A stretch of DNA of 64,000 bases, from NCBI RefSeq assembly GCF_902168135.1, contig NZ_CABHOL010000045.1:1-64000 (forward strand), given 5' to 3'. Shown here piece by piece: positions 1 through 64,000 of the stretch (within the stretch, counting starts at the first letter, position 1; the number at the start of each line of letters is the position of its first letter). The DNA is from an uncultured Fluviicola sp. Lineage in GTDB: Bacteria > Bacteroidota > Bacteroidia > Flavobacteriales_D > Crocinitomicaceae. The notes under the pieces were generated by a model. It worked only from the letters and a program-made list of their open reading frames with translations, had not been told where the DNA came from and made no database searches. Position numbers and translations under genes: made by a program.

Positions 1-867
1 TGGGAAGATAAAGACGGGGTGGGAGTTCTTTCTTTAAGAGGTACAACCAGTTCTTTTTCCAGTTGGGGAGCTAACTTTTATGCGGGAATGGTACCGGCAA
101 AAGGATGGATCAGGATCAGTGAAAAAGACACTTTTCATTATGAATTGTCAAAAGATCCGAAAGCCTTGGTGCACGTAGGTTGGACGACAGCGCTGGGGTG
201 TTTGTGGCAAGATATGGATTCGCTGCTTTTTGCTCAGATAGATCAGGGAAAGAAGGAGTTTTACATTACCGGACACAGTCAGGGCGGGGCATTGGCTTAT
301 CTGCTTACGGCTCACTTATTGATCATGCAGGAAAATGGGATCATCCCTGCTGATGTCCGCTTCAAAACTTATTGCAGTGCAGCACCCAAGCCCGGGAATT
401 TATATTTCGCTTATTATTATGAGAAAATGACCCAGCAGGGCTGGGCTTACAATACCGTAAATGCACTGGACTGGGTACCTGAATCCCCGTTCTCGATTCA
501 AACCGTCAATGACTTTAACGCAATCAATCCGTTCAGGGATGCGAAAAAAGCCATGAAGAAATTGCCGTTACTTCCAAGGCTGGTAGTCCGAAGCATGTAT
601 AACAAAATGGACCGTCCTTCCCGGAAATCACAGCGGAGTTTTGAGAAAAACCTTGGAAAGAAACTAGGGAAGCGGATGACAAAAAGCCTGAAAGGGTTTG
701 AGCCTCCGGCATTGATGAGTTCTTCTGCGTTTACCCGTTGCGGCAACTACATTATTTTGTATCCGGATTTGGAGTATTATGCTGAGTTCCCGCAGGATCG
801 TAAGGCGATCTTTTTAAACCATCAGCTGGAACCTTATTTGTTTATGTTGGATAAACTACCCGAATAA
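1..867 (+). CDS. Lipase (class 3) family protein, 5' truncated
   Basis: The reading frame is open from base 1 (reads WEDKDGVG), so the gene begins outside the window; the GTG at 19 is internal. The protein shows the alpha/beta-hydrolase nucleophile elbow GHSQGGA followed by a helix (ALAYLLTAHL), as in class 3 lipases. A later DWVPES segment and a C-terminal FLNHQLEPY segment could supply the catalytic Asp and His. The middle holds a basic stretch (KKLGKRMTKSLKG) that looks like an insertion between the catalytic residues. Lipid-ester hydrolysis is likely but the substrate is unknown, and the missing N-terminus hides any signal peptide. Confidence 0.75.
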   Translation, partial: WEDKDGVGVLSLRGTTSSFSSWGANFYAGMVPAKGWIRISEKDTFHYELSKDPKALVHVGWTTALGCLWQDMDSLLFAQIDQGKKEFYITGHSQGGALAYLLTAHLLIMQENGIIPADVRFKTYCSAAPKPGNLYFAYYYEKMTQQGWAYNTVNALDWVPESPFSIQTVNDFNAINPFRDAKKAMKKLPLLPRLVVRSMYNKMDRPSRKSQRSFEKNLGKKLGKRMTKSLKGFEPPALMSSSAFTRCGNYIILYPDLEYYAEFPQDRKAIFLNHQLEPYLFMLDKLPE

Positions 868-1199
868 TTATTTAACGGGCTGCTTTTCTGTTTTTGCAGG
901 TAAATCTTTGAAATCCTATAGGTATTCGATTTTTTAAGCTTATGTTTTCCAGGTTTTTATACGTGAATTTTAACTTGAAAGACGGATGTTTGTTAAATTT
1001 ATTTTAGAATTAACCCAAATATGTTATATTTGAGTTAGCACTTTATGATTCACTTGATACTATTCACGTTACCAATGAACCTCTTTTAATTACGGATTGT
1101 TTTGAATGATTGCCTTTTGAAGGAAAGGTTATTTATGTGATTGTGTGCAGAAAATTTTGAAGTGATCAACGAATAATTTATAAATCAATTAAGAAAATA
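868..1199. other. AT-rich intergenic region
   Basis: No convincing coding frame. A TATATTTG hexamer-type -7 element lies at 1025-1032, but it is 167 nt from the next start, so if it is a promoter the 5' leader is long. No clear terminator hairpin follows the lipase stop. Confidence 0.3.
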
Positions 1200-1703
1200 A
1201 TGAAGGATTATCAGCGATTTTCAGAGATACAGAAATTCAGACAGTGGTGGCTGTGGTTTGTATTTGCAGGCATTAAAGGATTAATGGGCTTTTTCATTGT
1301 GACACAGGTGTTGTTTGGAGAGCCATTTGGGGACAGTGTAGTTGATAATGCGGCCCTGTTGATAGGTTTTTTATTCATGCTGATCCTTTCACTTTTATTC
1401 TTTATTATGAAGCTGGAAACACGGATTTCCGATTACGGAATAGCTGTTAGATTCTATCCGCTTCAATTGAAATTCAGGAACTACCGGTGGGAAGATCTGG
1501 CTGAAGTTTATTTGCGAGAGTATTCTCCAATAGCGGAATATGGCGGGTGGGGAATCCGGTATAGTTTTGTAGGCAAAGGAAAAGCACTCAATGTTTCCGG
1601 AAGAATGGGCTTACAGCTGGTGTTTAAGGATGGAAGAAGACTGTTAATCGGTACTTCAAAACCGGAAGATATTATGCAGGTTTTGTCGGTGATGGGAAGG
1701 TAA
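1200..1703 (+). CDS. Small membrane protein of unknown function
   Basis: A 167-residue protein that I do not recognise. Two hydrophobic segments (about residues 17-38 and 50-68) probably form a transmembrane hairpin. They are followed by a soluble region rich in beta-strand-like segments (ISDYGIAVRFYPLQ, AEVYLREYSP, LQLVFKDGRRLLIGT). This layout resembles membrane-anchored bacterial PH-like domains, a comparison of architecture only. It stands alone, with a repeat-rich tail downstream, facing a minus-strand gene. Confidence 0.65.
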   Translation: MKDYQRFSEIQKFRQWWLWFVFAGIKGLMGFFIVTQVLFGEPFGDSVVDNAALLIGFLFMLILSLLFFIMKLETRISDYGIAVRFYPLQLKFRNYRWEDLAEVYLREYSPIAEYGGWGIRYSFVGKGKALNVSGRMGLQLVFKDGRRLLIGTSKPEDIMQVLSVMGR

Positions 1704-1708
1704 CCTGG

Positions 1709-1780
1709 AATTATCAAGAATTATGAATTATCAAGGAGGGGTTCCTCTTGATAATTGAGTCGTTCATAATTGATAATTTT
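1709..1780. repeat. Imperfect inverted-repeat cluster of AATTATCAA words
   Basis: Between two convergent genes the sequence consists almost wholly of variants of AATTATCAA, AATTATGAA and their complements, arranged so that the halves can fold into a hairpin around GGAGGGGTTCCTC. A cluster with the same words lies at 49789-49863. It may act as a bidirectional terminator or be a dispersed intergenic repeat. Confidence 0.6.
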
Positions 1781-1788
1781 TCATCGAA

Positions 1789-2442
1789 CTAACCGATCTT
1801 CACTTGTGGTCCCAAAAATTTGGAATCAACTCCGAAAACAATATCCCAAAATACTTTCATGCGGGCAAATCGCTCACGGACTTTGGTTTTGAAACCGCCC
1901 ATTTTAACCACATCCTGTGCGTTGTATCCGTAAACAGTCATCCCGAAATGCTCTCCGAGGTAAATTGCACGTTCGTTGTGAAAACGCTGCGAGATCACAA
2001 TGACTTCTTTCTGACCGAATACTTTCAAAGCTCGTTCCATAGAGTCAAGTGTTCTGAATCCGGCGTAATCCAGGAAAATGCGGTTTGCAGGAATTCCGGC
2101 AGCTACCAGGGCGTTTTTCATATCAGTAGGTTCGTCATAAGTTGCAATGCTGTTATCTCCGCTTACCAGGATGTATTTGACTTTTCCGGCACGGTATAAC
2201 TCCACGGCAGCCTTGATCCGGTAAGAAAAGTAAAGATTGTCGTTGCCCTGTTTATTGGTTCGGGAAGTGCCCAAAACGAGTGCAACTTTCACTTTCGGGC
2301 AGTTACTTACTTTGTCGAAGATTTTCCCTTCTGCATTGGATTCGATGGCCCAATTGGCCCCAAAGAACCAAAACAATCCGAATAAAAAGCTGATTATAAA
2401 TGTTCTTTTGATGATTTTGGACCAGTTGCGCTTGCTTTTCAT
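1789..2442 (-). CDS. SanA/YdcF-like (DUF218) membrane-anchored protein
   Basis: 217 residues with an N-terminal transmembrane anchor (about residues 11-30) and an external domain with the ElyC/SanA/YdcF pattern: VALVLGTSRT, RIKAAVELYRAGKVKYILVSGD and VISQRFHNERAIYLGEHFG. Family members such as SanA affect envelope barrier function, but the chemistry is not established. A TACTTTTG box (plus coordinates 2462-2469) lies 19 nt upstream of the ATG on the minus strand. It is monocistronic, convergent with the preceding gene. Confidence 0.8.
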   Translation of the reverse strand: MKSKRNWSKIIKRTFIISFLFGLFWFFGANWAIESNAEGKIFDKVSNCPKVKVALVLGTSRTNKQGNDNLYFSYRIKAAVELYRAGKVKYILVSGDNSIATYDEPTDMKNALVAAGIPANRIFLDYAGFRTLDSMERALKVFGQKEVIVISQRFHNERAIYLGEHFGMTVYGYNAQDVVKMGGFKTKVRERFARMKVFWDIVFGVDSKFLGPQVKIG

Positions 2443-2461
2443 GTATGAAAGATTGGAAGAT

Positions 2462-2469
2462 CAAAAGTA
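2462..2469 (-). promoter_or_regulatory. -7 box TACTTTTG for the SanA-like gene
   Basis: Matches the Bacteroidota -7 consensus TAnnTTTG on the minus strand, 19 nt before the start codon at 2442. No clear -33 element was identified. Confidence 0.5.
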
Positions 2470-2545
2470 GCAGAATTCAAAATGCGAAAATCAGAATTCA
2501 AAATTTTCCTGAATGCCATTTCATCTCTTTAAAATAAACCACAAA

Positions 2546-2579
2546 AAAGTAAGGTCGGAAAATTTTCCGACCTTACTTT
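2546..2579 (-). terminator. Loop-less 34-bp palindromic terminator after clpB
   Basis: A perfect palindrome (arms 2546-2562 and 2563-2579, centre AAAA/TTTT) lies 29 bp beyond the clpB stop. On the minus strand it is followed by a T run, as expected of an intrinsic terminator. It sits upstream of the SanA-like gene start region, so clpB is its natural client. Confidence 0.8.
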
Positions 2580-2608
2580 ACACCTAAAACTAAACTACTA
2601 CTACTTAT

Positions 2609-5233
2609 TTATAATTCTGCATCAATTTCCTCTTCCTGGGAAATTGGTTTTCTGAATACGATTTTGCCGTCGAAGATATCCATGACTACTGTCAGTGAAG
2701 TATCTAAAGTTCCACCGAGCAATGCTTTGGACAGTTCATTCAGCACTTGTTTCTGGATTACACGTTTCACCGGTCTTGCCCCGAAATGCGGATCGTAGCC
2801 TGCTTCAACCAAATGTGCTTTAGCTTCTTCGGTCATGTGCATTTTAATTCCTTTTTCAAGAAGCATCTTTTTCAACTGGTCGAGCTGAAGCTGCACAATC
2901 TGTCTCACATATCGCTTGTTCAGCGGCGTAAAGATGATCGTTTCATCGATACGGTTCAGGAACTCCGGACGAATGGTTTGTTTCAATAATTCCAACACTT
3001 TGAATTTTGCTTTTTCCATAGCATCGTGCAGATTCTCTTCTTTTACACCTTCAAAACTTTCCTGGATCAAATGTGATCCCATGTTGGAAGTCATAATGAT
3101 GATGGTGTTCTTAAAGTTCACCGTTCTCCCTTTGTTATCCGTCAAACGTCCGTCATCCAATACTTGCAGCAAGATATTGAAAACATCCGGATGCGCTTTT
3201 TCAATTTCGTCGAGCAAAACGATGGAGTAGGGTCTTCTGCGAACAGCTTCTGTTAATTGTCCGCCTTCATCATACCCAACGTATCCCGGAGGTGCTCCTA
3301 CTAATCGGCTTACACTGTGTTTTTCCTGGTATTCCGACATGTCTATACGCGTCATGGCATTTTCATCGTTGAACAAGAAGTCGGCCAATGCTTTTGCCAA
3401 TTCGGTTTTACCTACACCGGTCGGACCTAAGAAAATGAACGAACCGATCGGTCTGCGCATATCCTGTAATCCGGCTCTGCTTCTTCTTACTGCATCGGAA
3501 AGAGCTTCAATGGCTTCTTCCTGTCCGACAACCCGTTTTCCGAGCTCATCTTCCAGTCGGAGTAATTTGGATACTTCGCTTTCAACCATTTTCGAAACGG
3601 GAATTCCAGTCCATTTGGAAACTACATCCGCAATTTCCTGGGCATCGACTTCCTCCTTGATGAGTTTGGAGTTAGCCTGCAATTCGATCAGTTTTTTCTT
3701 CCCTTCTTCCAGTTGGGCCTCTGCTTCTTTGATTCTTCCGTAGCGGATTTCAGCTACTTTTCCATAATCTCCCGAACGCTCAGCCTGGTCGGCCTCCAGT
3801 TTCAGGTTCTCGATCATTTCTTTTGTCTTCTGAACTCCTTCCACGATGTCTTTTTCAGCCTGCCATTTTGCATTGAAAGCATTTCGCTGTTCTTCTAAAG
3901 TGGCCAATTCTTTCCCTAAAACTTCCAGTTTTTTGGTGTCGTTCTCGCGTTTAATGGCTTCTCTTTCAATTTCCAGCTGCATAATGCGGCGCTCTAACTC
4001 ATCCAGTTCTTCCGGCTTTGAATTAATTTCCATGCGAAGTTTGGAAGCTGCTTCGTCAATTAAATCGATTGCTTTATCCGGCAAATGACGTTCCGTAATA
4101 TATCGTTGTGACAATTCAACTGCCGCGATAATTGCCGCATCTTTAATCAGTACCTTGTGGTGATTCTCGTATTTCTCCTTGATACCACGCAGGATCGAGA
4201 TAGCGTCTTCCGTATCAGGTTCATCAACCAAAACCGGCTGGAAACGACGTACCAATGCTTTATCTTTTTCGAAGTATTTTTGGTATTCGTTTAAAGTTGT
4301 TGCTCCAACGGCTCTTAATTCACCTCTTGCCAATGCAGGTTTTAGAATATTTGCTGCATCCATTGCACCTTCACCACCGCCGGCACCGACCAGCGTGTGA
4401 ATCTCGTCAATGAACAGGATAATTTCTCCGTCAGCACTCGTCACTTCTTTGACAACGGATTTCAGGCGCTCTTCGAATTCACCTTTGTATTTTGCACCGG
4501 CAACCAAAGCTCCCATGTCGAGGCTGTAAACAATTTTGGACTTCAGGTTTTCCGGAACGTCGCCGTCGATAATGCGGTGCGCAATTCCTTCTGCAATAGC
4601 CGTTTTACCAACTCCCGGTTCACCGATCAAAATCGGGTTGTTTTTAGTTCTTCTGGTAAGGATTTGAAGGACACGACGAATTTCATCGTCCCGGCCGATT
4701 ACCGGGTCTAATTTCCCCTCTCGGGCCAATTCATTCAGGTTCTTGGCGTATTTTTCCAGCGATTTGTAAGTCCCTTCCTGTTGATTGGAAGTAATTTTCT
4801 CTCCGTTCCTTAATTCCATAATGTCTTTTATAACCTTTTTCTTGTCGAGTTTTGCGTCACGTAATAATTGCCCGATCTGATCTTTCGAGTCTATTAGTGC
4901 CAGGAAAAGCATTTCTACAGTGGCGTATTCATCACCGTTTTCCTTGGCTGTTTTTAATGCAAGCTGCAATGTTTCCTGTGCTTTTGGTGAAAGGTAAATC
5001 TGTCCGCCCGAAACTTTGCTCTGACTTTCCAATATTCTGTCTAAAGCAAGTTCGATGGTTTTCGGGTTTACCTGCGATTGTTTGAATAAATAAGGAACCA
5101 CATCTGCATCTTTCAGGAAAATCCCTTTCAATAAGTGTGCATTCTCGATAGCCTGATGCCCTTCTGTTTGAGCATAGTCCTGTGCTGCCTGAATGACTTC
5201 TTGTGTTTTTATAGTAAATTGATTGCTATCCAT
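2609..5233 (-). CDS. clpB: ATP-dependent disaggregase ClpB
   Basis: Hsp100 chaperone that threads aggregated proteins together with DnaK. An N-terminal Clp repeat domain precedes AAA+ module 1 (Walker A GEPGVGKT, Walker B ILFIDEIH), a long coiled-coil M domain rich in Glu/Lys, and AAA+ module 2 (Walker A GPTGVGKT, Walker [11 protein letters not shown]), then the C-terminal D2 domain ([11 protein letters not shown]). I chose the ATG at 5233 (protein begins [11 protein letters not shown], 874 residues) because family members start close to the FTIK motif. An in-frame ATG at 5254 would add seven residues. No upstream inverted repeat typical of HrcA control was found. Confidence 0.97.
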
Positions 5234-5397
5234 TTTGTTTGAATTTGATTCCATTCGTTCAAATCGCGAACCAAAACCTGTTTCGAGGTCTTTTCAAGAC
5301 AAAAAGGCAGTTTTAAAAAGGGAGAACCGACAAATTGACACTCTCATTCCAGGCGAGATAACCGCGATAAATAGTAATTTAGCCAAAAATTGCCGGA

Positions 5398-5508
5398 ATG
5401 TCTAAAATCAAAAAAACTTACAAAAAACTCTATCCTTATTTTGTGGATGTATGGCAATACATTGTGATCATTCTGATTTTCATTATTGCCGCAATCTTCT
5501 TTTTATAA
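5398..5508 (+). CDS. 36-residue single-span membrane peptide
   Basis: A short ORF, ATG at 5398 to TAA at 5508, encodes a basic N-terminus (MSKIKKTYKKLYPYFVD) and one hydrophobic segment (about residues 20-36) that runs to the last residue. The composition is that of a real N-in membrane peptide, and it fills the gap between two minus-strand genes. The TAATTTAG at 5377-5384 resembles a -7 box. I know no function. It could be a conserved small protein of the phylum. Confidence 0.5.
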   Translation: MSKIKKTYKKLYPYFVDVWQYIVIILIFIIAAIFFL

Positions 5509-5509
5509 G

Positions 5510-7669
5510 TTACTTCAGGTTTTTCATCAGTACGAAGAACTGATTGAAAAAGGGCGTATAGTTTGAAGGACTGAGGAAGTCTGATCTTGTTGCACCCGAC
5601 AACAGTACATCGCTTTTATTTAGATCAATGAGTATTGCCTCCATATTCAGGCCGTGGTAATCTTTTGCGTAATAGACATTGGTTGACAGGATGTGGGAAA
5701 TCCCTCTTTTCTTATTGTAGTTTTTGATTAAATCAGTGTCCACAGGCAGACATGGTTTTCCGTCGTTCATGTACCAAACCTGTTCCAGGTAAGAAAGATA
5801 GGTAACATATTCGTTCAGGGCTTCAGTGCCCAATTTTGAAATAGAATCAGCCTGCATTAATACCGGGTTAAATCCGTTTTTTTGGCAGGTATTCAGGATG
5901 AAATTAAAGAAAGCAGTTTGTCCTTTTTCCTTTTCCCAATCCGGAACTGTTTTGTCGGAAAATATCAAAGCCTCCGGTTCAATCAGCAGCACATCCTTAA
6001 ATGTTGGTATTGCGGCAGCTTGTTTTTTCGCCATTTCCCTTTTTGCAAGTTCCTGTTCTTTCGGAGTTAGTTTGAAAAAATCTTTTTCAGCTTCTTTGAT
6101 AGAATCATTTTTTGCCCGGAGTGCTTTAAACGTCTTTATAAAAACAGAATCCAGGATAATATCAGAAATGCCGTAGATGGCATATTCGGTGGAGTCAAAT
6201 GCGACTGTGGTTTGCTGGGTTTCGCGTTTTTCACGGATACGGCTGTATTTATCACCTTCTGTTTTTACGCTGTCTTTGATAGAAGTAGAGGCGGGTTCGG
6301 ACTTTTTTAGCAGAGCTTCGGATGCTGCCTGGTGATAGTTTAGCTTTTGAAACTTCGACAATTCAAAATAAGTGGTAGTGCTTAATTCTTTCAGGTAGTT
6401 ATTATAGGTGATTTCGAAGTACGCATCGTCCGGGTATTTGTTTTTCAGGTCGTACAAAATACGCAAACCGATAGTTGCCAGTTCAATTCGTTTTGCCTGC
6501 TTGAGAAATTTGTTCAATTTGGAGGATTCACCTTCTATTTTAGGATTGTCAAAGCGTTCATGAATAATGTGTCCGGTTTGTTGTATCGACAACCAGGCCC
6601 CGGCTTTCATGTGTTCTAAAAACAGGTTGTTCGGGTGCAGTCTTTCCAGTAGAAAAATGGAGTAAAGGGCATTGAAAGGATTTCCCTGTATCAGGTTCGT
6701 ACGAACATCTTCAAAACGACAGGTCTTAACTGCCTCGCGAAAGGTTTTCTCATCCAGGATAAAATGGGTTTTTCCCCATTGGCTGTATTTTTCCAACGAA
6801 AGCTGGATGGCTTCTTTTCTTTTTTTGATGTTGGGATGTGTGTGGTAATTGTCGTTATAGTCTTCACGCGCGGTAATCTCTTTGATTTCTTTATTTATGC
6901 GTGATAGAGGAATGTAAAACTGGTCCGTATTAAAGTAATCGTTCGGAAAAACGATCTCGTCGAAAGGCAGGTAAGAATACATCAGAATATCAAATGTACC
7001 TAACAGATCTTCCCTGGAATATCCCAAATCGTAATAACGTTTGATAGCCGCTTCATCGGCTTCGAATTCCTGTTCCTTTGAGAATTGACTGAGTTTTAGA
7101 ACCTGATCACGTCTTTTTATTTTACCGGCTTTCTTTAAGTTGAGGTATTCATTATAAGAGTGATTTTTTTCATAGTGAGCAATCTCATGAGATAATATGA
7201 ATGCAAGCTGTGCTTCCGAAGAAAGCTGCGAAATTAACCCGGTAGTTACAAATATGATCCCCGGAGCGGTTGAAAACGCATTTACTTCATTCGATTTGAT
7301 GGTGTAAAAACGCAGCTTTTTTAGAAGCTTAGGATCGGTTTTCAGCAGATTAGCAGCTACCTCACGAACATAATTCGAAATCTCATCACCATAAATAATA
7401 TCACCGGAATAGAATGCATTATTCAATTCTGTGTGGACTTCTGTCCAGTATTTCTGAGCCTCTGTTTTGGAAGGGAAAACCAGGTCTGTTCTTAGAAGGT
7501 CCTGCGCCACTTTATCTGCTACGGAAGTTTTGAAATCCTGGGGCATTTCTCCCTGCGACAAAAGCGTCTGGTAATTGTTTAAATCCTTTTGTGAGAATGA
7601 GGAAAAAGATACGAGAAGTGTTAAAACGCTAATTAGTATGAACTTAATTGAGGCTAAAAGTTGATTCAT
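5510..7669 (-). CDS. Secreted M48-family zinc metallopeptidase with large C-terminal region
   Basis: The start is taken at the ATG at 7669, giving MNQLLASIKFILIS..., a clean signal peptide ending FSQ. The upstream frame to 7717 adds an unlikely leader. The M48 core includes the zinc motif HEIAH (in LSHEIAHYEKNH) and the downstream glutamate in EFEADEAAIKRYYDLGY, plus the N-terminal YVREVAANLL and TTGLISQLSS segments of this family. About 400 further residues with no recognised domain follow, so it is much longer than HtpX or BepA. It probably acts in the periplasm on misfolded envelope proteins, which is inference. A TACTTTTG box lies 22 nt upstream. Confidence 0.85.
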   Translation of the reverse strand: MNQLLASIKFILISVLTLLVSFSSFSQKDLNNYQTLLSQGEMPQDFKTSVADKVAQDLLRTDLVFPSKTEAQKYWTEVHTELNNAFYSGDIIYGDEISNYVREVAANLLKTDPKLLKKLRFYTIKSNEVNAFSTAPGIIFVTTGLISQLSSEAQLAFILSHEIAHYEKNHSYNEYLNLKKAGKIKRRDQVLKLSQFSKEQEFEADEAAIKRYYDLGYSREDLLGTFDILMYSYLPFDEIVFPNDYFNTDQFYIPLSRINKEIKEITAREDYNDNYHTHPNIKKRKEAIQLSLEKYSQWGKTHFILDEKTFREAVKTCRFEDVRTNLIQGNPFNALYSIFLLERLHPNNLFLEHMKAGAWLSIQQTGHIIHERFDNPKIEGESSKLNKFLKQAKRIELATIGLRILYDLKNKYPDDAYFEITYNNYLKELSTTTYFELSKFQKLNYHQAASEALLKKSEPASTSIKDSVKTEGDKYSRIREKRETQQTTVAFDSTEYAIYGISDIILDSVFIKTFKALRAKNDSIKEAEKDFFKLTPKEQELAKREMAKKQAAAIPTFKDVLLIEPEALIFSDKTVPDWEKEKGQTAFFNFILNTCQKNGFNPVLMQADSISKLGTEALNEYVTYLSYLEQVWYMNDGKPCLPVDTDLIKNYNKKRGISHILSTNVYYAKDYHGLNMEAILIDLNKSDVLLSGATRSDFLSPSNYTPFFNQFFVLMKNLK

Positions 7670-7691
7670 TGCTTTTATTAATAATCTCCTG

Positions 7692-7699
7692 CAAAAGTA
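7692..7699 (-). promoter_or_regulatory. -7 box TACTTTTG for the M48 peptidase
   Basis: TAnnTTTG match on the minus strand, 22 nt before the chosen ATG at 7669. Its position supports that start over the upstream alternative at 7717, because the box lies between the two. Confidence 0.55.
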
Positions 7700-7775
7700 A
7701 CCCAAAATCAAAAACAACTAAAGTTCGTCTGATTAATTTTGAACGGACAGGGTGAAACAAGGGCAGTTGCGCTCA

Positions 7776-7804
7776 TTGTCAATTCAACAGAATCCTTACT
7801 TTTG
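7776..7804 (+). promoter_or_regulatory. Promoter with TTG (-33) and TACTTTTG (-7)
   Basis: TTG at 7776-7778 and TACTTTTG at 7797-7804 are separated by 18 nt, within the usual flavobacterial spacing. The box ends 17 nt before the TTG start of the glycosyltransferase. Confidence 0.6.
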
Positions 7805-7821
7805 TTTAAAAGTTAAAAGCG

Positions 7822-8772
7822 TTGGAAAATCAACTTGAATTATCAATAGTCGTCCCTTTATTCAATGAAGCAGAGTCTTTACCGGAGCTTCATGCATGGA
7901 TAAAGCGGGTATTGAACGATCATCATTTATCTTACGAAGTCATTTTTGTAGACGATGGAAGTAAGGACGGATCCTGGAAAGTTATCGAATCATTGAAATT
8001 GATCGACTCCAATGTTCGTGGGATCAAGTTTCAGCGTAATTACGGGAAATCTGCGGCACTTCATACCGGTTTCCAGGCAGCGATGGGGAAAGTGGTGGTT
8101 ACGATGGATGCCGATCTGCAGGATTCACCTGATGAACTTCCGGAATTACACCGCATGATTACCGAAGAGGATTACGACGTGGTTTCCGGGTGGAAGAAAA
8201 AACGCTATGACCCGATCACAAAGACAGTTCCTACCAAACTATACAACTGGGCGGCACGCAGAATGACCGGAATTCATTTGCACGATTTCAATTGCGGATT
8301 GAAAGCATATAAGAACGCCGTAGTTAAGAGTATTGAGCTTTACGGGGATATGCACCGCTATATTCCACCACTGGCAAAATTTGCCGGATTTAATAAGATC
8401 GGGGAGAAGGTGGTAATCCACCAGGCACGGAAATATGGTACTACGAAATTCGGACTGAATCGTTTTTTGAATGGCCCGCTTGATTTGATGACCGTTGTGT
8501 TTATGGGGAAATTCGGCAAGAAACCGATGCACTTTTTTGGCGCGATGGGATCTTTACTGTTTATCCTCGGATTTGGAATTGCGGCTTACCTGGCAATTGA
8601 TAAATTGTTTGTTCATTCCACGGCTATCAAATTAGCTGATCGCACAGAGTTCTTTATTGGTCTTACAGCAATGATTATGGGAGTTCAGTTCTTTTTGGCG
8701 GGTTTCCTGGCAGAATTGGTAGGACGGAATTCTTCTACACGAAATAATTACCTGATCGAAACCGAAATCTGA
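7822..8772 (+). CDS. Family 2 glycosyltransferase, polyprenyl-phosphate sugar transferase type
   Basis: GT-A glycosyltransferase of the DPM1/GtrB/ArnC type: VVPLFNEAESLPEL at the N-terminus, DDGSKDGS, the metal-binding DADLQDSPDELP, and GFNKIGEKV then KYGTTKFGLNRF before two C-terminal transmembrane helices (about residues 237-260 and 278-303). It probably moves a sugar to undecaprenyl phosphate at the inner membrane. The start is a TTG at 7822. No ATG lies nearby, and the frame before it is not supported by homology. It is followed after 8 bp by the HAD phosphatase, so they are probably co-transcribed. Confidence 0.88.
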   Translation: MENQLELSIVVPLFNEAESLPELHAWIKRVLNDHHLSYEVIFVDDGSKDGSWKVIESLKLIDSNVRGIKFQRNYGKSAALHTGFQAAMGKVVVTMDADLQDSPDELPELHRMITEEDYDVVSGWKKKRYDPITKTVPTKLYNWAARRMTGIHLHDFNCGLKAYKNAVVKSIELYGDMHRYIPPLAKFAGFNKIGEKVVIHQARKYGTTKFGLNRFLNGPLDLMTVVFMGKFGKKPMHFFGAMGSLLFILGFGIAAYLAIDKLFVHSTAIKLADRTEFFIGLTAMIMGVQFFLAGFLAELVGRNSSTRNNYLIETEI

Positions 8773-8780
8773 AAATCGTC

Positions 8781-9323
8781 ATGAAAAACTGGCATTTGGA
8801 TGGCTCCTGGACACTCTTCCTGGATAGGGACGGGGTGATCAACGAACGTATCATGGATGATTATGTCAAACAAAAAGAGGAATTTATTTTGCTCCCCGGC
8901 GTGGCAAAAGCTATTTCCAGGGCAAATAAACTGTTTTCACACGTTTTTGTAGTGACCAACCAACAGGGAATCGGAAAAGGATTGATGACTGAGCGTAACC
9001 TTTCGGAAATCCATAGTTATTGTAGTGAATTACTGAAAACTGAAAACGGCCGCATTGACCGCTATTATTTTGCTCCGAATTTAGCTTCAGACAATTCAGA
9101 CTTACGAAAACCAAATCCGGGCATGGCGCTTTTAGCCCGAAAAGAATTTCCTACAGTTGATTTTCACAAATCAATTATGGTGGGTGATTCTGATTCGGAT
9201 ATCGAATTTGGCAGGAAACTTGGAATGAAAACCGTGTTTATAGGGCATAACGTTGTTACTGAACACGAAAAGGCTGATTTAACTTGTGATTCGCTTGAAT
9301 CGTTTATAAACTTATTGGTATGA
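8781..9323 (+). CDS. HAD-IIIA phosphatase, GmhB/histidinol-phosphatase-like
   Basis: 180 residues with the HAD nucleophile motif LDRDGV (Asp15 and Asp17), motif II VVTNQQGIGKG, the lysine in LRKPNPGM and the acidic motif GDSDSDIEFG. This pattern fits D-glycero-D-manno-heptose 1,7-bisphosphate 7-phosphatase and histidinol-phosphate phosphatase. The cysteine/histidine zinc knuckle seen in E. coli GmhB is absent (the segment reads FAPNLASDNSDL), so the substrate may differ. It sits between a glycosyltransferase and a MORN protein and overlaps the latter by 4 bp (ATGA), indicating translational coupling. Confidence 0.82.
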   Translation: MKNWHLDGSWTLFLDRDGVINERIMDDYVKQKEEFILLPGVAKAISRANKLFSHVFVVTNQQGIGKGLMTERNLSEIHSYCSELLKTENGRIDRYYFAPNLASDNSDLRKPNPGMALLARKEFPTVDFHKSIMVGDSDSDIEFGRKLGMKTVFIGHNVVTEHEKADLTCDSLESFINLLV

Positions 9324-10081
9324 TAACTAGGATTCTTTTTACGGTATTGCTTTTTATTGCTTCCCAGGGATTGGGACAAACAGTTAATCAGAAAGATACG
9401 CAGGGCAGAAAACAAGGTCCCTGGCAGAAAACGTATCCAAAATCCCGGGCTTTTGAATACAAAGGACAGTTTAAAGATGATAAGCCGGTGGGAACGTTCT
9501 ATTATTATTATCCTTCCACAAAGAAAAAAGCGGTTGTAACCCATGATGAGAAAACCGGTCGTTCAACTTCAGTGATGTACCATGAAAATGGGGTCCTGAT
9601 GGCAAAAGGGATTTTCAGAAACCAGGAAAAAGACAGCATTTGGGAATATTACGGTCCTTCCGGGAAATTAAGTACCAAAGAAACGTATACGAAAGGAAAG
9701 CTAAACGGGAACCACACGATCTATTATGTAATGGAAGACCCGAATGATAAGCGCATAATTCCGGCAAAAGTGACACCTTATAAAATGGGAGTGATCCACG
9801 GGGATGTTATTGAGTATTTCGATACGAATGTGATCAAAAGCAAAGTCACTTATGTCAACGGAAAGAAAGAAGGAGTTGCAATAATAAACCATCCGAACGG
9901 AAAGGTGATGATCACAGAGCGTTATAAAGGAGGTGTTCAGCATGGCTGGCAGTCTGCTCACGATCAAACCGGGAAGGAAACCGGAAAACAATACTATCGT
10001 TTCGGGAAACGAATTGAGGGAAAGGAGCTTGACTCTTATTTGAAGCAATGTAAAGCAAAAGGAATCAATCCGAACGGTTAA
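9320..10081 (+). CDS. Secreted MORN-repeat (YwqK-like) protein
   Basis: 253 residues with a signal peptide (MITRILFTVLLFIASQGLGQ) and several MORN-2-type repeats such as YHENGVLMAKGIF, YGPSGKLSTKETYTKGKLNG, YFDTNVIKSKVTYVNGKKEG and NHPNGKVMITERYKGG. Such proteins are often labelled 'toxin-antitoxin YwqK family antitoxin', but nothing here suggests a toxin partner. The start overlaps the HAD stop by 4 bp. It is probably exported, with a structural or surface-binding role. Confidence 0.8.
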   Translation: MITRILFTVLLFIASQGLGQTVNQKDTQGRKQGPWQKTYPKSRAFEYKGQFKDDKPVGTFYYYYPSTKKKAVVTHDEKTGRSTSVMYHENGVLMAKGIFRNQEKDSIWEYYGPSGKLSTKETYTKGKLNGNHTIYYVMEDPNDKRIIPAKVTPYKMGVIHGDVIEYFDTNVIKSKVTYVNGKKEGVAIINHPNGKVMITERYKGGVQHGWQSAHDQTGKETGKQYYRFGKRIEGKELDSYLKQCKAKGINPNG

Positions 10082-10151
10082 ATTCTCAATTAAATACGTA
10101 TTTTGAACATTTGCTTGACTTGAAACTACTTTTTTAAGTATCTTGCGCCTC

Positions 10152-10838
10152 ATGCGTAAGAATTTAAAAGTCATAGCTATAGCTGTGTTACTACTACCCC
10201 CATTCCTATTGATCAGTTCTTGTAAGAAAGACACGAATTTTGATATGTATTACAACTACTTTCCGCTGAATGAAGGACATTATGCCATTTATTCGGTTCG
10301 GGAAGTGATCGTTGACCAGCAGGTAAACGTCAGAGATACTTTCGATTATTTCATCAAGACAGTTATCGGTGATACAATTACGGACAATTCCGGCAGAACA
10401 GCCAAACAGTTTGAGCGTTATTACGGATCAAGTGCCAATGGACCCTGGATGATCCATGATATATGGACTGCCATTTATGCTGACGGTAAAGCAGAATTGG
10501 TTGAAGAAAACAACCGGGTCATCAAGCTGGTATTTGCACCGAGCGAAGACGATGAATGGGATATGAATGCGTACAATACCCTGGAACCTTTAGAGTGTTA
10601 TTATTCGAATATCCACCAGTCCTATACGCTTAACGGGAACAGTTACTCTTCTACGGTTACGGTTGAACAGGAAGATTTCTCATCGTATATTGATTCCCGC
10701 CGCAAATATGAAGTATATGCACGCGGAGTTGGTTTGGTGCATAAATATTTCAGGGATTTCACCATCAATAACGGTAATCCGAATAATCTCAAAAAGGGAA
10801 GATTGCTGACGATGGAATTGGTGAGTTACGGGGATTAG
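10152..10838 (+). CDS. Lipoprotein of unknown function
   Basis: The ATG at 10152 gives MRKNLKVIAIAVLLL..., a lipoprotein signal with lipobox LISSC, so the mature protein starts at a lipidated cysteine. A TTG at 10143 would add three residues. The body (about 200 residues) has beta-rich segments such as FPLNEGHYAIYSVREV and a C-terminal KKGRLLTMELVSYGD, but no family I can name. A TATCTTG element at 10139-10145 ends 6 nt before the ATG, so the transcript may be nearly leaderless. Confidence 0.7.
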   Translation: MRKNLKVIAIAVLLLPPFLLISSCKKDTNFDMYYNYFPLNEGHYAIYSVREVIVDQQVNVRDTFDYFIKTVIGDTITDNSGRTAKQFERYYGSSANGPWMIHDIWTAIYADGKAELVEENNRVIKLVFAPSEDDEWDMNAYNTLEPLECYYSNIHQSYTLNGNSYSSTVTVEQEDFSSYIDSRRKYEVYARGVGLVHKYFRDFTINNGNPNNLKKGRLLTMELVSYGD

Positions 10839-10856
10839 CCCATTTACTTTTCTTGC

Positions 10857-10864
10857 TATCTTTG
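10857..10864 (+). promoter_or_regulatory. -7 box TATCTTTG
   Basis: Perfect TAnnTTTG match 14 nt before the glycosyltransferase start at 10879. A matching -33 TTTG was not seen at normal spacing. Confidence 0.5.
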
Positions 10865-10878
10865 CCGAAAAGGAATCC

Positions 10879-11877
10879 ATGTATTTTTCATTTATTATTC
10901 CTGTCTACAACAGACCTGATGAAATAGAAGAATTGCTCGAGAGTTTGTCCGGGCAGACTTACAGTAAAGAATTTGAAGTTGTTGTAGTGGAAGACGGTTC
11001 CTCTATACCTTGTGGACACATCATCGATTCCTTCAAAGATCAATTAACGATTTCTTATTATTTCAAACCCAATTCAGGCCCGGGTGATTCCCGGAATTTC
11101 GGAATGCACCAGGCAAAGGGAGATTATTTCCTCATTTTGGACTCCGATTGTATCCTTCCCGATACTTACCTGCAATCTGTTGCAGAAAACCTGGAACGGG
11201 AATATGTGGATTGTTTCGGCGGTCCTGATAATGCATTGGACTCTTTTTCCGATGTTCAGAAGGCGATCAATTTTACGATGACCTCATTCCTCACAACCGG
11301 CGGGGTTCGCGGGGGGTCTGAGAAAATCGGCAGATTCCAGCCAAGAAGCTTTAATATGGGGCTTTCCAAAAAGGGGTTTGAAGCTACAGGAGGGTTTGGG
11401 AATATCCATCCCGGAGAAGATCCTGATTTATCCATCCGTTTGTGGGAGTTGGGTTTTGACAGTAAACTGTTCAGGGACTCATATGTTTATCACAAAAGAA
11501 GGATCGACTGGTCAAAATTCTACAAGCAGGTAAACAAATTCGGCAAAGCAAGACCGATACTTGATTCCTGGTACCCGAAATACAAGAAACTTACTTTTTG
11601 GTTTCCTACCTTGTTCCTGATTGGATTTGCAGTATCAGTGATCTTAGCGTTTTTTCTGACTCCTGTTTTTTTGTTCCTGTATGCATTTTATTTTGTATTG
11701 ATCTTTGTATTCGGAGCAATAAGCAATTCAAGCCTGAAAATAGGTTTTCTTTCACTCATAGCTTGCATTATCCAGTTTTATGGATATGGTATCGGATTCC
11801 TGAAATCATTCATTAAAGTATCCTTGCTGAAACAAAAGCCGGAAGCAGCATTTCCAGGGCTGTTTTTCAAAAAGTAG
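10879..11877 (+). CDS. Family 2 glycosyltransferase with C-terminal membrane helices
   Basis: 332 residues. GT-A motifs are IIPVYNRPDEIEELL, VVVEDGSS, the metal-binding ILDSDCILP and GGFGNIHPGEDPDLSIRLWELG, the acceptor-side ED motif. Hydrophobic segments in the last 100 residues (LTFWFPTLFLIGFAVSVILAF and following) anchor it in the inner membrane. It probably adds a sugar to a cell-surface glycan, as in chlorobactene- or EPS-type transferases. It has its own promoter and is followed by a 217-bp gap. Confidence 0.85.
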   Translation: MYFSFIIPVYNRPDEIEELLESLSGQTYSKEFEVVVVEDGSSIPCGHIIDSFKDQLTISYYFKPNSGPGDSRNFGMHQAKGDYFLILDSDCILPDTYLQSVAENLEREYVDCFGGPDNALDSFSDVQKAINFTMTSFLTTGGVRGGSEKIGRFQPRSFNMGLSKKGFEATGGFGNIHPGEDPDLSIRLWELGFDSKLFRDSYVYHKRRIDWSKFYKQVNKFGKARPILDSWYPKYKKLTFWFPTLFLIGFAVSVILAFFLTPVFLFLYAFYFVLIFVFGAISNSSLKIGFLSLIACIIQFYGYGIGFLKSFIKVSLLKQKPEAAFPGLFFKK

Positions 11878-12036
11878 CGGGCTTGTTTCCGGATATTGCA
11901 CTAACGGTATCGGAATAAAACAGTTATACCTGGGGAAAAATGCTTTGTTGGTTCTAATTTATTCGTGTTAAAAGCCTGAAATCAAAAGATTTAAAAGGAC
12001 TTATCTTCTTTTTTTTAAAAAGGTTTTACACATAAG

Positions 12037-12067
12037 TTGACTTTGATAGTCGTAAATGATATATTTG
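12037..12067 (+). promoter_or_regulatory. secDF promoter (TTG, TATATTTG)
   Basis: TTG at 12037-12039 and TATATTTG at 12060-12067 have 20-nt spacing. The box lies 27 nt before the secDF ATG. The rest of 11878-12094 shows nothing else recognisable. Confidence 0.6.
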
Positions 12068-12094
12068 CGGGCTTAAAAAATACAATCAATCAAA

Positions 12095-15000
12095 ATGCGT
12101 AATAAAGGATTTTTCTGGTTTTTAACGATTTTGCTTACTGGAGTATGTGTATATCAATTATCATTTACTTGGGTGGCAATCGGCGTTGAAAACGATGCTG
12201 AACGTGAGGCACTGGGACTAGTTGAAGATTTAAAAGTAAAGGCAGCTGCTACTGACAGCAACAAAGTTGCTTTATCTAATGGAACTATCATCGATTTCAA
12301 TAAGCCGGAGGCGTTTGAACTTGCTAAGGCAGCAATGATTAACCAGGTGCTGTCTGAAAAAGCAGAAAAAGCTGTTTACCCGGTTATCGGATCTAAATTC
12401 AAGGATGTAAAAGCGCGTTCATTAGCGTTTGGTTTGGACCTTGTGGGTGGTATGAGTGTTACGATGGAAATCGACGTTCCTGCATTCGTTAAATCATATG
12501 CACGTAACGCAAGAGATTTGAAATTCCAGGCACCATTCGATGAGGCTTATCTGATTCATACAACAAAAGGTGGAGATTTCATCGATTTGTTCATTGATGC
12601 TTATGAAAAGAAGAACGGATCCGAGAAATTGGTTCGCCAGTTGAATATCAGTGAGGTAAAAGAATTGTCTTATAACTCTTCCAATTCGGAAGTTGCTTCT
12701 TATTTCCATGATAAGATTGCAAGTTCAATGGATGGGGTAGAGCAGATTATGAGCAAGCGTATCAACCAGTTTGGTGTCGCGCAGCCCAATATTCAGAAAG
12801 AATCCCGTAAAAACCGCTTATATATTGAGCTTCCGGGAGTTCAGGATGAGGCAACAGTTGCTAAGAAATTACAATCAACTGCAAACCTTGAGTTCTATGA
12901 AACATATGTGTTGGCAGATGCTGGTATCCAGGTCGGTCTATCTAATGCGAATGTTATTTCAAGAAATCCTGAAATCAAGAAAACAGAAATTGATACTGCA
13001 GCAAACAGTGCGGATACAACAGGTGTTGATACAGCTAAAGCGGCTGTAAAGCCTGCTAAATCACTTTCTCTTTCGGCGAAGCCTGCGGCTGGCGCTAAAA
13101 AGCCTTTGTTCGACTATCTGAAAGTAGCTCCTGGAATGGGACTTGGTACTGCTAATGCAGAAGACAGAGACGAAGTAGATGAAATTTTGAAGCGTTCTGA
13201 CGTAATCAGCTTATTCCCGCAAGATCTTAAATTCATGTGGTCTGCTAACCTGGAAGATATCGGGGAAGGTAAAAAAGGATACGTATTATATGCTGTAAGA
13301 ATTCCGGAAGGAGGAAAAGCAATGGTTGGAGGTGAAGATGTAAAATCTGCAGTTCGTTCATTCAATCAGCAAAACCTTCAGACAACTGTAAGTGTAACAA
13401 TGTCAATCGACGGAACTCAGAAATGGGCTCAGATGACTGAGAGAAACGTTGGACGTTCAGTTGCGATTACTATGGATAACGTAGTTTATTCTGCGCCTGT
13501 AGTAAACGAAGCTATTAAAGGAGGAAGCACAGAGATTTCAGGTAACTTCAGTATTGCTGAGGCTGATGACCTTTCCGGATTATTGAACGGAGGATCACTT
13601 CCTGCACCTTGTGTGATCAAACAGCAAACCAAAGTCGGACCTACAATCGGTAAGGAAAACTCTGAAGCGGGATTAATCTCTTTTGCTTTTGCATTCTTAG
13701 CGGTATTCATATACATGTACTTCTACTACGGAAAAGGAGGTTTGGTAGCAAACATCGCTTTGGCTGTAAACGTTGTATTGATCTTCGGTTGTTTAGCTTC
13801 ATTCGGAGCAGTATTGACATTAGCAGGTATCGCAGGTATTGTATTAACAATTGGTACGGCGGTCGATGCGAACATCCTGATTTTCGAACGTATTAAAGAA
13901 GAAAACGCTTTAGGAAAATCTTCTGAGGATGCAGTGAACATTGGTTTCGTGAAAGCATTGCCATCCATCATCGATGCCAACGTAACTCACTTATTGGTAG
14001 CGATGATTTTGAAGATCTTCGGAACAGGTGAGATCGAATCTTTCGCAACTACATTGATCGTGGGTATTTTCACTTCCGTATTCTCTGCTATCATTATTTC
14101 TAAATTGATCATTACGTCTTCTTTGGAAAAAGGGAAAAAAGTTTCTTTCAGTACAAAGTATACACACAATATGTTCTCTAATTTCCATTTCGACTGGATC
14201 GGTAAGAGAAAATACTTCTACATCTTCTCAATCACGGTTACAATCCTTGGAATCGCTGCTTTTGCGACAAGAGGTTTGAAACAAAGTGTGGAATTTACAG
14301 GAGGTAGGACATTTGGTGTTAAAATGGAGAAACCTGCAGACATCGAAACTGTAAGAAAAGCAATGGAGTCGGTATTCATCGAATCAAACGGTGAAAAATC
14401 GAACGTGGAGATCAAAACAAAATCCAATGCTTATAACGTAGAGATTACAACAAACTACTTATTGGCGGATGCTACTGCAACTTCAAAAGTAGAAGACAAA
14501 ATGAAAGAAGGTTTTGCTTCGATCAAAGATAAGTCGGGAGAAATTACCGTAACAGATACACGTTCAATCTCTGCATCCGTATCGGAAGAAATGTGGTCTT
14601 CGGCAACACTTTCGATTACATTGGCTTTGATCGCGATCTTTGCATACATCTTCATTCGTTTCGGTCAGTGGCAGTATTCATTGGGTGCGATCTTAGGATT
14701 GGCGCATGATGTATTGTTCGTTCTTTCAGTATTCTCATTGCTGCATGGAATTCTGCCATTCAGCTTAGATGTGAACCAGGCGTTCATTGCAGCTATTCTT
14801 ACGGTAATCGGTTACTCGATGAACGATACCGTGATTGTATTCGACCGTATTCGTGAGAGCTTGAATTTTGATAAGAACCAGCACGAAGCGAAAGAAGTAA
14901 TCAATGAAGCGTTGAACAAAACCCTGAGCCGTACTTTCAATACATCGATGATCTTGTTCGTAGTATTGTTGATCATGTTCATCTTCGGTGGACCGGCAAT

Positions 15001-15121
15001 CAAAGGATTCTTGTTCGCACTATTGGTTGGTGTTGTTATCGGAACATACTCATCACTATGTGTTGCTACACCGATTCTTGTTGACTTCACGAAGTCATTC
15101 AAGATTAAGAGTAAGAAATAA
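12095..15121 (+). CDS. secDF: Protein translocase subunit SecDF (fused)
   Basis: 1008 residues joining SecD and SecF, the common arrangement in Bacteroidota. It uses the proton gradient to pull preproteins through SecYEG at the periplasmic face. Visible parts are TM1, the SecD start FGLDLVGGMSVTMEIDV, the periplasmic P1 domain with an Ala/Lys/Ser-rich insert around residues 305-350, the SecD TM4 signature GTAVDANILIFERIKEE, and in SecF FTGGRTFGV and YSMNDTVIVFDRIRE. About twelve transmembrane segments are predicted from hydrophobicity. The codon use is noticeably regular, consistent with high expression. A strong terminator follows. Confidence 0.97.
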   Translation: MRNKGFFWFLTILLTGVCVYQLSFTWVAIGVENDAEREALGLVEDLKVKAAATDSNKVALSNGTIIDFNKPEAFELAKAAMINQVLSEKAEKAVYPVIGSKFKDVKARSLAFGLDLVGGMSVTMEIDVPAFVKSYARNARDLKFQAPFDEAYLIHTTKGGDFIDLFIDAYEKKNGSEKLVRQLNISEVKELSYNSSNSEVASYFHDKIASSMDGVEQIMSKRINQFGVAQPNIQKESRKNRLYIELPGVQDEATVAKKLQSTANLEFYETYVLADAGIQVGLSNANVISRNPEIKKTEIDTAANSADTTGVDTAKAAVKPAKSLSLSAKPAAGAKKPLFDYLKVAPGMGLGTANAEDRDEVDEILKRSDVISLFPQDLKFMWSANLEDIGEGKKGYVLYAVRIPEGGKAMVGGEDVKSAVRSFNQQNLQTTVSVTMSIDGTQKWAQMTERNVGRSVAITMDNVVYSAPVVNEAIKGGSTEISGNFSIAEADDLSGLLNGGSLPAPCVIKQQTKVGPTIGKENSEAGLISFAFAFLAVFIYMYFYYGKGGLVANIALAVNVVLIFGCLASFGAVLTLAGIAGIVLTIGTAVDANILIFERIKEENALGKSSEDAVNIGFVKALPSIIDANVTHLLVAMILKIFGTGEIESFATTLIVGIFTSVFSAIIISKLIITSSLEKGKKVSFSTKYTHNMFSNFHFDWIGKRKYFYIFSITVTILGIAAFATRGLKQSVEFTGGRTFGVKMEKPADIETVRKAMESVFIESNGEKSNVEIKTKSNAYNVEITTNYLLADATATSKVEDKMKEGFASIKDKSGEITVTDTRSISASVSEEMWSSATLSITLALIAIFAYIFIRFGQWQYSLGAILGLAHDVLFVLSVFSLLHGILPFSLDVNQAFIAAILTVIGYSMNDTVIVFDRIRESLNFDKNQHEAKEVINEALNKTLSRTFNTSMILFVVLLIMFIFGGPAIKGFLFALLVGVVIGTYSSLCVATPILVDFTKSFKIKSKK

Positions 15122-15140
15122 TCATACTTAAATAGTTGAG

Positions 15141-15171
15141 AACGGCCGGTCAATAGATCGGCCGTTTTTTT
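15141..15171 (+). terminator. Intrinsic terminator of secDF
   Basis: Arms AACGGCCG (15141-15148) and CGGCCGTT (15159-15166) are followed by a T run to 15171, 19 bp after the stop codon. Confidence 0.88.
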
Positions 15172-15469
15172 ATGGCTTTTTTTACAACCTTTTACAGGAT
15201 GTTCCATCAGAGTTTAAAAAGGTTCCAAAGTTCAAAAGCAGTGGCTTCCCGCTTGAAAACAGATACTTGTCCGTTTTTAACTTGAACTTTGTAACTCTTT
15301 GAACGATTTAACTTGTAAAAAAACACACGCCATGATAGTCATTGTTTCCCTGGTTCTCGCGCTGCTTGTCGGGAATATCCTAATTCAAAGAAAAGACTAA
15401 TATAGAATGAAAACGAGAGCGAGAATGATGATCAATTCGTCATTCTCATTCTGCTTATCGTTTTGATAA
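15172..15469. other. Intergenic region with GTTCAAA/TTGAAC words
   Basis: Between secDF and the nuclease stop. It holds scattered GTTCCAAAGTTCAAAAG and TTGAACTTTG-type words (15212-15312) that resemble the unit of the tandem array at 38713-38800. A 22-codon hydrophobic ORF (15332-15400) is discussed under rejected items. Confidence 0.35.
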
Positions 15470-16846
15470 TTATCCTGTGTAAGGAATTTTTAAGGTCTCG
15501 CTGTTTTTTCGCAGGTAATACCGCAATATGGTACGTGCATCTTTATCTTCCGGATGAAGTTCGATGTAACGGAGCCAATTCCTGTGAGCCTGTTTAATCG
15601 TGTAATAAGGAACAAAACCAAAACCCCGGTAAGAGCCATTTTCGATCCATATAACACTCTTTTCGCGTTTATCCCGACCGTTTTCTACAATGAAGAAATT
15701 ATCATCGTCAAAAGTCAGTAAATTGATAAGCTGGCTCACACGTTCATTGTAAGATTCCGGGCTTTCAATCCCAACACATGCTCCATGGCATTTCCGTACC
15801 TGGTATCCGAAACAGCTGCTACTGGTTTTTTCCAAACTGCATAACTTCTGGCACAACTGGTGTTTTTCAATCAGGCCGAAAATATATTCATTTGCTTCAC
15901 GTTTGGTTGTGAAAGTGGTGATCGGGGCGTTGGAAGTCTTGTTGATCTTGTCTACATAAAGTTGTAAGTAACCAGCCTGGTCTTCATAATCAAACAAGCC
16001 ATACGCAAAAGTACTTTTTCGAAGAGCACGGTTATAAATCGGTTTGTGCACTTTGATCAATTCCGATTCGAACAGCAGAGCTATCAATTCAGAACCGGTC
16101 AATTCAAATTCGATACGGGCAATTTCCTGCCGCATGATAGAACCTTTCAGCGTCTTGGAGTTTTTGAGGTGCTGCTCGATCCGTTTGCGAATATGTTTGC
16201 TTTTACCGATATAAATGAGTTGGTTCGTATCGTTATAAAACTTGTAAACTCCGGGTTTATTCGGAATTTCTTCGAGTATTTCAAGGTCGAGGTTCGGGTG
16301 TAGTATTTTCGGGTTGACCTCTTCCTGGATGAAAGTTTGGAGTCCTTTTGAGTCTTTTTGGTGCAGAAGCGTAAATAAATGAGCAGTTGCCTCCGCATCG
16401 CCCTTCGCACGGTGCCTGTCAACCAGGTCGATTCCCAGTGCTTTGGTTAGTTTCCCCAAACTATAAGATTCGTGATTCGGAATGACATAGCGGGAAGCTC
16501 TTACCGTACACAGATGTGCTTTCCGGTAGTCGTAGCCCAATTGCTTGAATTCATGGCGGATAATTCCATAATCGAACCCGACATTGTGTGCTACGAAAAT
16601 ACAGTCTTCCGTAAATTCAATGATTTGTTTGGCGATTTCATAGAATTTAGGGGCATCTTCAACCATTTTATCGTGAATACCGGTCAGCCTGGAAATAAAC
16701 TCAGGAATCGGCATTTCGGGGTTAACCAGAGTAGCAAAGGAATCAATGATTTGAGTTCCATCGTGCTTGTATATAGCGATTTCCGTAATCTTGGAAGATT
16801 TAGTTGACCCACCGGTTGTTTCGATATCGACAATTGCGTAATTCAC
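15470..16846 (-). CDS. DnaQ-type 3'-5' exonuclease fused to a UvrC-like GIY-YIG nuclease
   Basis: 458 residues. The N-terminal exonuclease domain has ExoI VDIETTGG, ExoII around AHNVGFDYGIIRHEF and ExoIII HRAKGDAEATAHLF, the DEDDh pattern of DNA polymerase III epsilon. A GIY-YIG domain follows at about residues 195-275 (KPGVYKFYNDTNQLIYIGKS), then a UvrC-like region with CFGYQVRKCHGACVG. The architecture matches Cho-like repair nucleases with an exonuclease fusion. The start is GTG at 16846. A TAAATTTG box (16851-16858) ends only 4 nt upstream, so the mRNA is probably leaderless. Confidence 0.88.
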   Translation of the reverse strand: MNYAIVDIETTGGSTKSSKITEIAIYKHDGTQIIDSFATLVNPEMPIPEFISRLTGIHDKMVEDAPKFYEIAKQIIEFTEDCIFVAHNVGFDYGIIRHEFKQLGYDYRKAHLCTVRASRYVIPNHESYSLGKLTKALGIDLVDRHRAKGDAEATAHLFTLLHQKDSKGLQTFIQEEVNPKILHPNLDLEILEEIPNKPGVYKFYNDTNQLIYIGKSKHIRKRIEQHLKNSKTLKGSIMRQEIARIEFELTGSELIALLFESELIKVHKPIYNRALRKSTFAYGLFDYEDQAGYLQLYVDKINKTSNAPITTFTTKREANEYIFGLIEKHQLCQKLCSLEKTSSSCFGYQVRKCHGACVGIESPESYNERVSQLINLLTFDDDNFFIVENGRDKREKSVIWIENGSYRGFGFVPYYTIKQAHRNWLRYIELHPEDKDARTILRYYLRKNSETLKIPYTG

Positions 16847-16850
16847 GGCA

Positions 16851-16858
16851 CAAATTTA
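16851..16858 (-). promoter_or_regulatory. -7 box TAAATTTG, 4 nt from a GTG start
   Basis: Minus-strand TAnnTTTG match. Transcription from it would begin at or beside the GTG of the nuclease gene. Confidence 0.55.
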
Positions 16859-16932
16859 CGGATTTTTTAGTGGGTGATTTGTCAAACAACTGTCGTGTCA
16901 ACAGAATTTAACGATTAGTTCCTGAAATTCCT

Positions 16933-16940
16933 TAAATTTG
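16933..16940 (+). promoter_or_regulatory. -7 box TAAATTTG
   Basis: TAnnTTTG match 17 nt before the ATG at 16958. It forms a divergent pair with the minus-strand box at 16851-16858. Confidence 0.55.
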
Positions 16941-16957
16941 CCTAAAATAGTATTGAT

Positions 16958-17215
16958 ATGGCAAATAAGAGAGTAATCAAAAAGCAATTGAACGGAATGA
17001 TCATCGACGTTTTGGATGAATGTTTCTCAATCCAATTGTATAACGAATCCAAAACAGAAGCTACTGATAAATTAATTGAAGAAGCATTGAGTTTCGGAGA
17101 TGATGTTCTGGCTAAGATCCACGAAGCTAAAACGAAGAAAGATTTCCCTGCTATTCGTCAAATGATGGAAGATAAAGGCGTTTACTTCATTGAGGAATTG
17201 AACGGTTTGCAATAA
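16958..17215 (+). CDS. Conserved-looking 85-residue protein of unknown function
   Basis: A small soluble protein, highly charged and probably all-helical (segments KTEATDKLIEEALSFGDDVLAKIHEA and FPAIRQMMEDKGVYFIEEL). It has a good promoter box and is followed by a strong palindromic terminator, so it is a genuine single-gene unit. I do not recognise the family and assign no function. Confidence 0.75.
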   Translation: MANKRVIKKQLNGMIIDVLDECFSIQLYNESKTEATDKLIEEALSFGDDVLAKIHEAKTKKDFPAIRQMMEDKGVYFIEELNGLQ

Positions 17216-17224
17216 GGTTTTTAG

Positions 17225-17270
17225 ATTAAACACGTAGGGCCGCGATTAATCGCGGCCCTACGTGTTTAAT
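17225..17270. terminator. Perfect 46-bp loop-less palindrome, bidirectional terminator
   Basis: Arms 17225-17247 and 17248-17270 are perfect complements, centred on ATT/AAT inside GATTAATC. It lies between two convergent genes and overlaps the last codons of the minus-strand gene by 5 bp. It shares its ATTAATCG core with palindromes at 31872-31899 and 53873-53900, while the arm sequences differ. Confidence 0.8.
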
Positions 17271-17751
17271 GACGAATGATCTTCCGCATCCACAAATCAC
17301 AGGCAAAATGCCCGGAATCCCCGTACGGATGCTCCAGGTACTCAAATCCCAAATGCTCGTATAAACCAACAGCAATATGCAATTCCGGAAGGGTTTCCAG
17401 GTAGATTTCTGTATAACCTTCCGAGATGGCTGCAGCAATGGATTTTTCCATCAGTTGTTTTCCAAGCCCCACACTTCGATGCGTTTTGGCAACATACAAT
17501 TTCACTAATTCAGTGCATCCTTCGGGAAGTCCCTTCGTCGGATAAATGCCGCATCCGCCTACAACCTTTCCATTTTCCTTCGCAATGAAATACTGTGAAT
17601 GTTCGGCTTTGAATAGTTCGAAGAGATTATCTGTAGTTGGGTCAGTAAAGACTGTTCCCGGTTTGTTTGCTCCGAATTCCGTAAGCACTTCCCGGATCAG
17701 CTGCGCAATTGCAGTATTGTCTTCCGGCTGTATGTTTCCGATCGTAATCAT
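17266..17751 (-). CDS. GNAT-family N-acetyltransferase
   Basis: 161 residues with the GNAT fold: the beta4 region VVGGCGIYPTKGLPEGCTELVKLYV, the acetyl-CoA pyrophosphate loop HRSVGLGKQLMEKSI (motif A, R/Q-x-x-G-x-G/A) and the C-terminal YEHLGFEYLEHPYG. The acceptor cannot be told. Its ATG overlaps the stop of the upstream acyltransferase by 4 bp, so the two are translationally coupled on the minus strand. Confidence 0.87.
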   Translation of the reverse strand: MITIGNIQPEDNTAIAQLIREVLTEFGANKPGTVFTDPTTDNLFELFKAEHSQYFIAKENGKVVGGCGIYPTKGLPEGCTELVKLYVAKTHRSVGLGKQLMEKSIAAAISEGYTEIYLETLPELHIAVGLYEHLGFEYLEHPYGDSGHFACDLWMRKIIRH

Positions 17752-18863
17752 ACTCTGAAGTAACGTTTAAGGTTTAACAGTGGTTTCTCAAAATAACTGT
17801 ATGAAATAACGGATAGCAAACTGTTTATCACCAGTAATAGAATGAAATACAGCATAAAATATCCTGCTTGTTGTGTCCATCCCATGTATTCGAATGTTTT
17901 GCAGATGTAGAAGATAAGAATACAGTGGAAGAGGTAAAAACCATAAGTCAGCTTTCCGGCTCGTTGAAAAAAGGGAATTTGATCGGCTTTAAAAAAAGAA
18001 TTCCGTGATTTCAATTGTTCAACAATCGCAAAAGCAAAAAAAGTTCCGGAAATCAGGCGTTCAAGTGAAACAAACCTTCCGGGGAGCAGTTTATGTGCTG
18101 AAAACAGGAAGCTAATCCCAAGAACATAAATGAGCACAATATGCCATTTTTTGAGATCTTCAATGACCCGGACAGATGGTTTTTCAAAGATCCACGAAGC
18201 AAGGATTCCACCGATTGCCATATCGGAAATTACGCTTATTGTGTGGTAATAGAGCAAATCCGGATTTGCTGCGTAATAGAACCTGAAGGCGAAAGAACCG
18301 GTAATTACAAGCAAAAAGAAGTATTGAAACGAGCGGATCGTTTTCCATTGGAAAAATCCGATCACCACTGCCCAGCAGATGTAAAACTGCTCTTCAATAC
18401 TTACACTCCATGTTGCTGTCAGGAAATTGATCGGATCCCGGCTTCCATTGATGATCTCATCGAAATTGGATAAGAATAAACTGTAGCGCCATAATTCGTG
18501 CACTGTTGGAGTGCCAAAGGGGAGGTGCGGGAAGACGAAGAATCCGAACAATACGATTACGAAATAAAGCGGCCACAGCCTCAGGATTCTTCTTACTAAA
18601 AAGAACCCGATATGGATTTTTCCCCGCTCCTTCAATTCTTTCAACAATAAATACGTAATCAAAAAACCACTCAGGACAAAGAATAAATTGACACCGTAAT
18701 GTCCGATAGATGTCAGTTTTCTGATCCACAAAAGCGGAGCAGATTCAAAGAAATCTCCCCAAACTTCCCTGTTAATGGTAAAAGCGTGGAACAAAAAGAC
18801 CATGAAAGCACCTATGAACCGCAATCCATCCAGGTTATCAAAGTGAATTTTTTCTTTTTGCAT
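17748..18863 (-). CDS. OafA/YrhL-type membrane acyltransferase
   Basis: 371 residues with about ten hydrophobic segments. Acyltransferase 3 family signatures are LDGLRFIGAFMVFLFHAF (with the conserved His), NLFFVLSGFLITYLL and a TWSVSIEEQFY motif. Such enzymes O-acetylate surface glycans at the inner membrane. A TACATTTG box on the minus strand (18897-18904) lies 33 nt upstream, divergent from the lhgO promoter. Confidence 0.9.
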   Translation of the reverse strand: MQKEKIHFDNLDGLRFIGAFMVFLFHAFTINREVWGDFFESAPLLWIRKLTSIGHYGVNLFFVLSGFLITYLLLKELKERGKIHIGFFLVRRILRLWPLYFVIVLFGFFVFPHLPFGTPTVHELWRYSLFLSNFDEIINGSRDPINFLTATWSVSIEEQFYICWAVVIGFFQWKTIRSFQYFFLLVITGSFAFRFYYAANPDLLYYHTISVISDMAIGGILASWIFEKPSVRVIEDLKKWHIVLIYVLGISFLFSAHKLLPGRFVSLERLISGTFFAFAIVEQLKSRNSFFKADQIPFFQRAGKLTYGFYLFHCILIFYICKTFEYMGWTQQAGYFMLYFILLLVINSLLSVISYSYFEKPLLNLKRYFRV

Positions 18864-18896
18864 CGAGACTTAAGTTCAGCTGTTTGTGAAGCTGTT

Positions 18897-18904
18897 CAAA
18901 TGTA
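18897..18904 (-). promoter_or_regulatory. -7 box TACATTTG for the acyltransferase
   Basis: Minus-strand TAnnTTTG match 33 nt from the ATG at 18863, back to back with the plus-strand box at 18932-18939. Confidence 0.45.
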
Positions 18905-18931
18905 GTCATTATATACTATTGGTTTTTCTAG

Positions 18932-18939
18932 TACATTTG
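18932..18939 (+). promoter_or_regulatory. -7 box TACATTTG for lhgO
   Basis: TAnnTTTG match 18 nt before the chosen ATG at 18958. Its location argues against the in-frame upstream start at 18886. Confidence 0.5.
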
Positions 18940-18957
18940 CAGAAAATTTACACATTC

Positions 18958-20169
18958 ATGGCATACGATGTAGCAATTATCGGAGGTGGAATAGTAGGTG
19001 CAGCGACACTTTACAAAATGCAAAAACGTTACCCGGATTTAGCGATTGTTTTGATTGAGAAAGAAGCAAAGCTTGCGGATCATCAAACAGGAAATAATTC
19101 AGGTGTAATCCACAGTGGATTGTACTACAAACCTGGTTCGTTAAAAGCAAAAAACTGCGTTTCGGGTCGCCATGAATTGGTGGCTTTCGCTAAAGAACAC
19201 CACATTGCACATGATGTATGCGGGAAAGTGGTTGTAGCCGTTGATCAGTCTGAATTGCCTAATATGGAAAAGATTTTCCAGAACGGGTTGGCTAATAATA
19301 CCGAAGGAATTGAAATGATTGATGCAAAACGCGTGAAGGAAATCGAACCTTACGTTGAAAGCATTGGAGGGATTTGGGTTCCTTGTACGGGAATTATTGA
19401 TTTTCGCGGAGCGACCGAAAAAATGGCCGAGATTGCACTTTCGATGCAGCCAAAAAGTGCTATGAAGCTGAGTCATGAAGTAGTAGGGATTGAACGTTCG
19501 GCAGAAAAAACGATCATTGCAACCAATAAAGGCAATATCGAAGCGAAATACCTGATTTTCTGCGGAGGATTGCAGGCTGATCGTCTGGCTAAAAAAGACG
19601 GTGTAAAACTGAAAGAGAAAGTGGTTGGTTTCCGTGGAGATTATTACGAATTAACCGAGGAGGCAAAACACAAGGTGAAAAACCTGATCTACCCGGTTCC
19701 TAATCCGGATTTTCCTTTCCTGGGAGTACATTTTACGCGAATGACGAACGGAGAGATAGAATGCGGCCCGAATGCCGTGTTTACATTCAAGCGTGAAGGT
19801 TATGGCAAGACCGATTTCTCTATGAAAGATACTTTTGACGCATTGACATATAAAGGAACCTGGAAATTATTCTTCAATAATATGAAATTCGGGATTGATG
19901 AATACCGCAGAGCATTTTCCAAACGTTTATTCCTGAAAACACTGCAAAGAATTATTCCTTCGCTTACCATGGAAGATATTCATCCCGGAAGGGCAGGGGT
20001 TAGAGCTTTGCTGTTGGCTGAAGACGGTGATACGCGTGACGATTTCCGTTTCGAGTTTCATGAAAACTCCATCCATGTTTTGAATGCACCATCTCCGGCA
20101 GCTACAGCGTCATTAGCCATCGGCGGACAGATTGTTGATGAAGCTGAGAAGCATTTTGGCTGGAAGTAG
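18958..20169 (+). CDS. lhgO: L-2-hydroxyglutarate oxidase/dehydrogenase LhgO
   Basis: FAD-dependent enzyme of the DAO family that oxidises L-2-hydroxyglutarate to 2-oxoglutarate at the membrane. The Rossmann motif DVAIIGGGIVGAATLYKM starts at residue 3, followed by QTGNNSGVIHSGLYYKPGSLKAKNC, the segment typical of LhgO, and a C-terminal HPGRAGVRALLL. I use the ATG at 18958 (403 residues, starting MAYDVAIIGG), because the upstream frame from 18886 adds a hydrophobic leader and contains the promoter box. It stands alone. Confidence 0.93.
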   Translation: MAYDVAIIGGGIVGAATLYKMQKRYPDLAIVLIEKEAKLADHQTGNNSGVIHSGLYYKPGSLKAKNCVSGRHELVAFAKEHHIAHDVCGKVVVAVDQSELPNMEKIFQNGLANNTEGIEMIDAKRVKEIEPYVESIGGIWVPCTGIIDFRGATEKMAEIALSMQPKSAMKLSHEVVGIERSAEKTIIATNKGNIEAKYLIFCGGLQADRLAKKDGVKLKEKVVGFRGDYYELTEEAKHKVKNLIYPVPNPDFPFLGVHFTRMTNGEIECGPNAVFTFKREGYGKTDFSMKDTFDALTYKGTWKLFFNNMKFGIDEYRRAFSKRLFLKTLQRIIPSLTMEDIHPGRAGVRALLLAEDGDTRDDFRFEFHENSIHVLNAPSPAATASLAIGGQIVDEAEKHFGWK

Positions 20170-20172
20170 GGC

Positions 20173-20463
20173 TTAAGTCAATAGGTTGTAATACAATTGA
20201 AAGTTTTCCTGGTGAAGGGTAATGTGGTATTCGTGAGTGGCATACTCTACATGAATAAGATCGGCTTCTTTTAAAATTTTAATATGAGCGTGAACGGAAG
20301 AGACGCCCATTTTCAGTTCTTTGCACATATCCGTATTTCTAAAAGACTTATTCTCTTTTAACAGGTTAATCATTCTTGATCTTGCAGGATGAGCCATAGC
20401 TCTTCCGAATTGAGACATAAGTACTTCTTCATGCGTGTAATTGTTGTCTTTTGATGCTCCCAT
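20173..20463 (-). CDS. ArsR-type winged-helix transcriptional regulator
   Basis: 96 residues with a helix-turn-helix: RAMAHPARSRMINLLKENKSF, then DMCKELKMGVSSVHAHIKILKEADLI and the wing VEYATHEYHITL. No metal-binding cysteine pair of the ArsR/SmtB type is visible, so it may sense something other than metal or act as a simple repressor. It is convergent with lhgO (3 bp between stops). An inverted repeat (20524-20542) upstream could be its operator. Confidence 0.82.
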   Translation of the reverse strand: MGASKDNNYTHEEVLMSQFGRAMAHPARSRMINLLKENKSFRNTDMCKELKMGVSSVHAHIKILKEADLIHVEYATHEYHITLHQENFQLYYNLLT

Positions 20464-20523
20464 AATCGATTTAAATTGAATGAATAAGCAGAGGCTTTTA
20501 CTTTAAGTTAGATAAAAAGTTCA

Positions 20524-20542
20524 TTTGTTGCAATACAACAAA
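20524..20542. promoter_or_regulatory. Candidate operator, inverted repeat TTTGTTG-N5-CAACAAA
   Basis: Perfect 7-bp arms with a 5-nt spacer, 61 bp upstream of the ArsR-type gene, in a position suited to autoregulation. The site is a guess from symmetry alone. Confidence 0.3.
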
Positions 20543-20551
20543 CTCTAAAAA

Positions 20552-20603
20552 ATTAAAAATCTCAATATTCGGATATTGAAAAATTCGGATATTGGAACAT
20601 CGA
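20552..20603. repeat. Short direct repeats of (A)TTCGGATATTG
   Basis: Near-identical words built on TTCGGATATTGRAA occur in succession, with degenerate copies on either side. Minus-strand translation gives the repetitive peptide seen in a spurious 74-residue ORF (20498-20722). This is one of several low-complexity word clusters in the window's intergenic DNA. Confidence 0.5.
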
Positions 20604-20709
20604 TATATAGCGATGAACCGATGAATCAATTTATGAATTTCATAACATAAGTTTTTAGCCATAATATCCCAGTCACCCAAACTTTTTAGAATAATAATTG
20701 ACGGTTTAC

Positions 20710-20739
20710 TTGCGTAATTCACAAATTATTATATCTTTG
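20710..20739 (+). promoter_or_regulatory. Promoter (TTG, TATCTTTG) with a long leader
   Basis: TTG at 20710-20712 and TATCTTTG at 20732-20739 are spaced by 19 nt. The next start is at 21003, so the 5' leader would be about 255 nt. The leader holds small hairpins such as CTGGT...ACCAG near 20828, but no riboswitch I can name. Confidence 0.6.
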
Positions 20740-21002
20740 TTATAGTTCCTTTGAGAACCCTCTGAAACCATAATAGTTCATTTTGAATGAATTATTTCTA
20801 CAAACCTTTAATATTCGACTAAACTGGTAGAATTATAACCAGCTGTTGCGTTTTGATAAAATGGACTGACTGTTTAGTCTGTAAAGGAGTCTTGAAAATA
20901 GATGACTTTGACTAAAATTACTACTGAGGAGTTATTTAAAACACACATCTATTAATAAACCATTTGTCTGCTAATAGACCAATGACTACTAACTGTTAGA
21001 TT

Positions 21003-21425
21003 ATGAAAAGGGATCTGTTCACATGGGCAAAAAGTATGGCTGTAAGCGTTCTTTTTTGTTCGACAGCGTTTTCACAGGAGGAGCATCCGCTCGTTACTAC
21101 TCCACAATTAAAAATTTCCTACGTGGATGGGCAATGTGACGTTGAATTGGGAAAACAAGCTTATCAATTTGCTTTTTTAAAAATTGAGAACCTGACAAGT
21201 AATCCATTGCATGTCGGATTTAATATCGTCACTCAATTTGCAGAAGGATGTTCCGGATGCAACGGAAGTGATGAAAGCCTCTACTATGTTAGTTTGTCGC
21301 CTAATCAGGTTTATGCTGCTTCCTGCGCATCTGATGACAAAACTAAAGTCTACTTACGTAATCCGAATTTTTCGGGAGCCTGGAATTTCCAGGAATTGCG
21401 AATTGAAAATCTGGTAGTTGAATAA
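21003..21425 (+). CDS. Secreted small protein of unknown function
   Basis: 140 residues with a signal peptide (residues 1-25, ending TAFSQ). The mature part contains several cysteines (GQCDVELG, EGCSGCNGS, AASCASDD) and beta-strand-like segments, suggesting a small disulphide-stabilised exported domain. It lies 61 bp ahead of the giant type B sorting-domain protein and probably shares its promoter, so it may assist that protein at the surface. No family recognised. Confidence 0.65.
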   Translation: MKRDLFTWAKSMAVSVLFCSTAFSQEEHPLVTTPQLKISYVDGQCDVELGKQAYQFAFLKIENLTSNPLHVGFNIVTQFAEGCSGCNGSDESLYYVSLSPNQVYAASCASDDKTKVYLRNPNFSGAWNFQELRIENLVVE

Positions 21426-21486
21426 ATAAGAGCTCTCCTTATAGAATTATTCGACTTAGAAACTTATTAATATTTACTGAACTACT

Positions 21487-24400
21487 ATGAAAGCAACATT
21501 ACTAATAATGTGTTTGCTCGGTGTACTTACCGGGTATGCTCAAACATGTGAAGTCTCTATAGCCGGACCTAATCCATTAACAGTTTGTCCGGGGACTGTC
21601 ATAACTCTAACTGCTACCGGAACTGTAACGCAGTCAAACCAATTCTTTGATTTCAATAACAACGCGCTACCTGCTGGATGGTCAACTTCCGGAACTGCAA
21701 ACTATGGTGTGTTATGCGGGAATTCATTAGACAATACGCCTTATTTCTGGGCTTCAACAGCTGCTGGAACACCACAGATTACGACAGATAATTTTGACGT
21801 GTGTTCGGGAGGTACCTTGGACTTTGAAATGAGATACGCTATTCAGGGGGGAGCTGTTCCATGTGAAGGACCCGATGAGCAGGATGAAGGAGTTTCCATT
21901 CAGTACAGCATCGATGGTGGTGCTACCTGGATAGAATTTGTTTATTTCAGTCCGTGGGGCTTTCAGCTGGGAGCAAATCCCGGAGGAAATGCATCTATCA
22001 ATGGAGCAACCGCTTATACGAACTGGGGACAATTCTCTATTCCTATTCCTGCCGTAGCTGCAACAACGAATACCATGTTCAGATGGATCCAGACCAATTC
22101 GTCAGGAGGATGCTGTGATAACTGGGGGTTGGATAACATTTTTATTAATGCGGGGCCTTGTTTGACAACCAATATCGGCTGGGATATCCCCGGAACTAAC
22201 ACTCCGTCTTCAAATACCATTACAATTCCGATTAACAGTGATACCGTCATTGTAGCTGGATTGTATGACAACAATGGAGTTCTCTTATGTCAGTCGCAGC
22301 CACTTACCGTAAATGTATATACTCCTGTTATTAACGGCGGACCAGACCAGACAATTTGTGAAGGGCAAAATGTAACATTAAACGGAGCGGGAGGTACCAA
22401 TTTTGTTTGGGATAACGGAGTAACCGATGGAGTAGCATTTGCTCCTACAACCACACAAACGTATACTGTCAACGGGATCGATTTGAATGGTTGCCCTGCA
22501 ACAGATCAGGTGATTGTAACAGTGAATCCATCCAACCCATACACATTAACATATCCGAATACGGAATACTGTATGGACGCGGCAGATCCGTCACCAACAC
22601 TTTCTACGCCTTTGGCAGGAACCTATAGTGTGGCACCGGCTACAGTTACCATTAATGCGAATACAGGAGTTCTGGACTTATCTACCAGTACTACAACAAC
22701 TTCACAACTGTATACAATTTCCTTTACGCCGAGCGTACCTTGTTATGCCGTTACCACAACCCAGTTAACAATTCATGCATTACCAACTGTTGATGCAGGT
22801 GCGGATGCTTCTGTTTGTGAAGGCGATCAAATGCCTATGGTTGCAACAGGAAATGCCGTGAACTATTTTTGGGGAGCAAATACACCTAACGGAACTGTTA
22901 TAACGCCACCTCTTGGTTCCACCAGTTACACTGCCACAGGGACAAGCGCAGCCGGATGTACTAATACTGACGTCAGAGTGTTGACTGTAAATCCGATACC
23001 GACAGCTGCTATTTCAGGAGATGCAACAGTTTGTTTGAATGATGCACAGCCAACAGTTACATTCACTGGATCAGGTGCAACAGCGCCGTATACATTTAGT
23101 TATTCATATAATGGTGGTGCACCTGTGCAAGTAGTATCTAATGCGGCCGGAGTTGCTACCATCTCCATTCCAACGAATCCAGCCGGAACTCATCAGTATA
23201 GTTTGATCAGTGTAGAAGATGCGAGTACGACTACTTGTTTGAATCAGCAGGCTGGAGTTGTGAACATTACAGTAAATGATCTTCCTACTGCAGCAATAAC
23301 AGGAGATGCCACAATCTGCCAGTTTTCCAATCAACCCCAGGTCACTTTTACCGGGGGAAATACTGTCGGACCGTACACATTTACTTACACACTGAATGGA
23401 GTACAACAAACCGTAACAACCCCGAACGGTAGTAATGATGCTGTAATAACGGTCCCTACAAATACCGTTGGGAACTTTGTCTATAATTTAGTCAGTGTTC
23501 AGGATGGTTCTTCAACTGCTTGTGTAAACAATCAGGCCGGTACAGTAACGATTAATGTAAATCCTCTTCCGAATGCGAGTATAGCAGGAGATACCAGTTT
23601 ATGTCTGAACGAAAATCAGCCGATTGTGACTTTCCAGGGTACAAATGGAGTTTCGCCGTTCACATTCACTTATTCCATAAACGGTGGTGCACCTCAGACT
23701 TTGGTTTCTATGTCCGGGCAATCAACTATTTCAGTGCCTACGAATGCTCCGGGAGATTTTACCTATGAATTAATATCCGTACAGGAAGGTTCCGTTTCTA
23801 TGTGTACCAATCAGGTGGGGGATGACGTAATGGTCCGTGTATGGGATTTACCGAATGTAACAGCCGGAGCTGATTATCCGATCTGTGACGGAGAAGCAAC
23901 AACTTTGAATGGCCAGGGAGCGGTAACTTATGTGTGGGACAATAACGTAATCAATGGCGTTCCTTTTTATCCCGCAACAACACTCAGCTATACGGTAGAA
24001 GGAACGGATATCAATGGTTGTAAAAATACGGATGTAATCCAGGTAACTGTGGTTCCGATTCCTCAGGTGGATTTCTCTGCAACAGAAATAGCGGGATGTT
24101 CTCCCCTCATCACAACACTTACAAACCTTTCAACCGGGAATTTGACTAATTGCCAGTGGACTTTATCCAACGGGGCGGAATACTTTGGTTGCGGTACGGT
24201 TGATATGGAGCTAAGAAATCCAGGGTGTTATGATGTTACATTGACTGTTTCAACTCCTGAAGGATGTACGAATACAGCTACGAAACCGGCATTTTTATGT
24301 GTGTATCCTAATCCGATTGCTGACTTCAATATGACACCGACAGAACTGGAGACTTCCAATACTTTTGTGAACTTGTTTAATAATTCGTACGGAGCGGTAA

Positions 24401-24849
24401 CTTATTCCTGGGATTTTTCCGATGGAAGTATGGGAAGCACTGCTGAAAATCCGACACATGTTTTCCCGGACGAAGAATCTGCGTATTACGACATTATTCT
24501 AGTTGCCATCAGTAGCGATGGCTGCAGGGATACAACTTTCAAAACAATTCATGTAGGGGAAGATTTGATTTATTATGTTCCGAATGCTTTTTCACCGGAT
24601 GGTGATGAATTCAACAACGTTTTTAAACCAATCTTAACTTCAGGATTTGACGTGAACAGTTATCACCTTTCCATTTTCAATAGATGGGGGGAGCTTATCT
24701 TCGAATCTTTGAATTACGAACAAGGATGGGATGGAACTTACCACGATAAAAAACTGCTGGACGGAACATATATCTGGAAAATTAAGGTTAAGAACTTGTC
24801 GAACGATAACAAAACTGAATTGATAGGACACGTTACCTTACTGAAATAA
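21487..24849 (+). CDS. Giant secreted repeat protein with gliding-motility type B sorting domain
   Basis: 1120 residues with signal peptide MKATLLIMCLLGVLTGYAQ. After an N-terminal lectin-like or MAM-like region (DNFDVCSGGTLDFEMRYAI) come Ig-like modules. Three repeats of about 95 residues begin near residues 508, 602 and 698 (each opening with a GDAT(V/I)C or GDTSLC word) and resemble SprB-type repeats. Two PKD-like segments follow (about 857 and 941, the second with SYSWDFSDGS-type text). The C-terminal NAFSPDGDEFNNVF starts the CHU_C/type B type IX secretion signal (about 1029-1120). It is probably exported by T9SS and held at the surface. Its role could be adhesion. Confidence 0.88.
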   Translation: MKATLLIMCLLGVLTGYAQTCEVSIAGPNPLTVCPGTVITLTATGTVTQSNQFFDFNNNALPAGWSTSGTANYGVLCGNSLDNTPYFWASTAAGTPQITTDNFDVCSGGTLDFEMRYAIQGGAVPCEGPDEQDEGVSIQYSIDGGATWIEFVYFSPWGFQLGANPGGNASINGATAYTNWGQFSIPIPAVAATTNTMFRWIQTNSSGGCCDNWGLDNIFINAGPCLTTNIGWDIPGTNTPSSNTITIPINSDTVIVAGLYDNNGVLLCQSQPLTVNVYTPVINGGPDQTICEGQNVTLNGAGGTNFVWDNGVTDGVAFAPTTTQTYTVNGIDLNGCPATDQVIVTVNPSNPYTLTYPNTEYCMDAADPSPTLSTPLAGTYSVAPATVTINANTGVLDLSTSTTTTSQLYTISFTPSVPCYAVTTTQLTIHALPTVDAGADASVCEGDQMPMVATGNAVNYFWGANTPNGTVITPPLGSTSYTATGTSAAGCTNTDVRVLTVNPIPTAAISGDATVCLNDAQPTVTFTGSGATAPYTFSYSYNGGAPVQVVSNAAGVATISIPTNPAGTHQYSLISVEDASTTTCLNQQAGVVNITVNDLPTAAITGDATICQFSNQPQVTFTGGNTVGPYTFTYTLNGVQQTVTTPNGSNDAVITVPTNTVGNFVYNLVSVQDGSSTACVNNQAGTVTINVNPLPNASIAGDTSLCLNENQPIVTFQGTNGVSPFTFTYSINGGAPQTLVSMSGQSTISVPTNAPGDFTYELISVQEGSVSMCTNQVGDDVMVRVWDLPNVTAGADYPICDGEATTLNGQGAVTYVWDNNVINGVPFYPATTLSYTVEGTDINGCKNTDVIQVTVVPIPQVDFSATEIAGCSPLITTLTNLSTGNLTNCQWTLSNGAEYFGCGTVDMELRNPGCYDVTLTVSTPEGCTNTATKPAFLCVYPNPIADFNMTPTELETSNTFVNLFNNSYGAVTYSWDFSDGSMGSTAENPTHVFPDEESAYYDIILVAISSDGCRDTTFKTIHVGEDLIYYVPNAFSPDGDEFNNVFKPILTSGFDVNSYHLSIFNRWGELIFESLNYEQGWDGTYHDKKLLDGTYIWKIKVKNLSNDNKTELIGHVTLLK

Positions 24850-24880
24850 TAGAGACACCTAAACACTGTTCATAGCGTTG

Positions 24881-24921
24881 AAATCGCCCAGTCCCGTTCT
24901 TACGGGATTGAGGCGATTTTT
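24881..24921 (+). terminator. Intrinsic terminator of the type B protein gene
   Basis: Arms AAATCGCC (24881-24888) and GGCGATTT (24912-24919), with an inner stem CAGTCCCG/CGGGATTG around loop TTCTTA, then a T run. Confidence 0.88.
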
Positions 24922-24967
24922 GTTATATTCAACTTGATGAATGAAAACCAATTCGATTTTTTCAACG

Positions 24968-24975
24968 TATTTTTG
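24968..24975 (+). promoter_or_regulatory. -7 box TATTTTTG for yaaA
   Basis: TAnnTTTG match 19 nt before the ATG at 24995. A second AT-rich element, TATATTC, lies at 24924-24930. Confidence 0.45.
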
Positions 24976-24994
24976 AGCAAATCAAAATCCAATT

Positions 24995-25759
24995 ATGAAA
25001 GTTCTCATTTCTCCTGCAAAGTCAATCAACGAAAATTGTCAATTCCCCAAATTTGATTTCACACAACCTGCATTTTCCAAAGAAGCAAAAGCCCTTGTCG
25101 GAAAGCTGAAAAAAATGAAAGCAAAGGACATCATGGAATTGATGCATGTTTCAAAAGACATTGCCGAGTTAAATGTGAACAGGAATAAATCCTGGTATTT
25201 ATCCCCTGAACCAACGGATGAAGTCAGACCTGCAGTATTTCTGTTTACCGGAGAAGTCTATAAAGGATTAGAAGCAGAATCACTTTCCGAAAAAGAATTG
25301 GAAAAAGCTCAAAAAGACCTTCGGATCTTATCCGGAATGTACGGACTTCTGAAACCAATGGATTTGATTCATCCCTATCGCCTGGAAATGGGAACCAGAT
25401 GGGAGGTCAAAGAGGGAATCTCAAACCTTTACCAGTTTTGGGGAGATAAACTAACCAAATCACTTTTAAAGGAAACCGAAAAAGGAGAAGCGATTATCAA
25501 TCTTGCTTCCAATGAGTACAATAAAGCCATTTTATGGAAGAAAGTCAAAAATCCGGTTGTGACCCCCGTATTTAAAGAATTTAAGAACGGTGAATATAAA
25601 GTGGTTATGATCTTTGCAAAACATGCCCGGGGCGCAATGGCCAGATACATTATCCAGAATGAACTGACTAACCCGGAGGATCTGAAAAGCTATCATGTAG
25701 ATGGTTATTCGTTCGATGAAAAACAGTCTTCCCCTTCCGAATGGGTTTTTGTGAGGTAA
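24995..25759 (+). CDS. yaaA: Peroxide stress protein YaaA
   Basis: 254 residues, the usual length of the YaaA/DUF328 family. N-terminal ISPAKSINEN, then FTGEVYKGLEAESLSE, LRILSGMYGLLKPMDLIHPYRLEMGT, ASNEYNKAI and AKHARGAMARYI are all family signatures. In E. coli the protein limits iron-driven oxidative damage during peroxide stress and binds DNA. It has its own terminator-bounded unit and promoter. Confidence 0.95.
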   Translation: MKVLISPAKSINENCQFPKFDFTQPAFSKEAKALVGKLKKMKAKDIMELMHVSKDIAELNVNRNKSWYLSPEPTDEVRPAVFLFTGEVYKGLEAESLSEKELEKAQKDLRILSGMYGLLKPMDLIHPYRLEMGTRWEVKEGISNLYQFWGDKLTKSLLKETEKGEAIINLASNEYNKAILWKKVKNPVVTPVFKEFKNGEYKVVMIFAKHARGAMARYIIQNELTNPEDLKSYHVDGYSFDEKQSSPSEWVFVR

Positions 25760-25834
25760 TTCTAAGAATCTAATTAAAACGTTTTATTTCGGGCTATTTA
25801 ACTCAGAATTCTTAACAATTCACTTATGAAAACT

Positions 25835-25842
25835 TACCTTTG
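25835..25842 (+). promoter_or_regulatory. -7 box TACCTTTG for the serine dehydratase
   Basis: TAnnTTTG match 54 nt before the ATG at 25897. Confidence 0.45.
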
Positions 25843-25896
25843 CAATAGCAGGTATAGTAATTTCTTTGCTTAACCTTGCTTCAGTAAACTCACCCA

Positions 25897-27321
25897 ATGG
25901 AACAAATTAGTGTTTTTGATATTTTCAAGATCGGAGTAGGTCCCTCAAGTTCGCATACTATGGGCCCCTGGAGAGCAGCACAGCAATTCATCAATTTATA
26001 TAAAACAAATCCCGGGATCAAAGAGATCAAACGAATCCATGTGGATTTATATGGATCTTTAGCCAAAACAGGTAAAGGACACGGGACAGATATTGCTGTT
26101 CTGCTTGGATTAATGGGGGAAGATCCTGTTACAATTGCTGTGAATACCATCGATCCGAAATTTGAACGGATTCATCAAACAAAAACACTTGAAATTTGTG
26201 GGGAACATGTTATTACATTCGACCCTGTGACAGACCTGATTTTCCATTTTGATAAATCACTTCCCGGGCATCCGAACGCTTTGACTTTAACGGTTTTTAT
26301 GATGGATGGCTCGGAGGAATCACACACCTATTATTCTGTAGGCGGCGGATTCGTCGTGAAAGAGGGCGAAGAAGAAACAAAATCAGCTGATTCCGTACAA
26401 TTGCCATTTCCTATTGAAACGGCTGCGGATCTTAAAAGATATTGCGATGAACAAGAGGTTAGTATTTCTGAAATCGTACTGCGAAATGAATCGACCTGGA
26501 GAACACAGGAAGAAACCTTTGCAGGTTGTTTGGAAATATGGGATGTTATGCGCGAATGTGTCTACAGAGGGGTAAATACGGAAGGTACACTGCCCGGAGG
26601 ATTGAACGTGAAAAGACGCGCTTATGAAATGAGCAGACGTTTGTTGAACGGAATCGCCTGTAAAGACTCAAAGGATTTTATTAAGCAAATCCAGTCAACG
26701 AGCAATATTTTCCAAAATACACTAAACTGGGTAAGTTGTTTTGCGCTTTCAGTAAACGAGGAAAATGCTGCTTTCGGAAGAGTTGTTACAGCTCCTACGA
26801 ATGGAGCTTCCGGAGTAATTCCTGCGGTTTTGATGTATTATGTCTGCTTTGCCGGTGGAACGGACGATAAAGATATTATCCGTTTTATGACCGTTGCCGC
26901 TGAGATTGGAAGTATTTTCAAAAAGCGGTCTACAATTTCTGCTGCAATGGGTGGTTGCCAGGCTGAAATCGGTGTTTCTTCGGCTATGGCAGCGGCTGCT
27001 TTAACAGAATGTTTGGGTGGGAATCCGGATCAGGCTATGATGGCTGCTGAAATTGCGATGGAGCATCACCTGGGATTAACTTGTGACCCGATCGGTGGAT
27101 TGGTTCAAATTCCTTGTATTGAACGCAATACCATGGGAGCCATAAAAGCTATTACGGCTTGTCAGCTCGCTTTACAGGGAAATCCGGATACAGCAAAAGT
27201 TTCTTTGGATGGAGTAATCAAAACCATGTGGGAAACCGCTTTGGATATGAATGAGAAATACAAGGAAACGTCTGACGGTGGACTGGCAACAAACATTTCG
27301 GTGAATATTTCGGAGTGCTAA
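25897..27321 (+). CDS. sdaA: Iron-sulphur L-serine ammonia-lyase, single-chain form
   Basis: 474 residues. The enzyme turns L-serine into pyruvate and ammonia with a [4Fe-4S] cluster. The N-terminal beta domain opens with [19 protein letters not shown]. The alpha domain has [17 protein letters not shown] and cysteines in [16 protein letters not shown] and [14 protein letters not shown], which include the cluster ligands. Alpha and beta parts are fused, as in E. coli SdaA. It lies just ahead of the methionine locus, separated from it by 658 bp, and is probably an independent unit. Confidence 0.95.
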
Positions 27322-27690
27322 TTTAGGATTTCAAGGATTAGGAGGGTAAGACGGAATATTACAGAATCATGTGTGTTACTTAGAATTTTGGATATTAGAG
27401 GTTTATAAAAATAAACTTCAATTTTTAGGACTCCAACCACTGTTCGTAATTTAGCGAACACGCGAACACGCGAATTCTAAAATTCTAAAACCATTTCCAA
27501 TACCCATAAACGATAAAATTGATAAGGGCTTCACAGTCTTCTTTCTATCCCGATAGCTCAGGAAGCGATTCTCAATTTTTAATTTTTTCAAAAAGAATTT
27601 GCATTTATCAATTTCTTTTAAGAATCTTTGTGCCGTCGCTGAAGCTATTGCACAAGCGATGTGCCGTAATTCTAAGCGAGAAATACAAAT
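27322..27690. other. Intergenic region with degenerate repeats
   Basis: No coding frame is convincing. It contains a 41-bp dispersed repeat (27438-27478), AT-rich words such as AATTCTAAAATTCTAAAA, a small dyad ATCCCGATAG near 27548, and AATCTTTG at 27623-27630, one mismatch from a -7 box and the best candidate start of the riboswitch transcript. Confidence 0.4.
27438..27478 (+). repeat. 41-bp dispersed repeat, copy 1
   Basis: Begins CACTGTTCGTAATTTAGCG and ends GCGAATTCT. Its reverse complement occurs at 63321-63361 with the same length and about 34 matching positions. Both copies follow a gene stop in intergenic DNA. Confidence 0.65.
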
Positions 27691-27830
27691 AGTTTATACA
27701 GAAGAGGCGAGAGACGGACTTTTTGACCCTCTGGCAACCAACTTTAAGTCACGACTGTAAACGTCGGGATTGGAAAACCGGTGCCAACTTCCGAGTTTGA
27801 TGCAAAGTGTATCGGACGAATATAAATAGT
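27691..27830 (+). ncRNA. SAM-I riboswitch aptamer
   Basis: Conserved core words are present in order: AGAGG (27703-27707) pairing with CCTCT (27728-27732), GGCAACC (27733-27739), and GGTGCCAACTTCC (27780-27792). P4 is CCGA/TCGG (27791-27794, 27812-27815) with inner TTTG/CAAA. P1 can form between TTTATA (27693-27698) and TATAAA (27821-27826). It precedes the methionine operon, the expected client. The switch presumably turns off expression when S-adenosylmethionine is plentiful. No strong terminator lies between it and metX, so control of translation or of the leader ORF is more likely. A covariance-model scan would settle the boundaries. Confidence 0.85.
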
Positions 27831-27835
27831 GTGTT

Positions 27836-27937
27836 ATGAAAAGAGCAAACGTTTACAATTCTAAGTATCATCCGGGCCTTCGGATAAAATCCCTTTATTT
27901 TTCTTTCGATCAAATGTGTTGTTGTTGCTGTTGTTAA
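27836..27937 (+). CDS. 33-codon leader peptide ending in six consecutive cysteines
   Basis: The ATG lies at 27836, six nt beyond the aptamer, and the frame stays open to TAA at 27935-27937. The peptide has a basic N-terminal half (MKRANVYNSKYHPGLRIK), then SLYFSFDQM, then six Cys codons (TGT TGT TGT TGC TGT TGT) and stop. An internal ATG at 27914 would encode only Met-Cys6. Such a run is typical of attenuator peptides that sense charged tRNA, here tRNA-Cys. The stop is 42 nt before metX. A weak hairpin ATCCG-N6-CGGAT (27870-27885) lies inside the ORF. Function is inferred. It could instead be a small metal-binding peptide. Confidence 0.6.
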   Translation: MKRANVYNSKYHPGLRIKSLYFSFDQMCCCCCC

Positions 27938-27970
27938 TTCCTCAGTCAATTCTAGTTTTTATTTACAACA
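27929..27970 (+). promoter_or_regulatory. Possible pairing of the Cys-codon run with the metX start region
   Basis: TGTTGT within the last Cys codons (27929-27934) is complementary to ACAACA (27965-27970), and flanking AA/TT can extend it past one bulge. The second partner lies 9 nt before the metX ATG. A ribosome on the Cys codons would prevent this pairing. The stem is short, so this is a proposal, not a demonstrated element. Confidence 0.3.
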
Positions 27971-28046
27971 TATTTTTTCATGTCAACAAGTTATTCGGTT
28001 CGCGAAAGCGAAAAGGCATTACAGCCATTGCAACATATTTTTTCAT
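27966..28046 (+). repeat. 16-bp direct repeat spanning the metX start
   Basis: CAACATATTTTTTCAT occurs at 27966-27981, where its last AT begins the start codon, and again at 28031-28046 inside the gene. Exact repetition 65 bp apart at a translation start is unusual and may reflect a duplicated regulatory site or a small duplication. Confidence 0.6.
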
Positions 28047-29035
28047 TGGGTTCTGAATTCCGATTAGAGTCGGGAAGCAAACTTTCAAACCTGTCTTTGG
28101 CCTACCAAACCTGGGGCCAGTTGAACGAGGAAGGTTCAAACGTAATTTGGGTGTGCCATGCGCTTACGGGAAATCACCGTGTGCAGGAGTGGTGGGGCGA
28201 TTTATTCGGCGAAGGAAAGTGCTTCGATCCGGAAGAGTATTTTATTGTTGCCGTAAATGTTCCGGGAAGTGCGTACGGATCAACAGGTCCTTTGAGTGAA
28301 GAACTTCCGTATGATGAGAAATTTGATGCATTTCCGGTGCTGACCATTCGCGATATGGTGAATGGGTTGGAACTGGTCCGGAAAGAACTGAATATCGAAA
28401 GCATCCATGTTTTGATCGGGGCATCCCTGGGCGGACAGCAGCTCCTGGAATGGTCTTTAATGATTCCGGAAAAAATTGAGCATATCATTCCAATTGCAAC
28501 CAATTTAAAACATTCACCTTTCGGAATAGCTTTCAACGAAGCTCAACGCATGGCCATTCAGGCAGATCCGACCTTTTATCAGAAACAACCAAATGGAGGG
28601 GAAGCAGGTATGAAAGCTGCTCGTGCAATTGGAATGCTGAGTTACAGAACTTATGAAGGGTATAAAATCACTCAAAGTGAAGAGAACGATGAGGCATTTG
28701 ACCATTTCAAAGCAAGTTCCTATCAAAAATACCAGGGCGAAAAGCTGGCGAAACGCTTCAATGCATTCAGTTATTGGTACCTGTCGAAAGCAATGGATTC
28801 GCACAATGTATTCAGGGGGCGTGACGAAAAAATAGTGGAACGATGTCGCATGCCTGCTTTGGTGATCGGGATTGATTCGGATTTATTATTCCCGATTTCA
28901 GAGCAGGAAGAACTAGCAGATAAACTGCAAAACGCGAGACTTATCCGTTTGCAATCCGATTTTGGGCACGACGGATTTTTGGTAGAAACTGAAACATTAA
29001 CAAACTACATTAAACAATTTTTAAAGATTAACTAA
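27980..29035 (+). CDS. metX: Homoserine O-acetyltransferase MetX
   Basis: 351 residues. Acylates homoserine as the first committed step of methionine synthesis. It is an alpha/beta hydrolase-fold enzyme with SLAYQTWGQ near the N-terminus, VCHALTGNH, the nucleophile elbow GASLGG (Ser149), the catalytic Asp in VIGIDSDLLFP and His in FGHDGFLVE. Most family members have GGSMGG at the elbow, so GASLGG is a mild variant. The N-terminus is some 20 residues longer than typical, but no later ATG is well placed. First gene of a tight four-gene operon under the SAM riboswitch and Cys6 leader; the next gene starts 1 bp after its stop. Confidence 0.93.
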   Translation: MSTSYSVRESEKALQPLQHIFSLGSEFRLESGSKLSNLSLAYQTWGQLNEEGSNVIWVCHALTGNHRVQEWWGDLFGEGKCFDPEEYFIVAVNVPGSAYGSTGPLSEELPYDEKFDAFPVLTIRDMVNGLELVRKELNIESIHVLIGASLGGQQLLEWSLMIPEKIEHIIPIATNLKHSPFGIAFNEAQRMAIQADPTFYQKQPNGGEAGMKAARAIGMLSYRTYEGYKITQSEENDEAFDHFKASSYQKYQGEKLAKRFNAFSYWYLSKAMDSHNVFRGRDEKIVERCRMPALVIGIDSDLLFPISEQEELADKLQNARLIRLQSDFGHDGFLVETETLTNYIKQFLKIN

Positions 29036-29036
29036 G

Positions 29037-30284
29037 ATGAAAAAACAACTAACAATAGGATTATTTGGTTTCGGATGTGTAGGAACCGGTTTATACGAAG
29101 TATTGAACAAAACAACGCTTCTTCAGGCATCGATCAAACACATTGTCATTAAAGATCTGAGCAAAAAACGGATTATTGATTCCGGCTATTTCAGCACGGA
29201 TGCAAATCGCATTCTAAATGATGAAGAGATTAATGTAGTTGTAGAATTGATCAACGATTACGAAGCCGCCTATGAAATTGTGACACGCGCTCTGAGAGCT
29301 GGAAAACATGTGGTTTCAGCCAATAAAAAATTGATCGCCTATTACCTGGATGAGTTGGTTTCCCTGGCGAAAGAGAATAATGTTTCTTTCCTGTATGAAG
29401 CTTCGGTAGGAGGTTCTATTCCGATTATCCGCAACCTGGAAGAATACTACAATAACGATTCCCTGTCAAATATCAACGGGATCGTGAATGGTACAACAAA
29501 CTATATTCTGACAAAAACCGGTGAAGGCGAGTCTTTCGAAGAAGCGCTTAAAAATGCCCAGGACCTTGGTTTTGCAGAGCTAGATCCAACTTCTGATGTG
29601 GATGGTTTCGACGCTAAATACAAACTGGTATTGCTGCTCAAGCATGCTTTTGGCTTTACCGCTAAACAAGATGAGGTTTGGAATTACGGGATCCGCCAAT
29701 TGAAAGACTGGGATGCGGTTTACGCACGTGAAAAAGGATTGAAAATCAAATTGCTGGCTTTCGGAACACGCATCAATAACCAGGTGATTGGTTTTGTGGC
29801 CCCGCATTTGATCCCGAATAACCACTTCGCATTCAATGTAGAAAATGAGTTCAATGCGGTAGTAGTAGAAGCTTTGTTTTCCGACAAACAATTATTTCTT
29901 GGGAAAGGTGCGGGAAGCCACCCCACAGCAAGTGCTGTACTTTCTGATATCTCGGCTTTGCAATTCGATTATGCATACGAATACAAGAAATCAAAAACCG
30001 AAGAAATTCTGAATTTCGAGAATGATTTCTCGCTAAAAGTCTACCTGAGCGCAACAACCCAGGAAAAACTGGACCAGGTCGAATTTACAGAAACACTGGA
30101 AACATATTCCGGACAATCACACAGTTATAAGATCGGAATCGTTACGTACTCCGAAATTCAAAAACTGGATTGGAACGATGTTTCAGATTATTTCCTGGCT
30201 GTAATTCCCGACAGTGTGACCTTAAACGATAAATCCCGGTTTTCAGCTTCAGGAACCACGGAATTAATAGAAGAATTGTCATGA
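29037..30284 (+). CDS. hom: Homoserine dehydrogenase
   Basis: 415 residues. Reduces aspartate semialdehyde to homoserine with NAD(P)H, supplying the MetX substrate. The Rossmann motif is GLFGFGCVGTGLYEVL, with HVVSANKKLIA, EASVGGSIPIIRNL, GIVNGTTNYILTK, and AELDPTSDVDGFDAKYK, which carries the catalytic lysine region. The C-terminal 90 residues do not look like a complete ACT domain. Having its own hom inside the met operon, apart from any ThrA fusion elsewhere, suggests a dedicated methionine supply. Its last codons overlap the next gene by 4 bp. Confidence 0.94.
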   Translation: MKKQLTIGLFGFGCVGTGLYEVLNKTTLLQASIKHIVIKDLSKKRIIDSGYFSTDANRILNDEEINVVVELINDYEAAYEIVTRALRAGKHVVSANKKLIAYYLDELVSLAKENNVSFLYEASVGGSIPIIRNLEEYYNNDSLSNINGIVNGTTNYILTKTGEGESFEEALKNAQDLGFAELDPTSDVDGFDAKYKLVLLLKHAFGFTAKQDEVWNYGIRQLKDWDAVYAREKGLKIKLLAFGTRINNQVIGFVAPHLIPNNHFAFNVENEFNAVVVEALFSDKQLFLGKGAGSHPTASAVLSDISALQFDYAYEYKKSKTEEILNFENDFSLKVYLSATTQEKLDQVEFTETLETYSGQSHSYKIGIVTYSEIQKLDWNDVSDYFLAVIPDSVTLNDKSRFSASGTTELIEELS

Positions 30285-30694
30285 AATTAGCATTGAAACT
30301 AGTAGAATCTCCCTTTGTATTGGAAGCAACTAACGAGTCCGGGATTTCCATAAAAATGGACGCAACAGAGAAAATAGGAGGTAAGAATAAAGGAATGCGC
30401 CCGATGGAAGTACTGGCAAGTTCTCTTGCCGGATGTATGTCAATTGATGTGCTGTTGATCCTGCAAAAACAACGTCAGGAAGTGACCTATTACGAAGTAA
30501 GCATTGATGCTAACCGTAAAGATGCAGTTCCGGCTTCTTTTGAGATCATCCATTTGGTATTCGTTTTTAATAAAGAAGTAGACCTTGAAAAAGCAGCGGC
30601 GGCAGTGAAACTGAGCCACGAAAAGTATTGTTCGGTTTCCGCTTCCCTAAATCCTGAAATAAACATTCAAACAGAAGTCAGACATCAATCATGA
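30281..30694 (+). CDS. OsmC-family protein
   Basis: 137 residues with the OsmC/Ohr fold pattern: MRPMEVLASSLAGCMSIDVLLILQKQRQ, VSIDANRKDAVPASFEIIHLVFVF, and KLSHEKYCSVSASLNPEI. The two conserved cysteines (Cys in AGCMS and in EKYCSV) match the peroxidase redox pair of OsmC/YhfA-type proteins. It is translationally coupled on both sides (4-bp overlaps), so it belongs firmly to the methionine operon. A role in handling sulphur or thiol-peroxide stress there is inference. Confidence 0.88.
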   Translation: MKLALKLVESPFVLEATNESGISIKMDATEKIGGKNKGMRPMEVLASSLAGCMSIDVLLILQKQRQEVTYYEVSIDANRKDAVPASFEIIHLVFVFNKEVDLEKAAAAVKLSHEKYCSVSASLNPEINIQTEVRHQS

Positions 30695-31857
30695 GTAATT
30701 ACAGAAACGAAACTTTAGCGATCCGGATACAAAACGAACGCTCACAAGAAGCGGAACACAGTGTTCCTTTATATTTAACCTCCAGTTATGTATTTGACGA
30801 TGCAGAGCAAATGCGGGCGGCATTTTCAGACGAAATTGAAGCAAATATCTATTCCCGCTACTCCAACCCGAATGTAGACGAATTACTGGAGAAAGTAGCG
30901 CTACTGGAAGCCGGGGAAGCGGCCTGGGCAACAGCAACAGGAATGGCGGCGGTTTTTACCACTTTTGCGGCACTGCTCCAAAAAGGCGATCACATTGTTT
31001 CCTCCAAATCTGTCTTCGGCTCTACACACCAGTTATTTGTAAACATTCTTCCGAAATGGGGAATTACAACCACTTATGTTGATGCAATCGACTACGATGG
31101 ATATGAAAAAGCAATCAAACCGGAAACGAAAATAGTTTACATTGAAACACCTTCCAATCCGGGCCTGGATATTATCGATATCAAAAAATTGGCTGCAATT
31201 TGTAAAGCAAAAAATGTTTTGTTGGTGGTCGATAATTGTTTTGCAACACCGGTTTTGCAACAGCCTTTGAAATTGGGTGCTGACATTGCGATCCATTCCG
31301 CTACCAAATACATGGATGGGCAGGGAAGAGTACTCGGAGGATTGATCGTGTCAACCAAAGATATCATCGCACAAATTCAGGGATTTGCCCGTCACAGCGG
31401 ACCTGCATTGTCACCTTTCAATGCCTGGATACTTTCGAAGTCACTGGAAACTTTGCATTTGAGAATGGAGAAACACTGTTCACAAGCATACGAGATTGCC
31501 CTGCGATTGGAAAAAAACGAACAGGTAGCCTGGGTAAAATATCCCTTCCTGGATTCACATCCGCAGCAGGCAATTGCGAAAGACCAAATGAAATTTGGAG
31601 GAGGAATTGTCACCTTCCAGGTCAAAGGAGGTTTGGAAGCAGGAAGAAGATTCCTCGATAAGCTGAACTTATTTTCCCTGACGCCAAACCTGGGTGACAG
31701 CCGCAGTATTGCAACACATCCGGCATCAACAACACACAGTAAATTGAAACCGGAAGAACGTGAAGCAGTTGGCATCTCCGACGGATTGGTAAGGTTAAGC
31801 ATCGGATTGGAGCACCTGGAAGATATTTGGGAAGATATTGAACAAGCGCTTTTATAA
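30691..31857 (+). CDS. metZ: O-acetyl/O-succinylhomoserine sulfhydrylase (MetZ type)
   Basis: 388 residues, PLP-dependent, of the cystathionine gamma-synthase family. The PLP lysine is Lys206 in HSATKYMDGQGRVLGG. That GQGRVLGG text is characteristic of MetZ sulfhydrylases. Other segments are SRYSNPNVDELLEKVALLEAGE, YIETPSNPGLDIIDI and LTPNLGDSRSIATHPASTTHSKL. With MetX upstream, the likely reaction is O-acetylhomoserine plus sulphide to homocysteine (direct sulfhydrylation). Last gene of the operon, followed by a palindromic terminator. Confidence 0.92.
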   Translation: MSNYRNETLAIRIQNERSQEAEHSVPLYLTSSYVFDDAEQMRAAFSDEIEANIYSRYSNPNVDELLEKVALLEAGEAAWATATGMAAVFTTFAALLQKGDHIVSSKSVFGSTHQLFVNILPKWGITTTYVDAIDYDGYEKAIKPETKIVYIETPSNPGLDIIDIKKLAAICKAKNVLLVVDNCFATPVLQQPLKLGADIAIHSATKYMDGQGRVLGGLIVSTKDIIAQIQGFARHSGPALSPFNAWILSKSLETLHLRMEKHCSQAYEIALRLEKNEQVAWVKYPFLDSHPQQAIAKDQMKFGGGIVTFQVKGGLEAGRRFLDKLNLFSLTPNLGDSRSIATHPASTTHSKLKPEEREAVGISDGLVRLSIGLEHLEDIWEDIEQALL

Positions 31858-31871
31858 TTGCAAATGACAAT

Positions 31872-31899
31872 GTAGGTGCGCAATTAATCGCGCACCTAC
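31872..31899 (+). terminator. 28-bp loop-less palindrome with ATTAATCG core
   Basis: Arms 31872-31885 and 31886-31899 are complementary except for one A/C mismatch. A T-rich tract follows on the plus strand. It ends the metX-hom-osmC-metZ operon and belongs to the same core family as 17225-17270 and 53873-53900. Confidence 0.72.
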
Positions 31900-31914
31900 T
31901 GTTTTATTATTGTT

Positions 31915-31922
31915 TAGTTTTG
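31915..31922 (+). promoter_or_regulatory. -7 box TAGTTTTG, 4 nt before ATG
   Basis: TAnnTTTG match with only four nt before the ATG at 31927, so transcription would start at about the ATG and give a leaderless mRNA. Confidence 0.5.
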
Positions 31923-31926
31923 CAGC

Positions 31927-32385
31927 ATGCAAGTAGAAATCATCCCGTATTCGACTGAGCTGAAAGAACACCTCAAAGCCCTGAATTACGAATGGCTGGA
32001 GGAATACTTTCATGTTGAAGAAGGCGACAAAGCTTCGCTTTCCGATCCGCAGGGACAAATCATAGATAAAGGAGGTTTTATCTTTTTTGCCAAATATGCA
32101 GAAGAAATAGTCGGAACAGCATCACTTCTGAAAAAGACAAATGAAATCTTCGAGTTGGGAAAAATGGCAGTTTCTAAGCATTCGCGGGGATTGGGGATCG
32201 GGAATCAATTGATGGAGCATTGCCTTGAATTTGCAAAACAACAAGATATTCGTGAACTGATCTTGTATTCCAATACGAAATTGGAGCCGGCAATCCATCT
32301 GTATAGAAAATTTGGATTTGAAGAAATAGAGCTGGAAGCAGGTGTTTACGAACGTGGAAATATCAAAATGAAAAAGATCCTTTAA
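31927..32385 (+). CDS. GNAT-family N-acetyltransferase
   Basis: 152 residues with GNAT features: YAEEIVGTASLLKKTNEIFELGKMAV (beta4), the CoA loop HSRGLGIGNQLMEHCLEFA, and LYRKFGFEEIELEAGVYERGNIKM at the C-terminus. Substrate unknown. It has a promoter box almost touching its start, so it is not simply a fifth met-operon gene, though the terminator before it may leak. Confidence 0.87.
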   Translation: MQVEIIPYSTELKEHLKALNYEWLEEYFHVEEGDKASLSDPQGQIIDKGGFIFFAKYAEEIVGTASLLKKTNEIFELGKMAVSKHSRGLGIGNQLMEHCLEFAKQQDIRELILYSNTKLEPAIHLYRKFGFEEIELEAGVYERGNIKMKKIL

Positions 32386-32486
32386 TGAATTTAAAACCAG
32401 GTTTATACACAACTGTAACCTGTAGGAGTCGTTTTTTATTAAATAGTCCGAAACGTTGATTGAATAGAAAAAAGGATCCGGTCCGA

Positions 32487-33296
32487 ATGGTTAATTTTGA
32501 GTTCATGGAGCGTTTTGTAACAGTTAAACCCAAGAACGAACTAATTGCAAAGTACATTTCCTACTATTATTTTCATGATTCGGACGAAGCAGACCCGGGC
32601 CGGAGTTTTGTTTTTTTTCCCCATTTTAAACATGGTTTCACAGCTTATAAAACCGGAGACTCTTTTGTAACAAAGTATACCATGAATTATGACCGGCAAA
32701 TGCGTGTAGAATTACCGGAGCCGTTTCATAAATTAGGTGTTGCATTTCATCCCCTTGGAATCAATCATTTTATTTCAGAACCTGTTTTCAAACTTTACAA
32801 CGGGGAAACAGTGGAATTTTCACACTGGAATCCGGAAATTTACCCCGAACTGGAGGAGGTATTTCGTGCTCATAATCTGGAACATAAAAGAGATTTGTTA
32901 GATCAGTTGTTTGAAAAACGTTTCCGGCAGAACCCGGACCTGAAAATTGTACAGCAGGCAGTTGAACGTATTTTCAGCAGTTTTGGAACGATACAGGTAG
33001 ATGAACTGGCTGATCAGATCGGTGTGAACAGGAAAACACTGCTCCGTCATTTTCACAAGCACCTCAATTGTTCAATCGAAGAGTACAAAAAAGTGGTTAA
33101 GTTCCGGACCAGTATCCAGGCAGCTGTCAATATGGGCATGAAAAATCTGACAGAGGTCTCACTTTACAGTCTCTATTACGATCAGTCAGACTTTACCAAC
33201 CGGTTTAAAGAGTTAACAGGACAAACTCCGGGTAATTTCTTTGCCTCAGTACAGAAAATGGGGGAAGAAGATATTTTTTGGAAATTTGATGAATGA
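32487..33296 (+). CDS. AraC-family transcriptional regulator
   Basis: The N-terminal part (HKLGVAFHPLGINHFIS) resembles the effector region seen in AraC proteins without a cupin barrel I can define. The C-terminal DNA-binding domain has two helix-turn-helix motifs, VDELADQIGVNRKTLLRHFHKHL and LTEVSLYSLYYDQSDFTNRF, closing with TGQTPGNFF. The start is uncertain. TTG at 32460, ATG at 32487 and ATG at 32505 are all in frame; I used 32487 (269 residues). Target genes are unknown. Confidence 0.85.
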   Translation: MVNFEFMERFVTVKPKNELIAKYISYYYFHDSDEADPGRSFVFFPHFKHGFTAYKTGDSFVTKYTMNYDRQMRVELPEPFHKLGVAFHPLGINHFISEPVFKLYNGETVEFSHWNPEIYPELEEVFRAHNLEHKRDLLDQLFEKRFRQNPDLKIVQQAVERIFSSFGTIQVDELADQIGVNRKTLLRHFHKHLNCSIEEYKKVVKFRTSIQAAVNMGMKNLTEVSLYSLYYDQSDFTNRFKELTGQTPGNFFASVQKMGEEDIFWKFDE

Positions 33297-33368
33297 GTCC
33301 CAATTCTACAAGTATTTGTTTTTTTGGAGAACTAATTTTGTCTCATAACAAAGCCCAATAAATATCAA

Positions 33369-34367
33369 ATGATCAGAACCACTTTTATATTCAGCATATT
33401 CTTCAGTTGCTTTTTCTGGGTGCGAAATGCAAACGCACAACAAGAGCAGGTTTATGATTCGCTTGTAACTCAGGCATTTGGTTTTTATGAAGTTAAAGAG
33501 TACAAAGCTTCCGCAGAGAAATACGCGGAAGCTTTTGCTGCTTTTGGAGGGAAGGGGTTTGCCGGAGACCGCTACAATGCAGCGTGTTCATGGGCTTTGG
33601 CAGGTGTACCTGATTCTGCTTTCGTTCAGTTATTTAAGATTACCCAAAATGGAGGTTACACGAACCTGGAACACATTTCTTCCGACACCGACCTGAATAC
33701 TTTACACAAAGACAAGCGCTGGAAAAAAGTCATTAACAGTGTTAAAAAGAATAAGGAAAAAGAAGAAGCAAATTTCGACAAACCGCTTGTAGCAAAGCTG
33801 AATAAAATATACGAAGAAGATCAGTCTCACCGTATGCGGATCAATGAAATCAATGAGAAATACGGGTGGAAATCCCCGCAAATGGATTCGATATGGAAAG
33901 TCATAGGGTTTCACGATTCCCTGAATTTGATCGAAGTCAAAAAGATCTTAGACACTCGGGGCTGGCTTGGAGCCGATGTGGTGGGCGGAAAAGGAAATTC
34001 TACCCTGTTCCTGGTGATCCAGCATGCTGATCAGAAAACGCAGGAACAGTATTTGCCGATGATGCGTGAAGCAGTTGCAAAAGGAAATGCGGCTGCTTCC
34101 AGTCTGGCTTTATTGGAAGACCGCGTTGCATTGGGACAAGGAAAGAAACAGATCTATGGAAGCCAGATCGGGATGTTCAAAGAAACCAATGAAAATTATG
34201 TATTACCGCTGGAAGATCCTGACAATGTCGACAAGCGAAGAGCAAGTGTAGGATTGGGGAAACTTCAGGATTATGTTTCTTATTGGGGAATGACCTGGAA
34301 TGTGGAAGAATACAAGCTTAACCTTCCGCGCTATGAAGAAGAGCAAAAGAAATATCATCAGGATTAA
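33369..34367 (+). CDS. Secreted DUF6624-domain protein
   Basis: 332 residues with a signal peptide (MIRTTFIFSIFFSCFFWVRNANAQ). The N-terminal half looks like a tetratricopeptide-type region (YEVKEYKASAEKYAEAFAAFG, DRYNAACSWALAGVPDSAFVQL). The C-terminal half carries the DUF6624 pattern (RGWLGADVVGGKGNSTLFLVIQHAD, EDRVALGQGKKQIYGSQIG). Function unknown. Only 2 bp separate its stop from the frame leading to the serine hydrolase, but that gene has its own promoter box. Confidence 0.8.
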   Translation: MIRTTFIFSIFFSCFFWVRNANAQQEQVYDSLVTQAFGFYEVKEYKASAEKYAEAFAAFGGKGFAGDRYNAACSWALAGVPDSAFVQLFKITQNGGYTNLEHISSDTDLNTLHKDKRWKKVINSVKKNKEKEEANFDKPLVAKLNKIYEEDQSHRMRINEINEKYGWKSPQMDSIWKVIGFHDSLNLIEVKKILDTRGWLGADVVGGKGNSTLFLVIQHADQKTQEQYLPMMREAVAKGNAAASSLALLEDRVALGQGKKQIYGSQIGMFKETNENYVLPLEDPDNVDKRRASVGLGKLQDYVSYWGMTWNVEEYKLNLPRYEEEQKKYHQD

Positions 34368-34454
34368 TCTTGATAATCAATAGAATAGATGTCGTTTTTG
34401 AGATAATATTATTGGTTAAAATTACCTACCTATTATTTCGTACGAAATTATTCG

Positions 34455-34462
34455 TACCTTTG
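34455..34462 (+). promoter_or_regulatory. -7 box TACCTTTG for the serine hydrolase
   Basis: TAnnTTTG match 21 nt before the ATG at 34484. It lies inside the upstream open frame and so supports the later start. Confidence 0.5.
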
Positions 34463-34483
34463 AATGATAAATTTCAAAGGTAT

Positions 34484-35899
34484 ATGAACATTCAACCCAT
34501 TTTAACGACAGCGTTTCTATTTGCAGGCGTTCTGTCTTTCGGACAAAAGAACCAAACCGAAAAACGATTAGATTCTTTATTTACATCTCTGGCAGCGCAA
34601 AATCAATTTAGCGGAAGCGTATTGATAGCTGAAAAAGGAAAGATCATTTACAAAGGAGGGAAAGGTTACCGCAATGAGCTTTCCAAAGAGCTGAACAATT
34701 CCAAGACTATTTTCGAGCTGGCATCCTGCAGTAAGCAGTTCACGGGAGTAGGAATTGCTTTGCTTCACAGGGATAAAAAGCTGGAATATACAGACGACAT
34801 TACGAAGTATCTTCCTGAGCTGAGCAGTTTTAAAGGAGTTACCATCTATGATCTGCTTCACCACACAAGTGGAATTCCTGAATTCATACTCGGGCATTTT
34901 ACACAGGACTGGAAAAATGAACGGATTGCAACTCCGCAGGATGTGGTAGCTTATTTTGCAGAACAAAAAGATACGCTGGAATTTCCGTCTCATTCCAAAC
35001 AAAGATATACCAATACGAATTACGTACTTTTAGCAGTAATTATCGAAAGGGTTTCCGGGAAGAAGCTGGATGCTTACCTGGCTGAAAAGATCTTTCGCCC
35101 GCTTAAAATGGATCACACTTTTATTTACTGTAGACGAGAAGCTCCGCGTAAACTGAAGAATTATGCCTTCGGCTACGAATGGATTAAAAATTCATTTGAA
35201 AAAGCAACACCGGATGATGAGCGGATTGGGAAAAAGGAGTACTATTACATGGATGGGGTTTATGGCGCTGCAAAAGTGCATTCCACGGTGGAAGACCTTT
35301 ACAAATGGATAAATGCGATTAAAAATAATCAATTGCTAACCGCTCAGGAATTTGAAGAAGTGATGGCAATTACCAAAACTTCAGAAGGTAAAGACGTAAA
35401 GTACGGATTTGGGTTTGATGTGCGAAAAGGGAGTAGTTCGATCTCGTACGGACATACCGGAAGCTGGGACGGTTATATTACTTTGATACATTACAATTCC
35501 AAACAGGACCGCACAGTTATTGTGCTGAATAATTTTCACAATGGAGCTTGTCCGTATCAAACAATCTGTGAGATTATGGACAATAAACCATCTTCGAATG
35601 AATTCGTGAAAAAAGCGGATCAAAAGGAAGAAGTGATGAAACTGTATACAGGCGAATATGCCGATCCGGAAAACCCGGATGAAAAGCACATAATCACATA
35701 CTTGGATGGTCATTTGGTCTATAACACGAATAAAGCGGATTGGGATATGCGCTTTTTCCCTTCTTCGGCGACGGTTTTTCAGGCCATTCGTCAGGGAGGA
35801 ACCAACGGAGTGATGGAATTCAAACCCCGGGAAGATGGCAGCATGAAGTTGGAAATGAGCATGTACGGGAATGTAATAGGAAGCGGGGTTAGAAAGTAA
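34484..35899 (+). CDS. Secreted serine hydrolase, class C beta-lactamase family
   Basis: 471 residues from the ATG at 34484, which gives a signal peptide (MNIQPILTTAFLFAGVLSFGQ); the frame opens earlier, at 34370, without support. Active-site motifs are SCSK (Ser81, Lys84), YTN (in RYTNTNYVLLAVI) and HTG (in YGHTGSWDGY, about residue 324), the triad of penicillin-binding/class C enzymes. A C-terminal region of about 110 residues (KLYTGEYADPENPDEK) follows. Likely a periplasmic peptidase or esterase rather than a true beta-lactamase; substrate unknown. Confidence 0.9.
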   Translation: MNIQPILTTAFLFAGVLSFGQKNQTEKRLDSLFTSLAAQNQFSGSVLIAEKGKIIYKGGKGYRNELSKELNNSKTIFELASCSKQFTGVGIALLHRDKKLEYTDDITKYLPELSSFKGVTIYDLLHHTSGIPEFILGHFTQDWKNERIATPQDVVAYFAEQKDTLEFPSHSKQRYTNTNYVLLAVIIERVSGKKLDAYLAEKIFRPLKMDHTFIYCRREAPRKLKNYAFGYEWIKNSFEKATPDDERIGKKEYYYMDGVYGAAKVHSTVEDLYKWINAIKNNQLLTAQEFEEVMAITKTSEGKDVKYGFGFDVRKGSSSISYGHTGSWDGYITLIHYNSKQDRTVIVLNNFHNGACPYQTICEIMDNKPSSNEFVKKADQKEEVMKLYTGEYADPENPDEKHIITYLDGHLVYNTNKADWDMRFFPSSATVFQAIRQGGTNGVMEFKPREDGSMKLEMSMYGNVIGSGVRK

Positions 35900-36466
35900 T
35901 TATTCATGAATGGAGTTCCCATTTCCGAATTCCGAATGAAATGAGAGAAATGCATAACATCAATTAGGAATTAGGAACCACTTTGGTCCTACAAAAAAGA
36001 TTTGTCTTTCTTACTTTTCCTTATTTCATGAGATTTTGAATCAATTCTAACTAATAGGGAGGGTGATTTTTGAAATTAAGAATCTAACTTTTTTGATGGC
36101 TTGATACGAGTTGCTAAAACGCACAATTACACGGCCTGTAGGAATAGTACAGAATCTTCCAATCATTACCCGTCCTTCAGATTTTTTTGAAGAAACGACA
36201 ACCAGTCGATTCGGTTATCAATTCCGGAAAGTGCTAATCCTGTAGTGTTTGTAAAACAACTACAGGATTGCATTTTGGATCCTGATCCCGCCTTTTCGTG
36301 AATTGATCCGGATCGACTGGTTGGCCGAAAGCTGTAATTGTGCAAAGGCAGTTTTGCCTACTTTTTCTGCCTGGGCAAAAAGTAGGGAGACAAAGAGGAT
36401 TATCAGAGGTGTTGGAAATTTAACCGGACAACAATGATTAGGAACTCGTAATTCGTAATTATAACC
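35900..36466. other. Long intergenic region with decayed-looking DNA
   Basis: It holds AATTAGGAATTAGGAACC and AACTCGTAATTCGTAATT words (35955-35980, 36442-36462), a strong hairpin (36236-36269), and a minus-strand frame of 77 codons (36260-36493) with a signal-peptide-like middle but no proper start. I see no intact gene. It may be the remains of a gene or of a dispersed element. Confidence 0.4.
36236..36269. repeat. 11-bp perfect inverted repeat with extended inner stem
   Basis: AATCCTGTAGT (36236-36246) and ACTACAGGATT (36259-36269). The loop can pair further as GTTT/AAAC with one bulged base, giving a 15-bp hairpin. No T tract follows closely on either strand, so it is not a typical terminator. 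Confidence 0.55.
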
Positions 36467-36474
36467 TATCTTTG
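36467..36474 (+). promoter_or_regulatory. -7 box TATCTTTG for the FKBP operon
   Basis: TAnnTTTG match 17 nt before the ATG at 36492. Confidence 0.5.
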
Positions 36475-36491
36475 CACCAAAAAAAATAAGC

Positions 36492-37097
36492 ATGTCACAA
36501 GATATTCAGGCAGTTAGTTACTGCATTGGTCTAAGCGTTGCAGATAGTTTGATGCAGCAGGATTTGGGAGGAATCGATCCTTCAGTTATGGCGGAAGCAA
36601 TTTCGGATGTTTTCAGCGGGAAAACAACGAAATACTCACCCGATCAGGCGAATGAAATTATCCAGAAGTATATCCAGGAAATTACAGCTTCAAAGTTTGA
36701 AGTGTATAAAAACGAAGGAGAAGCATTCCTGGCTGAGAACGCTAAGAAAGAAGGAGTTACAACAACTGCTTCAGGTTTGCAGTACGAAGTGGTTGAATTG
36801 GGTAACGGACCGAAACCAACCAGTACAGATACGGTAAATGTTCATTACCACGGAACTCTGATCGACGGAACAGTATTCGACAGTTCTGTTACAAGAGGAA
36901 TTCCTGCAACTTTCGGAGTGCACCAGGTGATTAAAGGATGGACAGAAGCATTGCAATTGATGCCTGTTGGATCGAAATACCGTTTGTACATCCCGCAAGA
37001 TTTGGCATACGGAGCTCATCCGCATCCGGGGGGAGCAATCAAGCCGTTTATGGCGCTTGTTTTTGACGTTGAACTATTAGGAATTGAAAATAACTAA
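36492..37097 (+). CDS. FKBP-type peptidyl-prolyl isomerase, FklB-like
   Basis: 201 residues. An N-terminal helical dimerisation domain (SVADSLMQQDLGGIDPSVMAEAI) precedes an FKBP domain with VNVHYHGTLIDGTVFDSS, VIKGWTEALQLMPVGSKYRLYIP and YGAHPHPGGAIKPF. There is no signal peptide, so the product should be cytoplasmic, as for E. coli FklB. It catalyses proline cis-trans isomerisation during folding. The next gene, a lipoprotein FKBP, starts 1 bp after its stop, so the operon serves both sides of the inner membrane. Confidence 0.93.
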   Translation: MSQDIQAVSYCIGLSVADSLMQQDLGGIDPSVMAEAISDVFSGKTTKYSPDQANEIIQKYIQEITASKFEVYKNEGEAFLAENAKKEGVTTTASGLQYEVVELGNGPKPTSTDTVNVHYHGTLIDGTVFDSSVTRGIPATFGVHQVIKGWTEALQLMPVGSKYRLYIPQDLAYGAHPHPGGAIKPFMALVFDVELLGIENN

Positions 37098-37098
37098 G

Positions 37099-38016
37099 AT
37101 GAAAAAAATCATTCTTGCCTCTCTGCTATTAGCGGTGACTTTTGCATGTGGTGACGATAAAGACGCTACAAAATCATTGCCGTTGAATACACCGAAACAG
37201 CGAATTTCCTACCTGATGGGAGCTGACAATGCAGGACAATTGCTTCAGGACCCTAACTTCGCGAAATACGACAAGGACCAAATTCTAAAAGGGTTTGAAG
37301 AAGGATTGACAGACGAAAAATCATTTGATGCGGCTTGTCAGACAACCATTCAGAATTTATTGGGACCAAGCCAACAGGAATTCAATGAGAAATACGTGAA
37401 GGATGCTTCCTTGTGTATCGGTAAGTTCATCGGGGGAATGTTTAAAACAAGCTGGACACAGGCTAAATCATACAACGAGTTTGATAAAGAATACCTGGTT
37501 TACGGTTTTAGTCTTGGTTTGAAGAAAGAAGATACCCTGATCGCGAAAGATTTGAAAGCAACAATGCTGAAAGATTTTATGACAAAAGTCAACACGCGCG
37601 TGATGGCTGAAGTAACTAAAAAGGAAACAGCGTTCTTCAATAAAGTGAAACAGATTGCAACCATCAAAGAATTGCCAAACGGATTGTATATGGAAACGAT
37701 CCAGGCAGGAACAGGTGGAAGTCCGACAGCGACAAGCGATGTGAAAGCTCATTATGTTTTAATGAATACTGAAGGGGATACTTTGCAATCATCCCTTAAC
37801 GGGCCGCAAATCCCGGTATTTAACCTTGGAGGAGTGATCCCGGGCTGGACAGTTGGTATTCCATTCATGAAAAAAGGAGGGAAGTACAAATTATACGTTC
37901 CTCAAAACATGGCTTATGGAAAAGACTCTCCGGACCCGAATACCATTCCGCCGTTCTCAACATTGGTTTTCTATGTTGAACTGGTTGATTTCGGACCAAT
38001 GGGCAGTGTAAAATAA
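37099..38016 (+). CDS. FKBP-type peptidyl-prolyl isomerase lipoprotein
   Basis: 305 residues from the ATG at 37099. A lipoprotein signal (MKKIILASLLLAVTFACGDD) with lipobox TFAC is followed by a helical region and an FKBP domain (DVKAHYVLMNTEGDTLQSS, VIPGWTVGIPFMKKGGKYKLYVP, YGKDSPDPNTIPPFSTLVF). The mature protein is anchored in a membrane facing the periplasm. The TTG at 37084 is in frame but would overlap the previous stop. A textbook terminator follows. Confidence 0.9.
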   Translation: MKKIILASLLLAVTFACGDDKDATKSLPLNTPKQRISYLMGADNAGQLLQDPNFAKYDKDQILKGFEEGLTDEKSFDAACQTTIQNLLGPSQQEFNEKYVKDASLCIGKFIGGMFKTSWTQAKSYNEFDKEYLVYGFSLGLKKEDTLIAKDLKATMLKDFMTKVNTRVMAEVTKKETAFFNKVKQIATIKELPNGLYMETIQAGTGGSPTATSDVKAHYVLMNTEGDTLQSSLNGPQIPVFNLGGVIPGWTVGIPFMKKGGKYKLYVPQNMAYGKDSPDPNTIPPFSTLVFYVELVDFGPMGSVK

Positions 38017-38022
38017 TGGATT

Positions 38023-38054
38023 AATCCTCTTCGTTTTCGGAGAGGATTTTTTTT
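38023..38054 (+). terminator. Intrinsic terminator of the FKBP operon
   Basis: An 11-bp stem (38023-38033 with 38038-38048) closes a TTTT loop and is followed by T residues to 38054. It is one of the strongest hairpins in the window. Confidence 0.9.
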
Positions 38055-38148
38055 GGCCGGGACTTCGCGCTCAGTCTCCGGAAGACTATTAGGAACTGAT
38101 AAAGGTGAATGAGTCCCGAAGTTTCGGGAAAGGCACAATAATAAAATT

Positions 38149-38709
38149 ATGAACATAAATAAAACAGTTTTCGAACAATTCCCGGTTATTCAAACGGAAA
38201 GATTGTTATTGCGGCAAATCCAGCTGAAAGATGCCGTAGAGATCATGCAAATGCGGCAAAATAAACGGGTAAACCAATTTATTGCGCGCAACAGCATGAC
38301 AGGAGTTGAGGCAGCAGAAGAATTGGTCAAAAAGACTTCGGATGCATTTGAATCAAAAGCGGCTATCGGATGGGCCGGAATCCTGAGAGACGGATCCGAA
38401 ATTATAGGTACCTGCGGGTTTAACCGGATCGATTATCCGAACAATCGCGCTGAGATCGGGGGTGAGCTTTCTGTCGATTACTGGGGAAAGAATATCGCCC
38501 TGGAAGCTGTCCGGGCAATTGTCTCTTTCGGATTTGAAAAAATGAACCTGCATGCCATCGAAGCATTCGTGTCACCGGGAAACAGGGGGGCAATATTCCT
38601 GCTGGAATCTTTGGGATTTGAAAAAGAAGCGCATTTCAAAGACAGGGTCTATTTCAACGGAACTTACCAGGATATGGCAGTTTATACACTATTTCGCTCG
38701 AAGGTTTAA
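38149..38709 (+). CDS. GNAT-family N-acetyltransferase (RimJ/RimL type)
   Basis: 186 residues. Opens TERLLLRQIQLKDAVEIMQM, as in ribosomal-protein and related alanine acetyltransferases, and has AEIGGELSVDYWGKNIALEAVRAIVSFGF and FVSPGNRGAIFLLESLGFEKEAHF. Substrate undetermined. Three bases after its stop the 8-bp tandem array begins. Confidence 0.87.
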   Translation: MNINKTVFEQFPVIQTERLLLRQIQLKDAVEIMQMRQNKRVNQFIARNSMTGVEAAEELVKKTSDAFESKAAIGWAGILRDGSEIIGTCGFNRIDYPNNRAEIGGELSVDYWGKNIALEAVRAIVSFGFEKMNLHAIEAFVSPGNRGAIFLLESLGFEKEAHFKDRVYFNGTYQDMAVYTLFRSKV

Positions 38710-38712
38710 TAG

Positions 38713-38800
38713 TTCAAATGTTCAAATGTTCAAATGTTCAAATGTTCAAATGTTCAAATGTTCAAATGTTCAAATGTTCAAATGTTCAAATGTTCAAATA
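38713..38800. repeat. Tandem array of 11 copies of an 8-bp unit (TTCAAATG)
   Basis: Ten perfect copies of TTCAAATG and a final TTCAAATA, without interruption, between convergent genes. The unit is not a multiple of three, so coding frames through it cycle (NVQMFKCS repeats) and are spurious. Copy number is likely to vary between strains. Confidence 0.97.
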
Positions 38801-38906
38801 GATTCATTTAAGCAACAGTTCACTTTGAACCTTTTTGAACCTTCGAAGTTCGAAGAACGTTTTCAAATCCTGACACTGAAGGTCGTCAGTGAAAGAAGAT
38901 TTGAAC

Positions 38907-38928
38907 TTTTCAAGCTAAAGCTTGAAAA
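38907..38928 (-). terminator. Hairpin overlapping the stop of the barrel-like protein gene
   Basis: TTTTCAAGC and GCTTGAAAA arms around a TAAA loop. The minus-strand stop codon is inside the structure. No T tract follows, so termination strength is doubtful. Confidence 0.4.
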
Positions 38929-39538
38929 AGAACGCAATCCGGTAAATCAATGGAATCAGTGCACCCGGTTGACCATTTGCGGTTTGTTTTTTCATGAAAT
39001 ATCCTGGTCTGAAAGGGCTGTTCAGATTATTGATGACATCATACATGATTCCCGCATTTAGTCTGAAATTTCCTTCCTCACCGAATGCGTGAGAGAAACC
39101 AAACCCGACTAAAGCAGTGGGAACCCAAACGCGTTTGGGAGCAATAATTCCGTTGGTATTGCTGAAAGGATTGGATAATAGCTCAAATTCAGCACCAACA
39201 AACAGGTAGTTGAAAAAACGCCCGTGTATAAAAGCTCCGCCTCCATATACGGAATAAGATCCGCTTAGTCCGTTATTCTTGTAAAAGGAATAATGATAAC
39301 GTGCAGACGGACCGAAAGAAATATATTTGTTGCGGACAATACCGAACTTTAGTCCCACACCACCGGTTCCACCGAATGTACTGGCTGAAAAGTGAATATC
39401 GGCACCAATTTCATTGTATGGAGTAAATTCTTTTGTGGTGGTTTCTTCTTCATCTTTCAGGTAAAGCTCGGTGTCTTCCTGCGCAAAACCGAAATTGCTG
39501 CTGCATGCAAGAATCAGGAGTAAAAGGAACTGTTTCAT
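38915..39538 (-). CDS. Secreted, beta-barrel-like outer membrane protein
   Basis: 207 residues with a signal peptide (MKQFLLLLILACSSNFGFAQ). The mature region alternates polar and hydrophobic residues and is rich in Gly and aromatics (GGVGLKFGIVRNKYISFGPSARYHYSFY, YLFVGAEFELL), ending in aromatic-rich AFFFKL, which fits a small outer-membrane barrel. Specific role unknown. Last gene of a minus-strand cluster in which each start overlaps the preceding stop by 4 bp. Confidence 0.7.
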   Translation of the reverse strand: MKQFLLLLILACSSNFGFAQEDTELYLKDEEETTTKEFTPYNEIGADIHFSASTFGGTGGVGLKFGIVRNKYISFGPSARYHYSFYKNNGLSGSYSVYGGGAFIHGRFFNYLFVGAEFELLSNPFSNTNGIIAPKRVWVPTALVGFGFSHAFGEEGNFRLNAGIMYDVINNLNSPFRPGYFMKKQTANGQPGALIPLIYRIAFFFKL

Positions 39539-40161
39539 AAAATACGTATAAGTGTTTCTTTATCAATATCGTGTGTGCCTTCAAAACGGGCAATATGTAT
39601 ACCCCGGGATTGATAATCCGCAATCAGGATTTCCTGGTCCGCTTTCGGGAAGAACTCATCCTCAGTACCCAAAACAAAAGAGCTTTTTTTAGCCAGATTT
39701 GTATGTTCTTCAACTGCCAGGTCGGGAGGATAAACACTTGCCCAGGAAACAAAATGGTCGCAGTTGACACTGCCGTGTGCAAGCCAGCGAGCAGCCGTTG
39801 CTCCGCCTTGTGAAAAGCCGATGACGGTAATCTTTTCCGGTGAATGGTTTTTCAGCATCGCAGCGTGAAGGATGTCCAAACTCAGGATATTCAATCGAAT
39901 ATCTTCTTCCCGCCATTCTTTGGTCATCCAGGAAGCTCCAACTCTGCCGGAAGTTCCTCTGAGGTAAAATCGGTGTCTTCCTTCCGGGAAAACAAACAGA
40001 ATGTCTTCTTGTGGAACATCCAGGAACTTTTGGCTGAAATATTCGACCAATTGTCCGTAGCCGTGAAGGACGTAAACCAGGTGTTTGACATGTTCGCCTG
40101 TTTGAAATGTCCGGTATCTGATTGAAGAAGGGACTTCTATTTTTCCTTCGGTGGAACTCAT
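39535..40161 (-). CDS. Alpha/beta hydrolase, carboxylesterase/phospholipase family
   Basis: 208 residues. HVLHGYGQ (oxyanion region), the nucleophile elbow VIGFSQGGATAARW, the Asp in GTEDEFFP and His in FEGTHDIDKETL give a complete catalytic triad of the AB hydrolase 2 type. No signal peptide, so probably cytoplasmic. It overlaps both neighbours by 4 bp. Confidence 0.87.
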   Translation of the reverse strand: MSSTEGKIEVPSSIRYRTFQTGEHVKHLVYVLHGYGQLVEYFSQKFLDVPQEDILFVFPEGRHRFYLRGTSGRVGASWMTKEWREEDIRLNILSLDILHAAMLKNHSPEKITVIGFSQGGATAARWLAHGSVNCDHFVSWASVYPPDLAVEEHTNLAKKSSFVLGTEDEFFPKADQEILIADYQSRGIHIARFEGTHDIDKETLIRIL

Positions 40162-40964
40162 ACTTTCTTCGGCAGGTTTTTGGCAAATTCCGGGTAAAGG
40201 CGGTACTTTTTTACAACCGGGTCCAGGAAGAACTTCAATTTCAAGGTTTTTTTCCGGGTAATCGAAGGAATGTATTGGTACATATCACCGATATTTTTGG
40301 TGTATGAGTCTATTTCGCTTTCATAGATTGCAATATCCATAGGCACCTGGTTCGGGTTTTCTTCGAATTCATGGAATAGCGCTTCAGGATGGTCCTCACC
40401 GGCATAATCAAAGGATTTCCATTGGAAAACCATCATCAGATCGTGTTCGTTAAATACGGAGAAATAACTTTTCCAGCCCGAGTTCCTGATGCGGTATCCT
40501 ACTATCACATCTTTTCTGGTCGGAGCTACAATTGAGCGGAATTCGATATCCAGTTCTCTTCCCGGGCTTGATGGGGCAAAGATTGGATTGGAAATACGGT
40601 CCAGAGCGCCGTCGTAATAGAATATATAGTTGTAGTTCCCGGTGAACCCGATTTCAGCAGCTTTTGCCTCGCGCTTGTTCCTGATGGCTTCGTCCATGGC
40701 ATATTCCAGTCGGTTGACCGTGATGATCGCGTCCTCAATCGTGTCTGCATTGATGTATTCCTTGTAAATTCTCAGGGAAAACTTTTCGTTAACCGGGATA
40801 GCCAAAGATGCCATGATCTCTCTTTTGGCTCTTGCATCCAGGCTCTCATTGCTTTTTTTACCGTCCGTATTTTCGGTAGTTATATTCGCGTCTGATGCAG
40901 ATTCGTCATTACAGGAACTTGCAATAAGCAGCACGCAAAGCATGCTAATTTCAAGAATTTTCAT
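40158..40964 (-). CDS. Lipoprotein of unknown function
   Basis: 268 residues with lipoprotein signal MKILEISMLCVLLIASSCND (lipobox IASSC). After a low-complexity linker there is a basic region and a beta-rich C-terminal part (YNYIFYYDGALDRISNP, GYRIRNSGWKSYFSVFNEHDLMMVFQW) with KKTLKLKFFLDP near the end. No family recognised. It starts 4 bp downstream of the dnaX tau stop, so it is probably expressed from the dnaX transcript. Confidence 0.7.
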   Translation of the reverse strand: MKILEISMLCVLLIASSCNDESASDANITTENTDGKKSNESLDARAKREIMASLAIPVNEKFSLRIYKEYINADTIEDAIITVNRLEYAMDEAIRNKREAKAAEIGFTGNYNYIFYYDGALDRISNPIFAPSSPGRELDIEFRSIVAPTRKDVIVGYRIRNSGWKSYFSVFNEHDLMMVFQWKSFDYAGEDHPEALFHEFEENPNQVPMDIAIYESEIDSYTKNIGDMYQYIPSITRKKTLKLKFFLDPVVKKYRLYPEFAKNLPKKV

Positions 40965-40968
40965 ATAC

Positions 40969-41586
40969 TTAATAATCGATGTCTAAGTTAAAACGGTTCT
41001 TCAGGTCGAAAAGGTTTGAATTTTTCTTCGCTAATTTATCGAAACGGTCCGGACCATTCAGGTATTTGACTTCTTCCGGTGCGTCTTTGACCATTTCCAA
41101 TTGAATGACGAGGTCGTAATTTTGGATTTCCTTGCGGATATATGCCATGACCTCGCCGATTGCACCTTCCAGGCGGGTTAATTGAATGGTATTGTCTACT
41201 TCAAACTGGAAAGTTGTTTCATCCAGCTGAACAGGCTCCCGTTTGATCATTACGTGATAAACCTGGTCTTGTCCGTTCAATTTTTGCGTATGCGCCATGG
41301 TTTTCCAAAGCCTCACTACGTCGTCTTTATGGAATTCCTTTTTAGGCAAATCACTTTGTGGAACTTGCGCCTTGGCTTTTTGCTGCTCAATTAAGTGATT
41401 GATCGATAAATTGTTCGAATTTAAATTTCCAGTTGGTGCTGACAGGACTTTTGCCTCTGGTTTTACCGAGAAAGCAGCTCTTTCAGGGGTTACCGAAGGT
41501 TTGTTTATCGGTTTGGATTCATTTCTGAGACTTTGTCCTGCAAATGGAATAATCGGAACAGGGTCAGTTAAGGATTTTTTTTTTCA
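40969..41586 (-). CDS. dnaX: DnaX tau C-terminal extension, reached by frameshift
   Basis: A minus-strand frame that lacks its own plausible start (the TTG at 41349 is internal). It is open from a TGA at 41584-41586 to the stop at 40969. The first 75 codons form a Pro/Ser/Asn-rich linker, and the rest (PKKEFHKDDVVRLWKTMAHTQ..., LVIQLEMVKDAPEEVKYL) is the C-terminal domain of Bacteroidota gamma/tau subunits. It joins the 41568-42683 frame only by a -1 shift, or one added A, in the A10 run. The joined product would have 571 residues from the ATG at 42683 (573 from the GTG at 42689). Confidence 0.8.
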
Positions 41587-42683
41587 AGCTCAGATTTAAC
41601 CGAACAAATTTGCATAAGCGTTAGTTCGACCAGCAGGCGTTGGTTCTTTGCGGATTTGTAATCCACATCTGCTTTACTGAGAACACCCAGGCAGCGCAGT
41701 GCAAAAGCTGCGTCTATTTTTTTAGCCTGATCAACAAACAGTTTTTCAGTAGTTTCACCCACTTCCAGTAAGTTCGCAGTTCGCGGATCTTTGCAGATCA
41801 AAAGGTTTCTGAAATGCTCGGCAAGCCCGACTATGAAATGATGCCCGTCAAATCCTTTTTCCATGACATCATTGAACAATAAGAGACAAGCCGGAATATC
41901 TTCATTCAATGCATTTTCCACGACCTTGAAATAGTAATCGTGATCCAGTACATTGAGGTTTTCCAGTACAGCTTTATGTGTAATCGTCGTTCCGCAAAAG
42001 CTTACGATCTGATCGAAAATAGACAAAGCATCGCGCAAAGCACCGTCTGCTTTTTGAGCAATGAGGTGAAGCGCATCCGGATCTGCAGAAATAGCTTCCT
42101 GTGTAGCAACATGTGCCAAATGATCGGCAATGTCTTTTACCTTGATGCGTTGAAAATCAAAAATCTGGCAGCGCGATAAAATCGTTGGTAAGATTTTGTG
42201 CTTTTCGGTGGTCGCTAAAATAAAGATCGCATGTGCAGGCGGTTCTTCCAGAGTCTTCAAAAAGGCATTGAAAGCTGCTGTTGACAACATGTGAACCTCG
42301 TCGATGATATACACCTTGTGGGTTCCCAATTGCGGGGCGATGCGCACCTGGTCAATCAGTCCGCGGATATCGTCAACAGAGTTGTTGGATGCAGCATCTA
42401 ATTCGTAAACATTCAGAGAAGCTCCTTCATTGAAGGAAAGGCAGCTTTCACACTGATCACAAGCCTCAACAGATTCCGTTCTGTTAAAACAGTTAATAGT
42501 TTTCGCAAGGATACGTGCAGTTGTTGTTTTACCAACCCCGCGCGAACCGCAAAACAAGAAAGCCTGCGCTAAATGCTGGTTCTTAATTGCGTTTTTAAGC
42601 GTATTGGTAATTGCCTTCTGCCCAACAACCGTATCAAAGGTCTGGGGTCTGTATTTTCTGGCAGAAACAACGAAATCCGACAT
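41568..42683 (-). CDS. dnaX: DNA polymerase III subunit gamma (DnaX, zero frame)
   Basis: Clamp-loader ATPase: VVSARKYRPQTFDTVVGQ, Walker A GSRGVGKTT, the zinc site with CFNRTESVEACDQCESC, Walker B VYIIDEVHMLS and sensor/SRC motif TILSRCQIFDFQ. Domains I-III are complete and the frame ends two codons after an A10 run (…LEKKNP stop), giving a gamma-like 371-residue product. I use ATG 42683 rather than GTG 42689, because a TAACTTTG box (42689-42696) ends 5 nt before it. The rest of tau lies in the -1 frame. Confidence 0.93.
   Translation of the reverse strand: MSDFVVSARKYRPQTFDTVVGQKAITNTLKNAIKNQHLAQAFLFCGSRGVGKTTTARILAKTINCFNRTESVEACDQCESCLSFNEGASLNVYELDAASNNSVDDIRGLIDQVRIAPQLGTHKVYIIDEVHMLSTAAFNAFLKTLEEPPAHAIFILATTEKHKILPTILSRCQIFDFQRIKVKDIADHLAHVATQEAISADPDALHLIAQKADGALRDALSIFDQIVSFCGTTITHKAVLENLNVLDHDYYFKVVENALNEDIPACLLLFNDVMEKGFDGHHFIVGLAEHFRNLLICKDPRTANLLEVGETTEKLFVDQAKKIDAAFALRCLGVLSKADVDYKSAKNQRLLVELTLMQICSVKSELEKKNP
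41575..41584 (-). other. dnaX: A10 slippery run in dnaX
   Basis: Ten consecutive A residues on the coding strand (codons GAA AAA AAA AAT). The two dnaX frames overlap only from 41568 to 41586, a 19-nt window centred on this run. It allows -1 ribosomal frameshifting or transcriptional slippage. Confidence 0.8.
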
Positions 42684-42688
42684 GAACA

Positions 42689-42696
42689 CAAAGTTA
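42689..42696 (-). promoter_or_regulatory. -7 box TAACTTTG for dnaX
   Basis: Minus-strand TAnnTTTG match ending 5 nt before the ATG at 42683, so a leaderless dnaX mRNA is likely. Confidence 0.5.
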
Positions 42697-42712
42697 GCTA
42701 AACTTTCTCAAA

Positions 42713-42745
42713 CAATTCAAAATGCCAAATTCAAAATTCAAAAAA
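42713..42745. repeat. AATTCAAAAT word cluster
   Basis: Successive AATTCAAAATGCCAAATTC-type words between dnaX and the DUF6340 gene. Similar clusters lie at 2470-2510 and 60742-60774. Confidence 0.45.
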
Positions 42746-42755
42746 GTTTGAATAA

Positions 42756-43784
42756 TCAATTGGTTTGGTTTTCCAGTCTACCCAGATCACGGATGCGTTT
42801 CTCAAGGACATTGGAATATTGAAGCGCTTCATCTTTTCCACCTTCCACATAAGATTTTTGGATCCAAGCTTTGGCATTCTGCAGATCACCCAACACTTCA
42901 TAAGCCAAAGCAGCATTGTAAGCTGCCCGTGCTTTAAACTTGGATTTCGGATTGGAATCGTATTCTTCCTTCCAGGTATTTAACGCTCCTTCCCAATCTC
43001 TCGTCAATGCTTGCCGTGCTCCAACTTTCATGCGGCCCTTTTTGCCAATGTACATCATACGCTGTTCCCAGAAATAAAGAGGTATCAGGTCGTGCGCGAA
43101 AGACTGCCCGGTATAATAGCTGACTTCACTTAAAGCCTCATTGCGCTTAATTAAACGGCCTAAAGCTTCCGCTGGGTTGGTGGAGCGCTGCACCCAGGTT
43201 TTGTCCTGTTTGTACATGTCGCGGTAAATAATTGCTTTATTAACGGGATCATAGAGCATAAAACCGGCTCTTGCAGTAGCTTTTCCGGTAATTTCCACTT
43301 CAGCATTTCCGTTGAGGATACTTTGCACCGTATTCACAGCAGTGGCTGCCGGGTTGATCACACTGAAATCGGTATCGAAAAACTCCAGGCTTAGTAAAGC
43401 GTCTGTACCGTATTTTTTACAAATACTGTCTACCTGTTCCCAGTTCATAGGAGATCCAAAATCCACACTGGTTGGTTTGGAAGCCATCATGGAGCTGTCG
43501 CATTGTTTGATCTCGAAACGTGGACTCGTTCGAAGAAGCTGATCGATCCCCCGCATGCATTCATTGGATAGCTCCTTGTCTTGTTTGGGAGTTTCCAAAG
43601 TCAGCGTTCCTTCAAGAAGTCCTGCTTTTCCCGGAATGGAGTGATTAAGCAATGCCAATGATTTGATATTCCGATCAACCGAAATTGTTGCGGGCCGTTG
43701 TACTTCAATTTGCATACCCTGTGTAGTTCTGCAGGAGCTGAAAATCAATAAGCTGGAAATACTGAGTGCAAGTAGTTGTTTCAT
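42756..43784 (-). CDS. DUF6340-family lipoprotein
   Basis: 342 residues with a lipoprotein signal (MKQLLALSISSLLIFSSCRT). The body matches the DUF6340 layout: SLALLNHSIPGKAGLLEGTLTLE, CKKYGTDALLSLEFFDTDF and a C-terminal tetratricopeptide-like part (ARAAYNAALAYEVLGDLQNAKAWIQKSY). Function unknown, with an outer-membrane or periplasmic location expected. A TATATTTG box (minus strand, about 43801-43808) lies 16 nt upstream. Confidence 0.83.
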   Translation of the reverse strand: MKQLLALSISSLLIFSSCRTTQGMQIEVQRPATISVDRNIKSLALLNHSIPGKAGLLEGTLTLETPKQDKELSNECMRGIDQLLRTSPRFEIKQCDSSMMASKPTSVDFGSPMNWEQVDSICKKYGTDALLSLEFFDTDFSVINPAATAVNTVQSILNGNAEVEITGKATARAGFMLYDPVNKAIIYRDMYKQDKTWVQRSTNPAEALGRLIKRNEALSEVSYYTGQSFAHDLIPLYFWEQRMMYIGKKGRMKVGARQALTRDWEGALNTWKEEYDSNPKSKFKARAAYNAALAYEVLGDLQNAKAWIQKSYVEGGKDEALQYSNVLEKRIRDLGRLENQTN

Positions 43785-43972
43785 AATATGTAGTTCGTTG
43801 CAAATATATGGATTCCTTGAATGTACATACCTGCAGCTTTAAAGTCGTTGCAGGAATATCTAAAACCGTGCCGGAGTATTCTGACCACTGACTTTTAAGC
43901 ATTCCAAAACGGTACATTTCACACTTTCTTCCGTCACTTTTGCATTTTACCTGTTGAATTTTGAATTAAAAC

Positions 43973-43980
43973 TATCTTTG
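43973..43980 (+). promoter_or_regulatory. -7 box TATCTTTG for the CBS-type gene
   Basis: TAnnTTTG match 15 nt before ATG 43996, with TTG at 43954-43956 spaced by 16 nt. It lies inside the upstream frame and supports the later start. Confidence 0.55.
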
Positions 43981-43995
43981 TGTAAAATTCAGTAC

Positions 43996-45357
43996 ATGAA
44001 AGTTTATAACAACATATTAGAGACTATCGGGAATACGCCTTTAGTCCGACTAAACAAGCTTACCAAAAACTGTAAGGCAACTGTTTTGGCGAAAGTTGAA
44101 ACAACCAACCCGGGGAACTCTGTAAAAGACCGTATGGCGGTGAAAATGATTGAAGATGCTGAGAAAAACGGACTGTTGAAGCCGGGCGGAACAATTATCG
44201 AAGGAACTTCCGGGAATACAGGAATGGGATTAGCACTTGCAGCTATCGTAAAAGGTTATAAACTGATTTGTGTATTGAACGACAAGCAGTCGAAAGAGAA
44301 AATGGATATTTTGCGTGCTGTTGGAGCTGAAGTGGTGGTTTGCCCTACAGCTGTTGAGCCTTCTGACCCGCGTTCTTATTATTCTGTTTCTAAAAGACTG
44401 GCGAAAGAAATTCCGAATTCCTGGTATGTTAACCAATACGATAACCTGTCGAACCGTGTCGCTCATTATGAGCAGACAGGACCTGAGATCTGGGAACAGA
44501 CTGACGGGAAAGTAACACACTTTATCGTTGGAGTTGGAACAGGAGGAACTATTTCCGGAGTTGGAAAATATTTGAAAGAGAAAAACCCGAATATCAAGAT
44601 TTGGGGAATCGATACCTACGGATCTGTTTTCAAGAAATACAAGGAAACAGGGATTTTTGACGAGAACGAGATCTATCCTTACATCACGGAAGGAATCGGG
44701 GAGGATATTCTTCCTGCAAACGTGGATTTCGATGTCATTGATTTGTTTGAGAAAGTAACGGATAAAGATGCTGCGGTTTATACACGCCGCCTGGCACGTG
44801 AAGAAGGAATTTTCGTTGGAAACTCTGCAGGTGCGGCTATCGGTGGGTTGCTGCAGTTACAGGACCAATTAACAGAAAATGATGTGGTTGTTGTATTATT
44901 CCACGATCATGGAAGCCGTTATGTCGGTAAGATTTTCAACGACGATTGGATGCGTGAGCGCGGATTCCTGGAAGAAGAGTTCAAAACAGCAGAAGACGTG
45001 ATTGCACGTCATGCAGACCTGCCTTTGGTGACTTTGTATTCCGAAGAGCTGGTTTCACATGCCATTATGAAAATGCGCAAATACAACATTTCCCAAATTC
45101 CGGTTCTGAGAGACGGTGAATTGGTTGGTTCTTTGAATGATTCCCAGGTTTACCAGTTATTAGTCGATAATCCTGCATTGAGAGACACACCGATTTCGAA
45201 GATCATGCAGAAACCTTTCCCGGTTGTTCCCGGAACAGCGAAATTGGAAGACGTAGCGAAATTAATCAACGAGCAAACTCCGGCAGTAATCGTGGAGCGT
45301 GCAAACGGAGATAAGAAAATCCTGACTCGCCAGGATGTAATTGCATCATTGGCATAA
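43996..45357 (+). CDS. Cystathionine beta-synthase-like PLP enzyme with two CBS domains
   Basis: 453 residues from the ATG at 43996; the frame opens earlier at 43954. The PLP fold type II domain has the lysine in GNSVKDRMA (Lys44), the phosphate-binding GTSGNTGMG and GVGTGGTISGVGKYLK. The C-terminus is a Bateman module: one CBS motif at about 340-390 (VSHAIMKMRKYNISQIPVLR) and another at about 400-453 (ISKIMQKPFPVV). It makes cystathionine from serine and homocysteine, or acts as a cysteine synthase. Together with the met operon it links serine, cysteine and methionine. AdoMet or adenylate sensing by the CBS pair is possible. Confidence 0.9.
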   Translation: MKVYNNILETIGNTPLVRLNKLTKNCKATVLAKVETTNPGNSVKDRMAVKMIEDAEKNGLLKPGGTIIEGTSGNTGMGLALAAIVKGYKLICVLNDKQSKEKMDILRAVGAEVVVCPTAVEPSDPRSYYSVSKRLAKEIPNSWYVNQYDNLSNRVAHYEQTGPEIWEQTDGKVTHFIVGVGTGGTISGVGKYLKEKNPNIKIWGIDTYGSVFKKYKETGIFDENEIYPYITEGIGEDILPANVDFDVIDLFEKVTDKDAAVYTRRLAREEGIFVGNSAGAAIGGLLQLQDQLTENDVVVVLFHDHGSRYVGKIFNDDWMRERGFLEEEFKTAEDVIARHADLPLVTLYSEELVSHAIMKMRKYNISQIPVLRDGELVGSLNDSQVYQLLVDNPALRDTPISKIMQKPFPVVPGTAKLEDVAKLINEQTPAVIVERANGDKKILTRQDVIASLA

Positions 45358-45369
45358 TAAATAAAAACC

Positions 45370-45399
45370 CGTTGTGGTCAGTCGCGACTAACCACAACG
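45370..45399 (+). terminator. 30-bp loop-less palindromic terminator
   Basis: Arms 45370-45384 and 45385-45399, one mismatch, centred on GTCGCGAC, followed by a short T run. It has the same loop-less form as the ATTAATCG palindromes but a different core. Confidence 0.75.
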
Positions 45400-45415
45400 A
45401 AGGATTTTTATAAAA

Positions 45416-46204
45416 ATGGATAAAAAGAATTATACAGATCAAATGCAGCGAACGGTGGAGGTGAATTCCACCGTTTCGCGTATTGTGTCGTTGGTTCCTT
45501 CGCAAACGGAATTATTGGTGGATTTGGGATTGCGGGATAAGCTGGTCGGGATTACAAAGTTCTGTGTCCATCCCAGAGGGCTGAAAAAAGAAGTGCAGCT
45601 GATCGGCGGGACGAAGCATGTGAAGGTTGACCTGGTGAAATCCCTGAATCCGGATTTGGTGATTGGAAATAAAGAAGAAAACAACCAAACGGATATTGAG
45701 GAACTGGAAAAATTCCTTCCCACCTGGATGAGTGACATTTTCAACCTGGAGGATGCGCTTGAAATGATCCGGGAGGTAGGATCGCTCACAGGGACTTCAC
45801 AAAAGGCGGAAGAAATCGTATCGAAAATCAGACAGAACTTTTCCCGGTTGGAAAATCTGAAAAGAACGAATCAAACGGTTCTTTATCTTATTTGGAAAAA
45901 TCCCTACATCGCAGTCGGTCCGAATACTTTCATTGATGCGATGTTAACCACTTTGGGTTTTCAAAATGCGATAAAGGAAGAACGCTACCCGGAAGTTGAA
46001 ATGACGGGTTTGAATCCGGAACTGATTTTCCTTAGCTCGGAACCTTATCCCTTCAAGGAAAAACACATCGAAGAATTGCAAAATCAATTTCCCGGAAGCC
46101 AGGTTGTACTTGTCGACGGTGAATTCTTTTCCTGGTACGGATCCCGTTTAATAGACGCACCGGCTTATTTTGAAGAATTGTTAAATCAGATCGAAGCCGG
46201 ATAA
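45416..46204 (+). CDS. Helical-backbone metal receptor (BtuF/FecB-like) without signal peptide
   Basis: 262 residues. Class III substrate-binding fold: RIVSLVPSQTELLVDLGLRDKLVGIT, VDLVKSLNPDLVIGNKEENNQ, IREVGSLTGTSQKAEEIVSKIR, and TFIDAMLTTLGFQNAI. Relatives bind cobalamin or iron-siderophores for ABC importers, but no export signal or lipobox is present and no permease gene is adjacent, so a cytosolic role is plausible. Ligand unknown. Confidence 0.82.
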   Translation: MDKKNYTDQMQRTVEVNSTVSRIVSLVPSQTELLVDLGLRDKLVGITKFCVHPRGLKKEVQLIGGTKHVKVDLVKSLNPDLVIGNKEENNQTDIEELEKFLPTWMSDIFNLEDALEMIREVGSLTGTSQKAEEIVSKIRQNFSRLENLKRTNQTVLYLIWKNPYIAVGPNTFIDAMLTTLGFQNAIKEERYPEVEMTGLNPELIFLSSEPYPFKEKHIEELQNQFPGSQVVLVDGEFFSWYGSRLIDAPAYFEELLNQIEAG

Positions 46205-46251
46205 GTTTAAAACAGAAGTATTAAATTTATGCAGGCATATCTATTTTACCA

Positions 46252-46695
46252 ATGAAAAAATCATTCTTCACCTTTATTTTCTTCGCGCTCGTTTATGTGG
46301 TATCTGTTTCGTTTAAGGCGCCGAATTATCATACGATAACCATTAAAGTAACCAATATCCGAAACAATAACGGTACTATCCAGCTTCAGATTTTCCGGAG
46401 TTCAGAAAACTACAACAAAGGACTGGCCTGGAAAGTTAAGGTGGTAGATAAAAGTGAAATGAAAAACAATTCACTCACATGTACGTTTACAGGAATCGAA
46501 GAAGGAGAATACGGAATAGCCCTTTTAGATGATGAAAACAAGAATAAGGAAATGGATTACACCATGTTCATGCCCGATGAAGGATTTGGGTTTGCAGATT
46601 ATTACCACACTTCCTGGAGTAAGCCCAAATATGAAAATTTTAAATTTTCACTCAAGGGTGACAGAACAATGACCGCTAAAATACGCTACGTTTGA
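46252..46695 (+). CDS. Secreted DUF2141-domain protein
   Basis: 147 residues with signal peptide (MKKSFFTFIFFALVYVVSVSFKA). The DUF2141 signature is visible as ITIKVTNIRNNNGTIQLQIFRS, GIEEGEYGIALLDDENKNKEMDY and PDEGFGFA. Function unknown. Its stop at 46695 abuts the stop of the convergent minus-strand gene at 46696 with no spacer. Confidence 0.85.
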   Translation: MKKSFFTFIFFALVYVVSVSFKAPNYHTITIKVTNIRNNNGTIQLQIFRSSENYNKGLAWKVKVVDKSEMKNNSLTCTFTGIEEGEYGIALLDDENKNKEMDYTMFMPDEGFGFADYYHTSWSKPKYENFKFSLKGDRTMTAKIRYV

Positions 46696-48045
46696 TTACT
46701 GTTCAAAGATCGGCATTGAGAAAACCATTTTGGTCATTTCATGAAGCGGATGCTTGTCTTGCTTGAAATTAATTTTCCCGTTTATAGAGTAGCGATCTCC
46801 ATTTTTCGGTTTGATCTCTATATGGATCGATTCGGAGCTGTTCAAAAAGTCATTGAATGCCTTAACAGGGCCCATATTCTCAATGAAAGCAGTTACAAAA
46901 GTACTTCCATAAATCTTGGTAGATTTTTCCAAATGTCCTTTGATAAAGAAAACATCATTTCCGGAATAGGGGATTATAGCATTCGGATCAACACCAATGA
47001 AATAGGTGGTCTCAGAAAGCTGCTTCAAATGGAAGACCGTATTTCCGAAGTTTAATGTCAGGTTTGGTCTGCGAACAGATTCCGGAAATGCTTTCCAAAG
47101 GTCTTCAACCTTGCATTCATGCTTCGATCGGATAATCAGGTTCATGACCGGAGTCGGTAAAAAACCTACGATACTCGGAAGACTGTCTTTCGGATCTTCC
47201 AAATAAGTCCCTTTAAAATCAACGGCATAAGCTTCGATGTCTTTAAAGTGGGGGAGCCCGTCGGGAAGGAAATTCAACAAAGTATCCGGTAATGCTTCCG
47301 GTATAAAGCGGGAATAAACGTACACACCTTCTGGTTTTAACCCGAATTTCAAACTTGGATGTAATTTTTTCGGGTAGGTAATTTCTCCTTCCAGGTTAAT
47401 GGATTTCTCCTGATGTTGAATGGATAAGTTCATGGTGGAAAAACCACTCTTTGAAGGGAGTTTTCTCACTTTCAATGCAATAAACTCATTCTTTTCGGAA
47501 GCGGCCTTTTTTAATTCTTTAAATGGCTGGTTTAAAATATCTTCCAGTATTTTTTCCAATTCTGCCCGGTTCTTTTTTCCTTTGGTCTGCTGGATGAATA
47601 ATCCGCAGCGGCCTGAAGCTTTTCCGGCCTGGTTGGATTTGCAATAGGCAGTTATGTTTTCACTGAATGCGGCTGCATCTTTTGTTTGGACAGCAATCAG
47701 CAGGTAGCTTTTATTGTTCCGGTCAATCCCGTAAAGTACAATATCTTCCTGCGGCTCAATGCGAAGTGATTTCTTATCGGATTCACCGTTGAAGTTCTTA
47801 TCGATCAACTCGCGTACCTTTAGAATAAAGGCATCGTCTTTATCTGCAAATAAGGTGTTGTAGACTTCTTTCTTAACAAATGATTCCGCATCCAGTCTCA
47901 ACACCCAGTTGGCGTCATCAGGAACAGGAACAAGCGGATTATTTTGATTAGTAGAGAGGAGATTCAGGCAAATAAAAATCAGTAAACTGGATGCTGTAAG
48001 CAGCACTACAAGGAAGGCAGCATAAAAGCGTTTTTTTATTTGCAT
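46696..48045 (-). CDS. Membrane-anchored protein of unknown function
   Basis: 449 residues with an N-terminal transmembrane helix (about residues 8-28, MQIKKRFYAAFLVVLLTASSL) and a long soluble part facing out. Segments such as VPDDANWVLRLDAESFVKKEVY resemble proteins with DUF4836-like or periplasmic folds, a loose similarity only. A TACCTTTA element (minus strand, 48050-48057), one mismatch from TAnnTTTG, ends 4 nt before the ATG. Confidence 0.7.
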   Translation of the reverse strand: MQIKKRFYAAFLVVLLTASSLLIFICLNLLSTNQNNPLVPVPDDANWVLRLDAESFVKKEVYNTLFADKDDAFILKVRELIDKNFNGESDKKSLRIEPQEDIVLYGIDRNNKSYLLIAVQTKDAAAFSENITAYCKSNQAGKASGRCGLFIQQTKGKKNRAELEKILEDILNQPFKELKKAASEKNEFIALKVRKLPSKSGFSTMNLSIQHQEKSINLEGEITYPKKLHPSLKFGLKPEGVYVYSRFIPEALPDTLLNFLPDGLPHFKDIEAYAVDFKGTYLEDPKDSLPSIVGFLPTPVMNLIIRSKHECKVEDLWKAFPESVRRPNLTLNFGNTVFHLKQLSETTYFIGVDPNAIIPYSGNDVFFIKGHLEKSTKIYGSTFVTAFIENMGPVKAFNDFLNSSESIHIEIKPKNGDRYSINGKINFKQDKHPLHEMTKMVFSMPIFEQ

Positions 48046-48074
48046 GGCATAAAGGTAATTTTTTATTGAAATTG

Positions 48075-48082
48075 TAACTTTG
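48075..48082 (+). promoter_or_regulatory. -7 box TAACTTTG, 4 nt before ATG
   Basis: TAnnTTTG match ending four nt before the acyltransferase ATG at 48087, so a leaderless transcript is predicted. It is divergent from a minus-strand element at 48050-48057. Confidence 0.55.
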
Positions 48083-48086
48083 TTTC

Positions 48087-48638
48087 ATGGGAAAATTCTT
48101 TTTCTGGATACTTAAGTTATTCGGTTGGAAAATAGATAGTCATACTCCGGTAGGTATTGATAAAGCTGTTGTCGTTGTCGGTCCGCATACTTCTAACTGG
48201 GATTTTGTGATAGGTAAAATGGCTTTTGCACACTATAAAGTGAATGCGAAATTCCTGATCAAAAAAGATTTGTTCTTCTTTCCGCTGGGGCCTATCCTAA
48301 AGGCTATGGGAGGAATTCCGGTAGACCGTAAGAAAAACAATAACATTACGGAGCAAGCAGTAAATATCTTCAAAAACAATGAAAAGTGCTTTTTGGTATT
48401 TACTCCTGAAGGAACGAGAAGCTATCAGCCGCATTGGAAAAAAGGATTTTACTATATCGCACAGAATGCGGGTGTTCCGATCTATATCGCATATATCGAT
48501 TACAAGCGCAAGATAGGCGGATTCCATTCTCCGTTTACTCCAACCGGGAATGTAGATGCGGATATCAAGTACATTAAAACCATTTTATCTGAATACACCG
48601 GGAAAGTCCCTGAAAATGGTATTCGAAAGCCAGATTGA
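48087..48638 (+). CDS. Lysophospholipid acyltransferase (PlsC-like)
   Basis: 183 residues. The acyltransferase motif HTSNWD (catalytic His-x4-Asp) sits in VVGPHTSNWDFVIGKMAF, then FFPLGPILKAMGGIPVDRKK and LVFTPEGTRSYQPHWKKGFYYIA (the EGTRS motif). It should acylate 1-acyl-glycerol-3-phosphate or a related lipid at the inner membrane. The HipA-like gene starts 2 bp after the stop, so they are co-transcribed. Confidence 0.92.
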   Translation: MGKFFFWILKLFGWKIDSHTPVGIDKAVVVVGPHTSNWDFVIGKMAFAHYKVNAKFLIKKDLFFFPLGPILKAMGGIPVDRKKNNNITEQAVNIFKNNEKCFLVFTPEGTRSYQPHWKKGFYYIAQNAGVPIYIAYIDYKRKIGGFHSPFTPTGNVDADIKYIKTILSEYTGKVPENGIRKPD

Positions 48639-48640
48639 TT

Positions 48641-49429
48641 ATGTCGGAATTGTTAAGAACAGTAAATGTTACCCGGTACATTTCTCCCCTGAGAGAAGGA
48701 GGTTCGCTTCCGGCACTGGTGGACGCAGATGACGATTTTAAGTACGTCTTGAAATTCAGGGGAGCAGGTCATGGTGTAAAAGCACTGATTTCGGAGTTCC
48801 TGGGTGGAGAAATTGCGCGGATGCTCGGATTTAAAGTCCCGGAATTGGTTTTTGTGAACCTGGACGAGGATTTCGGTCGTTCGGAAGCCGATGAAGAAAT
48901 CCAGGATTTGCTTCGCGCCAGCCACGGATTGAATTTAGGGTTGCACTTTTTAACGGGCGCAATCACATTCGATCCGGTAGTAACGAATGTCGATGAGGAA
49001 ATAGCTTCACGCATTGTATGGCTGGATGCTTTTATTACGAATATCGACCGCACGTTCAGAAATACAAATATGTTGATCTGGAAGAAAGAACTGTGGCTGA
49101 TCGACCATGGTGCATCGTTTTATTTTCACCATACCTGGGAGAATTGGAAGCTTACAGCCCAAAGCAATTTCATGTATGTGAAAGATCATGTATTACTTCC
49201 CCGGGCTTCCAAAATGGATGAGGCGGAAGCATTCGCACATTCCAGGCTGAACGAAGAAAAACTGCACGCATTGGTAGATGAACTTCCTGAATCCTGGCTG
49301 GAATGGGAAGATTTGGAAGCAACACCGGATGAAATTAGAAATGTGTACAAACAGTTTTTAAGTATCCGGCTGAAGAGTTCTGTGAATTTTGTAAACGAAG
49401 CTAAAAATGCCCGAAATGTTCTTGTATGA
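48641..49429 (+). CDS. HipA-like kinase (HipA_2 family)
   Basis: 262 residues from the ATG at 48641. KYVLKFRGAGHGVKALISEFLGGEIARMLG holds the ATP-binding lysine and glutamate, and AFITNIDRTFRNTNMLIWKKELWLIDHGASF provides catalytic Asp, Asn and the DHG-type metal motif seen in HipA kinases. It lacks the HipB antitoxin gene; instead a DUF3037 gene overlaps its end by 23 bp. HipA relatives phosphorylate aminoacyl-tRNA synthetases, but for this subfamily the target is unknown. Confidence 0.82.
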   Translation: MSELLRTVNVTRYISPLREGGSLPALVDADDDFKYVLKFRGAGHGVKALISEFLGGEIARMLGFKVPELVFVNLDEDFGRSEADEEIQDLLRASHGLNLGLHFLTGAITFDPVVTNVDEEIASRIVWLDAFITNIDRTFRNTNMLIWKKELWLIDHGASFYFHHTWENWKLTAQSNFMYVKDHVLLPRASKMDEAEAFAHSRLNEEKLHALVDELPESWLEWEDLEATPDEIRNVYKQFLSIRLKSSVNFVNEAKNARNVLV

Positions 49430-49790
49430 ATATGCAGTAATCCGCCTGGTCCCGCAGGTCGAACGCGAAGAATTCATCAACGTGGGTATCATTTTGTTTT
49501 CAAAAAAGCAAAAATTTATCCGGACTAAGATTGTGATTCCCGAAGAACGATTGAAACTCTTTAAGTGCGAAATGGATTTAGGCCAGATTAAGGCAAACCT
49601 GCATGCATTCGAATTGATCAGTGCAGGATCAAAAGCCGGCGGACCAATTGCATGTGAGGAATTACCGGAACGTTTTCGCTGGCTCACGGCCGTAAGAAGC
49701 TCAATTATCCAGACTTCGCGCCCACACCCGGGAAAGACAGCTGATTTGGAGAAAGAAGTGGAGCGGTTGTTTGAGGAATACGTGGGGTAA
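49407..49790 (+). CDS. DUF3037-family protein
   Basis: 127 residues beginning MPEMFLYEYAVIRLVPQVEREEFINVGIILFS, the DUF3037 signature. It overlaps the HipA-like gene by 23 bp, so its translation depends on that gene. The pairing of HipA-type kinases with DUF3037 is known from genome annotations; a partner or antitoxin role is not established. The repeat cluster begins at its stop codon. Confidence 0.85.
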   Translation: MPEMFLYEYAVIRLVPQVEREEFINVGIILFSKKQKFIRTKIVIPEERLKLFKCEMDLGQIKANLHAFELISAGSKAGGPIACEELPERFRWLTAVRSSIIQTSRPHPGKTADLEKEVERLFEEYVG

Positions 49791-49863
49791 TTATCAATTA
49801 TCAAGGAATGAATTATCAAGAGTTTCAAACCTCGATAATTGTAAAATTCATAATTGATAATTA
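49789..49863. repeat. AATTATCAA word cluster, copy 2
   Basis: Same words and near-palindromic layout as 1709-1780, spanning the gap between DUF3037 and the convergent DUF5522 gene and touching both stop codons. Confidence 0.6.
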
Positions 49864-50046
49864 CTTTCTGAACGAATCCGTTTTTTTATCATACCCATAC
49901 GGACAGTGTCTGCAGCCACTTTTGCAGCAATGACCACGTTTCAAATGGTATTTTTCCGTAAAAACAATATAACCTTCCGGTGTATAATAAAAGTCTTCCG
50001 GATCTAAACCATTATTTTTGGGGAGTGGACGAAAATCATCATTCAT
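49861..50046 (-). CDS. DUF5522-family small protein
   Basis: 61 residues with the family core LDPEDFYYTPEGYIVFTEKYHLKRGHCCKSGCRHCPYGY. The cysteines CC-x3-C-x2-CP may bind a metal. Related to the oxidoreductase-like protein short domain. The start is divergent from the ACC-deaminase-like gene by 20 bp. Confidence 0.85.
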   Translation of the reverse strand: MNDDFRPLPKNNGLDPEDFYYTPEGYIVFTEKYHLKRGHCCKSGCRHCPYGYDKKTDSFRK

Positions 50047-50066
50047 ACGACAAAATTACGCATTTC

Positions 50067-50975
50067 ATGGAGCTCTTTGATACATCCCTTTCCATTTTAC
50101 AGGAAATCAAACTGGATTCTGATCAGTTTAGGAATGTTCGTTTGCTGGTAAAACGCGACGATCTGATCCATCCGGAAGTATCCGGGAATAAATGGCGAAA
50201 ATTGAAATACAACCTTGAATTGGCGGATCACCAGAAGAAAGACGGTATTTTAACCTTTGGCGGGGCTTTTTCAAACCATTTGCTGGCGGTAGCCTCAGCT
50301 TGTCATGCGGCAGGATTGAAATCAGTAGGCGTGGTGAGAGGCGAAGAATTGACTGCTGAAAGCAATCACAATCTGAAGCGTTGTTCTGAACTCGGAATGG
50401 AACTGAAGTTTATTTCGCGGGAATCTTATGACGAACGCAATGAAAAAAGCTGTCAGGAAGGCTGGAAAGAAGCCTATCCTCATTTCTTATTGGTTCCGGA
50501 AGGCGGCTCCAATTATTACGGAATGGTCGGCTGCCAGGAAATTGTAAAAGAACTTCCTACTGAAATTGATCATTTGTTCGTTGCACAGGGCACAACAACT
50601 ACCAGTTGTGGTTTACTGCTTGGAATAACTGAAGAAACAAGGTTACATGTTGTTCCGGTTTTGAAAGGATTTGATGCACTTGCTGAGATGCGCAAACAGC
50701 TTTTTCCTTTCCTGGTTGACGAAGAAACAATCGATGAATATGTGAAAAGGGTAGAAGTGCACCTGGAAGCCCATTTCGGCGGCTATGGAAAATGGACTTC
50801 CGAGCTGCTTGATTTTATCTCGGAATGCAAAAAGGAATACAATCTTCCTTTAGATAAAATCTATACCGGAAAAGCATTTTATGCACTCATGGAATGGCTT
50901 TCGCAACAGAGTTTTGAAAAACCGCAGACCATCGTTTTCCTGCATACCGGCGGATTGATGAATGGTAGTTTTTGA
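50067..50975 (+). CDS. ACC deaminase/D-cysteine desulfhydrase-family PLP enzyme
   Basis: 302 residues from the ATG at 50067; the open frame from 49980 overlaps DUF5522 and lacks support. It has VKRDDLIHPEVSGNKWRKLKYNLE with the PLP lysine (SGNKWRK), LTFGGAFSNHLLAVASACHAAGLKSVGVVRGEE and PEGGSNYYG. This family deaminates 1-aminocyclopropane-1-carboxylate or splits D-cysteine; with the window's other sulphur genes a D-cysteine role is conceivable but unproven. Confidence 0.88.
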   Translation: MELFDTSLSILQEIKLDSDQFRNVRLLVKRDDLIHPEVSGNKWRKLKYNLELADHQKKDGILTFGGAFSNHLLAVASACHAAGLKSVGVVRGEELTAESNHNLKRCSELGMELKFISRESYDERNEKSCQEGWKEAYPHFLLVPEGGSNYYGMVGCQEIVKELPTEIDHLFVAQGTTTTSCGLLLGITEETRLHVVPVLKGFDALAEMRKQLFPFLVDEETIDEYVKRVEVHLEAHFGGYGKWTSELLDFISECKKEYNLPLDKIYTGKAFYALMEWLSQQSFEKPQTIVFLHTGGLMNGSF

Positions 50976-50977
50976 TA

Positions 50978-51048
50978 TCCTCCCCCTTAATCGCCCTTCG
51001 GAGAGCTTGTCCCGACAGGAACTCGTCTGGAGGGACAATGGGGGAGGA
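50978..51048. terminator. Long hairpin between convergent genes
   Basis: TCCTCCCCC (50978-50986) pairs with GGGGGAGGA (51040-51048), and the interior has further small dyads (TCCCGACAGGA). It separates the ACC-deaminase-like gene from the minus-strand flavoprotein gene. No T tract is seen on either side, so 'terminator' is a reasonable but unproven label. Confidence 0.5.
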
Positions 51049-51053
51049 CAAAC

Positions 51054-51635
51054 CTATTTCAATTTTCTTCCCCAGCTCTCAACCTTCTCCAGCCACTTTT
51101 TCCGCATTTCGGGGGTAGAATTCCGGACGATACCGATATAACTGACTGTTACCGGACTGATACCGCAGAATTTCAACACAGAACGTCTCAATTGATTAAC
51201 ACTCGGCCGGTGAAAAAACAGGCGGTAAAAGAAACCGGGCTGATCCAGGGTCGTAATGATGTGAGCGGTTTTACCCTTCAGGAGTTTATCCCAGAAATGA
51301 GAATTCTCCCGGTACTGAAAAGCAAATCCGGGAAGGAATAGGCGGTCAATGAATCCTTTGGTAATAGCCGGCAGGCCTCCCCACCAAACCGGGTGTATCC
51401 AAACCAGGTGGTCTGCCCATTGGATTTTCTCCCATGCTTCCAGCAGGTCGGGTTCCAGTTCCGTGCGTTTCTGGTAACCAAATTGCAGGTTCGGATTGAA
51501 ATCCAGGTTTGCAATAACTATTTCTTTAACTTCAGTTCCTGTGCTTAAAACTCCTTTTTTATATGCTGCCGCGATTCCGAAATTGAACGAGTCTTTATTC
51601 GGATGTCCGTTGATGATCAAAATTTTCTTGCCCAT
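51054..51635 (-). CDS. NAD(P)H-dependent oxidoreductase, KefF/quinone reductase-like
   Basis: 193 residues from the ATG at 51635 (MGKKILIINGHPNKDSFNFG). The flavodoxin-like fold with ILIINGHP, VWIHPVWWGGLPAITKGFIDRLFLPGFAF and TTLDQPGFFYRLFF is typical of FMN quinone reductases. The frame opens up to 51686 and would touch the Crp/Fnr stop; the later start matches family length. It reduces quinones or disulphide stress products. Control by the adjacent Crp/Fnr regulator is plausible since both face the same way. Confidence 0.87.
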   Translation of the reverse strand: MGKKILIINGHPNKDSFNFGIAAAYKKGVLSTGTEVKEIVIANLDFNPNLQFGYQKRTELEPDLLEAWEKIQWADHLVWIHPVWWGGLPAITKGFIDRLFLPGFAFQYRENSHFWDKLLKGKTAHIITTLDQPGFFYRLFFHRPSVNQLRRSVLKFCGISPVTVSYIGIVRNSTPEMRKKWLEKVESWGRKLK

Positions 51636-51692
51636 GATTGTTTTTTGAGTAAAGCTAGTTTCATCTGATTCCTTAAAAAAGGACATTTGTCA

Positions 51693-52259
51693 TCAAACGA
51701 CAGATTTTCTTATCCTGCTCAGATGTCGTTGGGTAATTCCCAGGTACGAAGCCAGGTGCTGAACGGATATCCGACGGACGTATTCGGGCTGTTCTTCGAT
51801 GAGGTTCTGGTAGCGTTCCTGTGCAGAGTCTCGCTGTAATTGGAATACGCGTCCTTCCAGTTCGAGGTATTGCTGCTCTGCCATGATTTTCAAAAAATGA
51901 ATCCATGCCGGACTTTTCGCTAATAAGTCATCAATCCGGTCTTTTGGAATGACCAACAATTCTGCATCAGACAATGCCTGTATGTATTCCACGCTCCCTT
52001 TTCCGGTAATGAATGCAGAATAGGCAGCCATCATGTCGCCCGGAAAGCGAAAGCAATAGGTCATTTCGTCGCCTTTCGTAGTCATGTAGAAAGAACGGAA
52101 GACACCTTTTTCAATAAAAGCGACTTCCGAACATTTTTCACCTTCCCGGACAAAATGACTTCCTTTTTTGAAAGTCTTTTTGGAGAACAAGAGTATAGCT
52201 TCTTCTATTTCGGTTTCTGTAAACAGGTTAAACTGTGCTAAAAATAATTTCAATTGCAT
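51693..52259 (-). CDS. Crp/Fnr-family transcriptional regulator
   Basis: 188 residues. The cyclic-nucleotide-binding-like barrel (LFSKKTFKKGSHFVREGEKCSEVAFIEKGVF, YCFRFPGDMMAAYSAFIT) is followed by a helix-turn-helix VQHLASYLGITQRHLSRIRKSV. No Fe-S cysteine set is visible, so it is not a classic Fnr. A variant box TAACTTCG (minus, 52264-52271) ends 4 nt before the ATG. Confidence 0.88.
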   Translation of the reverse strand: MQLKLFLAQFNLFTETEIEEAILLFSKKTFKKGSHFVREGEKCSEVAFIEKGVFRSFYMTTKGDEMTYCFRFPGDMMAAYSAFITGKGSVEYIQALSDAELLVIPKDRIDDLLAKSPAWIHFLKIMAEQQYLELEGRVFQLQRDSAQERYQNLIEEQPEYVRRISVQHLASYLGITQRHLSRIRKSVV

Positions 52260-52290
52260 GGAACGAAGTTAGCAAAGTTCACCTCAAAGC

Positions 52291-53799
52291 TTATTCCTTC
52301 ACGATCTTTTTGACAGCTGTTTTCCCGGATTGATCCGTGATTACCAATTGATAGACTCCGCCAGCCAGTGTGTTCAAATGCAAGGTGTTTTCCATGTTGG
52401 GAATGAATGAAGCAATAATTCTTCCGGCTTCATCTGCCAACTTTACTTCAACGATTTCTGCATTCGTGATAGAAATGTTTAGATCCGATGAAAAAGGATT
52501 CGGGTAAACAGTCATTCCATCCAAGTTTTCTTCGGAAAGCGTTAAACTTTGATTGATGTCAATGTCTGCCAGCATAAAATCCGAACCGTTGCTTAATAAA
52601 CCGGATGAGCCACCAACCAGTAGGTGTCCGTTGTCTTTCAGCTTCATCTGCTGCAGGTAATCATTTTCCGGAGAAATATCAGCTGTAAATGTCCCTGTTC
52701 CGTTGAAACTATTGTCCAAAGTTCCGTCAGTATTTAAACGGGTAATTGAAAAACCGGCATTGTAATCCGTAATGATATGGCTTCCGCCGATCAGGAATTT
52801 ACCATCTGCCTGGACTTCAAAATCAGCGTAGGGGTAGGGATGGTTCAAAATCCCGTTGTTTCCAAAATTACTGACAAGTGTTCCGTCTGCATTTATCTTC
52901 ATAAGCATTGATCCCATAGCCTGCCCGCCGATTACGATCTGACCGGTTGGAAGTTCGATGGCTTTTTGCAAAAATTCAACCACTTCAGGAAAGCCCCCGG
53001 CAAATAGATCCATCACTACTTTTCCGTTTTGACCGAAATTCGAAACAAAATTGCCATCCAGATCCAGTTTACAGTAAGCCGGTTTCATGTTGTTCAAATC
53101 ATTGCCGTCGTATCCAACGCAAAGAATGGTGTTGTCTGAAAGCAGGATAGCATCCCAGAGAAGAAAGGTGAAATTGGCATCAGAAAGAAATTTGGAGCCG
53201 CCGTTCCCAAAATTCGGGTCCAATACTCCGTTTGAATTGATTTTGCTGACTGTACCGGTGCCGTAACTGTTTCCTGCTAAAAGAACAGCTCCGTTTGATA
53301 ATACAATCATTTTTGCAATGTGACTGTCCGAATGGTTCAGTTTAAAGATACCGTTGTTCGCAAAAGTATTGTCTAAATCACCTGTTGGTGTGTATCGAAC
53401 TACAAAAGAATTGTAATCTCCCGGTCCGCTTTGGGTAGGACCTAAGTAGGACGAACCTGCAACCAGGATTTTCCCGTCGCTCTGGAGTTGAATATCCAAT
53501 GGGAATTCCGAATAATCAATGGTGGTCGTAACCAATCCGTTGGTACCGAAATTAGAAATTGGAGCTCCGTGAATACCGTTTTTTGCAACAGTCAGGTGAT
53601 AAATTCCCGTTCCGCCGCTCTCAATGCTGTATCCTGCACTAAAGATAACCCCGTTCGGGTCAATGGCAATCCGGTTGATTTCTGAAGTGTTGGGTGTAAT
53701 GACAATTCCGTTATTCCCAAAAGTGGGATTTAAATGAACGGTCTGGGCAAATGCCGAAATTCCAGCGATTGAGATGAAAAGAGTAGAAAATAATTTCAT
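52291..53799 (-). CDS. Secreted delta-60 repeat protein with type A sorting domain (paralogue 1)
   Basis: 502 residues with signal peptide (MKLFSTLFISIAGISAFAQ). Repeats of about 60 residues carry the delta-60 text (FGNNGIVITPN, LQSDGKILVAGSS, VQADGKFLIGGS), which fold into a beta-propeller-like array. The tail MTVYPNPFSSDLNISI...GKTAVKKIVKE is a type A type IX secretion sorting signal. It is probably secreted or surface-bound. It has a close paralogue next door (53914-55419), so this is a tandem duplication. Confidence 0.88.
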   Translation of the reverse strand: MKLFSTLFISIAGISAFAQTVHLNPTFGNNGIVITPNTSEINRIAIDPNGVIFSAGYSIESGGTGIYHLTVAKNGIHGAPISNFGTNGLVTTTIDYSEFPLDIQLQSDGKILVAGSSYLGPTQSGPGDYNSFVVRYTPTGDLDNTFANNGIFKLNHSDSHIAKMIVLSNGAVLLAGNSYGTGTVSKINSNGVLDPNFGNGGSKFLSDANFTFLLWDAILLSDNTILCVGYDGNDLNNMKPAYCKLDLDGNFVSNFGQNGKVVMDLFAGGFPEVVEFLQKAIELPTGQIVIGGQAMGSMLMKINADGTLVSNFGNNGILNHPYPYADFEVQADGKFLIGGSHIITDYNAGFSITRLNTDGTLDNSFNGTGTFTADISPENDYLQQMKLKDNGHLLVGGSSGLLSNGSDFMLADIDINQSLTLSEENLDGMTVYPNPFSSDLNISITNAEIVEVKLADEAGRIIASFIPNMENTLHLNTLAGGVYQLVITDQSGKTAVKKIVKE

Positions 53800-53872
53800 G
53801 TTGTATGGAGTATTTGTTATCCCTAATACAACTTGAAAAAGCGAAGGTTGTCAATCAAAATAAAAAAAACAT

Positions 53873-53900
53873 GTGGACAGACGATTAATCGCCTGCCCAC
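53873..53900 (-). terminator. 28-bp ATTAATCG palindrome, terminator of paralogue 2
   Basis: Arms 53873-53886 and 53887-53900 with two A/C mismatches that become G-U pairs in the minus-strand RNA. A run of T residues follows on the minus strand. It sits just after the stop of the gene at 53914. Confidence 0.78.
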
Positions 53901-53913
53901 GAAATGATTGGAG

Positions 53914-55419
53914 TTATTGTTTGATTAATTTCTTACTGATAACTTCTTGTCTATTATTCGTGAAAACAAGGTGATACACACCTGCTTCCAAATTTTCCAA
54001 CGATAAAAGAGCGGTTTTGTTTACCGGGTAACTGTTAATAATCCTTCCTGTTGCATCCGTTAATTGAACTGTCGTAACAGATTCGTTTTCGATGGAAACA
54101 GTTACGTTGTCGGAGAAAGGATTCGGGTAAATGGAAAGTACTTCGGATTTGTTTCCGGTCAATCCCAACGACTCGCTCATATCAATTTGTGCCAGTGCAA
54201 AAATCGAGTTAAAATCAATCGGACGCATGGAACCTCCAATCAATAAGTGCTCGGGGCCTGCTAATCTCATGCAGTACAAAAGATCGTTTCTTTCCGTAAG
54301 ATCTGTTTCAAATGTTCCGGTACTGTTGAAGCCGAGATCAATAGTTCCGTCACTGTTAAACCTTGTGATCGAGAAACCATAGTTGTTCATTGATATCAAG
54401 GAGGAACCGCCGATTACGATTTTCCCGTTCGGCTGAACGAGCATATCCCTGAAAGGGAACGTATGATTTAAAATCCCGTTTACGGAGAAACTGCTGTCAG
54501 CGGTCCCATCGGCCTTTATCTTAAGAATCAGGTTATCAGTGGCACTTCCTCCAAGAATTATTTTCCCATCGGGCAATTCCTGGGCATTTGTAATTAGTTC
54601 AATAGTATTGGGATCCGGATCCAGGTCGAAAGAAGAGATTCCGTTCTGTCCGAAAGAAGTGATCAGATCTCCCGAAGCATTTATTTTTACACAGGTTAGT
54701 TTAGAATTGGTAAAACCGGTGTCATCCAAACCATAAGATAAAATGGAACCGTCGTTTAAGGTAATTGCCCCCCGGTTAAAGAAAAAGAAAGTGCTAAGAT
54801 CACTAATTGCCCTGCTTCCATTCGTTCCGAATGAATTATCCAATGTTCCTGCAGAAGTTAATTTGGTGATGTAGGTAATACCATCTGAGTATGATATCAA
54901 GCGCAGGGACTGATCGCTTTGTACCAGAACAGCATTAAATTCGCTTTGGTTGTAATCAGTCACCTCGAAAACTCCGTTCGTAGCGAAACTGGAGTCGATA
55001 ACCCCGTTCGGATGATACCGCATAACGAATGCATGGATAATAGGTGAGCCACCTGGCCCGGTATCTAATCCGGTGTAATTGGATCCTGCCAGAAGAATTT
55101 TTCCGTCGGCCTGTAATTGAATATCACGTAAATCAACCGAATTAAAATTGCTGTTAAGTGCAACTCCACCCGTTCCGAATGTAAGATCCTGTGTTCCGAT
55201 GGCATCATGCTTTGTCAGAACGATATTAGAACCACCGGATATGAATTTACGTCCGGCGCTGATAATGCTGCCATCCGGATTCAGGGCAATTTTGTTAATT
55301 TCTGAGGTGTTTTCCACGTAGGTAAAACCTTCATAACCGAAGGTGGGATCCAAAAAAATGTTTTGCGAGGAAGCAAAGAAACAGCATAAACATGCAAGGG
55401 GAGTAATAATGGTTCTCAT
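53914..55419 (-). CDS. Secreted delta-60 repeat protein with type A sorting domain (paralogue 2)
   Basis: 501 residues with a signal peptide (MRTIITPLACLCCFFASSQ). Delta-60 repeats are visible in FGTGGVALNSNF, LQADGKILLAGSN, VQPNGKIVIGGSS, and the tail VLSIYPNPFSDNVTVSI...KKLIKQ is the type A sorting domain. Sequence layout follows its neighbour at 52291-53799 almost segment by segment, including GNSTYTG-like insert positions, but with ample divergence, so the duplication is not recent. Expected secreted or surface location. Confidence 0.88.
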   Translation of the reverse strand: MRTIITPLACLCCFFASSQNIFLDPTFGYEGFTYVENTSEINKIALNPDGSIISAGRKFISGGSNIVLTKHDAIGTQDLTFGTGGVALNSNFNSVDLRDIQLQADGKILLAGSNYTGLDTGPGGSPIIHAFVMRYHPNGVIDSSFATNGVFEVTDYNQSEFNAVLVQSDQSLRLISYSDGITYITKLTSAGTLDNSFGTNGSRAISDLSTFFFFNRGAITLNDGSILSYGLDDTGFTNSKLTCVKINASGDLITSFGQNGISSFDLDPDPNTIELITNAQELPDGKIILGGSATDNLILKIKADGTADSSFSVNGILNHTFPFRDMLVQPNGKIVIGGSSLISMNNYGFSITRFNSDGTIDLGFNSTGTFETDLTERNDLLYCMRLAGPEHLLIGGSMRPIDFNSIFALAQIDMSESLGLTGNKSEVLSIYPNPFSDNVTVSIENESVTTVQLTDATGRIINSYPVNKTALLSLENLEAGVYHLVFTNNRQEVISKKLIKQ

Positions 55420-55490
55420 AAATCAAGGTTTTGCGTTATAAGAATCAGAACGAGACTTCTTCTTAATTCGTTGGTCTTCTAACAAAAAAA

Positions 55491-55580
55491 GCTGTGCCGA
55501 AGGCGCAGATAATAAATAGTACAATGAATAATCTGCTAGATCTGCGGGAAGTGAAAAGAACCGTGCCCGAAGGCGCAGAC
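55491..55580. repeat. Near-identical GC-rich direct repeat (GAAGGCGCAGA)
   Basis: GTGCCGAAGGCGCAGAT (55494-55510) and GTGCCCGAAGGCGCAGAC (55563-55580) lie about 70 bp apart, with unusually high GC for this intergenic DNA. On the minus strand each reads GCGCCTTCGG. Confidence 0.5.
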
Positions 55581-55625
55581 CTAATCCTATCATTATTCTT
55601 AGTGCACCTGGTGCGCTTTGCGGTC

Positions 55626-55661
55626 AAAAAAAATCCCGCCTCAGCTCAGCCAAGACGGGAT
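55626..55661 (-). terminator. Intrinsic terminator of the M16 pair
   Basis: Minus-strand stem ATCCCGTC/GGCGGGAT (arms 55654-55661 and 55633-55640 in plus coordinates, one G-U) followed by eight T residues (55626-55633). It ends the 59242-to-55684 transcript. Confidence 0.9.
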
Positions 55662-55683
55662 CTCCATTCAAATCGAATAATGC

Positions 55684-57765
55684 TTACTCAAACAATGCTT
55701 TATCAACTTCTCCGTTGAATTCAATTGTTTTTACAGTTCCTGAAAGTGTCATTTCACCCATTACCTGATTCAGTTTGTGAGCAAAAAGGAACCCGTTCAC
55801 TTCTTTGTAATCATCATACATCGTTGTAGCTTCCATGGTTTCCTCACCTTCTTTAGTAATTGAAACTGTTTTGAATTTCAGGTTTGTTGCAGCATCAAAG
55901 TAGTCGTAAGACTCTTTTTGACCATCGTTTGTCATCAACACGTAATAGTCTTTTCCTGCAATGGTCTCGATACCTTTGATTTCGTATTTCATTCCTGAAG
56001 TCTTGTAAGTGGATTCAGGGAATAAGCCTTCACCTTTCTTTTTCGCAGCAATATCTTCTGCAGACATGGCTTCTTTTCCGGTTTGCATATTCATTTCAGA
56101 ACCTTTTGTTCCGTCGTAATAAGAACTTTGGAAAACCATTCCCTGTGCTTCAATTTTCATTGCTTCCTTGTTCGGAGCAACAAAAGCATCAGTCATAGTG
56201 ATAACTACCGGAATCTGAGGAGAAGAAAGTTCTATTTTCTTAACTACAGACTTCACTTTCTTCATTTTCTTAGCCAGCTCTTTCGCGTTCGCAGTTTTAG
56301 TAACGGTATTGATATAGCGTTCAATCAATTGATCGGCAGTGATGTCTGCTTTCTTCATTTCCTTTACAGGATTTCCGAACGGATCCAGTTTCTCGATCAC
56401 ACCATCCGTATCAAAAGCTTTCAACTTTGGCAAAATATCTTCGTTACCTACAACTACAATATTGAATCCGTTTTTGAAGTATTTCTGTGCTACTGTCAAT
56501 ACATCGTCTTTGGTAATTGCATCCAGGCGCTTCAAATAAGTTTGGTAGTAATCAGCCGGAAGATTGTCACGGATGATATTCAATGCAAAACGTGCAACTG
56601 TTTGAGGTCTTTCCAATGAACGTGCAAAGCTTCCTGCCATTGCTGATTTTGCCAGGTTTAATTCGTCATCAGTCACATAGCTGTCGCTGATTTTTCGGAT
56701 CTCAGCCAATAATTCGGTGATTGCAGAATCAGTCACTTCATTTCTGAAGCTTCCGGATGTTCCGAACCAGCTTCCGTTTCTGGTTACTTCAAAGGAAGAG
56801 TAAGCACCGTAAGTATAAGCTTTGTTTTCACGTAAATTCTGCATGATACGTGCTCCGAATGAACCACCACCTAAAATGCTGTTCATAACGTTCAAAGCAA
56901 TTTGATCGTTAGCTCCCGGTTTCATTTCGATAGGGAAGGTGATAGAGATCACGGATTGTACAGCTCCCGGTTTGTTTACGAAGATTACGCGGTTTCCTTT
57001 TGCTTTCAACCCGGTTCCGAAATCTTCCTTGTAAGCTTGTCCGCCTTTCCATGCTCCGAAATACTTCTCAGCCATTTTCATAGCATTCTCTTTCGTGATG
57101 TCACCTACAATTACCAAATATGCTCCGTTCGGTGTAAATACTTGTTTGTAGTTGTTTTTTACATCATCCAAAGTGATTGCAGCCAAAGAAGCTTCGTCCA
57201 TAACTTCACCAAGCGGGTGGTTCGGGAAATCGATCTTTGATTCTGCGTTCGAAGCCATGGTGTTCGGATCTGATTTCGCAGATAACAACCCGGATTCGTT
57301 TTGTTTCTTGATACGCTCGAATTCACTTTGAGGGAAAGCAGCATTCATGGTCACATCCTGCATGATGTCCAATCCTGTTTCCATGTGTTTTGTCAAACAT
57401 GAGAAGTAAACGGAATGTCCGTCTGCACTTAAGTCAGCTCCCATATTGTCAACTTCTTTATCCAATACGTCTTTCGAACGCTTGGTTGTTCCCGAAGTCA
57501 ATAATTGCCCCATCATGTTGTTAGTTCCTGCTTTAGAACCTTCGATCATCGGGGAAGCTCCCATTGTAAGCGAGAAAGAAACACGCGGTAATTTGTGGTT
57601 TTCAGAAAGGATTACGGTAATACCGTTACTCAGTTTGAAAACTTCTGAGTTTTTAATATTGATAGTTGGCGCCGCAGCTGCAGCAGGTCTTACAGAACGA
57701 TCAATTTGTTGTCCGTAAACCCCTGTAAATGCTGTTAAAGCAACCAGTGTAATTAACTTTTTCAT
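55684..57765 (-). CDS. M16-family peptidase homologue, inactive-type partner
   Basis: 693 residues with signal peptide (MKKLITLVALTAFTGVYG). Two M16 domains are evident (FKLSNGITVILSENHKLPRVS, then VIVGDITKENAMKMAEKYF and NSILGGGSFGARIMQNLREN), but the zinc motif HxxEH is missing where it should occur (the segment reads TNNMMGQLLTSGTTKR). A C-terminal extension of about 200 residues (TMYDDYKEVNGFLFAHKL) follows. It should pair with the active M16 gene 10 bp upstream in the same operon, as in known M16B heterodimers. Confidence 0.88.
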   Translation of the reverse strand: MKKLITLVALTAFTGVYGQQIDRSVRPAAAAAPTINIKNSEVFKLSNGITVILSENHKLPRVSFSLTMGASPMIEGSKAGTNNMMGQLLTSGTTKRSKDVLDKEVDNMGADLSADGHSVYFSCLTKHMETGLDIMQDVTMNAAFPQSEFERIKKQNESGLLSAKSDPNTMASNAESKIDFPNHPLGEVMDEASLAAITLDDVKNNYKQVFTPNGAYLVIVGDITKENAMKMAEKYFGAWKGGQAYKEDFGTGLKAKGNRVIFVNKPGAVQSVISITFPIEMKPGANDQIALNVMNSILGGGSFGARIMQNLRENKAYTYGAYSSFEVTRNGSWFGTSGSFRNEVTDSAITELLAEIRKISDSYVTDDELNLAKSAMAGSFARSLERPQTVARFALNIIRDNLPADYYQTYLKRLDAITKDDVLTVAQKYFKNGFNIVVVGNEDILPKLKAFDTDGVIEKLDPFGNPVKEMKKADITADQLIERYINTVTKTANAKELAKKMKKVKSVVKKIELSSPQIPVVITMTDAFVAPNKEAMKIEAQGMVFQSSYYDGTKGSEMNMQTGKEAMSAEDIAAKKKGEGLFPESTYKTSGMKYEIKGIETIAGKDYYVLMTNDGQKESYDYFDAATNLKFKTVSITKEGEETMEATTMYDDYKEVNGFLFAHKLNQVMGEMTLSGTVKTIEFNGEVDKALFE

Positions 57766-57775
57766 GACTATTCTG

Positions 57776-59242
57776 TTAGTTTGCCTTTGGTAAATAATGA
57801 AGGATGATACGGTTGTCTTGAGTCAAATATTTTTTAGCAACGCGCTGAATATCTTCACGAGTAATGCTCATGTAAATATCCATTTGCTTATTGATCAATT
57901 CCGTGCTTCCGAAATACATTTTGTTTTGTGCCAAATTCTCTGCGATACCAGCTACAGTTGAGTTAGAACTTACGATCTGATTCTCGAACTGGTTGCGCAC
58001 TGCCTGGAATTCTTCTTCGGAGATCAGGTTGTCCTGGATGGATTTAATTTCTTCATCCAATGATTTTTCCAAATCTTCTACTTTTGTTCCGTTAGCAGCA
58101 ATTGCAGCAACAATCCCCAATCCCGGATCTTCCATATTGAATGCGAAAGAGAATGCAGCAACTGCCTGTTGTTTTTTCTCAACGATGTTTTTATTCATAC
58201 GGGAAGAGTTACTTCCGGATAAAACTGCGTTCAGCATTTCAATGGCTGCAAAATCCTTATCCGTTTCTTTCGGGAATTTGTACCCCATGAATACCGCCGG
58301 AAGCTGGATATTGTCGTAAACAGTTTCTCTTTGAACGCCTGAGATAGGCTCAAACGCAGGATTTGGTTTCGGGATGTCGCAGGGCATTGCCGTATATTTT
58401 TTCAGCAATTCTTTTGCTTTCGCATCCGTTGGGTTGTTGAAGTTTTTTGCATCGAAAGCCATCTTCTCAACTCCGTATTTTGTTTTGAATTCCCCTTCAC
58501 CCAGGTTCTCAAAATCGCGGAATAAGTTGATTGCCTGTCCTTTTGGAACAGATGCAAAATATTTATCGATCCACTTTTTAGTTTGCTCGATGTTGATATC
58601 TCCGGCGATGGAAAGGATTGCGTTGGATGGAACATAGAATGTGTGGTAGAAATTCACATAATCAATTTCCTGAGCCGCATTTAAATCCTCCATGCTTCCG
58701 ATCGGTACCCAGCGGTAAGGATGGTTTTTGTAAGCCATTTTGAAGAGATTCTCCATAAATGTAGCGTAAGGCTGGTTGTCTACACGCTGTCTTTTTTCTT
58801 CTTTTACAACTTCGCGCTGTGTCTCAACACCGGTTTGGTCGACTTTCGCGTGCAATAAACGCTCGCTTTCCAGCCATAAACCCAATTCCAACTGATTGGA
58901 AGGAAGGATTTCATAATAGTATGTTCTGTCCTGGCTGGTATTTGCATTCAATGCTCCGCCGTTCTTTTCAACCAATTCGGAGTATTCTCCTCTTTTGATA
59001 TTCGTAGAACCTTCAAATAGTAAATGTTCAAAAAAGTGAGCAAATCCCGTTCTGGACGGATTTTCGTTTTTAGAACCTACGTGGTACATCACAGAAACCG
59101 CTACAATTGGAGTAGCGTGCTCCTCGTGTAAAATAACATGCATTCCGTTTGCCAGATCGTATTCGATGTATTTTACCTTCTCTTGTGAGAATCCGGTGAT
59201 CGAAGACGAAAGCAACAATGCTGTAAAAAGACTTTTTTTCAT
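57776..59242 (-). CDS. M16-family zinc metallopeptidase, active-type
   Basis: 488 residues from the ATG at 59242, which gives a signal peptide (MKKSLFTALLLSSSITGFSQ). The zinc motif HFFEH (inverted HxxEH) is in GFAHFFEHLLFEGSTN, with the downstream Glu in the ETQREVVKEEKRQR region. Other conserved segments include HPYRWVPIGSMEDL and GDINIEQTKKWIDKYF. A frame to 59344 precedes it, but the later ATG fits. It degrades peptides in the periplasm, forming a pair with the inactive homologue downstream. Confidence 0.92.
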   Translation of the reverse strand: MKKSLFTALLLSSSITGFSQEKVKYIEYDLANGMHVILHEEHATPIVAVSVMYHVGSKNENPSRTGFAHFFEHLLFEGSTNIKRGEYSELVEKNGGALNANTSQDRTYYYEILPSNQLELGLWLESERLLHAKVDQTGVETQREVVKEEKRQRVDNQPYATFMENLFKMAYKNHPYRWVPIGSMEDLNAAQEIDYVNFYHTFYVPSNAILSIAGDINIEQTKKWIDKYFASVPKGQAINLFRDFENLGEGEFKTKYGVEKMAFDAKNFNNPTDAKAKELLKKYTAMPCDIPKPNPAFEPISGVQRETVYDNIQLPAVFMGYKFPKETDKDFAAIEMLNAVLSGSNSSRMNKNIVEKKQQAVAAFSFAFNMEDPGLGIVAAIAANGTKVEDLEKSLDEEIKSIQDNLISEEEFQAVRNQFENQIVSSNSTVAGIAENLAQNKMYFGSTELINKQMDIYMSITREDIQRVAKKYLTQDNRIILHYLPKAN

Positions 59243-59341
59243 GTTGAATTTTTCGACTTGTTTGCACGAAAATAACAACAAAAATTGCTTTACAACTATT
59301 TCGATGAATTTCGGACAGAAAAGCGGACGAACGGCTTTAGT

Positions 59342-59500
59342 CAATTACGAATTCCCAATTACGAATTCCGAATTGTTTGAAAACTTTTTTGGAACGTCCG
59401 TTTGTCATTCCAAAGATTATCAGGAATTAGGGGATGATGAATACGTTGAAGATGTCCTGAATAATTAGGAATTCGGCATTCGTAATTCGCAATTAGGAAT
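59342..59500. repeat. Inverted AATTACGAATTCC clusters flanking about 95 bp
   Basis: The left cluster (59342-59375) and right cluster (59464-59500) contain an 18-bp inverted pair (59357-59374 with 59470-59487, one mismatch). The DNA between looks non-coding in composition apart from a short frame ending at 59468. It could be a miniature inverted-repeat element or a decayed terminator pair. Confidence 0.5.
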
Positions 59501-59522
59501 GGTTTTTGTTATATTCGGGACT

Positions 59523-60605
59523 ATGAAATTATTGACTTTCGGCTTTGTGCTTCTTTCAACCGGTCTTTTCGCTCAGAAACAGACGGTATTTGCCTACATG
59601 GATTACAATAACTTTTTTCATTCGTTTAAAGACGGGTATTTCAACCAGGTCGATCACCAGGCGGTTACAAATATTGCTTATGGCGATGAAGTGATTGCCT
59701 ACTACAACAACCAGCGCGACTTTAAGATTTACGACGGGACATTTTCACGCGTAATGACCAATCAACCGGCTACTTTCAAGATCTCTGACCATATGGCAGC
59801 GTGGAATATCGGTCAGCTGCTTTATTATTATGAAAATGGCAAGCCTCACAACCTGACTTCTTTCGGCGCTGATTACTGGGTTACGGATTCTTTGATCACC
59901 TTCCAGGATACACGTTATAATGCTTTGAATGTGGTTTACCAGGGAAAAATTTCCACACTGGTGCAGAGTACAATGGAACTTCCTGCCCCGGTGGTCCAGG
60001 GTGATAATTTGGTGGTTTTTAAAGACAACGGGGATATTTTTAAGGTTTTTTACCGTGGACAGATTTACGATATCGGTACCTATAACGGGACGGACTTCGA
60101 GTTTTTTGCAGGAACAGATATACTGGGCTTTAACGATCCACAAACACGGACCTTCGCGGTTTTCCAGGATGGTGAATTTTTCGATGTAGAAGAATTCAGA
60201 GTCCCAAAGGTAAAGGCCGGAAGAGGATTCCTCGCTTATGAAGATTTGCAGGGAAATTTGAAGTATTACGGAAAAGGAAAGTACGAAACACTGAGTTCTT
60301 TCGCGCAATTCTGGGATGCTAAGGACGATCTGGTGGTTTGGGGAGATGCAAATACAACTTATCAATATTATAAAGGTGAAAAGAAAAACCTGGCGAATTT
60401 CGTCGTAAAAGAATGGCAGATGAAAAATGATGTGGTGGCATTCAGGACTTTAATGGGAGGAGTAGGAGCCTCTGTGGCTGGTGTCTACAAAGAAGTTACT
60501 TCTATCAATGACACTGATTTCCTGATCAATGGTCACGGCGTTATGGTGCAAATGAAGAACCGTGCAGTGATCGTTTTATACAACGGACAGATCTACCGGG
60601 ATTAA
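59523..60605 (+). CDS. Secreted protein of unknown function with repeated beta units
   Basis: 360 residues from the ATG at 59523 (MKLLTFGFVLLSTGLFAQ, a signal peptide); the GTG- or ATG-like frame from 59499 is not needed. The sequence is rich in aromatic beta-strand units of about 50 residues (VFKDNGDIFKVFYRGQIYDIGTYNGTDFEFFAGTDILGF, GDANTTYQYYKGEKKNLANFVVK), reminiscent of a beta-propeller. No family recognised. Exported location is likely. Confidence 0.75.
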   Translation: MKLLTFGFVLLSTGLFAQKQTVFAYMDYNNFFHSFKDGYFNQVDHQAVTNIAYGDEVIAYYNNQRDFKIYDGTFSRVMTNQPATFKISDHMAAWNIGQLLYYYENGKPHNLTSFGADYWVTDSLITFQDTRYNALNVVYQGKISTLVQSTMELPAPVVQGDNLVVFKDNGDIFKVFYRGQIYDIGTYNGTDFEFFAGTDILGFNDPQTRTFAVFQDGEFFDVEEFRVPKVKAGRGFLAYEDLQGNLKYYGKGKYETLSSFAQFWDAKDDLVVWGDANTTYQYYKGEKKNLANFVVKEWQMKNDVVAFRTLMGGVGASVAGVYKEVTSINDTDFLINGHGVMVQMKNRAVIVLYNGQIYRD

Positions 60606-60751
60606 ACTTCGACTCCGCTGCGCCTTTGCTGTAGCTTCTGCGTAAGCATTCAGTTTTCTTTATTCTTTTTTTCAGTTGATTAAGCTCTCTTAAAGGTGGC
60701 TGATCAGAGTCGAAGCCACAATTCTGTTTTTTAACGTTATAACTTTTGAAT
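60606..60751. other. Intergenic stretch, nothing coding
   Basis: No coding signal on either strand. A short GC-rich patch (ACTCCGCTGCGCC, 60610-60622) and a dyad near 60690 are the only notable words. Confidence 0.3.
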
Positions 60752-60786
60752 TTTGCATTTTTCATTTTGAATTAGTCGTATTTTTG
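60752..60786 (+). promoter_or_regulatory. Promoter (TTTG, TATTTTTG) of the DUF4494-pdxH-M16 operon
   Basis: TTTG at 60752-60755 and TATTTTTG at 60779-60786 have a 23-nt spacer. The box ends 21 nt before ATG 60808. An AATTCAAAAT-type word cluster (60742-60774) overlaps it. Confidence 0.55.
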
Positions 60787-60807
60787 TTTTTCTAAAATTT
60801 TGATTGA

Positions 60808-61410
60808 ATGAATAGTTGGTTTACCGTAAAGGTTAAATATACAAAGCAGCTGGAAGACGGTACTTTCAAGCGTGTTTCAGAACCATATTTGGTGGCTGCA
60901 ATGACTTTCACGGATGCGGAAGCACGTATCTATGAAGAACTTGGAAGCCTGATCCGCGGTGAGTTTATGGTAACGGGAATGACCAGAACAGATTTTCACG
61001 ATATTTTTCATTATGAGGATGCGGATGTTTGGTACAAATGCAAGATTACTTACGAAGCCGGAGGTGATGGCGGAGAAGAAGGTGCTAAAGCGAAAAAGGT
61101 GTCGCAGAACTTTATTGTGACGGCTCATTCTGTGAAAGATGCTTACGAGCGCTTAAAAGAAAGTTTGGGTGGAATGATGATCGATTACATGATCCCGTCT
61201 ATTACTGTTTCGCCGATCGTTGATGTGTTTCCTTTTGGTGACGAGCAGGAAGACCGCGTAGCTGCTGACTTCGAAAAGCAGGTAAAAGCTGAAGTTGCCG
61301 AGCATGCTATGGGAACTAAGACTGTATTTTCAGCTCCGGGGTCGGATGTAGATGAATTCGAAGATGACGAAGATTCTGTAATTGACGATCAATTCGGAGA
61401 AGAAGAATAA
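60808..61410 (+). CDS. DUF4494-family protein
   Basis: 200 residues. Starts MNSWFTVKVKYTKQLEDGTFKRVSEPYLV, then RIYEELGSLIRGEFMVTGMTRTDFHDIFHYED, the family's core, and NFIVTAHSVKDAYERLKESLGGMMIDYMIPSI. The C-terminal tail is strongly acidic (DVDEFEDDEDSVIDDQFGEEE). Function unknown; the family is confined mostly to Bacteroidota. First gene of an operon with pdxH 3 bp downstream. Confidence 0.88.
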   Translation: MNSWFTVKVKYTKQLEDGTFKRVSEPYLVAAMTFTDAEARIYEELGSLIRGEFMVTGMTRTDFHDIFHYEDADVWYKCKITYEAGGDGGEEGAKAKKVSQNFIVTAHSVKDAYERLKESLGGMMIDYMIPSITVSPIVDVFPFGDEQEDRVAADFEKQVKAEVAEHAMGTKTVFSAPGSDVDEFEDDEDSVIDDQFGEEE

Positions 61411-61413
61411 AAA

Positions 61414-62061
61414 ATGGATGATTTCCTCAAGGTAATTCGAAACGACCATCATCAATTTGATAAAGGAAAACTGGAAGATCATTTTGGTGATGAACCTTTT
61501 GCACTTCTTGCCAGGTGGCTCCGGGAAGCTGTTGAGAAGCCCGCAACAGAATCCAATGCAATGATCGTTTCAACTATAGGATTGAACGGGTTTCCACGAT
61601 CCCGTGTAGTTTATTGGAAAGAACTCCTTGAAGAAGGAATTGTTTTCTACACCAATTATTCGAGTGATAAAGGAAAGGCTATAGCTGCCAATCCGCACAT
61701 GCATGCGTTGCTTTACTGGCCTGAAATGGAAAGGCAGATCAGCATTACCGGCATCGCGGAGAAAGTTCCTGCCGAAATGAGCGATGCTTATTTTGAGTCG
61801 CGTCCGCGAGGAAGTAAGCTGGGGGCCTGGGCTTCTCACCAAAGTGAATTACTGGGATCAAGGGATGAATTGGAGGTGAGAGTGGCTGAATATGCGGAGA
61901 AATTCCCGGATTTTGTACCGAGACCGGAGCATTGGGGCGGTTATCTTATCCGGCCGGTCAATGTTGAATTCTGGCAGGGCAGGCCTTCCCGTTTGCATGA
62001 TCGCATTGTTTTTAATTTGAAACCGGATAATTCTTGGGAGTTGTATCGCAAGAATCCATAA
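61414..62061 (+). CDS. pdxH: Pyridoxamine 5'-phosphate oxidase
   Basis: 215 residues, the typical length. Makes pyridoxal 5'-phosphate from pyridoxine/pyridoxamine 5'-phosphate with FMN. FMN-binding and active-site segments are visible as STIGLNGFPRSRVVYWKELLEEGIVFYTNYSSDKGKA, MERQISITG, ESRPRGSKLGAWAS and VEFWQGRPSRLHDRI (with the conserved Arg and His). Several PLP enzymes lie in this window, but no direct link is implied. It is 3 bp from both neighbours. Confidence 0.96.
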   Translation: MDDFLKVIRNDHHQFDKGKLEDHFGDEPFALLARWLREAVEKPATESNAMIVSTIGLNGFPRSRVVYWKELLEEGIVFYTNYSSDKGKAIAANPHMHALLYWPEMERQISITGIAEKVPAEMSDAYFESRPRGSKLGAWASHQSELLGSRDELEVRVAEYAEKFPDFVPRPEHWGGYLIRPVNVEFWQGRPSRLHDRIVFNLKPDNSWELYRKNP

Positions 62062-62064
62062 CGA

Positions 62065-63315
62065 ATGATAGAATTATTACCCCATATTTATACGCTTTCA
62101 AACGGGCTTCGATTGGTTTATCTGCACGCAGGTTCACCGGTTGCTCATTTGGGGGTTACCGTTCTTGCCGGTTCCAGGTTTGAAGAAGATCACGAAGTGG
62201 GTCTGGCCCATTTCCTGGAACACAGTATTTTCAAAGGAACCGGAAAACGGAAGGCTTTTCATATCCTCTCCCGGCTGGATTCGGTTGGAGGCGAATTGAA
62301 TGCCTATACAACTAAAGAAGAAATCTGCCTGTACGCATCTTTTGTTAAAACGCATCTGAACCGTGCAGCAGAATTATTGTCAGATATTGCCATTAACAGC
62401 AATTTTCCGGAGAAGGAAATCCAAAAGGAGAAGGAAATCGTTTTGGATGAATTGAACTCTTACCTTGACAATCCAAGCGACAAGATTTTCGATGATTATG
62501 AAGCATTGATCTTTCCAAACCATCCGCTGGGAAATAATATCCTGGGCACACCAGAATCCGTGCAGTCCTTCGGAAGAGAGTCACTCAAGCAATACGTAGA
62601 TAAGTTCTTTTTTACCGAAAATGCGGTGATCTCTTTTGTGGGCGATATTCCATTGAACACACTGGTGAAATGCCTGGAAAAACACTTTCACGCTATGCCT
62701 TCCGGTAAAACAAAAGCAATTCCCAGAGCTTTTGAAAATTATGTTCCGGTTAAGAAACGGGTCGAAGAAGGAAATTACCAGGCACATGCCATCATCGGCG
62801 GAATTGCTCCGGGATACAACAGCGAGCATCGAAGAGGAATGACTTTGCTGACGAATGTTCTTGGTGGTCCGGCCATGAATTCCCGCCTGATCCTTTCTGT
62901 TCGTGAGAAATACGGCTACACTTACAATATTGAAGCGCAATATTCCCCTTTCCCTGATTTGGGATATTGGTCAATTTACTTCGGAACCGACCAGAAGTAT
63001 TTGGCAAAAACGATGAAGATCATTTATGCCGAATTGAAGAAACTCCGGGAGGTTCCTTTGACAGCTAAGCAATTGCAGCAGGCTAAAGAGCAGTTAAAAG
63101 GGCATATTGCCTTGTCTTTGGATTCTAATTTGGGTTTGATGCAGGGATTGGGAAAATCGATGCTGCTGTTCAATCAAATTGATACGATCGGTGAAATGTA
63201 TGCAAGTATTGATAAGCTTACCAGCGAGGAATTGCATGAAATAGCGCAGACATATTTCAAAGAGGAGAACATTTCAGAACTCATCTACGATGTAAAGCCG
63301 GATATAGGGAGTTAA
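62065..63315 (+). CDS. M16-family zinc metallopeptidase (processing peptidase-like)
   Basis: 416 residues. HFLEH (the inverted zinc motif in GLAHFLEHSIFKGTGKR), ELNAYTTKEEICLYA, and the Glu-bearing EKEIVLDELNSYLDNPSDKIFDDYEALIF, then FFTENAVISFVGDI and REKYGYTYNIEAQYSPFPDLGYW. It has no signal peptide and is a single-domain pair length, so it should act in the cytoplasm. It is the third M16 gene in the window and unlike the 55.7-59.2 kb pair in lacking export. Confidence 0.92.
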   Translation: MIELLPHIYTLSNGLRLVYLHAGSPVAHLGVTVLAGSRFEEDHEVGLAHFLEHSIFKGTGKRKAFHILSRLDSVGGELNAYTTKEEICLYASFVKTHLNRAAELLSDIAINSNFPEKEIQKEKEIVLDELNSYLDNPSDKIFDDYEALIFPNHPLGNNILGTPESVQSFGRESLKQYVDKFFFTENAVISFVGDIPLNTLVKCLEKHFHAMPSGKTKAIPRAFENYVPVKKRVEEGNYQAHAIIGGIAPGYNSEHRRGMTLLTNVLGGPAMNSRLILSVREKYGYTYNIEAQYSPFPDLGYWSIYFGTDQKYLAKTMKIIYAELKKLREVPLTAKQLQQAKEQLKGHIALSLDSNLGLMQGLGKSMLLFNQIDTIGEMYASIDKLTSEELHEIAQTYFKEENISELIYDVKPDIGS

Positions 63316-63320
63316 TTTTC

Positions 63321-63361
63321 AGAATTCGAAAATTCGCTTGTTCGCTAAATTGCGAACAGTG
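63321..63361 (-). repeat. 41-bp dispersed repeat, copy 2
   Basis: Reverse complement begins CACTGTTCGCAATTTAGCG and ends TTCGAATTCT; same length as copy 1 at 27438-27478 with about seven differences. Confidence 0.65.
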
Positions 63362-63542
63362 ATACTTTATTCTTGAAGTTCTAATAGATTCGTATGGTTT
63401 GGTAATTCTGCCATCTTTCAACAAAAATAGGGCTAGGTAATTTTAAAACAGCACATCTCAGTGGTGTATAGATTGAAATGCTATTTGTTAAAGCGCTCCG
63501 TTAATTTATCATTTTTTGTGTCAGCTTCAACCGAATTGCCAC

Positions 63543-63550
63543 TAACTTTG
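63543..63550 (+). promoter_or_regulatory. -7 box TAACTTTG for the thioredoxin-like gene
   Basis: TAnnTTTG match 19 nt before ATG 63570, with TTTG at 63515-63518 (24-nt spacing, slightly long). Confidence 0.5.
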
Positions 63551-63569
63551 AGACATCAAATTTACTGAC

Positions 63570-64000
63570 ATGAACTTTCAGGCTTACATTCAACAATTCG
63601 AACAAATCTTAAATACGTCAGATCGTCAGGCACCTTACGATAACGAAGATTATTTCAATTACACAAAACTCAATTGGTCACGTATGAACCGCTGGCTGAA
63701 AAAGGGAGAAATCCTGCCGCATATAAAAGAAAAAATCCAATCAATTACTGAAAAGCAGGAGTGGATTGTTATTACCGAACCCTGGTGTGGTGATGCTTCC
63801 CACATTGTTCCGTTTATTCATATGGTGGCAGAATTAAATCCGCTGATCCATGTTGATTATGAGCTCCGGGATTCAGAACCTTTCCGAATTAATGATTACC
63901 TGACAAATGGAGGAAAAGCCATTCCGAAGTTGATTATTAAGAACGATAAAGGAGAAGATTTGGCAAGCTGGGGACCTCGTCCGGTGGAATGTCAATTACT
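63570..64000 (+). CDS. Thioredoxin-family protein, 3' truncated
   Basis: The frame starts ATG at 63570 (MNFQAYIQQFEQIL) and is open to the window end, covering 143 codons. Segments KEKIQSITEKQEWIVITEPWCGDASHIVPFIHMVAELNP and YELRDSEPFRINDYLTNGGKAIPKLIIKND match the thioredoxin-like fold. The usual CxxC is replaced by WCGDAS, with one cysteine only, so a classic dithiol reductase is unlikely. Typical of small single-Cys thioredoxin-like proteins in Bacteroidota. Confidence 0.82.
   Translation, partial: MNFQAYIQQFEQILNTSDRQAPYDNEDYFNYTKLNWSRMNRWLKKGEILPHIKEKIQSITEKQEWIVITEPWCGDASHIVPFIHMVAELNPLIHVDYELRDSEPFRINDYLTNGGKAIPKLIIKNDKGEDLASWGPRPVECQL

Follow-up and report, generated by a model that had tools for sequence, protein, structure and literature searches.

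A SAM-I riboswitch aptamer followed by a cysteine-rich leader ORF ahead of metX in Fluviicola: a putative two-input mRNA leader

Described leaders and the layout of the locus

Leader ORFs with cysteine codons have been predicted ahead of cys operons in Actinobacteria (Seliverstov 2005, PMC1262725), and cysteine-responsive translation attenuation is attributed to mycobacteria (Canestrari 2020, as cited in PMC13236596 and PMC9094748; these statements rest on the accessible parts of the sources). The locus described here resembles the actinobacterial leaders in having a short ORF with a Cys run near its stop, ahead of sulfur genes. However, those leaders precede cys operons or cbs, with no riboswitch mentioned in the accessible part of PMC1262725, whereas here SAM-I lies upstream and metX/metY downstream. 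The polycysteine short ORFs of mycobacteria are leaderless, as far as the available text goes, while the present AUG is preceded by a 138-nt aptamer, if transcription starts upstream of it (the RNA start is unmapped).

The aptamer matches the SAM-I (S-box) class, RF00162, over its full length, but the first start codon after it is that of a Cys leader and not that of the regulated enzyme, and no terminator-like site follows. A translated leader controlled by a riboswitch, with the downstream gene dependent on it as is proposed here, is found in the B12 riboswitch and uORF of ppe2 in Mycobacterium tuberculosis (PMC11260477). The available sections do not present that uORF as sensing an amino acid, and the downstream gene there is translated through termination-reinitiation, a difference from the leader proposed here. 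Also as proposed for the present locus, the tandem attenuators of Salmonella mgtCBR (PMC3641672) bring two signals into one leader that has one ORF rich in the codons of an amino acid. They differ, according to the accessible portion of that paper, in responding to ATP and proline, in having two ORFs, in using transcription attenuation and in that the signals are independent and additive. The LEU element of Actinobacteria also has a leader codon run predicted to pair with the gene start region but, in the part of PMC1262725 that was available, it involves leucine, a pseudoknot and Shine-Dalgarno pairing, without a riboswitch.

A flavobacterial transcriptome study reports signs of attenuation by leader peptides upstream of amino-acid operons (PMC9723704), and short ORFs of Bacteroides thetaiotaomicron are reminiscent of leader peptides (PMC7366714); the accessible parts of both papers name neither Cys leaders nor SAM riboswitches. 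The SAM-I riboswitch and the Cys leader are each of a known kind. Searches of the open-access literature (supplements not covered) turned up no description of the two being coupled.

The stretch of DNA analysed (the window) comprises 64,000 nt from an uncultured Fluviicola sp. of the Crocinitomicaceae. Its relevant features are as follows.

27691-27828, + strand: SAM-I riboswitch aptamer (RF00162)
27821-27828, + strand: 3' strand of P1, overlapping the A-rich region before the leader AUG that is taken, by analogy with Flavobacterium johnsoniae, to drive initiation (RF00162 alignment)
27836-27937, + strand: leader ORF, 33 codons plus stop (ATG 27836, TAA 27937), its position conserved in the family
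27870-27885, + strand: hairpin H1, located within the leader ORF, with a stem of 5 bp and a 6-nt loop (covariation)
27912-27922, + strand: 5' arm of hairpin H2, in the Gln-Met-Cys-Cys codon region (predicted fold)
27917-27934, + strand: six Cys codons, TGT TGT TGT TGC TGT TGT (sequence; shuffle count)
27965-27975, + strand: 3' arm of H2, with 4 nt between it and the metX AUG (predicted fold)
27980-29035, + strand: metX, homoserine O-acetyltransferase (TIGR01392, 330 bits, curated cut-off 500; PRK00175, 305, cut-off 331)
29037-30284, + strand: homoserine dehydrogenase (PRK06349, 343.8 bits, cut-off 205)
30281-30694, + strand: OsmC-family protein (PRK10738, 71.8 bits, cut-off 138)
30691-31857, + strand: MetZ-like sulfhydrylase (PRK08133, O-succinylhomoserine sulfhydrylase, 529.1 bits, cut-off 522)
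43954-45357, + strand: cystathionine beta-synthase-like gene, outside the leader (TIGR01137 as best family, 487 bits, cut-off 510.25)

The initial annotation had recognised a SAM-I riboswitch from its core motifs, and an RF00162 scan confirmed it (27691-27828, + strand; 46.9 bits, where the gathering score is 44.4; E 1.4e-07; full length, model positions 1-108). The aptamer is SAM-I by its match in sequence and structure; an effect of SAM on gene expression is inferred. The 33-codon frame ending in six Cys codons was also found as described, with the translation MKRANVYNSKYHPGLRIKSLYFSFDQMCCCCCC, and the next gene is metX, with 42 nt between the leader stop and its start at 27980, in agreement with the stated location ahead of a methionine operon. 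Only the spacing between aptamer and ORF needs correction, from six to 7 nt (27829-27835). The Cys run had been called very unlikely by chance, which is borne out by counts: the window has a single instance of six Cys codons plus a stop and 100 shuffles have none, and five Cys codons followed by TAA or TGA occur once in the 4.38 Mb genome. No NCBIfam family matched the leader peptide (three leaders tried). The second SAM-I site of the genome is on another contig and, by motif call, of the metH type.

An OsmC-family gene (30281-30694) lies within the Met operon of the window. Separately, in three loci of order-mates (L005, L030 and L063) a gene with an OsmC-like start was seen by eye directly after SAM-I.

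Conservation in the family and occurrence beyond it

A census of the RF00162 hits listed for the window's family covered 134 loci. Motif calls place 76 of them ahead of metH, leaving 58 non-metH loci in 51 genomes; the gene types metX, metY and metH are scripted motif calls, not family searches. An ORF with a Cys-rich end (ATG start, at least three Cys in the last 13 codons, within 190 nt of SAM-I) follows 37 of the 58 non-metH loci, compared with a mean of 0.6 and a maximum of 2 in 30 shuffle sets. At the metH-type SAM-I loci of the family the count was 0/76. A lack of conservation of the ORF and its Cys run beside SAM riboswitches, which would have refuted the proposal of the initial annotation, is therefore not what this comparison found. 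Conserved in the family are the position of the ORF, its Cys-rich end and its link to SAM-I loci of the metX and metY types but not of the metH type. Counting against this, 21 of the 58 non-metH loci fail the Cys test.

Under a stricter rule for leaders (18 to 60 codons, AUG at -3 to +20), the same 58 loci fall into four groups: a Cys leader is present in 36, an ORF containing fewer than three Cys in 11, metX itself at +8 in five and no ORF in six. One of the last six, L322, does carry a Cys leader, whose AUG lies before the called aptamer end. In the five loci L094, L284, L304, L305 and L307 the metX start stands 8 nt past the SAM-I aptamer, in the leader's place. One genome, G253, has metX at +8 together with a separate metY that has SAM-I and a Cys leader.

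The bodies of the leader peptides diverge in the family and the Cys-rich end is kept. Among 47 leader ORFs, runs of at least three identical residues consist of Cys 37 times and of other residues five times, and 90 of 94 TGY triplet runs are in the leader frame. The number of Cys ranges from 3 to 8 with varied spacing and with interruptions by Met, Trp, His and others, and there are no further conserved residues. In the 33 loci used for structure tests (32 family loci and L092 from another family; L320, with a Cys leader but no gene position, was left out) the Cys codons are 118 TGT and 68 TGC, in 25 distinct strings. As the Cys runs are in frame, mix TGT with TGC and occur as many distinct strings, selection, judged from sequence, is on the codons or residues and not on a repeat. 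A chance or microsatellite origin of the Cys run was ruled out by the shuffles, the genome-wide rarity, the frame bias and the mixture of TGT and TGC. Since a short ORF with a cluster of regulatory codons precedes the operon, and the cluster is kept while the rest diverges, these two sequence criteria for a leader-peptide attenuator are satisfied, a response to charged tRNA-Cys being inferred. A MAFFT alignment of eight genus members, in which the Cys run is off by one codon in two, was not used for any count.

Outside the family, occurrence is patchy. SAM-I with a Cys leader was found in one of 23 loci of order-mates (L092 of G054). The class and phylum set consisted of one locus each from 52 of 59 genomes, mostly with lower-scoring aptamers; 51 were judgeable (L371 was excluded) and three of these have a Cys-rich ORF (L339, L344 and L349). 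A further check of 57 high-scoring class and phylum loci, 56 of them located, gave a Cys-rich ORF in one (L125). The phylum scan covers best matches only and is no census; 29 of its loci were used, and only in this high-scoring check. For 19 of 80 named metX loci a SAM-I core lies within 700 nt, and seven of the 19 also have an ORF with a Cys-rich end, including those of Mucilaginibacter (L152 and L156) and Olivibacter (L143), with L139 being the locus of the genus member G008 again. A stricter test within 450 nt gave 4/19 with SAM-I against 3/61 without (p 0.051), so the named metX set is weak on its own. Beside SAM-I, a short Cys-tailed ORF is thus conserved within the family (37/58 non-metH loci) and recurs only patchily beyond it (1/23, 3/51 and 7/19).

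The elements occur in two layouts, fused as in the window or, in another family (f15), in series, with the aptamer followed by a terminator-like hairpin and then a Cys leader (L381 and L125). At L381 the Cys leader precedes cysH (PF01507) and the next two genes look like cysD and cysN by eye; at L125 the gene after the leader is, again by eye, metY-like. An ungapped five-Cys pattern matched in 64 of 299 order-level genomes, and 25 of the 29 five-Cys loci inspected (L034-L062) have no SAM-I core upstream.

At two named metX loci, L150 and L166, SAM-I is followed by short ORFs that contain few Cys codons, MNKTTFHRIPMCMCMQ and ...SIICCMRMPILGN (by eye), and that were uncounted in the Cys-run tests. 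A third SAM-I site, in G237 (contig C33; L310/L383) and G271 (contig C50; L315), is followed by a 12-codon ORF, MKKRMCCCCYEK, and then by a gene with PF00208, a Glu/Leu/Phe/Val dehydrogenase domain. This ORF could be a Cys leader in minimal form, at a gene where one would not be expected. Two different genomes carry an identical leader ORF beside SAM-I (L323, G185:C37, and L324, G296:C71), and one of these assemblies may hold contaminating contigs.

Methionine and cysteine supply

MetX and MetZ would together make homocysteine, and the genome appears to make cysteine from it. The only strong cysKM-like gene of the genome (44017-44925) lies within a 490-aa frame whose best match is cystathionine beta-synthase. 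No dedicated cysK was found in the genome, and the search for cysE in the genome gave a best score of 47.5 bits, below a cut-off that is strict (passed by 0/20 relatives and 8/14 controls). There are two strong PF01053 genes, encoding MetZ and an enzyme on contig C25. From this gene content (no cysE or dedicated cysK found, a cystathionine beta-synthase-like gene and two PF01053 genes) homocysteine is probably the source of cysteine as well as of methionine. Reverse transsulfuration is likely but not certain, because for the C25 enzyme a cystathionine gamma-synthase model ranks first (532 bits, cut-off 513) and a gamma-lyase model second. The operon may therefore feed both methionine and cysteine.

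Presence of the leader is associated with the absence of a dedicated cysK. A Cys leader was found in 34 of 42 family genomes without dedicated cysK and in three of nine with it (p 0.008; 51 genomes, not corrected for ancestry). One genome in this test, that of L322, was set by hand, and weaker cysKM-like frames of 306 to 317 aa scoring 235 to 274 bits (G116, G021, G035 and G031) were counted as cysK-negative where included.

One genus member, G009, has an adjacent pair of cysK and a cysE-like gene (C6:316124-317513). The leader of G009 has only a three-Cys run at its end and gives no pairing signal (z +0.11).

Leader initiation, pairing over the gene start and proposed control

The leader AUG lies 6 to 10 nt past the aptamer in 35 of 36 loci, the offsets being +7 (17 loci), +8 (11), +9 (4), +10 (2), +6 (1) and +14 (1). 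Initiation without Shine-Dalgarno sites in Flavobacterium johnsoniae is influenced by structure and requires A residues at positions -14 to -11, -6 and -3 (PMC6847099, in the part available). Across 43 leader AUGs, A is present at -12 in 83% and at -11 in 86%, and this region falls within the 3' strand of P1. The requirement for a riboswitch-controlled uORF, that the aptamer be placed so as to control initiation, is satisfied on geometry only, by the 35/36 offsets and the overlap of P1 with the A-rich region. Because AUG spacing is nearly constant, it suggests that the aptamer may gate translation of the leader. The five family loci with metX itself at +8 fit an aptamer that controls whatever starts there.

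Two hairpins follow. In H1, four of the five pairs change on both sides over seven genomes, with a covariation score of 0.895 compared with at most 0.114 when slid (G003, with a 5-nt loop, is outside this count). A stable leader body in general has no selection support, the mean z against codon shuffles being -0.18 over 33 loci, seven of which have z below -1. H2 comes from the fold of 27905-27990 (-13.9 kcal/mol, z -2.40) and the seven other close genus members are predicted to form the same helix; G005 keeps the layout with a different sequence in each arm. Over 33 loci, pairing of the Cys region compared with shuffled intergenic DNA had a mean z of -1.45, against -0.02 for the rest of the leader as control. 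Averaged by genus (17 genera) the values are -0.98 and -0.27, and several genera show none.

Folds with a ribosome placed on the RNA gave mixed results. When the RNA past the aptamer is folded with a ribosome placed on the first Cys codons, the gene start opens at 9 of 12 loci in the genus and at only 6 of 21 elsewhere. At the six responsive loci outside the genus (in G035, G017, G116, G257, G278 and G179) a ribosome at the stop leaves the start closed, as attenuation needs. Two results count against the model: within the genus the metX start opens to the same extent whether the ribosome sits at the stop or on the first Cys codons (0.55, 0.56), and when the window leader is folded with its aptamer the opening is lost (0.36 free, 0.31 on Cys). 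A role of H2 in the genus is, on these predicted folds, probable. Stalling at the Cys codons is likely, as an inference made in the absence of ribosome data.

The reading proposed here, with a probability of roughly 0.65, is a two-input mRNA leader in which SAM acts through an aptamer that gates leader translation and cysteine acts through a ribosome stall that controls H2 and the metX start. With SAM bound, a stable P1 would mask its 3' strand and thereby the A-rich region on which initiation at the leader AUG is taken to depend, and the leader would therefore be little translated; at low SAM it would be translated. With plentiful charged tRNA-Cys, the ribosome would clear the Cys run and H2 would re-form over the metX start, as inferred from pairing and position. 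With scarce charged tRNA-Cys, it would stall on the first Cys codons, covering the 5' arm of H2 and leaving the metX start open. Outside the genus this second step would differ, with some loci pairing with the gene start and the metY-type loci having an open start and separate hairpins. Expression would be highest when SAM and cysteine are both short. If homocysteine feeds methionine and cysteine, both end products would thereby report to the feeding step. A strict gate requiring both to be low would starve the cell of methionine at high cysteine, which counts against it; a graded gate, probably with SAM first and cysteine as an amplifier, fits the physiology better. The parts, their conservation and the gene association were observed, while translation, stalling, gating and polarity are inferred without functional data. 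The earlier interpretation, that the operon reads SAM through the aptamer and charged tRNA-Cys through the leader, is supported by conservation and physiology, its function being inferred with no expression, ribosome or ligand data.

The aptamer and the Cys leader could instead be two separate controls in series, both acting without the aptamer gating leader translation. This is unlikely, though not to be neglected: the elements are physically apart in family f15, but in the fused layout AUG spacing is nearly constant and P1 lies within the initiation region. The interval 27400-28050 also has no terminator-like site (the search covered the window only), so that one criterion for an attenuator of the transcription type, an intrinsic terminator between leader ORF and gene, is not fulfilled. 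The same absence argues against leader translation deciding whether RNA polymerase continues, by transcription attenuation or Rho-dependent termination, and not whether metX is translated. That search did not include Rho sites, and Rho was proposed for the Cys leaders of Actinobacteria (PMC1262725, accessible part). Seven metY-type loci, whose gene starts are open in all ribosome positions and preceded by strong separate hairpins, would suit transcription control, but H2 covers the metX start, and this explanation is given only small weight.

The remaining explanations concern what is sensed at the Cys-rich end. It is improbable that the nascent peptide senses thiols, metals or redox and arrests the ribosome, with charged tRNA-Cys not being the signal. 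The Cys-rich end is indeed the conserved element, and sequence cannot separate tRNA charging from peptide chemistry; however, the variable number and spacing of Cys, the interruptions, the lack of other conserved residues and the association with Met and sulfur genes all speak against it. Still harder to sustain is the view that UGU-rich RNA matters rather than codons, or that the run is a chance repeat. UGU repeats are part of the helix in the genus, but set against this are the reading frame (90/94), the share of TGC (68/186 codons), the shuffles and the fact that the run is the sole one of its kind in the genome.

Whether the two-input leader stands for a wider class in Bacteroidota, in which a metabolite riboswitch gates an amino-acid-sensing leader ORF to combine SAM with Cys-tRNA and the P1 strand doubles as an initiation enhancer in a phylum without Shine-Dalgarno sites, is about an even bet. 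If the two-input reading is right, the leader would be a naturally occurring RNA device for two signals, with a riboswitch and a leader-peptide attenuator combined at the branch point that feeds methionine and cysteine. It would also allow a direct test of riboswitch control of initiation in a phylum without Shine-Dalgarno sites and would direct attention to a large number of small ORFs next to SAM riboswitches in Bacteroidota. Natural controls are available in loci whose Cys run has been lost and in those where metX itself starts at +8.

The intergenic regions of the seven metY-type loci are too divergent for their alignment to be interpreted. In five metY-type loci from several genera (L091, L095, L299, L303 and L321) the hairpins share a GGGCCC apical segment on otherwise different stems, and in L314, also metY-type, the apical variant is GGGCCG.
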